Source of the DNA: a virus
Virus record (IMG/VR): IMGVR_UViG_3300030380_002838
Span: 1 to 27,711 of that record
Direction: 5' to 3' (one strand)
DNA: 27,711 nucleotides
In this document: piece by piece, positions 1-27,711 of the stretch
Numbering within the stretch: the stretch's first letter is position 1
Layout of the letters: each line of letters opens with the position of its first letter
Notes under the pieces: generated by a model
The model's database searches: none
The model's input: only the letters and a program-made list of their open reading frames with translations
What the model was told of the DNA's origin: nothing
Position numbers and translations under genes: made by a program

Positions 1-37
1 ACAAGGCGCAACAAAGAAACGCTAGAGTTGGCCTTGT
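1..37. other. Hairpin at left edge
   Basis: ACAAGGC at 1-7 pairs with GCCTTGT at 31-37. After a one-base bulge the stem continues with CAAC/GTTG, giving an 11-bp stem around a 14-base loop. It lies just beyond the terminator at 47-74 with respect to leftward transcription. It may be a second stop signal or part of an element cut by the window edge. Neither side shows a clear U-tract inside the window. Confidence 0.45.
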
Positions 38-46
38 CTATTGTAT

Positions 47-74
47 AAAAAAGGGGGCACCTCACTACCCCCTT
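47..74 (-). terminator. Rho-independent terminator, leftward operon
   Basis: Read on the minus strand, a 7-bp stem (AAGGGGG/CCCCCTT, 51-57 with 68-74) with a 10-base loop is followed by six T residues. This is the classic intrinsic terminator layout. It lies downstream of the 72-aa gene, so it would end the leftward transcript. The 100 bases between it and that gene hold only very short open frames; the longest is a GTG-started 27-codon frame at 73-156 without a clear ribosome binding site. Confidence 0.8.
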
Positions 75-174
75 AGTATCTGGTCATTTCATCCGTAAAA
101 ATAAAACCCAGACTGCTATGGTTTGAGCAGGAGTTTGAACGAAAAATGCTCGGCACTCATAGCTTACGATATTA

Positions 175-393
175 TTAAGGTCTTTTCATTGGTTTAACTA
201 ATTCATTAGAAGCAACTTGTGTTCCTTTGCAATACACATGCACGTTTTTGTGCGTTGCATAAGGAACAAATGTATTTCTAATCTTTGCTTTGTTTTCGCT
301 ACAGGCATCATAGCTTGGGAACATTAACGGATATTCTATTGTTTCTCCGTTAATACAAAAACTTAAAATCATAAATGTCCAATACTTAATCAT
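175..393 (-). CDS. Small probably exported protein, 72 aa
   Basis: A 72-residue protein of unknown function. It begins MIKYWTFMILSFCING, a short hydrophobic stretch that could be a signal sequence or single membrane anchor. A cysteine-containing polar domain with C31 and C55 follows, and these could form a disulfide in the periplasm. The start is supported by AAGGAAGG seven bases upstream. Similar small secreted proteins with a leader and two cysteines are common in marine phages, but no family name can be given with confidence. It is the last gene of the leftward operon, before the terminator at 47-74. Its coding sequence contains, on the opposite strand, one copy of the TTGTGCGTTGCA motif (248-259). 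Confidence 0.6.
   Translation of the reverse strand: MIKYWTFMILSFCINGETIEYPLMFPSYDACSENKAKIRNTFVPYATHKNVHVYCKGTQVASNELVKPMKRP
246..260 (+). promoter_or_regulatory. TTGTGCGTTGCA motif, copy E
   Basis: This stretch reads TTTTGTGCGTTGCAT and shares 13 bases exactly with the copy at 11457. It is in plus orientation but lies inside a minus-strand gene, unlike the four copies ahead of late genes. It could be an antisense promoter, a binding site with another role, or a coincidence. Confidence 0.3.
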
Positions 394-430
394 AGGTTTA
401 CCTTCCTTTTGTTTTTATTTATTATTGTTT

Positions 431-458
431 TGGGGTAGTTTCCTCAATTGCTACCCCA
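431..458. other. Hairpin overlapping the stop of the 122-aa gene
   Basis: TGGGGTAG and CTACCCCA form a perfect 8-bp stem with a 12-base loop, covering the stop codon of the leftward gene at 451-819. On the minus strand the stem is followed by an A-rich tract, not T residues, so it is not a standard terminator. It may stabilise the mRNA 3' end or weaken transcription. Confidence 0.45.
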
Positions 459-819
459 CGACACATTCTTCTCTGGGCAATCTGAATCTTGCTATACAGT
501 TATTAACTGTTGTTAAATCATCTCCTAAAATATCTGCAATATCTTCTGGTAATAAAGAATACTTTGTAAGCATTTTATTTATTGTAAATGCTTTTGCTGA
601 TACCTTTACTTTTTTATTTCTTTTACGTCCTCCTCTGCCCATTGTGTTCATTTGACTTATTTTACTGCGTTGCATTGTGTTGCCACTGCGCCCAGTATTA
701 ATTTGTTTTTCTTGTTTTGTTGCTTTGATATTCATCATCATCCCTATTTCTTTTTCGGATGGCGCTCTTCCAAACGCTTTGACAAAGCTATCAACAGTTA
801 ATTCTACAGTCTCAATCAT
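451..819 (-). CDS. Basic protein with possible C-terminal helix-turn-helix, 122 aa
   Basis: Unknown function. The N-terminal 30 residues are acidic to neutral. A central region from about residue 35 to 72 is rich in Lys, Arg, Ser and Gly and looks disordered. The C-terminal 45 residues (AFTINKMLTKYSLLPEDIADILGDDLTTVNN..., written here in two parts for length: helix LLPEDIADIL, turn GDD, helix LTTVNNCIAR) resemble a helix-turn-helix of the sigma-region-4 or MarR type. DNA binding is therefore plausible but inferred. The ATG overlaps the stop of the upstream 59-aa gene as TAATG, implying translational coupling. Confidence 0.65.
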   Translation of the reverse strand: MIETVELTVDSFVKAFGRAPSEKEIGMMMNIKATKQEKQINTGRSGNTMQRSKISQMNTMGRGGRKRNKKVKVSAKAFTINKMLTKYSLLPEDIADILGDDLTTVNNCIARFRLPREECVVG

Positions 820-998
820 TAGATATTGTACCCCTCTTTTCTAAGTTTTGTTGTAAAGTCTTTTAGTTCTTGTTGTGCTAGCTTTAATTCATTAATGATG
901 CTTGGTCTTGCATCAGGTTGATAACGTTCATCTTGCAACCGATCAACTTGTGTACGCAAGTACTTTAACATCTCTTCTTGAATTTGATTTAGTTTCAT
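819..998 (-). CDS. Small coiled-coil protein, 59 aa
   Basis: A 59-residue, charged, probably all-helical protein beginning MKLNQIQEEMLKYLRTQ. Leucine spacing in residues 2-20 and 35-52 suggests a short coiled coil. It starts six bases after GAGG and ends in a TAATG overlap with the next gene, so the two are likely co-translated. It is the first gene after the terminator at 1013-1037, so read-through or an unseen promoter must supply its transcript. Function unknown. Confidence 0.6.
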   Translation of the reverse strand: MKLNQIQEEMLKYLRTQVDRLQDERYQPDARPSIINELKLAQQELKDFTTKLRKEGYNI

Positions 999-1012
999 AG
1001 CTGCCTCTAAAT

Positions 1013-1037
1013 AAAAAAAGCAAGCCCGAAGGCTTGC
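1013..1037 (-). terminator. Rho-independent terminator within the leftward operon
   Basis: On the minus strand GGCTTGC... is read as GCAAGCC-TTCG-GGCTTGC (stem 1020-1026 with 1031-1037, four-base loop) followed by seven T residues. It sits after the gene at 1113-1478, so it would separate the recombination genes from the last three leftward genes or attenuate their expression. Confidence 0.85.
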
Positions 1038-1112
1038 CTAGTTACACAACATAAAGAGGAAGTAAACTTTTGCTGTGTCTCTATTATCTTATACTGTCCA
1101 ATAGTGTGCAAT

Positions 1113-1478
1113 CTAAAACGGTGCTTTATTTTGTGGATCAGATATTGCAAACGACATGTATGGTTTATCCCCTTTAATCTTGCGCCAACCTGCTAATCGT
1201 TTGTTGTGCTTGGGATCAGTCCAAGGTGATTGCTTATCATCTGTTTTATATATTGACCCAGTGTAATCTGGTGCACCATCTTTATCATTATCATTTGGAA
1301 ATATAGCGCCAATCTTTTCATACACTTCCATGATTTCCTTACCTTCACGTGAAGTTCTACGAATGACTGCGAGTTTTGTACTGCGCCCACCATTGTCTAC
1401 ATTACCTTGAAGTAATAGTTCCATATCATCGAACGGTGCAAATGCTGCGCCCTTATTAGTATCGTCATATTCTGCCAT
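1113..1478 (-). CDS. Phage protein, possibly DUF736-like, 121 aa
   Basis: A 121-residue protein directly downstream of the ERF annealing gene. Residues 27-60 (NVDNGGRSTKLAVIRRTSR...) and the end (KPYMSFAISDP, about 105-115) have the look of DUF736, a small family in which short strands end in a pattern like LSVKLDDP. That match is from memory and weak. Its position after an exonuclease/annealing pair would also suit a single-strand DNA-binding role. The start is supported by AAAGGAG ten bases upstream. A strong terminator follows at 1013-1037. Confidence 0.7.
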   Translation of the reverse strand: MAEYDDTNKGAAFAPFDDMELLLQGNVDNGGRSTKLAVIRRTSREGKEIMEVYEKIGAIFPNDNDKDGAPDYTGSIYKTDDKQSPWTDPKHNKRLAGWRKIKGDKPYMSFAISDPQNKAPF

Positions 1479-1507
1479 GCTTCTGGCTCCTTTATCTTAA
1501 ATTAAGT

Positions 1508-1534
1508 GGGCGGTTCTTGAGGACACCACCGCCC
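1508..1534. other. Hairpin between ERF gene and next gene
   Basis: GGGCGGT (1508-1514) and ACCGCCC (1528-1534) form a perfect 7-bp stem with a 13-base loop. No T-tract follows on the minus strand, so termination is doubtful. It may act as a processing or stability element between the ERF cistron and the next one. The same bases lie in an unassigned open frame at 1502-1603. Confidence 0.45.
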
Positions 1535-1590
1535 TTTAGTGTAGAAAAACGGATTGTCAAAAGCTGTAAAGTTATCCGCATCCTCAAGAA

Positions 1591-2046
1591 TTATGATGCC
1601 GACTTATGCCACGTCTGCGTTCGACTTTTGGTCTTCTCACTTGCCGTGTCAGCCAACGAATTTGTTTGTGTAGTAGATTGATTAGCATCATCATCTTCGG
1701 ATGGAAGATTAAGTAATGACATAATCCCATAGCGTCTTGCGTATGTAACTGCACTGCCAAGACCTTGCATATCATTCTTAGCTAATACAAGTGGGACGCT
1801 AGATTCCATTGACCAATCAGGAAAATCTTGATGATAAATTGCAGTTGCAACAAATGTTCCCAGTTCATTTGATCCGACTTGCTGACTCAGAAAGAAACCA
1901 TTGTTAGCAAGTGGCTGAGTAACAGCTTCTATGCACCCTTCAAGAGTAACATAGCGGCTGCGGAAATGTGGGTTAGTACCCTCTTTCTTTGGTGGTTGTA
2001 TTTCTGATCTTGCTTTGATTAACAAGCCAATAATATTTTTAGTCAT
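1591..2046 (-). CDS. erf: ERF-family single-strand annealing protein
   Basis: A recombination mediator of the ERF superfamily (type protein P22 Erf), which anneals complementary single strands during phage recombination. Visible signatures are NPHFRSRYVTLE at residues 25-36, GLGSAVTYARRYG at 95-107 and the acidic EDDDAN at 117-122. After residue 122 a short polar Thr/Ser/Lys tail closes the protein. At 151 residues it is shorter than P22 Erf, and the C-terminal domain seen in longer members is missing. The start overlaps the stop of the upstream exonuclease gene by four bases (ATGA), which strongly couples the two. Exonuclease plus annealer is the usual two-component arrangement, as in lambda exo/bet. 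Confidence 0.9.
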   Translation of the reverse strand: MTKNIIGLLIKARSEIQPPKKEGTNPHFRSRYVTLEGCIEAVTQPLANNGFFLSQQVGSNELGTFVATAIYHQDFPDWSMESSVPLVLAKNDMQGLGSAVTYARRYGIMSLLNLPSEDDDANQSTTQTNSLADTASEKTKSRTQTWHKSAS

Positions 2047-2828
2047 TTTACATTCCTCTTTGTTATGCGTAAGCTACCGCGCTTGTCGCGCTTTACTGAT
2101 AGTTGATCACAGTAAACCTCACGCTCGTTTTCTGCAATCATATCCTTCAAGTTTTTCTTTGCTGTTTCAAATTGTTTGTGATCGGATTCTTTATTAATGT
2201 AAGTAACGGCTGCGTCGATAAACCTGTTGTCGTATGTTGCGTCACGTGCAACCATTTCGTCCAACGGGATTTTGTCAATCGAGAGCGAGGGCGTATCGAC
2301 ACCAATCGGCTCCTCATTGCGAAGAACGTAACCCCAGAAGTCTGACACCACCGCCCACATTGAATTGAAATACTCTTTATCATAGCTAATACACACCGCT
2401 TCCCATTTGCTGTTACCAAAAATTACTGAGAGATAGCACTCTGATACACCAGACATATGCATGTATAATTGCATCTGTGGCATGTATTTTTTTACCATAT
2501 CATTCATGCTGTTAAATGCATTGGTATGTTTAGCCTCAATGATTGCACTGTAACTCAAGTTATTCCACATAGCATCAACAGTACCTTTGACAGAAACAAT
2601 ACCAATTTCATCTTTAAATTCTGATTGATGGCATGATAGTACACAGTCAAAGCTTTTCTCAAACCATTGCAGATTGAAGTCTTCAGTATGAACACCAAGC
2701 TGCACTGCTAGATTGTCAGATAAATCTTCTGATTCAATAAGACCAGTTTTGATTTGCCACAATTGTAACCAATTGCCTTGCATAATCTGGACACAATCAC
2801 TGCCCCCGATAAAACCTTTTCGGTTCAT
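2043..2828 (-). CDS. YqaJ-type (lambda exonuclease-like) nuclease
   Basis: A 261-residue predicted nuclease of the YqaJ viral recombinase family, PD-(D/E)XK fold, expected to degrade 5' strands and give 3' tails for the ERF protein. Visible motifs are FIGGSD near the N-terminus (residues 6-11), LGVHTED with E49, GTVDAMW with D85, and IIEAKH with E98 and K100; these supply the metal-binding residues. YMPQMQLYMHMSG then matches the family's usual QxxxYM region. Start chosen at the ATG preceded by GGAGGAAGT; a second ATG four codons upstream lies inside that binding site. The last four bases overlap erf. Confidence 0.88.
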   Translation of the reverse strand: MNRKGFIGGSDCVQIMQGNWLQLWQIKTGLIESEDLSDNLAVQLGVHTEDFNLQWFEKSFDCVLSCHQSEFKDEIGIVSVKGTVDAMWNNLSYSAIIEAKHTNAFNSMNDMVKKYMPQMQLYMHMSGVSECYLSVIFGNSKWEAVCISYDKEYFNSMWAVVSDFWGYVLRNEEPIGVDTPSLSIDKIPLDEMVARDATYDNRFIDAAVTYINKESDHKQFETAKKNLKDMIAENEREVYCDQLSVKRDKRGSLRITKRNVK

Positions 2829-2883
2829 TACTTCCTCCATTATTATTGTTTGATACTACTGCTTATGTGCAGCTTTATCAAGT

Positions 2884-3228
2884 CTAATTTTTTAGAATAT
2901 CCATTGCATCTTTGTATTTTTTGACAAGTTCATCATGTAATTTTTGAGAGTCACCATACATAGTAATTGCATCAAGATATGCTTGTCGGTGTGGTTCAAG
3001 CTCTGCTTCAGTAAGATACCCAAAGTGTACCAGTGATGCAGCACCACGACCCCATAACCAGTTCTCACCAACAGGTTCCTTGTTTCGTATACGATCAGCA
3101 TTTATTTTATATGCATCTGGTTGCCATGATGTATTAGAACCAAATTCTTTTTTTAATACTGGATGTGATTTGCGATTTAAACTTGCAGACCACACATCAT
3201 TTGATGCAGACTTGCTTACTGATTTCAT
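2884..3228 (-). CDS. Hypothetical phage protein, 114 aa
   Basis: No recognised family. A 114-residue protein with a basic, Ser-rich N-terminus and a central segment with GENWLWGRGAASLVHFGYLT, followed by a charged helical C-terminus (about residues 75-114). The Trp/Gly-rich middle suggests a compact fold. It overlaps the stop of no gene but its ATG overlaps the end of the 66-aa gene by four bases, so it belongs to the same cistron chain. It directly precedes the exonuclease gene. Confidence 0.65.
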   Translation of the reverse strand: MKSVSKSASNDVWSASLNRKSHPVLKKEFGSNTSWQPDAYKINADRIRNKEPVGENWLWGRGAASLVHFGYLTEAELEPHRQAYLDAITMYGDSQKLHDELVKKYKDAMDILKN

Positions 3229-3425
3229 AATTGTCTTAACCTCGAATTTACACCTAAATTGTAAATCATGCTTTCTTTTAAGTGATATAAACTTTTATGA
3301 ACCTTTTGAAGAGCTTTTGCAGTTCCTTTATCTGGGTTACAATCATTAATTATTTCTTCCAATTGATCTATAATGTAATGCATACAAACTCTATCATCTA
3401 TACAACAGTCATCATTTTCTTTCAT
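3225..3425 (-). CDS. Small acidic helical protein, 66 aa
   Basis: A 66-residue protein with three cysteines near the N-terminus (CCIDDRVC, residues 7-14) and a predicted helical remainder (YIIDQLEEIINDCN and ALQKVHKSLYHLKES). Function unknown. It shares a one-base junction with the upstream gene (stop ends at 3425) and a four-base overlap with the downstream gene, typical of a tightly packed phage operon. Confidence 0.55.
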   Translation of the reverse strand: MKENDDCCIDDRVCMHYIIDQLEEIINDCNPDKGTAKALQKVHKSLYHLKESMIYNLGVNSRLRQL

Positions 3426-3709
3426 TACGCCCTCCGCATTGGTTTGGTACGAAAGAATCCATCGTATTGTGGAAATTCTTCCATAAACTTTCTTGAATAC
3501 AAAGCAATGTAATCATTACTTATTTTGTAATCATCATCGCTGAATGTTTCGATTGAAGTTTCCCAACGGATTCTATTTGCAATCATCCATGCAGACAATC
3601 TATTGTGTCCTTTGCGTATTGCCATGAACGTAAACTTTTTAAACAGTTCATATACTTTTGGGTTGTCGGTATGAAATTTTTCAAACCTTGCAGTCAGTGA
3701 GTTTTCCAT
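3425..3709 (-). CDS. Conserved phage protein, ARFEKFHxxNP family, 94 aa
   Basis: A 94-residue protein of a recognisable but uncharacterised family frequent in phages. It opens ARFEKFHTDNPKVYELF, followed by a helical segment with RLSAWMIANRIRWET (about residues 37-51), then ISNDYIALYSRKFMEEFPQYDGFF, where SNDY(x)3YSRKFM and the closing FF are the conserved parts. The biochemical role is unknown. Such genes often sit near recombination or nuclease genes, as here between a resolvase-like gene and the exonuclease. The N-terminus overlaps the nuclease gene by 29 bases. Confidence 0.75.
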   Translation of the reverse strand: MENSLTARFEKFHTDNPKVYELFKKFTFMAIRKGHNRLSAWMIANRIRWETSIETFSDDDYKISNDYIALYSRKFMEEFPQYDGFFRTKPMRRA

Positions 3710-4031
3710 TAGCTTCCTCTAATAGTTGTTGAAATTTATCTCCTGTCATTATGACAAGCGTTTGCGGAGTTCCTCTCCGTCTTTTATAAAAGGCAATGTC
3801 TCTGCCTTCTAATACTGCGAATGGACTTGGGAAGTTAGATTTATCTCTGTACTTTACTTCACCTATTAATTCTTGTCCGTTGATTTCGAGTTTAATATCC
3901 CCTGCATACTCTCCTCCCAAGCTGCCCGAGAGGGGTTGCCTTTTCGCTTTGATTGGCGCTTTGATTTTATTGAGCCATTCGACAAACCACTTTTCGTGAT
4001 AGGTTCCTTTGTTCTTGTTTTGATTTGCCAT
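3681..4031 (-). CDS. PD-(D/E)XK nuclease, Holliday-junction-resolvase-like
   Basis: A 116-residue predicted endonuclease. E13 (in GTYHEKW), D45 (in GGEYAGDIKLE) and E58/K60 (in GEVKYR) match the catalytic signature of archaeal Hjc-type and phage PD-(D/E)XK resolvases. RQPLSGSLGGEYAGD (31-45) is particularly characteristic of the phage branch. It would cut branched DNA left by recombination or replication, fitting the exonuclease and annealer downstream. GAGGAAGACAG precedes the ATG and gives a good ribosome binding site. About 165 bases at its 5' end are overlapped in another frame by the zinc-ribbon ORF. Confidence 0.82.
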   Translation of the reverse strand: MANQNKNKGTYHEKWFVEWLNKIKAPIKAKRQPLSGSLGGEYAGDIKLEINGQELIGEVKYRDKSNFPSPFAVLEGRDIAFYKRRRGTPQTLVIMTGDKFQQLLEEANGKLTDCKV

Positions 4032-4180
4032 CTGTCTTCCTCATAACAATTCAAACATACATACCAATGTTTATTCATTGTTCTTGCATGATTGTTTTTA
4101 AGTATTGCAACGAACCATTCGGTTTTTATATCGCAAGCAATACAAGTTATATATCTCTTACCTTTTTTTGACTTCGACAT
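3866..4180 (-). CDS. Zinc-ribbon ORF overlapping the nuclease gene, 104 aa
   Basis: Starts MSKSKKGKRYITCIACD. C13/C16 and C42/C45 (CIAC and CLNC) make a four-cysteine zinc site, and the Lys-rich N-terminus suggests nucleic-acid binding. Only residues 1 to about 50 lie outside the nuclease gene. The remaining 54 or so are read from the first 165 bases of the nuclease gene in another frame and are basic and low in complexity, so the true protein may depend on this long overlap or end earlier through frameshifting. A longer upstream start (from 4282) would intrude into the HTH gene and lacks support. Confidence 0.55.
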   Translation of the reverse strand: MSKSKKGKRYITCIACDIKTEWFVAILKNNHARTMNKHWYVCLNCYEEDRWQIKTRTKEPITKSGLSNGSIKSKRQSKRKGNPSRAAWEESMQGILNSKSTDKN

Positions 4181-4397
4181 CGTAACCCAAAGCATCCAAC
4201 CAACACATGAATAAGAAACCTGATGGGATGCGTTTATGTTGTTCCCATTTGTGAACCAACGATTCGGTACAGCCAATGACATCAGCCAATTGAGATTGGC
4301 TTAATCCCGTTTCGTGCCTTGCTTCTACTAACATTTTTATTATCAGATCGTAGTTGCTTGGCAATCGTAGCTGCTTGTTGTCTACGTTCTTGCTCAT
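4158..4397 (-). CDS. XRE-family helix-turn-helix regulator, 79 aa
   Basis: A small Cro/CI-like DNA-binding protein. The helix-turn-helix covers about residues 31-54 (GLSQSQLADVIGCTESLVHKWE), with SQSQLADVIG as the first helix and CTESLVHKWE as the recognition helix. RIPSGFLFMCWLDALGYDVEV closes the domain, a combination known from many phage regulators. It has no dimerisation or cleavage domain, so it is more Cro-like than CI-like. Its first 39 codons overlap the 3' end of the upstream HTH gene in a different frame. Residues DLIIKMLVEARHETG belong to the conserved domain, so a start downstream of the overlap is unlikely. Confidence 0.82.
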   Translation of the reverse strand: MSKNVDNKQLRLPSNYDLIIKMLVEARHETGLSQSQLADVIGCTESLVHKWEQHKRIPSGFLFMCWLDALGYDVEVKKR

Positions 4398-4563
4398 GAA
4401 TAGCGTTTAAAACTTTGCTTGCAGTTAAATATCTAAGTTCTGTTTTCATTCCTATTGTTCGATAATATGTTGACGTTGGAATCTCAGCCAAGCGAAATGC
4501 TTTTAATAAATTAACATCACGCTTGACCGCTTCATCTTTTAGATACTGTAAATAAGATTTCAT
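4282..4563 (-). CDS. Putative HTH DNA-binding protein, 93 aa
   Basis: A 93-residue protein with a helix-turn-helix-like segment around residues 18-36 (NLLKAFRLAEIPTSTYYR), a second helical stretch (LRYLTASKVLNAIHEQER) and a basic, probably disordered C-terminus. This layout is seen in small phage transcription regulators. The start codon lies directly against the palindrome at 4564-4579 and has no clear ribosome binding site, since the palindrome occupies that place. This suggests translation or transcription is controlled there. The last 116 bases are shared with the XRE gene in another frame. Confidence 0.7.
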   Translation of the reverse strand: MKSYLQYLKDEAVKRDVNLLKAFRLAEIPTSTYYRTIGMKTELRYLTASKVLNAIHEQERRQQAATIAKQLRSDNKNVSRSKARNGIKPISIG

Positions 4564-4579
4564 ACTGCATGTATGCAGT
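4564..4579. promoter_or_regulatory. Palindromic operator candidate
   Basis: ACTGCAT-GT-ATGCAGT is a perfect 7-bp inverted repeat with a two-base centre. It abuts the ATG of the 93-aa HTH gene and overlaps the stop codon of the previous gene by one base. Its size and symmetry fit a dimeric HTH protein binding site, suggesting autoregulation by one of the two HTH proteins encoded next. As RNA it could also fold and block ribosome loading. I saw no second copy of the palindrome. Confidence 0.5.
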
Positions 4580-4839
4580 TAAAAATCTATTTGGTCAACC
4601 TCAGTTGTGATTATACCAAGCCCACCACATTCTGAGCACTCAACTTTCTTCACATCAACGACACCAATATCCCGATTGAAATTATGAGGGCGAGGTACAT
4701 TTACCTCAACCTCACCATCACCATCACAACTTTCACAGAAAGCAAGGGCTTTATGTTTTGTTTTATAAAAGACATCATCAAAGATTTTGCTCAGCATTAT
4801 CTCCATTGCCATTGCATGATTAATAGGGGATGTTGTCAT
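4579..4839 (-). CDS. Small CxxCxGxG zinc-binding protein, 86 aa
   Basis: An 86-residue protein with two zinc knuckles like those of the DnaJ cysteine-rich domain: C35/C38 in CESCDGDGEVEV and C68/C71 in CSECGGLGIITT, about 30 residues apart. It has no J domain, so it is not a DnaJ. Such free-standing modules occur in phages and probably bind one zinc ion. The start at 4839 is chosen because GGAGC sits seven bases upstream; a frame open further upstream would run through the neighbouring gene. It overlaps that gene by 20 bases. Role unknown. Confidence 0.7.
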   Translation of the reverse strand: MTTSPINHAMAMEIMLSKIFDDVFYKTKHKALAFCESCDGDGEVEVNVPRPHNFNRDIGVVDVKKVECSECGGLGIITTEVDQIDF

Positions 4840-5032
4840 CGATCTGCTCCATTCTACATTCTTGATAGTTTTCTTCCCATGCTTCAATAGCGCGAGCAAC
4901 AAACTTATCTTTATCAAATTTAGAATTAAGTGCTTGCAGTTTATCAGCAAGCTCTTCAATGTGAGTAGGCCAATGCATCATTGGCGCTATCTCATCTGCT
5001 ATGAATTCATAGTCTTTCTTAGTCATTGGCAT
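4820..5032 (-). CDS. Conserved small phage protein, 70 aa
   Basis: A 70-residue acidic helical protein: YEFIADEIAPMMHWPTHIEELADKL, then ALNSKFDKDKFVARAIEAWEEN. The pattern (LADKLQALNSKFDKDKF) is familiar from small conserved proteins of phage and plasmid origin that accompany recombination or DUF932 genes, but they have no assigned function. The start lies 14 bases inside the upstream 53-aa gene, and the end overlaps the zinc protein. A good candidate for an accessory early protein. Confidence 0.65.
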   Translation of the reverse strand: MPMTKKDYEFIADEIAPMMHWPTHIEELADKLQALNSKFDKDKFVARAIEAWEENYQECRMEQIDDNIPY

Positions 5033-5180
5033 TTTGTTGCTCCACTAATTCCTCCATTGAAATAAAAAACTTTACATGAACAAACCCACCTTGCATTGAT
5101 GATATAGCATAATCATGTGGACAAGTTTTGAGCCACTGTAATAGTGACTCAATATTTTTAACTTGAACTGTGATCATCAT
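5019..5180 (-). CDS. Very small early protein, 53 aa
   Basis: A 53-residue protein starting MMITVQVKNIESLLQWLKT and ending in an acidic tail. It begins inside the 3' end of the DUF932 gene, with GGGAG ahead of the double ATG (5180 or 5177), and ends inside the next gene. A longer open frame continues upstream to 5375, but that part is antisense-free shadow of the DUF932 gene and is not claimed. Predicted alpha/beta fold; function unknown. Confidence 0.5.
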   Translation of the reverse strand: MMITVQVKNIESLLQWLKTCPHDYAISSMQGGFVHVKFFISMEELVEQQNAND

Positions 5181-6021
5181 AGAACTCCCAGTGTTTACTA
5201 CGCATTGCTGATGCAATAGCTGCTTCTCTGTTATATCTTGCAGTATGCGGTGAGCGTAACTCCTGAGTGTGAGTTGCCCAGTAAGTAAGGCAATTGTACA
5301 GCGCCCACTTGTTACGCCCAAGCTCTCGACATTCATTACCCCAAATCTCAAGCAACTTTTCAAGTTGCCTTTCATTTGTTTTTGTAACTTGTGTTTGTCG
5401 GGTGAATGCTTTTGCTATTGTGTTCTTGAAGAACTTTTCAGCCATTGGTGTAGTAACTGTTGTTTGCATGTAGCTTTGCCACCGTTCTTTTTGTGACATG
5501 AAATGATGAAGACCGTTAGTAATCTTTGCTGCACTGCCTTCGACATTGATCGATGTAGTATGCTTGTAACGAGTACGAGCAACTACATCTGGTGTGGTGC
5601 AGCCGTTCAAGCACCATAGTCTAAGACCACTAGCTGCTTGTGAGAATGACCATGATCCATCATAGCTGTTGAAAAAATCAACTTTGAATTTAACATAGTC
5701 ACCAACTGTAGGCTCAACAACCAAATCATTAAATAGTATTTCACCTCTGAGTTTACGACCATCTTCAAGTACCTTTACATTACATTTATAATCATCAGAT
5801 AGATTGGCTGATGAAACACTATCTAAAATAGAATTTACAACATCATCGTGACGAACCATTTTATAACGTGATCCATGCACACCCAATGATTGATTGGTAT
5901 CAGTACGAACTACATGTTGAGAGCCTTTGATCTCTTCACCATGTTGATCGAACACTGGTTGCATTTCAACATCAAATTCCCAGTAATTAGCCAACTGGTT
6001 TGGCGTTAGATAATCAAGCAT
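5158..6021 (-). CDS. DUF932 family protein
   Basis: A 287-residue protein of the DUF932 (phage/plasmid-like TIGR03299) group. Visible conserved parts are LGVHGSRYKMVRHDDVV (about residues 46-62), the central GDYVKFKVDFFNSYDGSWSF, and SGLRLWCLNG with the following basic helix. The C-terminus holds the usual YNCLTYWATHTQEL segment. Family members are common in plasmids and phages and are thought to act in DNA metabolism, without a proven activity. The start is set at the ATG after AAGGAGGAAGTA; an ATG 13 codons upstream has no such site. It is the first gene of the leftward operon, 65 bases from the promoter candidate. Confidence 0.85.
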   Translation of the reverse strand: MLDYLTPNQLANYWEFDVEMQPVFDQHGEEIKGSQHVVRTDTNQSLGVHGSRYKMVRHDDVVNSILDSVSSANLSDDYKCNVKVLEDGRKLRGEILFNDLVVEPTVGDYVKFKVDFFNSYDGSWSFSQAASGLRLWCLNGCTTPDVVARTRYKHTTSINVEGSAAKITNGLHHFMSQKERWQSYMQTTVTTPMAEKFFKNTIAKAFTRQTQVTKTNERQLEKLLEIWGNECRELGRNKWALYNCLTYWATHTQELRSPHTARYNREAAIASAMRSKHWEFYDDHSSS

Positions 6022-6085
6022 TACTTCCTCCTTGCTTGTTGTTGGTGCACATATGCACAAGTTAAACCTATACTGTACAACAATT

Positions 6086-6115
6086 ATTGTAAAGAAAATT
6101 ATTATCTATTGTCAG
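6086..6115 (-). promoter_or_regulatory. Sigma70-like promoter for the leftward operon
   Basis: Minus strand: CTGACA (6110-6115), an 18-base AT-rich spacer, then TACAAT (6086-6091). Each hexamer matches the consensus in five of six positions. The DUF932 start codon is 65 bases downstream, and no terminator lies between. This suits transcription of the early block by host RNA polymerase. Confidence 0.6.
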
Positions 6116-6213
6116 TATAAGAATGAGATTGATGAACTATTTGTGTGCAAAAAAGCTGCTGCACACACACAGTATGAAGCCCACCTCGCGGCTTGGCGTT
6201 GGTTCCTTGAGTG

Positions 6214-6268
6214 CACTTCGTTTACCAAGTCACAATAGTTCTCTGTTTCTCGTTTACACTTCGTTTAC
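6214..6268 (+). repeat. Short direct repeats CACTTCGTTTAC / TCGTTTAC
   Basis: A 12-base sequence, CACTTCGTTTAC, occurs exactly at 6214-6225 and 6257-6268. Its core TCGTTTAC occurs a third time at 6250-6257. Three copies within 51 bases in a noncoding region resemble iterons or a protein-binding array; they could serve replication or transcription control. Confidence 0.5.
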
Positions 6269-6284
6269 TCGAACAAGAGTATAA

Positions 6285-6322
6285 GGCTGTGTCCGCCAGT
6301 CACAAAGTGCCTGGCAACAGCC
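6285..6322 (+). other. Two-part hairpin
   Basis: GGCTGT/ACAGCC forms a 6-bp outer stem and GCCAG/CTGGC a 5-bp inner stem, separated by a four-base bulge on one side and a single A on the other, with an 11-base loop. This is the most stable fold of the left noncoding block. Confidence 0.55.
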
Positions 6323-6369
6323 GTTGTTCTTTAACCCAGTAAGCGAGCGAAGCGAGCGAAAAATTTTTT

Positions 6370-6400
6370 GGGAGGCCTTTCAGCCTCCCTCCTTTTTCTT
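6370..6400 (+). terminator. Strong hairpin terminator, possibly bidirectional
   Basis: GGGAGGC-CTTTCA-GCCTCCC (6370-6389) is followed on the plus strand by TCCTTTTTCTT. Read leftward, the stem is followed by six A and then five T residues, so it may also stop transcription of the gene at 6416-6931. The plus-strand version is the better intrinsic terminator. Confidence 0.75.
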
Positions 6401-6415
6401 AAAGGTGTCGGTAGT

Positions 6416-6931
6416 CTATTTGACTATCTTAATACCTTTATTCGCTAAGCGTTCAGCTCTGCTTATCGGTTTCTTGACTGCCTTTCTTCCTGCGGAATAA
6501 GGCTGCCAAGCTTCGCCTGTTTCAGTCTTGAAGACCTCACAACAAATATTGTGTAAGGCTTGCATGTCTGCCTCTTCAGTCTGTCTGACTTCGAGGCGTT
6601 CGGCTGCCGCGTCAAGAATAGCTCCCGCGTTCGCTACGTGTTTCTCAACTGCGTCTTCAGCCTCAATAACTTTCGTCTGCTCTTGCATTACATAAAAACG
6701 AATGCCGTTATAATTATCCGAGCCATTAAGCAGAAAGTAGGTAGCTGAACATAACTGTCGAGCAAGAGCCTTTGCTGTCCTGTCATTTGTTCCAAATGCA
6801 GTTACCAAAAGCTCTACTGCTTCGGTTGCCATATCAAATATAGCTGTGCCACCTACGTTATCGGATGTTATTGTTGCCTCAACGCCATTAACTTCGTCAA
6901 GAGCTTTAGTATCAACTTTAGAATTTGCCAT
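6416..6931 (-). CDS. Hypothetical phage protein, 171 aa
   Basis: A 171-residue, Ala/Glu-rich, largely helical protein, not assigned to a family. Residues 30-75 form a helical segment (AIFDMATEAVELLVTAF...) including LARQLCSATYFLLNGSD. The middle has a charged, possibly coiled-coil region (EAEDAVEKHVANAGAILDA). The C-terminus is basic with KAVKKPISRAERLANKG. The start follows AGGAGATACAAA, a good ribosome binding site. It stands alone between two structured noncoding blocks, with a terminator right behind its stop. It may be a protein that works with the neighbouring RNA or DNA site, but that is only inference from place. Confidence 0.72.
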   Translation of the reverse strand: MANSKVDTKALDEVNGVEATITSDNVGGTAIFDMATEAVELLVTAFGTNDRTAKALARQLCSATYFLLNGSDNYNGIRFYVMQEQTKVIEAEDAVEKHVANAGAILDAAAERLEVRQTEEADMQALHNICCEVFKTETGEAWQPYSAGRKAVKKPISRAERLANKGIKIVK

Positions 6932-6972
6932 TTTGTATCTCCTATATTAGCCATTATCTAAATTAATTTGAA

Positions 6973-7394
6973 CCTGCCGAGGGAGTGGCAGGACAATTGC
7001 GTCCAGAAGCGTCGAGCAAGAGCCATACGCGCAGCAAGGCTGCGCTCAAGTAAACTGCAATAGCAATAAACTATGGCGGTGACCATCAAGAACAATTACG
7101 GAAGGTTCATTCAAACCCGAGCGTTATGGCGCTCGGAACGCTAAAGTGTATGAAAGCCGTCATTGTACTTGTTGGACACTTGCCGTTGCTTCACAACGCC
7201 ATTGACCTGCTACTCCCGAACAGGTCAAATACCCCCCTCAAGGGGGGTGGTATACTCGTTTGCCTCAAGCAAACTCATTCCTTCATAAGTTTGGAGTATG
7301 AGGTCTTGCGCTAAAGACCTCAGGACAAGTCGATACTCACCCTTCGGGTCGAGACACCCTTGTGGCTCGATTCATGAGTAGCGCGGTTTCGCGC
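6973..7394. ncRNA. Large structured noncoding region, candidate RNA
   Basis: No convincing reading frame exists between 6932 and 7613. Perfect hairpins seen in order: 6973-6992 (6 bp), 7029-7045 (7 bp, AAG loop), 7117-7136 (7 bp), 7202-7228 (8 bp), 7231-7248 (7 bp, TCAA loop), 7258-7274 (6 bp, CTCAA loop) enclosed by ATACTC/GAGTAT at 7252-7257/7294-7299, 7299-7322 (9 bp), 7339-7349 (4 bp), 7349-7370 (5+3 bp with one mismatch) enclosed by TACTCA/TGAGTA at 7334-7339/7375-7380, and 7381-7394 (5 bp). Such density in a low-GC genome and the nested stems favour a folded RNA over chance. The strand is undecided because perfect stems read equally both ways. Size is in the range of large phage RNAs such as GOLLD and ROOL, but no homology is claimed. 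Confidence 0.5.
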
Positions 7395-7440
7395 AAAAAA
7401 GAGAGCGAAGCACAATAAACGCGCGAAATGGCCCACCCCC

Positions 7441-7533
7441 TGTCAACATGCTCAAGGTATGAGTGACGCCACGTAACTTGTGTAATGACGTACGGTAATG
7501 ACTTGACACACTGTTGACAAAACGAGCATGTTG
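7441..7533. repeat. Inverted repeat with internal direct repeats
   Basis: CAACATGCTC (7444-7453) and GAGCATGTTG (7524-7533) are exact inverted copies 70 bases apart. Between them are two GTAATGAC copies with a 13-base period (7482-7489, 7495-7502) and two TTGACA copies (7503-7508, 7514-7519), with a third TTGACA on the minus strand at 7441-7446. Clustered symmetric and direct repeats right before the small terminase gene fit a protein-binding site, perhaps for terminase or for transcription control. Confidence 0.45.
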
Positions 7534-7552
7534 GGGGGGATCATAGGGGGGG
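7533..7552 (+). other. G-quadruplex-type motif
   Basis: Two runs of exactly seven G separated by ATCATA (7533-7539 and 7546-7552). Each run can supply two GGG tracts with a one-base loop, so the stretch fits the canonical four-tract pattern. A third G7 run lies just after the small terminase gene at 7992-7998. Such runs stand out in this AT-rich genome. Confidence 0.5.
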
Positions 7553-7613
7553 TTATCCAGACGGAAAGCACTTTACTCCATGTTTATAAAGGTACATGTA
7601 ACTCGGGTCTATA

Positions 7614-7988
7614 ATGAACATAGAAAGTAGAAAACTAACGCCTAAACAACTAGCTCTGGTGGATACGCTTGTAGCAACTGGGTGTTCAGTAAGAGCCGCA
7701 GCAGAACAAGCAGGGTATGCTATAGGTGAATCAGGAAGGGTAAGCGCATCCAAGGCTTTAGCTCAACCACATGTGCAACAGTATATGATGCAACGTGTTG
7801 GGGAGCAGTTAGGTATGAACGCTACGGTTGCAGCTGCGAAGGTATTGAAGCTTGCCACTGGTGCTCGGTCTGAGCATGTACAGCTAGAGGCGAGCAAAGA
7901 CATTCTTGATAGAGCAGGGTTCAAACCAATAGATCGATCTCAGGTACAAGTTGCTGGGGACATCAAGGTCAGCATTGATCTGGGTTAG
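7614..7988 (+). CDS. terS: Probable terminase small subunit
   Basis: A 124-residue protein resembling small terminase subunits: KLTPKQLALVDTLVATGCSVRAAAEQAGYA (residues 7-36) is a helix-turn-helix DNA-binding segment of the type these proteins use to recognise packaging sites. A helical oligomerisation region with LEASKDILDRAGF follows, and a short beta-rich tail (VQVAGDIKVSIDLG). It would bind the concatemer and load the large subunit at 9932. The start is the first ATG after an in-frame stop at 7599; no good ribosome binding site precedes it. It is the first late gene. Identification rests on sequence pattern and position, so a general HTH protein is the alternative. Confidence 0.7.
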   Translation: MNIESRKLTPKQLALVDTLVATGCSVRAAAEQAGYAIGESGRVSASKALAQPHVQQYMMQRVGEQLGMNATVAAAKVLKLATGARSEHVQLEASKDILDRAGFKPIDRSQVQVAGDIKVSIDLG

Positions 7989-8056
7989 TACGGGGGGGCA
8001 AAAACTGCAATACATTATGTTGCTAGTAGTCTACCACTCTCATTTTTCTTAAAAAC

Positions 8057-8070
8057 AATTTGTGCGTGGT
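8057..8070 (+). promoter_or_regulatory. TTGTGCGT motif, copy A
   Basis: AATTTGTGCGTGGT lies 43 bases before the ATG at 8103 and 71 before the gene at 8131. It shares TTGTGCGT with four other copies and is followed by an AT-rich stretch. It stands in the 142-base gap after the small terminase gene, where a promoter for the next block would be expected. Confidence 0.45.
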
Positions 8071-8130
8071 TAAAAATATTTTTTTAGTGTAGGGGTCGAT
8101 ATATGTTTAATTGGCTAAAGAGATTTTGGT

Positions 8131-8451
8131 ATGGCAAGGTTCAAGACTCCTTCATGGCAGAGGAAAGCGGGTCAGAATCCCGAAGGTGGTTTAAACGAGG
8201 AGGGTCGGCGCAGCGCAAAAGCGCAGGGGTCAAATCTAAAGCCCCCAGTAAAGTCGGGGGACAATCCAAGAAGAGCAAGCTTTCTAGCAAGGATGGGCAA
8301 CGCAAAGGGTCCAGAAAAGGACGAGAAGGGAAAGCCAACACGGTTACTTCTAAGTCTAAGGGCGTGGGGAGCAAGCAGCAAAGTAGACGCAAGGGCGAAA
8401 GCAAGAGCAATAAGCAGAAGAAACAAAGCTAAGAAGAAAAGGACAGCATGA
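8131..8451 (+). CDS. Basic phage protein, DUF6321-like
   Basis: A 106-residue very basic protein. FKTPSWQRKAGQNPEGGLNEEGRRSAKAQG at its start (residues 4-33) followed by NLKPPVKSGDNPRRASFLARM and KDEKGKPTRLLLSLRAWG matches the pattern of DUF6321 phage proteins (WQRKEGKNPxGGLN...). Function of that family is unknown; the charge suggests binding to DNA or RNA. It begins the chain of basic small genes between the two terminase genes. A second open frame from 8103 to 8432 overlaps it almost entirely and has the better ribosome binding site (AGGGG), but this frame has the recognisable family sequence. Confidence 0.85.
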   Translation: MARFKTPSWQRKAGQNPEGGLNEEGRRSAKAQGSNLKPPVKSGDNPRRASFLARMGNAKGPEKDEKGKPTRLLLSLRAWGASSKVDARAKARAISRRNKAKKKRTA

Positions 8452-8594
8452 TGCCAATGGGTAAAGGAACATACGGTGATAAGGTTGGAAGACCTAAGAA
8501 AAAGAAAAAGACGTTACTTTCGTCAAAGCAGAAAACGTTACCATCTTCTTTGAAAAGAAAGATAGTGAAAGCTAAGTCTGGTAGTTCTTATTAA
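8448..8594 (+). CDS. Small basic phage protein, 48 aa
   Basis: Reads MMPMGKGTYGDKVGRPKKKK then a Lys-rich linker and LPSSLKRKIVKAKSG. PMGKGTYGxxxGRP and the C-terminal LPxSLKxKI are recurring features of tiny proteins in related phages. AAAAGGA sits seven bases upstream and the ATG overlaps the previous stop (ATGA), so translation is coupled. Probably nucleic-acid binding or a short virion component; function unknown. Confidence 0.75.
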   Translation: MMPMGKGTYGDKVGRPKKKKKTLLSSKQKTLPSSLKRKIVKAKSGSSY

Positions 8595-8595
8595 A

Positions 8596-8769
8596 ATGGC
8601 TAAGAAGAAAAAGAGTTTACTTAAACTGACTAAACGTCAGGAGCAAACTATGAAGCGTCATAGTGAACATCATACTTCTAAGCATATGAAGGTAATGAGA
8701 ACTGCAATGTTAAAAGGCTCTACTTTTGGTGAAGCTCATAAATTAGCTAAGAAAAAAGTTGGTACATAA
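8596..8769 (+). CDS. Small basic phage protein, 57 aa
   Basis: A 57-residue helical, Lys/His-rich protein: LTKRQEQTMKRHSEHHTSKHMKVMRTAM followed by FGEAHKLAKKKVGT. The LTxRQxxxxxxHxxHHxxxHM part recurs in small phage proteins near terminase genes. It starts one base after the previous stop and ends in a TAATG overlap with the next gene. Function unknown. Confidence 0.75.
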   Translation: MAKKKKSLLKLTKRQEQTMKRHSEHHTSKHMKVMRTAMLKGSTFGEAHKLAKKKVGT

Positions 8770-8939
8770 TGGCGGTTAATGCAGCAGGTAATTATACTAA
8801 GCCTAAGATGCGTGCTAGTTTATTTCGTAGGATAAAAGCAAAGGCTACTCATGGTACTGCGGCAGGGCAGTGGTCGGCTCGAAAGGCGCAGTTATTAGCC
8901 AAAGAATATAAGAAACGCGGTGGAGGATACAGATCGTGA
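8769..8939 (+). CDS. Small basic phage protein, 56 aa
   Basis: A 56-residue basic protein with KPKMRASLFRRIKA and GTAAGQWSARKAQLLAKEYK, ending in GGGYRS. KPxMRxxLFxxIKA...GQWSARKAQLLAKxYK is a conserved pattern in small marine phage proteins. The last codons double as the ribosome binding site (GGAGG) of the next gene. Function unknown. Confidence 0.78.
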   Translation: MAVNAAGNYTKPKMRASLFRRIKAKATHGTAAGQWSARKAQLLAKEYKKRGGGYRS

Positions 8940-9172
8940 GAGCACCGCAGCGTTCTTTGCTTAACTGGGGCAAGCAGAAATGGAGAACTAAATCTGGTAA
9001 GAAGTCTAGTGAAACTGGTGAACGCTACCTTCCTAGCAAGGCTATTGCTGCTCTTAGTGATGCTGAGTATCGCGCTACAACCAGAGCCAAACGAAAGGGT
9101 AAGGCAAAGGGTAGGCAGTTTGTGGCTCAACCGAAAAAGATTGCTAGGAAAGTAAGGAGATACAGATCATGA
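8936..9172 (+). CDS. DUF5872-like basic phage protein, 78 aa
   Basis: A 78-residue basic protein with NWGKQKWRTKSGKKSSETGERYLPSKAI followed by ALSDAEYRATTRAKRKG and QPKKIARK. This is close to the DUF5872 pattern (W-x-KQKWRTKSG...GERYLP). It starts with GTG overlapping the previous stop (GTGA) after GGAGGATACAGATC. Function unknown; strong positive charge fits nucleic-acid contact. Confidence 0.82.
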   Translation: MRAPQRSLLNWGKQKWRTKSGKKSSETGERYLPSKAIAALSDAEYRATTRAKRKGKAKGRQFVAQPKKIARKVRRYRS

Positions 9173-9486
9173 GTAAAGAGACAGCACCGTTTAAAAGAAA
9201 AGCACAAAGTTTGATAAAGCAAATAAATCAAGACTTATCAAATATGAAACTTACAAGCAGTGAAGTTTTGCAATATAAGTTTAAGCCTGACCCTAATCTT
9301 TCAAAAGCGCAACAAAAGAAAAGACAGCCCGATTCGACTTCTATGTTTTCTGATGCAAAAATTTTATTAAGAAGAGGTATTGCTAAATTAAAAGGAAAAC
9401 CATCTTCTTCTGATCTTGTTAAGCAAAGAACTACATTGCTTAATCATTTAAATAAAATAAAAGAATTTGAAAAAAGTAGACCATAG
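9169..9486 (+). CDS. Basic helical protein, 105 aa
   Basis: A 105-residue Lys-rich protein of unknown family, with a helical N-terminal half (KAQSLIKQINQDLSNMKL) and a helical C-terminus (TTLLNHLNKIKEFEKS). Its ATG overlaps the previous stop (ATGA) and follows AAGGAGATACAGATC, nearly the same sequence as the one used by the gene before it. Low GC relative to the preceding basic genes may indicate a different origin. Confidence 0.65.
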   Translation: MSKETAPFKRKAQSLIKQINQDLSNMKLTSSEVLQYKFKPDPNLSKAQQKKRQPDSTSMFSDAKILLRRGIAKLKGKPSSSDLVKQRTTLLNHLNKIKEFEKSRP

Positions 9487-9495
9487 GACATAACA

Positions 9496-9738
9496 ATGGG
9501 ATGGATAATAGCAAATTCTGGTGAAGATTATGATGGAGAAACTCATGAGCTTGCTGGAACTACATACACAGGCAAGACAAGAACTTCTGAGTCTCGAAGA
9601 CTTGTATGGGTTGTAGGTCAACCTTTAAGCAAAATACTTGAAAAGCCTAAGAAAAAGAAACGTGCTAGGGATTCTAAGGGTAGGCTAAAGGCTGATGATC
9701 CTTCTACACCAGATATAAACGAGGCTTGGGAACAGTGA
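9496..9738 (+). CDS. Hypothetical phage protein, 80 aa
   Basis: An 80-residue protein with an N-terminal half of likely beta strands (GWIIANSGEDYDGETHELAG...RRLVWVV) and a highly charged C-terminus containing KPKKKKRARDSKGRLKADDP, followed by TPDINEAWEQ. The last part resembles tails of small phage proteins near terminase genes. The start lies nine bases behind the previous stop. Function unknown. Confidence 0.7.
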   Translation: MGWIIANSGEDYDGETHELAGTTYTGKTRTSESRRLVWVVGQPLSKILEKPKKKKRARDSKGRLKADDPSTPDINEAWEQ

Positions 9739-9935
9739 GTTTTGTTAATGCGCTAAAGCAAGAAGATTTAAATGCTTTGAGAGAAGCTGTTAGAAAAATA
9801 CATTTTAAATATTTTCCAGAAAAGCATGGTTCATCTTTTGTTACTAATGCAATGGTTGATCAGATTATTGATTGGTATGGACCTGAGGTTGTGGAAAAAT
9901 CTATGAAGGTATTGGTAGATAAAGGTCTAAGATGA
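9735..9935 (+). CDS. Small phage protein before the large terminase, 66 aa
   Basis: A 66-residue, mostly helical protein (NALKQEDLNALREAVRKIHFKYFPE, then MVDQIIDWYGPEVVEKSMKVLV). GTG at 9735 is chosen as start because it overlaps the previous stop as GTGA, the arrangement used elsewhere here; TTG at 9726 is an alternative. It overlaps the large terminase ATG by four bases, so the two are probably translated together. Function unknown. Confidence 0.65.
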   Translation: MSFVNALKQEDLNALREAVRKIHFKYFPEKHGSSFVTNAMVDQIIDWYGPEVVEKSMKVLVDKGLR

Positions 9936-11455
9936 TTGATTTTAAGTACAAGCCTGACGGTGAAGTGCTAAAATCCTTTATGAAGGATAATACTTTTTTT
10001 CGTGGGATAAGGGGGCCAGTTGGTAGTGGCAAAAGTGTTGGCTGTTGTGTCGAGGTATTTCGTAGAGCGTTACAACAAAAGAAAGGGCCAGACGGCCTTA
10101 GAAAGTCTAGATGGGCTATTATCCGAAACACAAACCCACAGTTACGAACTACAACTATTAAAACATGGCTTGACTGGTTCCCAGAGTCCAACTGGGGAAA
10201 GTTCACATGGTCAGTCCCCTACACTCACAATATTAAAAAGGGTGACATCGATCTTGAAGTAATCTTCCTTGCCCTTGATCGTCCAGAAGATGTTAAAAAA
10301 TTATTGTCCCTTGAGTTAACAGGCATCTGGATAAACGAGGCAAGGGAGATACCAAAGAGTATTATCGATGCATGTACTATGCGTGTTGGTCGTTTCCCAA
10401 GTATGAAAGATGGGGGTCCAAGTTGGACAGGGGTTATTGCAGATACTAACGCGCCAGAAGAAGATCACTGGTGGCCTATAATGTCTGGTGAAGTTCCAGT
10501 GCCAGACCATATTCCTAGAGAACAAGCTAACATGTTAGTTAAACCTGACAATTGGCAATTTTTTACGCAACCACCTGCTATGTTAGAAGTACGTGATGAA
10601 GATGGAGAAGTAAAAGACTACGAATCAAATAAAACTGCTGAAAACAAAAAGCATATGATGCAGAATTATTATTATAATTTGTTACGCGGTAAAACAAAAA
10701 GTTGGATCGATGTCTATGTTATGAACAGGCTTGGAACAATCCAAGATGGAAAACCTATTTATCCCATGTTTGCATCTGATGTTCATATTTCTAAAGAAGA
10801 AATTGCAGTAGCAGCTAATGCTCCATTGTATATTGGCTTAGATTTTGGATTAACGCCAGCAGCAACATTAGGTCAAAAAATTCGAGGGCGTTGGTTAGTT
10901 CAGTCAGAAGTTGTAGCTTTTGATATGGGAATCGTACGTTTTGCAGAAGTTCTTCGTGAGGAAATATCTACCCGATTTTCTCAATGTTCTGATGTATATA
11001 TTTATGGCGACCCTTCTGGCGACTTTAGAGCGCAGACTGATGAATCTACACCTTTTCATATTCTGCGTGGCGCGGGCTTACGGGCTTACCCTGCTCCGAG
11101 TAACTCCGTTGATCTTCGACTTGAATCCGTTTCCTCCCAACTTGGAAAGATGGTTGAAGGCAAGCCTGCGTTTTTAATTGATAGGCGGTGTCAACAGTTG
11201 ATAAAAGGTTTCGAAGGTGGTTATCAATATAAACGTATGGAAGTTAGTGGTGAACGATACGCAGATAAACCTGATAAAAATATGTATTCTCATATTCATG
11301 ATGCTCTACAGTACATGATGTTAGGCGCAGGTGAAGGAAGAGCGTTGTTAAATAGTCAAAAACCTGCGCGTACTATTGTAGCAAGTCGTAACTTTGATGT
11401 ATTTAAAAAACAGAACACAAAACAAAAAAGACAAGGTTTGTGGGCTAGAATGTAA
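9932..11455 (+). CDS. terL: Terminase large subunit
   Basis: A 507-residue DNA packaging motor and nuclease. The Walker A motif GPVGSGKS is at residues 28-35. The Walker B region is GIWINEAREI (131-140), with N135-E136 in place of the usual D-E. The nuclease domain shows three acidic residues in conserved settings: D304 (YIGLDFG), D360 (YIYGDPSGD) and D457 (HIHDALQYMML). Length and order (ATPase then RNase H-like nuclease) match T7-like and related terminases. It acts at the portal, filling the prohead and cutting the concatemer. The start overlaps the previous gene (ATGA). Confidence 0.95.
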   Translation: MIDFKYKPDGEVLKSFMKDNTFFRGIRGPVGSGKSVGCCVEVFRRALQQKKGPDGLRKSRWAIIRNTNPQLRTTTIKTWLDWFPESNWGKFTWSVPYTHNIKKGDIDLEVIFLALDRPEDVKKLLSLELTGIWINEAREIPKSIIDACTMRVGRFPSMKDGGPSWTGVIADTNAPEEDHWWPIMSGEVPVPDHIPREQANMLVKPDNWQFFTQPPAMLEVRDEDGEVKDYESNKTAENKKHMMQNYYYNLLRGKTKSWIDVYVMNRLGTIQDGKPIYPMFASDVHISKEEIAVAANAPLYIGLDFGLTPAATLGQKIRGRWLVQSEVVAFDMGIVRFAEVLREEISTRFSQCSDVYIYGDPSGDFRAQTDESTPFHILRGAGLRAYPAPSNSVDLRLESVSSQLGKMVEGKPAFLIDRRCQQLIKGFEGGYQYKRMEVSGERYADKPDKNMYSHIHDALQYMMLGAGEGRALLNSQKPARTIVASRNFDVFKKQNTKQKRQGLWARM

Positions 11456-11470
11456 ATTGTGCGTTGCATT
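11455..11470 (+). promoter_or_regulatory. TTGTGCGTTGCA motif, copy B
   Basis: AATTGTGCGTTGCATT begins at the terL stop codon and is followed by a T/C-rich stretch. It lies 58 bases ahead of the next start codon in one of the few late intergenic gaps. A promoter for the portal block is the likeliest reading. Confidence 0.5.
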
Positions 11471-11514
11471 TTTTTCTTTTCTCTGCTTTTGGGAAAATAA
11501 CTTAGGAGATTATT

Positions 11515-12024
11515 ATGTGTTTCAGAAAAAGGAAAAAGGCTGCTCCTGTTGAAGAGCCTAAAGCTGAAGAACCAAAAGTTGAAGAAACAAAGCCAACAAG
11601 TGAAGCAGCAACTGTTGTTGATAAAGCTCCAACTCTTTCTGAAGAAATACAAGAAGATAAAAAACGTATTTCTGAAATAGAAGAACAGGCCGAAAAACCT
11701 GCAAAGTCAATTGACGAACAACAAAAAGAAATGTTTGTTGATGCTTCATTAGCAAAGGTACAAGCAGAAAAAGATTTAGAAAAAGAACGTCAAAAACAAT
11801 TAGAAACAGAGCGTCAGCGCAAAGCAAATGAAGCGCAGATTGCTGAACGTCAACGCAGACAAGAAATTCGTCAGAAAGAAAGAGAGCGTTCTCTTTTAAA
11901 AACAATGAGTGATGAACCATCTGATGCTGCAAAACGTAGAAGAACAAGACGAGCGGGTCGTGGTCGTAGAAGTTTATTATCTTCTGTAGCAGGTGGCATG
12001 GGTTTTTATAGCAGGTTTACATAA
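11515..12024 (+). CDS. Coiled-coil virion-region protein, 169 aa
   Basis: A 169-residue protein with four parts: a short basic start (MCFRKRKK), an acidic Pro/Glu-rich stretch (residues 10-60), a long charged coiled coil (about 60-125, with repeated Gln-Arg-Glu-Lys), and a basic Gly-rich end RRAGRGRRSLLSSVAGG. The closing (G)RGRRSLL pattern recurs in small proteins between terminase and portal genes of T7-like marine phages. The role is unknown; a minor head or assembly factor is plausible. AGGAG precedes the ATG, and the stop overlaps the portal start (TAATG). Confidence 0.72.
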   Translation: MCFRKRKKAAPVEEPKAEEPKVEETKPTSEAATVVDKAPTLSEEIQEDKKRISEIEEQAEKPAKSIDEQQKEMFVDASLAKVQAEKDLEKERQKQLETERQRKANEAQIAERQRRQEIRQKERERSLLKTMSDEPSDAAKRRRTRRAGRGRRSLLSSVAGGMGFYSRFT

Positions 12025-13562
12025 TGATAACTGATCCAATTGCAAAAAATTATCTTAGTCGTTATGAACGGTCAAAGTCAAAACGTACAAATTTTGTTGA
12101 TGTTTTTGAAGAGTGTTATGAATATGCTTTACCTCAAAGGGAATCATTTTATTATGAAGTATCTGGGCAAAGACGTGATGATAAAATTTTTGATTCTACT
12201 GCTGTTGTTGCTGTTCAAGAGTTTGCAAGTCGGCTTCAGTCTGGTTTAGTTCCTAACTTTGCAAGGTGGGCTGATTTAACTGCTGGCTCTGAAGTTCCTA
12301 AAACAGAAAGAGATTCAGTAAACAATGACCTTGATGAAGTAACCGATTATGTATTTGAGGTTCTTCAGAACTCTAATTTTTCTCAAGAAGTTCACGAATC
12401 CTTTATGGATTTAGCCGTTGGTACTGGTGTTTTAGTTTGCGAAGAAGGCGACTCTGTAAACCCTATTAGATTTTCAGCAATTCCTTTGCCTCATGTAATT
12501 TTAGATACTGGACCTGATGATAGAATTGATCATGTGTTTCGTGAGCGTAAAAATATAAGATATGATCAGTTGCAAATTTTATACCCTAAAGGCACATTTA
12601 ATGAACAAATTATTGGGTTAATGTCTAACCAAGGAGATCAAACAACTACTGTTCTTGAGGTTGTTTGCCGTGATTATAGTCAGTTAAATGAAGAAGCATT
12701 TATTCATTATGCCATTTGTATGACAACTAAATCTGTTTTAATGAAACGTGAAATGAAAGGCGTAGGTTCAAACCCTTTTATTTGTTTTAGATGGTCTAAG
12801 TGTGCAGGTGAAGTATATGGTCGAGGACCATTATTTAATGCATTGTCTGATATTAAAACAGTAAACCTTACTGTTGAAATGATTCTTGAAAATGCTCAAA
12901 TGGCAATCTCTGGCATTTATCAAATGGAAGATGATGGTGTTGTAAATGTTGATACAATAAATTTAGTTCCCGGAACTATAATACCAAAAGCTATGGGATC
13001 AGCAGGTTTGCAGCCTATACAAGCCGCAGGTCGCTTTGATGTTGCTCAATTGCAAATTGATCGTGCTCAAACAGCTATTAAGAAAAATCTTTATAGTGAA
13101 ATGCTAGGGGACCCAAATAGAACACCTGCTTCAGCAACAGAGGTTGCAGAAAGAATGGCTGATCTTTCCAGACGTATTGGGTCAGCCTTTGGCAGATTAC
13201 AGATTGAATTAGTTCAACCAGTATTGCAACGTGTAATTTACATTCTTAAAAAACAAGGGCGCATTGAAGTACCAACAATTAATGGTCGTGAAGTCAAAAT
13301 TAAATCTGTTTCTCCGTTAGCACAGGCACAGGCTAATCAAGATATTTCTTCTGTATCTCGATTTCTAGAACTGGCTCAGTCTGCTTTTGGTCCAGAAGCA
13401 ATGCAAATATTAATTAACTCTGAAATGACTGCTGCATATCTTGCTAAAAAGTTTGGGGTTCCCGACTCTTTGATTCGTGATGAAGAGGAAAGAAAAGAAA
13501 TAGTTGCATTAATGCAGCAAATGCAGCAAGTTGAGACACAAGCACAACAACCAATGGAGTAA
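12024..13562 (+). CDS. Head-tail connector (portal) protein
   Basis: A 512-residue podovirus portal of the head-to-tail connecting protein family (T7 gp8-like). Recognisable parts are YERSKSKRTNFVDVFEECYEYALPQR near the start (12-37, listed in pieces: RSKSKRTNF and EECYEYALPQR), DDKIFDSTAVVAVQEFASRL, the VGTGVLVCEEG segment around 130, EVYGRGP in the stem/wing region, and RTPASATEVAERM in the C-terminal third. The last residues are Gln/Met-rich. Twelve copies form the vertex through which terminase pumps DNA and to which tail tubular protein A attaches. Confidence 0.93.
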   Translation: MITDPIAKNYLSRYERSKSKRTNFVDVFEECYEYALPQRESFYYEVSGQRRDDKIFDSTAVVAVQEFASRLQSGLVPNFARWADLTAGSEVPKTERDSVNNDLDEVTDYVFEVLQNSNFSQEVHESFMDLAVGTGVLVCEEGDSVNPIRFSAIPLPHVILDTGPDDRIDHVFRERKNIRYDQLQILYPKGTFNEQIIGLMSNQGDQTTTVLEVVCRDYSQLNEEAFIHYAICMTTKSVLMKREMKGVGSNPFICFRWSKCAGEVYGRGPLFNALSDIKTVNLTVEMILENAQMAISGIYQMEDDGVVNVDTINLVPGTIIPKAMGSAGLQPIQAAGRFDVAQLQIDRAQTAIKKNLYSEMLGDPNRTPASATEVAERMADLSRRIGSAFGRLQIELVQPVLQRVIYILKKQGRIEVPTINGREVKIKSVSPLAQAQANQDISSVSRFLELAQSAFGPEAMQILINSEMTAAYLAKKFGVPDSLIRDEEERKEIVALMQQMQQVETQAQQPME

Positions 13563-13565
13563 TGC

Positions 13566-13838
13566 TTGAGTCAAAAAATTAATGTGGGTATTGATGGTAT
13601 TAACCGTCCACAAGAAAAAGATCGTGAGATTAGTGAAAATATAGCAACACTGTTTAATTCTATAACAGGTCAAGCAGTATTGCGTTATCTAAGGTCAATC
13701 ACTATTGAAATGGTTAATGGCCCAAATGTTACGACAGAAGAATTGCGTCACATGGAAGGCCAGAGATACATTGTTGGATTGATAGAAAATAGAATTAATC
13801 ATGTGCATAAGGTAAAAAAAGATGGAACAAGAAGCTGA
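13566..13838 (+). CDS. Bbp19-like small phage protein
   Basis: A 90-residue protein with LFNSITGQAVLRYLRSITI and LRHMEGQRYIVGLIENRI, the pattern of the Bbp19-like family (GxxVLxxLxxxT ... xxGxRxxvxxI) found between portal and scaffold genes. It may be a minor structural or assembly protein. The start is TTG at 13566, placed seven bases after GGAG; an ATG at 13562 in another frame stops at once. It overlaps the scaffold gene by 17 bases. Confidence 0.75.
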   Translation: MSQKINVGIDGINRPQEKDREISENIATLFNSITGQAVLRYLRSITIEMVNGPNVTTEELRHMEGQRYIVGLIENRINHVHKVKKDGTRS

Positions 13839-14541
13839 AACAGTAGAAGCCCCAGTTACTGAAACACCAGTTAGTGAAACAATTGATGATCGACCTGAGT
13901 GGTTGCCAGAAAAATTTAATACACCAGAAGATTTAAGCAAAGCATACTCAGCATTATCTTCCAAACTTGGTGAAAAAGAAGAAGATGTTCGTAATCGGGT
14001 AATGGAGGAGTTGCAACAACAAGCATCAGAAGGTGTACCAGAAGATGCAGGTAGTTATGAGTTGCCTGACTTTGTTGATCCAGAAGAAGCGGCTGATAAC
14101 TCAATGTTGCAAGAATGGGCAGAACATTGCCACAAGAATGGATATACACATGAAGAGTTTCAAAAAGGACTTGAAATGTATATGAATGGAATGGGTCCAG
14201 AGCCTAACCTTGAAGCACAAGCAAAACTTCTTGGTGATAATGCAGAGGCTAGAATAGAAGCCGCATCATTATTTGCTAACAAGTTTTTTCCCGAAGACGC
14301 GCTTCCTGCTATTGAACGAATGTGTGAGGGTGCAGATGGAATTATTGCGCTTGAAGCTATTATGTCTCAAATGCAAGACCCAAGTGTTTCCGAGCAAGCT
14401 AATATTGCTTCTAATCTAAGTGAGGTAGAACTTACTGAAATGATGAAAGACCCAAAATATAGCAGCCACAATCAAAGAGATCAAAACTATGTAAAGATGA
14501 TTGATGAGGGTTGGAAACGGCTTTATGCAGGAAGAAATTAA
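13822..14541 (+). CDS. Capsid assembly scaffold protein
   Basis: A 239-residue strongly acidic protein located between portal and capsid genes, the usual place of the T7 gp9-like scaffold. It begins with an acidic Glu/Thr/Pro stretch, has RPEWLPEKFNTPEDLSKAY (residues 27-45), typical of scaffold N-termini (PEWLPEKFKSPEDL-like), and a helical C-terminal half ending DQNYVKMIDEGWKRLYAG, the part that probably contacts capsid subunits. It guides prohead formation and leaves before or during packaging. Confidence 0.88.
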   Translation: MEQEAETVEAPVTETPVSETIDDRPEWLPEKFNTPEDLSKAYSALSSKLGEKEEDVRNRVMEELQQQASEGVPEDAGSYELPDFVDPEEAADNSMLQEWAEHCHKNGYTHEEFQKGLEMYMNGMGPEPNLEAQAKLLGDNAEARIEAASLFANKFFPEDALPAIERMCEGADGIIALEAIMSQMQDPSVSEQANIASNLSEVELTEMMKDPKYSSHNQRDQNYVKMIDEGWKRLYAGRN

Positions 14542-14554
14542 AATATTATCACAA

Positions 14555-14575
14555 GGGGCGTTTTATATGACGCCC
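14555..14575 (+). promoter_or_regulatory. Hairpin around a start codon
   Basis: GGGCG (14556-14560) pairs with CGCCC (14571-14575), with a ten-base loop that contains the ATG at 14567. The G-rich 5' arm is also the only ribosome binding site candidate for that ATG. Folding would hide the binding site, so translation of the gp13-like protein may be damped. Confidence 0.4.
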
Positions 14576-15046
14576 TTTCGTGAACATCATATACAAGAGT
14601 TTCTTAAAGTAATTCATCATGAAACTCTTATAGAACTTTACAATTTAGGTTATAAAAGCATTACTGAAGCTTTGCAAAATGTTGTTGATACAAGTGAAGC
14701 TTATATTGTTAAAGATAAGAGAGGGGTAATTCTTTTAGTTTGCGGCTTAGTTCATGATGATGAAACACCACAAATGTTTGCGTTATTTACTACGAATTTA
14801 AAAAATAACTATAAAGGATTAGTTCGAGGCTCAAAATCACTTGTTAATTTTTTTGATCAAATGCATCCAATGTTAACTATGACTATTTCAGCAAAATATG
14901 GTGACATGTTACAATGGGCAGCATGGTTAGGATTTAAAGCAGTTGGTATGTCAGAGCATAAAAATATTACGTATGTTGAATTTGTGCGTTGCAATTCTGT
15001 AAAAAATTATGTTTCACATGAAACATCAAGGCCCGTAATGCACTGA
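14567..15046 (+). CDS. T7 gp13-like internal virion protein A
   Basis: A 159-residue protein resembling T7 gp13 and its relatives, which have a GNAT acetyltransferase-like fold but are virion assembly factors. It opens MTPFREHHIQEFLKVIHHETLIELYNLGY, and has VCGLVHDDETPQMFALF and YGDMLQWAAWLGFKAVG, the last being typical of the group. The start at 14567 fits family length; an ATG at 14525 would add 14 residues. Its 3' end contains the TTGTGCGTTGCA motif, coding for residues VRC. Confidence 0.75.
   Translation: MTPFREHHIQEFLKVIHHETLIELYNLGYKSITEALQNVVDTSEAYIVKDKRGVILLVCGLVHDDETPQMFALFTTNLKNNYKGLVRGSKSLVNFFDQMHPMLTMTISAKYGDMLQWAAWLGFKAVGMSEHKNITYVEFVRCNSVKNYVSHETSRPVMH
14979..14995 (+). promoter_or_regulatory. 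TTGTGCGTTGCA motif, copy C
   Basis: AATTTGTGCGTTGCAAT lies inside the end of the gp13-like gene, 144 bases ahead of the capsid start. It is identical to copy B over TTGTGCGTTGCA. A promoter placed to boost capsid mRNA is a sensible reading. Confidence 0.5.
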
Positions 15047-15112
15047 GAAGCCCGAAAGGATACCTTTGTTGATGATGCGGAGCGGATACCCGAGATGCTC
15101 GTAACTTAATAA
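15047..15112 (+). promoter_or_regulatory. Capsid mRNA leader with GGATACC repeats
   Basis: The gap before the capsid gene holds two GGATACC copies (15057-15063 and 15084-15090) and two small hairpins, AAAGG-ATA-CCTTT (about 15055-15067) and CGAG-ATG-CTCG (about 15091-15101). It follows the gp13-like stop directly and stays open in that frame for 20 codons until TAATAA. It may be an mRNA leader that raises stability or translation, or a readthrough tail. Confidence 0.35.
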
Positions 15113-15125
15113 AGGAACTGTAAAA

Positions 15126-15935
15126 ATGGCTAATACAATAGATCAAGCCTTTATCAAGCAGTTTGAAACCGATGTGCATCTTGCTTATCAGCGCATGGGT
15201 TCTAAATTGCGAAACACTATTCGTTCTACGAATGTGTCAGGTAATGTTGCGCGATTCCAGAAAATTGGTACTGGAACAGCGTCAACAAAATCACGAAACG
15301 GTAATGTAACTCCAATGGAGCTAACACATACTAATGTGGAAGTAACAATGGCTGATTACTATGCGGCTGAGTATATCGACAAACTTGACGAAATTAAGAC
15401 AAACATTAATGAACGTCAGGCTGTTGCTGAATCTGCTGCTGCTGCTTTGGGTCGTAAGACTGATGAGATTATTACTACCGCATTAGATGCGGGTGCTAAC
15501 TCAACTCAGTTACACGATACATCGTCTGCCGTTGAAAAAGCAGATTTGTTATCTGCATTTGAAACCTTTGGGTCAGCTAACATTCCCGAAGATGGGCAAC
15601 GCTATATAGCAATGTCTCCTGCAGGTTTTGCAGATTTGTTCAACATTAATGAGTTTGCATCATCAGACTTTGTTGGGCCACAAAATCTACCGTTTGCAGG
15701 TGGTATGACAATGAAAGAGTTTTTAGGTTTTAAGATTTTTTCAACGTCTGCTGTATCAGGTGGCAAAAACTTTTGTTACCATATGCGTGCGGTAGGTATT
15801 GGTGTGAACTCTGATGTTCAAACTGAAGTCAACTATGTAGCAGAAAAAGTATCACACCTAACAACATCAATGATGTCAATGGGTTCAGTTGTTATTGATG
15901 ACAACGGTGTATACGAACTGCTAGATAATAACTAA
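15126..15935 (+). CDS. Major capsid protein
   Basis: A 269-residue protein, short for an HK97-fold capsid protein, similar in kind to the short capsid proteins of BPP-1-like podoviruses. It begins MANTIDQAFIKQFETDVHLA and has GNVARFQKIGTGTASTKSRNG, HTNVEVTMADYYAAEYIDKLDE (E-loop and spine helix region), an Ala-rich helix, and RYIAMSPAGFADLFNINEFASSDFVG in the A-domain-like part. It has no N-terminal scaffold domain, fitting the separate scaffold gene. AAAGGA stands 11 bases ahead of ATG. Confidence 0.9.
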   Translation: MANTIDQAFIKQFETDVHLAYQRMGSKLRNTIRSTNVSGNVARFQKIGTGTASTKSRNGNVTPMELTHTNVEVTMADYYAAEYIDKLDEIKTNINERQAVAESAAAALGRKTDEIITTALDAGANSTQLHDTSSAVEKADLLSAFETFGSANIPEDGQRYIAMSPAGFADLFNINEFASSDFVGPQNLPFAGGMTMKEFLGFKIFSTSAVSGGKNFCYHMRAVGIGVNSDVQTEVNYVAEKVSHLTTSMMSMGSVVIDDNGVYELLDNN

Positions 15936-15947
15936 GGAGTGTAGATC

Positions 15948-16217
15948 ATGGCTTATAGTGCAACAAGTCTAACTCGTTTAGCGGGTGGTTCTGGTGTTAC
16001 ATTGTGGCATTACACAACTACTGATACTATTGCGACAGTAAACACTGCGGGTTATTTTAGTGACTCAGCAAATATGTTTAACGGCAATGATGTTATTATT
16101 GCAGTAACATCAACAGGTGGTACACCAGCTGTAACAATTACATATGCAAATAGTGTAACTGCATCTGCAGTTGACGTTGTAGATGGGCTAACAGTTACAG
16201 CAACTGATAGCGATTAA
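15948..16217 (+). CDS. Small head (decoration-type) protein
   Basis: An 89-residue Thr/Ser/Val-rich beta protein with LWHYTTTDTIATVNTAGYFSDS and VDVVDGLTVTATDSD at the end. This pattern occurs in small genes directly after capsid genes of many podoviruses and siphoviruses, probably coding for capsid-decorating proteins. AAGGAGTGTAGATC precedes the ATG, and a strong terminator follows the stop, closing the capsid block. Confidence 0.82.
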   Translation: MAYSATSLTRLAGGSGVTLWHYTTTDTIATVNTAGYFSDSANMFNGNDVIIAVTSTGGTPAVTITYANSVTASAVDVVDGLTVTATDSD

Positions 16218-16222
16218 TTGGA

Positions 16223-16248
16223 TGGGGCTTCGGCCCCACCCTTTTTTT
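16223..16248 (+). terminator. Rho-independent terminator after head genes
   Basis: GGGGC-TTCG-GCCCC (16224-16237) with flanking bases, followed by ACCC and seven T residues. It ends the capsid transcript and probably limits, but does not stop, expression of the tail genes, whose start lies 12 bases further on. Confidence 0.9.
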
Positions 16249-16259
16249 GAGGATTTTAT

Positions 16260-16853
16260 ATGGCAGTTTCGAGTACACCCGCAAGATCAGAAATAGATGT
16301 TTGCAGTAGAGCTTTAATTCTCATAGGGGCTGATCCAATTACTTCATTTGATGATGGTAATAATGAAGCATTGATTGCCTCAAATATGTATGAAGATATT
16401 GCTAGGGCTGCACTTGTTAATTGCAGGTGGAGATTTGCTACTAACCAAGCGGTATTAAACAGATTAACGGATGTCCCAACAGGAAGATTTGATGCTGCAT
16501 ATCAAATTCCTAGTGGTTGGCTAATGTCACATGCGGTGACAGTTAATGACTATCCAATCGAATATCAAACTTATGGTGATAAGATTTATTCTAACTCAGC
16601 ATCAACAGATGAATTAGTATTAGATTTTACATATAGAGCAAGTGAACAGGATTGGCCTTCATATTTTACAGTTGCAGTAGAATATGAACTAGCTGTTGTA
16701 TTTGCTGCGGGTCTTGCAAGAGATCAAGCATTAGCACAGCTTATGAGTCAACAAGCTTCTCAAGCTATGATAAAAGCGCGATCACTTGATAGCCAACAAC
16801 AAACTACTCGTAAACTTACAACGAATAGGTTTATAGCTAATAGGCGAACATAA
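16260..16853 (+). CDS. Tail tubular protein A
   Basis: A 197-residue protein of the T7 gp11 type that forms the ring joining portal and nozzle. It has the characteristic start EIDVCSRALILIGADPITSFDDG, then ARAALVNCRWRFATNQAVL and the helix with ELAVVFAAGLARDQ in the C-terminal third. GAGG lies eight bases ahead of the ATG, directly after the terminator. It joins tail tubular B with a TAATG overlap. Confidence 0.92.
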   Translation: MAVSSTPARSEIDVCSRALILIGADPITSFDDGNNEALIASNMYEDIARAALVNCRWRFATNQAVLNRLTDVPTGRFDAAYQIPSGWLMSHAVTVNDYPIEYQTYGDKIYSNSASTDELVLDFTYRASEQDWPSYFTVAVEYELAVVFAAGLARDQALAQLMSQQASQAMIKARSLDSQQQTTRKLTTNRFIANRRT

Positions 16854-19273
16854 TGCAGAAAGTAAGAGTTCCGTTTACAAACTTTCGCTTTGGTGAAGTT
16901 AGCCCATCGTTATACTCAAGAACTGACACACAGATTTATAATCAATCTGCTCAAAAAGTAACAAACTTTTTTCTACGATCAGAAGGTGGCGTTGTTAAAC
17001 GTTCAGGTTTAGAAAACATATATCAGTTTGATATAACTGTTGACACTGCTAAAAGACAACAGAGTAGGCTGCTGCCTTTTATATTCTCTGATGATGAACA
17101 ATATATTATTTCATTAGAGCATCAAAAAATACGTATATTTCAAATAAGCCCAACAACAGGCGTTGTTTCTTTAATACAAACAATAACTCAAGATATAAAT
17201 TCAGCTACATTACTTTTTGATGATGTATATCTTCACGAATATACTTATGCTCAAGCAGGTGATGTTATGTTTATTGCGCATCAAACGTTTTCGACACAAC
17301 AATTAGTTCGAACTGGTTTAACAACATTTCAAGTTGAGTCGTTTTTGTTTGATCAAAACTCTTCAGCAACAAAGATTTATCAACCTTATTTTTCTTTTCA
17401 AACTGCAGGAATAACTCTTGATCCATCAGCTTCTAGTGGCAATGGAGTTACACTTACTACAAGTTCTGCTTATTGGAATACTGGTACTCTTGTTACAGAA
17501 GATGTTGCAGATGGTTCTATGGTTGTTAATAACTGGTACATTGTAAAAACTATAGGAACTTCTGACTTTACTACTGTAGGCGCTCATTCAAATGCAGTTG
17601 GGCAGGTATTTAAAGCAACGGGTGTTGGAGATGGTACAAAAACAGGAAAAATAAACAAGGTCCAACAGCCTCCACAAATAGGATCAACTGTTCGATACAA
17701 TAAAAATGAAATAGAAATTACAGATATACAAAGCTCTACTGTAGCAACTGGTGATATTCTTGATGAGCTTACAATAACTTTATTACCTAATTCATTAAAA
17801 ACAGATAACGGATCAAATAAAGTAGAGGTAACCTTTGTTAATCATGGTATGTCAGAAGGTGATGCATTTACTATGGCTATTTCTGATAGCGTAGGTAGTA
17901 TTTCTGTAAGCAATCTTAATGGCAGTAGAACAGTTACAAAAGTAATTGATGATGATACATTTACTTTTACTGCAGGTGGTTCAGCAAATGCATCGGAAAG
18001 TGGTGGAGGAACACCTACACTAACAACCCATGCACCGACTACAGCATGGGATGAACAATCATATTCAGCCTTTCGGGGTTATCCTGCTGCTGTTACTTTT
18101 CATGAAAATAGATTAGTGTTTGGCGGTTCTTTAGCACAACCCGACTCAATATGGTTTAGCAAATCTGGACATTTTTATAACTTTGATTTAGGTGAAGCAC
18201 TAGATGATCAGGCTATACATATCACTGCATCTGTTGGTGAAATACAACAAATAAGGCATTTAGTTTCTAATCGTGACTTACAAGTATTTTCTGCATCAGC
18301 AGAGTTTTTTGTACCTGCATTTCAAAACAGACCTATTACACCACTAACAGCAAATCTAAAAAGACAAACTCCATATGGATCAGGTTTTCAACGTCCTCAA
18401 GCTATTGATGGTGCAACATTGTTTGTTCAAAAAGGTGGTGCTATTGTAAGAGAATATATCTTTAGTGATGCAGAAGCAGCGTATGTTTCCACGCCTATTT
18501 CAACTGTTTCTTCACATTTAATTAAAACACCAATTGAAATGAATACATTATATGGTGCGCTATCACGATCTGAAAGTTATGTATTTATATTAAACAATGA
18601 CGGAACGATTGCAGTATTTAATTCTAATAGAGCGGAACAAAGAGCAGGTTGGGTTGAGTTTACTACAAATGGAAAGTTTCATTCTACAATAACTATTGAT
18701 GATCGTGTCTTTGCTAATGTTGAGTATGATTTAGGTGATGGGACAACAAAGATAGTTTTATGTGAATTTAATAATTCTTTTAATACTGACATGGCAAAAA
18801 CTTACAGTGGAACTGCAGGTGTGTTTGATGTATCTGGTGATTTTAATAATGGTGCAGTTTTGCATGTTATTGACGGAAATAATTATGTGGGTCAATTTAC
18901 AGTAGCAAGTGGAAACATTAATGTTTCTGCAGTAGACAATACACTAACAAGTGTTGAGATAGGATATAAGTTTGATATTGAGTTAAAGACAAATCCTATT
19001 GATGCTTCTTTAGGTAATGGTCCTATAACTGGTATACCAAGAGGTTTAGGGAGTGTTATTGTTGATTTGAATAGCACCCTGTCATGTAGTGTAAATGGAA
19101 CGGCTCTTGTAATAAGAAATGTTACTGACGATTTGTCTTTGCAACAGTCTGCGTTTACTGGCAAAAAAGAATTTAGATTGCTTGGGTATAATCGTGATCC
19201 TCAAATAACAATTACACAAAATGCACCTCTTGATTTGCAAGTCAATGGGTTAGTAGCGGAGTTAATATTCTAA
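16853..19273 (+). CDS. Tail tubular protein B
   Basis: An 806-residue T7 gp12-like nozzle protein. The start VPFTNFRFGEVSPSLYSRTD and QKVTNFFLRSEGGVVKRSGL are hallmark segments. It is beta-rich throughout, with GYPAAVTFHENRLVFGGSLAQPDSIW (about 417-442) and DDQAIHITASVGEIQQIRHLVS, both typical. The region about 190-390 is Thr/Ser/Val/Gly-rich, contains a fibronectin-like or Ig-like insert and is the least familiar part. The protein forms the tail tip to which fibres attach. Confidence 0.93.
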   Translation: MQKVRVPFTNFRFGEVSPSLYSRTDTQIYNQSAQKVTNFFLRSEGGVVKRSGLENIYQFDITVDTAKRQQSRLLPFIFSDDEQYIISLEHQKIRIFQISPTTGVVSLIQTITQDINSATLLFDDVYLHEYTYAQAGDVMFIAHQTFSTQQLVRTGLTTFQVESFLFDQNSSATKIYQPYFSFQTAGITLDPSASSGNGVTLTTSSAYWNTGTLVTEDVADGSMVVNNWYIVKTIGTSDFTTVGAHSNAVGQVFKATGVGDGTKTGKINKVQQPPQIGSTVRYNKNEIEITDIQSSTVATGDILDELTITLLPNSLKTDNGSNKVEVTFVNHGMSEGDAFTMAISDSVGSISVSNLNGSRTVTKVIDDDTFTFTAGGSANASESGGGTPTLTTHAPTTAWDEQSYSAFRGYPAAVTFHENRLVFGGSLAQPDSIWFSKSGHFYNFDLGEALDDQAIHITASVGEIQQIRHLVSNRDLQVFSASAEFFVPAFQNRPITPLTANLKRQTPYGSGFQRPQAIDGATLFVQKGGAIVREYIFSDAEAAYVSTPISTVSSHLIKTPIEMNTLYGALSRSESYVFILNNDGTIAVFNSNRAEQRAGWVEFTTNGKFHSTITIDDRVFANVEYDLGDGTTKIVLCEFNNSFNTDMAKTYSGTAGVFDVSGDFNNGAVLHVIDGNNYVGQFTVASGNINVSAVDNTLTSVEIGYKFDIELKTNPIDASLGNGPITGIPRGLGSVIVDLNSTLSCSVNGTALVIRNVTDDLSLQQSAFTGKKEFRLLGYNRDPQITITQNAPLDLQVNGLVAELIF

Positions 19274-19707
19274 TGGGTCTTCCTCTTTTTTTAGCTGCGG
19301 TTGGAACTGCTTCTTCGTTTATCGGTCAAAGAAAAGCTGGTAAAGCTGCAGAGCAAGATGCACAGCGCCAAGCAAAACAAATGCAAATTGAAAAGATTCT
19401 TGGTGAAGCGCAAGCTGATGAGCAAATGGCAAATCGTTTTGCAAGCTATAATTATGCAATGGCAGAATCAAATGCCATGTTTCTAGGTGGTATGGAAAGT
19501 GCGCAAGAAGCATTTAGAGCAAGTCAAAGAAAAATTTTGCTTAAAGATGTTTCTACAATCTCAGGCATGAAAACTTTGCAAAGTGGGCAAGCAACGCTTG
19601 CAAGCTCAATAGAAATAGAACGAGGTAAAAATGCACGTAAGGCATCATTCTTTAATGCTTTAGGAACTGTTGGTTCGGCTGCATTTCAATATATGGCAAT
19701 TAAATAG
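19273..19707 (+). CDS. Internal virion protein B (gp14-like)
   Basis: A 144-residue Ala/Gln-rich helical protein with a hydrophobic start (GLPLFLAAVGTASSFIGQRKAG), a charged helix and a hydrophobic end (FFNALGTVGSAAFQYMAI). Position right after the nozzle gene and this layout match T7 gp14, an ejected protein that inserts into the outer membrane. The ATG overlaps the previous stop and GGAG lies nine bases upstream. Confidence 0.8.
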   Translation: MGLPLFLAAVGTASSFIGQRKAGKAAEQDAQRQAKQMQIEKILGEAQADEQMANRFASYNYAMAESNAMFLGGMESAQEAFRASQRKILLKDVSTISGMKTLQSGQATLASSIEIERGKNARKASFFNALGTVGSAAFQYMAIK

Positions 19708-19715
19708 GATTCATC

Positions 19716-22700
19716 ATGGCTATTGTAAGACAACAAAGACAGGTAGGCATAAAACGAATCGGAGTAATTAATACAGATACTGGTGCAGCAAGAGCGTATC
19801 AAAGTATGGCTCAAGCAGGTCAAAACCTTGTAAGGAGTGCACTACCTCAACTTCAAGCAGAAGCTGAAAGACGTGGTACTAATGCTGCAAAAGAAATTAA
19901 TCGTCAAAACTTAATTGAGTTTGATGCCGAGGGTAATCCAAAAGCTTTAAAAGTTCCAGAAAACTTTGGTACTATTGCTGCATCAGCATATCAAACAGTT
20001 ATTGAACGTAGATTTAATGAATCTATGGCTGAAGAAATTCAGAATAAATCTAATGAATTTGCTATAAAATACCCATTTAAAATAAATGAGTATACTGACC
20101 AAATGAGTTCTTATCTTGCGGCAATGGATAAAGCTTCTGGTGGTAGATTTAACGAGTTTATTTCTAATACTGGTCAATCTGTTATGCTTGAAACTCAAGG
20201 CAAATTACAAATAGCATCCGCAAAAAAAGCAAAAGCAGATGCTGAAAATGATGCAAAATATAATAGATTTAAAGCAGTTGAGGCATACAATAATTCCGTT
20301 GCTTTTGCAGTTACACCCGAAGCTATTATTAATTTAGGAGAAAAAGCACAAGCTGTTATTTCTGCTGCTCAACAAGAATATGCTTTAACTCAAGATCGTA
20401 TTCAGTTTGAAAAAAATCTAAAAGTTGCTGATTATGGTAAAGCTGCTGCATTTACTAATTTACTTTCTAACTCTGCTAAAAATTTATCCGAATCTCAAAA
20501 AGCAATAGTAGAAGCAGCGTTTATAAATAGAGCTTTGCTTCCTCAAGTTGAAGATGTTCGTTTAAGAGAAACTTTAAAAACTATACATAATTTAGCACCT
20601 GATAAACTTGCTGATTTACAATCTTCTTTTCAATCAAATATTGATGCATTAGCAAATATCCAATCAGAATTTGAAAACGAATATCTTTCTTTGCCTAAGA
20701 CAATTCAATCATTGGAAAGTTTTGAAGCCAATATTTTTGTTGAGGTTGGTCTAGCTGTAGATGCAGGACGTAATCTTATTGATGAAGCACCAGATACGGC
20801 CAAAGAAAAAATTTCTGATATGGTTTTGAATAAAGTTTCGAGTACATTTAAAGATAATTTGGTAAATACTTTAAAACGTTTTCCTTTAGATAATAAAATT
20901 TTTTTAAATAATTTAGAAGCTGCTTTATCCCAAGATGATGAAACATCAAAGTTAATAAATAAATTACCATCTAATAAAATAAAAAAGGATGTTGAAAATT
21001 TAATTTTAAATTTTTCATTTGAAGAACGGCAAACGATATTAAAGCAAACAAAAGCAATGCTTGATCCTCAAGCAACAGTTATTGAATTAGAGTTTGAGGC
21101 TGAACTAAAAGCTGAAAACGATAAAAAGCTTGAGCTTTCTCAGGGCGCTGATCTTCAGTTTGTTGATTTAAATGCACAGATTGAAGCTGCTCTGGATTCT
21201 GGGAATACAGATGTTGCAGATAAATTATATCTTGAATTAATTGAAAGTGATTTTATTGGAGATATAAGTTTTTCTGTTCAAAAAGATTTTAAAAAATTAC
21301 AAGCTTCTATTTCTGGTAAGGTAAATAAAGCAAATGAAACTAAAGCAAGAAAAGCAAATGCTCAACAATTTGTAAAAATCCTTGATCAATTGCGAAATGC
21401 TAAAGGTTTTCCGCAAGCTGCGGTAATACGATACCAAATAAAAAAAGCTGCAGAGCTTAATGTACATAATCACAGTGATGATAAAATAAATGGGTGGTTA
21501 TCCCAAGCAGACAGTTTGTTTTCTAAATTTGAAGAAGAAGATAAAGGAAATGTTAAGTTATCAAAAGAAAGTGATGCAAGATTAATAAGAGAAAACTTAG
21601 AAGATATTGCTGATAATGGTGATGTAATTACTATTGATCAACTTAATAAGGCTAAATCTTCTGTCAAAAAATTAGTTTTTGAAAAGAATGAAAAACTTTA
21701 TTATGAGTTAGAATCTAATTTAGAAACTTCTTATGCTCGTTCTGTAGTAAATCTTGTTCATGAAAATATACGTCAACTTACAAATAATAATGGTATAGAA
21801 CCAAATAGATTTGCTGTTTTGCTATCTATGTCTCAAGAAGAAATTAACTCATTACCAAAAGAAGGTGCAGAATATAAAATTGCTCAGTTATTAAATGAAG
21901 CAAGAAAACCATTTGCTGCAAAATCAGAAGTACGTACACAGATAAATGAAATAAAAGATTTAAATTCTAAATTGTACAATACTTTTAAGGATGAATTAGA
22001 CCGCAAAACAAGCATTGATAATGTTAAAAGAAAAGGCAATGTTGCAGATTTAGATGATATTAAAGTTTATGAAAATGAAGTTTATAGAAAGTTAGCTAAT
22101 CTGCAAGAAGGGCAAGCTTTAGATTTTGATCAAATTGAGCTTAGAAATGAACGTGGTAAACTAACAGATATAGGCAATCAGATTGCTAGTGATTTTAGCA
22201 AAGGTGTTGTTGTTCCTGCAATAAAAGATTACTTAAATCGCGCTGCAATGATGGGTGCTGTAAATAATGAAAATGTATTTAAGATATTTCAATTAGGCTC
22301 TGGTGCTGCAAGATTTGGGGATGAGTTAAATATCTGGAATCAGCAAGGTACAGTGCAACTTAATGAAAAAACCATAGCTCGTTTGGGTGCTTCTATTTTA
22401 ATGTATGAAGCAGGAAGAGCTCGAACACCTGCGGAAGCATTACCACAAATAGTTTCTAATGCTCAACAACTTGGCGGGGATATACGCAAATCAATTGAAG
22501 CAGTTATTGATAAAAAGTTGGATGTTTGGATAAACGATACATATTCTGGCGCTGATGCTATTACACGACAAAGATTGCAGGAAGCAGCATTAGCATTTGG
22601 TTTTGATGTAACCTCTTCTAAAGATTTAAAAAATGCAATGGACTCATGGATTGATGTAACCTTTGGTACTGATAACATGGTGGTTGGCAATCGTATAAAT

Positions 22701-23399
22701 GAAGATAAAGTTGTTGGTGCAAGAACCAAATATCTTAATGCTGAAGAAATGCGTAATATGGATAATGCTGCATTTCAAATGCTTTACGAAAGACTACCAA
22801 AAGAAGAACAAGTTAGATTATTTAAAGAGCTTACAACTGCTCGAACAGCAGCAGAAGTTGGCGCATTTTTAACAGGTATGAAGTTTGCGCCTACATCTAC
22901 TATAAAAGATCGTCCTATGTATGCAGAAATAGATGGTAGGTCTTTTCTCCCAAAGCTTGAATTAAAACTAAAAGAATCTCCAACCGCCCCTGCCATTTAT
23001 TTTTTGTATGTAAAAACAGATATGGGTTTACAGCAACAGTACGGTAGAGATGGCGCACCATTAAACTTAGATGCATTTGATTTTAAAACAAAAGAAGATG
23101 CTCATACTTTTACAGAAACTTACCATACGTTTTACAGATCAGCATTACAAAATGATCCTAATGGAGCGCAGTATGGTAATACTAGTTGGATGGATGCCTT
23201 TGGGGAAATGCTTGGGCTTGTTGATCCAGAAGTAACTTATGGGCCATCACAAACTACTATTGATGCAGAGCGTGCTCTTGTATTCTCAAGGTTTCCAGAG
23301 CGAATAAATGATAATCGTGCAGAGTTTGATCGATTAGTAAAAGTTGGTGCAATTTTGCCAGAGCATGTTGATGAATTTTTGGAGTATGTAAATGAGTGA
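19716..23399 (+). CDS. Large internal virion protein (gp15-like position)
   Basis: A 1227-residue, Lys/Glu/Asn-rich, almost entirely helical protein. It starts RQQRQVGIKRIGVINTDTGAARAYQSMA, a common opening of these proteins. Long helical repeats then run to about residue 1000, and a mixed C-terminal part ends LVKVGAILPEHVDEFLEYV. It stands where T7 has gp15, part of the ejected core that spans the periplasm, but is longer than T7 gp15. No enzyme motif is apparent. It overlaps the next gene by eight bases. Confidence 0.82.
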   Translation: MAIVRQQRQVGIKRIGVINTDTGAARAYQSMAQAGQNLVRSALPQLQAEAERRGTNAAKEINRQNLIEFDAEGNPKALKVPENFGTIAASAYQTVIERRFNESMAEEIQNKSNEFAIKYPFKINEYTDQMSSYLAAMDKASGGRFNEFISNTGQSVMLETQGKLQIASAKKAKADAENDAKYNRFKAVEAYNNSVAFAVTPEAIINLGEKAQAVISAAQQEYALTQDRIQFEKNLKVADYGKAAAFTNLLSNSAKNLSESQKAIVEAAFINRALLPQVEDVRLRETLKTIHNLAPDKLADLQSSFQSNIDALANIQSEFENEYLSLPKTIQSLESFEANIFVEVGLAVDAGRNLIDEAPDTAKEKISDMVLNKVSSTFKDNLVNTLKRFPLDNKIFLNNLEAALSQDDETSKLINKLPSNKIKKDVENLILNFSFEERQTILKQTKAMLDPQATVIELEFEAELKAENDKKLELSQGADLQFVDLNAQIEAALDSGNTDVADKLYLELIESDFIGDISFSVQKDFKKLQASISGKVNKANETKARKANAQQFVKILDQLRNAKGFPQAAVIRYQIKKAAELNVHNHSDDKINGWLSQADSLFSKFEEEDKGNVKLSKESDARLIRENLEDIADNGDVITIDQLNKAKSSVKKLVFEKNEKLYYELESNLETSYARSVVNLVHENIRQLTNNNGIEPNRFAVLLSMSQEEINSLPKEGAEYKIAQLLNEARKPFAAKSEVRTQINEIKDLNSKLYNTFKDELDRKTSIDNVKRKGNVADLDDIKVYENEVYRKLANLQEGQALDFDQIELRNERGKLTDIGNQIASDFSKGVVVPAIKDYLNRAAMMGAVNNENVFKIFQLGSGAARFGDELNIWNQQGTVQLNEKTIARLGASILMYEAGRARTPAEALPQIVSNAQQLGGDIRKSIEAVIDKKLDVWINDTYSGADAITRQRLQEAALAFGFDVTSSKDLKNAMDSWIDVTFGTDNMVVGNRINEDKVVGARTKYLNAEEMRNMDNAAFQMLYERLPKEEQVRLFKELTTARTAAEVGAFLTGMKFAPTSTIKDRPMYAEIDGRSFLPKLELKLKESPTAPAIYFLYVKTDMGLQQQYGRDGAPLNLDAFDFKTKEDAHTFTETYHTFYRSALQNDPNGAQYGNTSWMDAFGEMLGLVDPEVTYGPSQTTIDAERALVFSRFPERINDNRAEFDRLVKVGAILPEHVDEFLEYVNE

Positions 23400-26300
23400 T
23401 CCTATTCTAGAGCTTCCTCAACTTGAATCTTTTCCAAGAAAAACCCCAAAGATTGTTAGAACAACACCTACTTATGGTGAAACTTTTGTTGCTAATATGC
23501 AGGAATATTTTTCTGCACCAATAAGCGGTACGATAGCAGAGGCACAAGGATTACCAGAGCGTGACTTAGGTTTTAATGTAGTTCAGTATTTAATTGATCA
23601 TGGTATTGACCCAAAAAGTCCTGAAGGTCGTAGAATATCAACATATGGATTGAATGAAAGTTCAGCAGAACGTGTACGTCAATTAGTTCTTCAAGAAACT
23701 CGTAATCAAGAAATTTTTGAAAAAGCAGGATTTGTAAAAACTATTGCTTCTGATCCTATATTTATAGGAGAACTTATTACAACTGGTGGAATTATTGCTG
23801 CTGCTAGAAAAGGCACAAGAACTGCTTTAAACAAAAGTATTATTGGAGCTACAAAAGCTCGACAATATGAGTCACTTGCTAAAAAAGGTTTTAGAATTGC
23901 TAATGCTGAAGCTGCATTTTTCGAAGGCACATCTAATATTCTTAATTTAGCTAATAATCTTGAAGGACAAACTGAAGCAGATCAAGCTGTGCTTACTGCT
24001 CTTATTAGTCAAACAACTGCTCAAGGCATAGCAAGTGTTCTTGGTTATGGTACTGGTAGATTAGTTGATAGAAAAATTAGCAAACCACAAGCAAAATCAG
24101 TTGCTGATTCCTATTCTGCATCAATAAATAATTTACGTGAACTTGCTGATGGCATTGATGCCATGCCAAAAAAACCAAGTGAAGTAAAGATGGCTGATGC
24201 TTTACCTGAGGTAAATGACGAAGACCTTCTTATGACAGGTGAATGGTTTACTAATTCAATCTTTTATCGTGCACTACCTACGCCTGTAAAAGCTGTAATG
24301 GGTGTAAGCAGCAAAGCGACAAAAGATGTTAAGCTAAGATTTATGCGTTTAGTTAATGACGGTGGCGTTATGTTTAAACTAAACCAGTTAAGTAAGTCTT
24401 TTGGTAAATCTGTTCATCAAGAAGCAGGAGAGCTTTCTGGTAAATGGGGTTCTGTTTACAATGAGATTCACGAAATTTGGGGTGAAGTATCTCCGAGTGG
24501 TAACTACAATGTAGTTGATATGCAGATTAGTGATACAATTGAGCATATTAAAAAAATGAGAGGTAAAGAAAGTTTAACATTCCAAGACTTTGGGCAGCAT
24601 GTAACTGATCTTTATATAAATAACAAAACACCTCAAACCGATGCGGAAAGCAGAGCCGTTGAAGTATTACGTTCTTACTTCGATGAATGGGACAAGATGC
24701 TTAATGACGTTGGTTTGCTTGGCGGCACTGGCACTTTAGTAAAGCGACAAGCTAACATTGAAGGCCGCATTGGTTCTATGGAAAATGTTTTCGATGATAT
24801 TATTAAATCAAACCAAAATTATTTAGAAGCACAAATAACAAAGCTTGATGAGTTTATTGAAACTATGAATAAAACTCAAAAAGCCAAAGGTTTAACTGAC
24901 GCTCAAATTGCACGAAAACAACAACTTATTGACGATAAGTCAAAGTTAAGTACTGCGTTAGAAGCATCTTATATGGTTAGAAATATTAATGATGCTATGA
25001 CAATTCTTGATGATTTATCAATTACTCCAAAGCAAAAAAGTGCAATACAAAAATTAGATAGTCATATTGCAGAAATGAGGGATCGCCTTGATAATGTAAA
25101 TGCATACCTTGATGGTAGTGCTGTTGAGAAAGGTTTACGAGAAAACTATTTTCCAAGATATTTTGATAGACGCAAGATTGCAGCCAATCGTGAAACATTC
25201 GAGGAAATACTTACAACGCATTATAGGGAACAACCTTTTATCTGGGGTTGGGATGACAAAACAAAACGATATGTTAAGAAAATGCTTGATAATGATCGAG
25301 CGTCTGCCCTTCGCAGAGCAAAAAGAACAACAGATGAAATACTAGACCTTGTTGATGATGATGGTTTAGAACAGTTTGCGTATTTTGGAAGAGGTCGATC
25401 AAAACATTTGTTGCATAAACAATTAGATATTCCTAACAGCAAAGTACAAGAGTTTATGGTTACTGATCTTAAACAAGTGCTTGTTGCCTATAATGAAAAG
25501 ATAGCTCCCAAGTATGCCTTTGCTCGACAGTTTCGTACCGAGAATGGCGCTCCTGCAACTATTGATGATGTGATTGCACAAAACACTAGAGATATGCGTA
25601 AAGAAGGCATAGACGAAGCAGATATAAATCGCATTAACAAAGAGTTTATAGGTTCATATGACCGTATTGTTGGGCGAGTTTTGACTAAACCAGACAGTGT
25701 AACAAGTCGTATAGCTCAATGGATGCAAACTGCTGCACAATGGACTTATCTTGGTGGTGCAGGGATTGCTGCTGTATCCGATTTTTCTAATATATTTTTA
25801 GATCATGAAATGAAAGTTATAGCAAAAGGATTGGCATCATTAGCTGATGATAATTCTGTTACTATGGCTAGAAAAGAACTTCAAAAATCAGGTGATGGCT
25901 TTGAAGTAATTGCAGGATCATATCAAATGAAGTTTATGGAAAGCCTTAGTAGCGATCCATTTCGAAGCGGCTTAACTGATAGAATAAATAGTGGCTTTTA
26001 TAAATTTAATTTACTTGCTCAAATGACAACATTGGCAAAATCAATGGATGGTATGTTTAGAACGCATACAATTATTGAGGCAGCCGAAGCAGTTGGCAAT
26101 GGTGGCGGTACAAAATTCCAAAAAGAATTTCTTGCCCGATACAATATTGATCAAGCAATGGCAAAACGTATTGCAAGTCAACCAATTGAAAAAACAAAAA
26201 ATGGATTTATTCTTGGTAACACTGATGCGTGGACTGACGATCAAGCGTTAGATGCATTTAGATCAGCATTAAGAAGTGGTGTTATGAATCGTATAATCAT

Positions 26301-26958
26301 GGGTACACCTGCGGATAAACCATTGGCAATGTCAGGAAAAACTTATCTTCCTATGCATATTGCTAAAACACTTGGCATGAAAGAAAGTAAAAGAGTAAAA
26401 GGATATGCTGAGATTGAGCATCCAATGCTTGCTATTCCATTTACCTTTTACACATACACTGTTGGTGCATTGAACAAGGTAACAACTAACTATGCACAGG
26501 GTGCAGTGCGTAATCCTGCAATACATTTTGCTGTTGCTATGTTCTTGGGTTACAACATTGTTAAGTTCCGCACACCAGAATGGGCGTGGAATGAAATGGA
26601 TATTGAAGATAAAATTCTTAGAGCTTTTGATTTTTCTGGTTTAGCTGCAATCTACAGTGATATGTTTTATCGTTCTCTTGAAATGGGTATGGCATTTGAT
26701 ATTGAAAATCCATTGCCATTCCAACCAAAATTTCAAGAAGACCCTGATGCAGTTGGTGGAGTTATATCTATATTTGGTGCACCTGCTGACTATACATATG
26801 GTTTTGTAAAAACAGGGCAAGATTTTGCAAGAGGCGAATATGGTGACGGAACAGAACAATTTGTTAGACAAATACCATTAGTTTGGAATGTGTTTATTAA
26901 ACAAAGAATGAATGAAATTAAAAATGCATTAGGCGATTTTGCTAGAACGTTTGAGTAA
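23392..26958 (+). CDS. Large internal virion protein (gp16-like position)
   Basis: A 1188-residue protein in the place of T7 gp16. It has hydrophobic segments near residues 122-143 (PIFIGELITTGGIIAAA) and around 780-800 (WTYLGGAGIAAVSDFSNIF) that could enter the inner membrane, and long helical stretches between them. I see no N-terminal lytic transglycosylase signature like that of T7 gp16, so wall digestion is probably carried elsewhere. GGAG precedes the ATG inside the gp15-like gene. Likely function is forming the DNA ejection channel. Confidence 0.82.
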   Translation: MSDPILELPQLESFPRKTPKIVRTTPTYGETFVANMQEYFSAPISGTIAEAQGLPERDLGFNVVQYLIDHGIDPKSPEGRRISTYGLNESSAERVRQLVLQETRNQEIFEKAGFVKTIASDPIFIGELITTGGIIAAARKGTRTALNKSIIGATKARQYESLAKKGFRIANAEAAFFEGTSNILNLANNLEGQTEADQAVLTALISQTTAQGIASVLGYGTGRLVDRKISKPQAKSVADSYSASINNLRELADGIDAMPKKPSEVKMADALPEVNDEDLLMTGEWFTNSIFYRALPTPVKAVMGVSSKATKDVKLRFMRLVNDGGVMFKLNQLSKSFGKSVHQEAGELSGKWGSVYNEIHEIWGEVSPSGNYNVVDMQISDTIEHIKKMRGKESLTFQDFGQHVTDLYINNKTPQTDAESRAVEVLRSYFDEWDKMLNDVGLLGGTGTLVKRQANIEGRIGSMENVFDDIIKSNQNYLEAQITKLDEFIETMNKTQKAKGLTDAQIARKQQLIDDKSKLSTALEASYMVRNINDAMTILDDLSITPKQKSAIQKLDSHIAEMRDRLDNVNAYLDGSAVEKGLRENYFPRYFDRRKIAANRETFEEILTTHYREQPFIWGWDDKTKRYVKKMLDNDRASALRRAKRTTDEILDLVDDDGLEQFAYFGRGRSKHLLHKQLDIPNSKVQEFMVTDLKQVLVAYNEKIAPKYAFARQFRTENGAPATIDDVIAQNTRDMRKEGIDEADINRINKEFIGSYDRIVGRVLTKPDSVTSRIAQWMQTAAQWTYLGGAGIAAVSDFSNIFLDHEMKVIAKGLASLADDNSVTMARKELQKSGDGFEVIAGSYQMKFMESLSSDPFRSGLTDRINSGFYKFNLLAQMTTLAKSMDGMFRTHTIIEAAEAVGNGGGTKFQKEFLARYNIDQAMAKRIASQPIEKTKNGFILGNTDAWTDDQALDAFRSALRSGVMNRIIMGTPADKPLAMSGKTYLPMHIAKTLGMKESKRVKGYAEIEHPMLAIPFTFYTYTVGALNKVTTNYAQGAVRNPAIHFAVAMFLGYNIVKFRTPEWAWNEMDIEDKILRAFDFSGLAAIYSDMFYRSLEMGMAFDIENPLPFQPKFQEDPDAVGGVISIFGAPADYTYGFVKTGQDFARGEYGDGTEQFVRQIPLVWNVFIKQRMNEIKNALGDFARTFE

Positions 26959-26971
26959 TTGTGCGTTGTCA
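26957..26971 (+). promoter_or_regulatory. TTGTGCGTTG motif, copy D
   Basis: AATTGTGCGTTGTCA starts at the stop codon of the gp16-like gene and lies 55 bases ahead of the tail fibre ATG, a spacing like copy B. The match to copies B and C is exact over TTGTGCGTTG and then diverges. Confidence 0.5.
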
Positions 26972-27013
26972 GTTTATTTCTTCTTAGCTATGCCGATAAA
27001 AAAGGGGTAAGAT

Positions 27014-27711
27014 ATGACTATTAACCTTTCTGATAATAATCCGCGTGTGTCGTATGCTGTAGCCCAAGGCGCTACGCAAACTTCATTTACTGTATCTTTT
27101 GAATTTTTTGATAATGATGATTTAAATGTATATGTTGACGGAACGCTTAAAACAATAACAACGCATTATACAGTAAGTGGAGGTAGTGGCTCTACTGGTA
27201 CTGTTACTATGTCTGTAACAGGTGCTACTGGTGGCTCAACAGTTGTTATTACGCGCGATATAGATTTAGATCGAACAACAGATTTTCCATCTTCTGGCCC
27301 ATTTAACATTGGTTCTTTAAATACTGAACTTGATAGAATGATTGCTATCACTGCTGATTTAGAAGATTTGGCTAGTCGCGGTGTTAAACTTGCTGACTTT
27401 GACACTGCCGCCACATTAACATTACCGCTTGCTGCTGATAGGATTAATAAAGTTCTTGCTTTTAATAGTGCAGGAAATGCACTTGTAACCCAAGAGCTTG
27501 GCACTTTTAAAGGCGATTGGGCTGCAAGCACTGCATATGTAGAACGTGACTTAGTAAAAGATACAACAACAAATGATGTATTTATTGTAAATGCAGCGCA
27601 CACATCTTCGGGGTCTTTGCCTTTAACAACTAATACTAATAGCTCTAAATATGAAAAAATAATTGATGTAAGTAGCCCAGCTGGAAATCTTACTGTTGGC
27701 GGTAATATATC
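27014..27711 (+). CDS. Tail fibre protein, N-terminal part (cut by window end)
   Basis: The first 232 codons of a longer gene without a stop in the window. The N-terminal 150 residues match the T7 gp17-type tail-attachment domain: VSYAVAQGATQTSFTVSFEFFDNDDLNVYVDG (residues 12-43, in pieces VSYAVAQGATQTSF and FEFFDNDDLNVYVDG), STVVITRDIDLDRTTDFP and FNIGSLNTELDRMIAI. This part binds the nozzle; the distal part, outside the window, would bind the host. After about residue 155 the sequence is Ala/Thr/Asn-rich. GGGG stands ten bases before the ATG. Confidence 0.9.
   Translation, partial: MTINLSDNNPRVSYAVAQGATQTSFTVSFEFFDNDDLNVYVDGTLKTITTHYTVSGGSGSTGTVTMSVTGATGGSTVVITRDIDLDRTTDFPSSGPFNIGSLNTELDRMIAITADLEDLASRGVKLADFDTAATLTLPLAADRINKVLAFNSAGNALVTQELGTFKGDWAASTAYVERDLVKDTTTNDVFIVNAAHTSSGSLPLTTNTNSSKYEKIIDVSSPAGNLTVGGNI

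Follow-up and report, generated by a model that had tools for sequence, protein, structure and literature searches.

What occupies the gap at positions 6932-7613, from which the genes of this marine virus diverge, was the question of the present analysis. The window is the whole stretch of DNA analysed, a record of 27,711 nucleotides (27.7 kb). Its leftward genes are the 171-aa gene bordering the gap, a DUF932-type gene, a RecE-like exonuclease and an ERF recombinase; its rightward genes are the terminase small subunit gene (TerS), TerL (9932), a portal/head-tail adaptor (12024), the capsid (15126) and tail proteins. The 171-aa gene gave no PHROG or Pfam family match, and a search of the window with ARAGORN found no tRNA. 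The leftward gene at 4579-4959 showed a weak Q-like antitermination match (phrog_127, E 1e-4) and, with Pfam, a sub-threshold DnaJ-type zinc-finger pattern. A second noncoding structured gap (6061-6415; z -4.7 on the minus and -3.9 on the plus strand) separates the 171-aa gene from the DUF932 gene; many relatives have structure in the corresponding gap too, and it is often stronger on the minus strand.

In agreement with an earlier note on this DNA, no convincing gene was found in the gap. A small protein was considered and rejected because indels break the frames; neither the 52-base net insertion in the related locus L003 nor the two-base indels in L005 keep a reading frame. The note had also described about ten perfect hairpins at 6973-7394. 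The block is indeed rich in hairpins, but a strict count (perfect Watson-Crick stems of at least 6, loops of 3-14, non-overlapping) yielded seven rather than ten, compared with a shuffle mean of 0.96 (maximum 5 in 200 shuffles), and nowhere else in the window did 422 bases contain more. The proposed enclosing pairs, ATACTC (7252-7257) with GAGTAT (7294-7299) and TACTCA (7334-7339) with TGAGTA (7375-7380), are present, and the block is richer in GC than its surroundings, as had been stated (0.52 vs 0.375 in the window). The proposed limits marked the right place and were slightly short, since a last helix pairs TTTCGCGC (7387-7394) with GCGCGAAA (7421-7428) and the element thus ends near 7434. 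Folding of the gap was better than that of shuffled sequence on both strands (z -7.5 on the plus and -5.9 on the minus strand), and the plus strand of the delimited RNA folded better still (Table 1). Both ends of the RNA, 6967 and 7434, are inferred positions set by conserved pairing only. No convincing plus-strand promoter was found upstream of 6967. A search for terminator-like sites found none; this included intrinsic terminators after 7434 and between the RNA and TerS.

Table 1. Positions of the structured RNA, its parts and the neighbouring elements in the window
Feature	Position	Strand	Remarks
171-aa gene, divergent	6416..6931	-	Hypothetical protein; synteny anchor; relatives in 28 loci
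Whole structured RNA	6967..7434	+	~468 nt; z -9.0 vs shuffles; homologous helices over full span
5' (alpha) domain, an internally branched rod	6967..7230	+	Helix-by-helix replacement in L171, L184, L196, L003; alignment A5
Hairpin K1	6973..6992	+	CCUGCC[GAGGGAGU]GGCAGG; replaced by AACCGACC/GGUCGGUU in L171
Hairpin K2	7202..7228	+	UUGACCUG[...]CAGGUCAA; loop complementary to K1 loop
Linker	7231..7299	+	C6/G6 hairpin 7231-7248; hairpin 7258-7274 inside pair 7252-7257/7294-7299
3' (beta) domain	7298..7434	+	Hairpin, three-way junction (7334-7339/7375-7380), final helix 7387-7394/7421-7428; models R1/R2, covariation
Adjacent control region	7441..7519	.	TGTCAA (7441-7446), TGACG-type palindromes, TTGACA (7503-7508, 7514-7519); conserved in alignments
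Paired G-tract	7533..7552	+	GGGGGGGATCATAGGGGGGG; companion element
TerS	7614..7988	+	phrog_2538, E 1.6e-13; synteny anchor

When IMG/VR was searched with TerS and TerL, more than 100 related loci were obtained. In most of these, a gap of 300-900 bases separated a small leftward gene from TerS; the gaps had a GC content above the window average and usually folded better than shuffles, with a minority that did not (e.g. L061, L064, L067 and L074). Between lineages sequence was barely conserved across the gap; the match to the window extended over the full gap in L003 (86%), was confined to the right half in L004 and L005, and was limited to ~90 bases near the right end in L006 and L007. A search with the leftward protein added L171, L173, L177 and L179, whose gaps carry recognisably homologous RNA, and DNA patterns of the 3' domain and of the 5' domain found L181, L184, L186, L189, L190, L192, L194 and L195, and L196, L198 and L199, respectively. 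Each record held one copy of the RNA. Most related phages have structured gaps at the same place with no detectable sequence relation to that of the window, and compensatory pairs occurred inside several of these unrelated-looking groups (small alignments). On sequence grounds, the term one family holds for the window's own domains only. In Pelagibacter phage EXVC031P Hodr, the TerL of which is 64% identical, a shorter rod occupies the same position (z -7.3). The fold of Hodr and of groups A (L050-like) and C (L041, L080) takes in the start of the leftward gene, an overlap not found in the window, which hints at a cis role in those phages. Upstream of TerS in L041, L055, L076 and L080, very strong rods (z about -9 to -16) extended over the leftward gene's ribosome binding site. 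Searches of annotated phages by blastn with the gap, the L194 RNA and the L050 RNA matched nothing, and scanning of 84,980 genomes with the 3'-domain pattern found 0; TerL relatives in this genome set were for the most part MAG contigs from unrelated phyla, which indicated no host. One record, L200 (IMGVR_UViG_3300030103_001648, 1-10425), was near-identical to the window around the RNA, and genes for an SU10-type portal, a scaffold, a capsid and an endolysin stood upstream of the shared early genes; an assembly chimera or a genuine swap of structural modules may account for this.

Covariance modelling was applied to the 3' domain only, with a first model (R1) built from 8 sequences. The E-values of R1 and of the second model (R2) are rough; the window scored 1e-26, and R1 recovered the held-out members L199 (1.7e-20), L034 (2e-18), L195 (1e-13) and L190 (2e-7), with weaker matches in the same gap of L114, L178, L173, L179, L069 and L013. 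The second model added L029 and L033 in syntenic position with marginal scores. All confident matches lay on the TerS strand and ahead of TerS in every record that includes TerS. Among the 18 confident members, 93% of cells were paired (83.1 +/- 0.7 in shuffles) and 19 of 40 pairs had both sides changed (7.7 in shuffles, none of which reached the observed number), figures somewhat biased in favour of the structure because the alignment was fitted to it. When the partner was slid as a control, pairing dropped to 36-46%, and RNAalifold recovered essentially the same 3'-domain structure from the raw MAFFT alignment. The helices of the 3' domain showed U-A/U-G exchanges, and L005 carried a paired deletion (CCC-UUCG-GGU to CC-UUCG-GU).

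The helix arms of the 5' domain were picked by hand and then checked by script. In the window, L003, L196, L171 and L184, helix order and pairing were retained while the sequence was replaced: P3 occurred as GCCAUA/UAUGGC, GGCAC/GUGCC or GCCAC/GUGGC, P6 as ACAAU/AUUGU, GAAU/AUUC or CAAU/AUUG, and P8 as CCGAGCG/CGCUCGG or CGGAUGC/GCAUCCG. Parts of this domain were also common to L173, L177 and L179, in other sequence. The loop GGGAGU of K1 (6981-6986) is complementary to the loop ACUCCC of K2 (7212-7217), and L171 (10 pairs) and L184 (7 pairs) retain the complementarity although the sequences differ. Judged by complementarity only, K1 and K2 may form kissing loops; alternatively, the same bases can join in one long intramolecular helix of 12 pairs, the form predicted to have the lowest energy and apparently the only one used in L177 and L179. 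The linker was not retained in all relatives, and a common pairing of C- and G-tracts was rejected since L184, L196 and L198 lack the C6/G6 hairpin. In L190 the 5' domain is group-A-like and the 3' domain is of the window type, and in L192, L195 and L181 still other 5' domains are joined to the window-type 3' domain. Since the combinations of 5' and 3' domains differ between phages, the RNA is mosaic. In the 5' domain of L179 and L177, hairpins with the motif CCTGC...GCAGGTTAACAG were nested within one another, as if the RNA were growing by repeated insertion of one module. The earlier note had preferred a large structured phage RNA to spaced terminators, and homologous loci, covariance model and compensatory changes all agree with it: the stems were kept among homologues and folding was better than in shuffled sequence.

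The strand was assessed from single mismatches inside helices of Watson-Crick-only folds in 50 non-redundant loci; pairwise G-U and A-C counts over all predicted pairs were noisy, and the mismatch test was used instead. On the plus strand, 93 G-U mismatches stood against 27 A-C mismatches, with 66 G-U expected from composition, and the per-locus tally was 33 loci against 7. Folding of the opposite strand gave the mirror result, and a coding control showed no such bias (G-U:A-C = 31:44). The excess of G-U over A-C points to the plus strand, and the RNA most likely reads toward TerS. Strand-biased C-to-T mutation could mimic the G-U signal; composition was corrected for, and the GC skew within the RNA was near zero. 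The same asymmetry, together with the U-A/U-G exchanges and the paired deletion in L005, argues against an element that acts at the DNA level only (as a cruciform, an operator array or an origin) and gives no functional RNA. Such an element would fit the folding of both strands, the operator-like adjacent palindromes and TTGACA repeats, and the RusA-like and recombination genes carried by phages of this group; we consider it extremely improbable. The G-U test also weighs against regulation of the divergent leftward gene, in which a minus-strand 5' leader or a plus-strand antisense RNA would hide its ribosome binding site. The outer helix of groups A, C and Hodr covers both the start codon and the ribosome binding site of this gene, but in the window 35 bases lie between the leftward start and the fold, the site staying free, and regulation of this kind appears quite improbable.

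Between the RNA and TerS lie a control region, which probably acts at the DNA level and does not belong to the RNA, and a paired G-tract. The latter, often GGGGGGAGAGAGGGAGAGGGGGG, preceded TerS by about 30-60 bases (median 30 nt) in 88 of 98 loci, the other loci mostly having shorter G4-G5 variants; outside this site it occurred twice in 1.14 Mb of strand and in none of the shuffles. A minus-strand promoter with TTGACA at 7446 was rejected, as there was no -10 box at 17 bases and the box was not universal. Late transcription might start at the G-tract, or the tract might serve for packaging or for R-loop formation; as a packaging site it may be compared with SPP1, in which pac overlaps the TerS promoters (PMC6316719). 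An R-loop at the downstream G-tracts would be expected if the RNA, like ColE1 RNA II, were a pre-primer from which host enzymes start replication of the phage DNA. The succession of a structured RNA of ~470 nt and a unique, strongly conserved paired G-tract is consistent with this, as is the lack of a DNA polymerase or helicase among the early genes of the window and the tested early genes of Hodr. It is nevertheless distinctly unlikely, since Hodr has a replication-initiation-like protein (phrog_1408, E 5e-10), which points to an ordinary origin, and since the G-tract might equally be a pac site or a late transcription start (cf. SPP1, PMC6316719).

Because the promoter-like TTGACA and the G-tract separate the RNA from TerS, the RNA need not be a TerS leader. 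If the RNA served the late operon in cis, as a leader or control RNA, a plus-strand transcript running through the fold into TerS would be subject to antitermination, stability or translation set by the fold for the packaging genes. Precedents for cis-acting late leaders are put RNA and the lambda pR'/Q leaders. The place and direction before TerS are fixed in most loci, no terminator was found between the RNA and TerS, and there is the Q-like match at 4579-4959, although this match is weak and Pfam points elsewhere. The conserved TTGACA and G-tract suggest that TerS has a promoter of its own, and 470 ornate bases far exceed what known antitermination RNAs need. A leader function is rather unlikely.

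We favour, with a probability of roughly 0.5, a large two-domain noncoding RNA, encoded from ~6967 to ~7434 on the plus strand toward TerS, that acts as a free-standing RNA in scaffolding or assembly. Structure, compensatory changes, plus orientation, place before TerS and domain swapping were observed as described; that the RNA acts free-standing rather than as a leader is what we infer, and this was ranked highest because the RNA is large and branched, has conserved loops, occurs once per record and is separated from TerS by the control block. Transcription of the plus strand would proceed from ~6967 to ~7434, heading to TerS, and in the folded transcript K1/K2 would close a rod-like 5' domain, with a three-way junction in the 3' domain. 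The RNA would accumulate during infection and work as a scaffold or in assembly, as in the cages of GOLLD and ROOL, possibly associating with itself by way of the loops of K1 and K2, which are complementary. A bolder form of the free-standing reading, in which these loops would join copies into an RNA-only particle of a modular self-assembling class whose 5' and 3' domains recombine while the assembly logic is kept, is unlikely. The RNA is absent from Rfam, and many marine tailed phages carry it in a constant neighbourhood. Domain swapping provides natural experiments on which parts of the RNA matter, the distant counterpart in the cultured phage Hodr makes expression and deletion testable in an isolate, and the unique paired G-tract beside the RNA is a second, separately testable element.

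With regard to known RNAs, the earlier note had left homology to GOLLD and ROOL open. An Rfam search of the window and 7 relatives at the gathering score matched neither these nor any other family, and relaxing the threshold to E up to 5 gave only whalefall-1 (E 1.3); literature searches did not find a description of this RNA. To our knowledge, very few classes of large phage RNA have been recognised, and their functions are open. The element is several hundred nucleotides long, elaborately and conservedly structured, phage-borne and noncoding, like other large ornate phage RNAs. It is best read as a new family of large "ornate" noncoding RNA of phages, similar to GOLLD and ROOL in kind and a member of neither. 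The lambda pR' 6S leader and HK022 put are structured RNAs before late genes and in the same direction, as here, but the present RNA is far larger and more branched, and a conserved promoter-like block precedes TerS. ColE1 RNA II is a pre-primer in which a structured RNA of ~500 nt is followed by a G-rich tract; the arrangement is alike, whereas a priming role here would be by analogy only and these phages may encode an initiator themselves. GOLLD and ROOL form RNA-only cages; GOLLD has a conserved 3' region and a less conserved 5' region, and ROOL, with 659 nt in the solved example, is RNA-only and has kissing loops (PMC12286853). The RNA described here resembles GOLLD as a large structured phage RNA, found in marine samples too, with a better conserved 3' than 5' part and with loop-loop contacts (here as complementarity), and differs in length (~468 nt vs >800 in many GOLLD members), in having no Rfam match and no tRNA in the window, and in its fixed position before TerS. 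From ROOL it likewise differs in Rfam match, in having no tRNA island in the window, in its fixed position before TerS and in the swapping of domains among phages; it resembles ROOL as a large ornate phage RNA, with complementary loops where ROOL has kissing loops.
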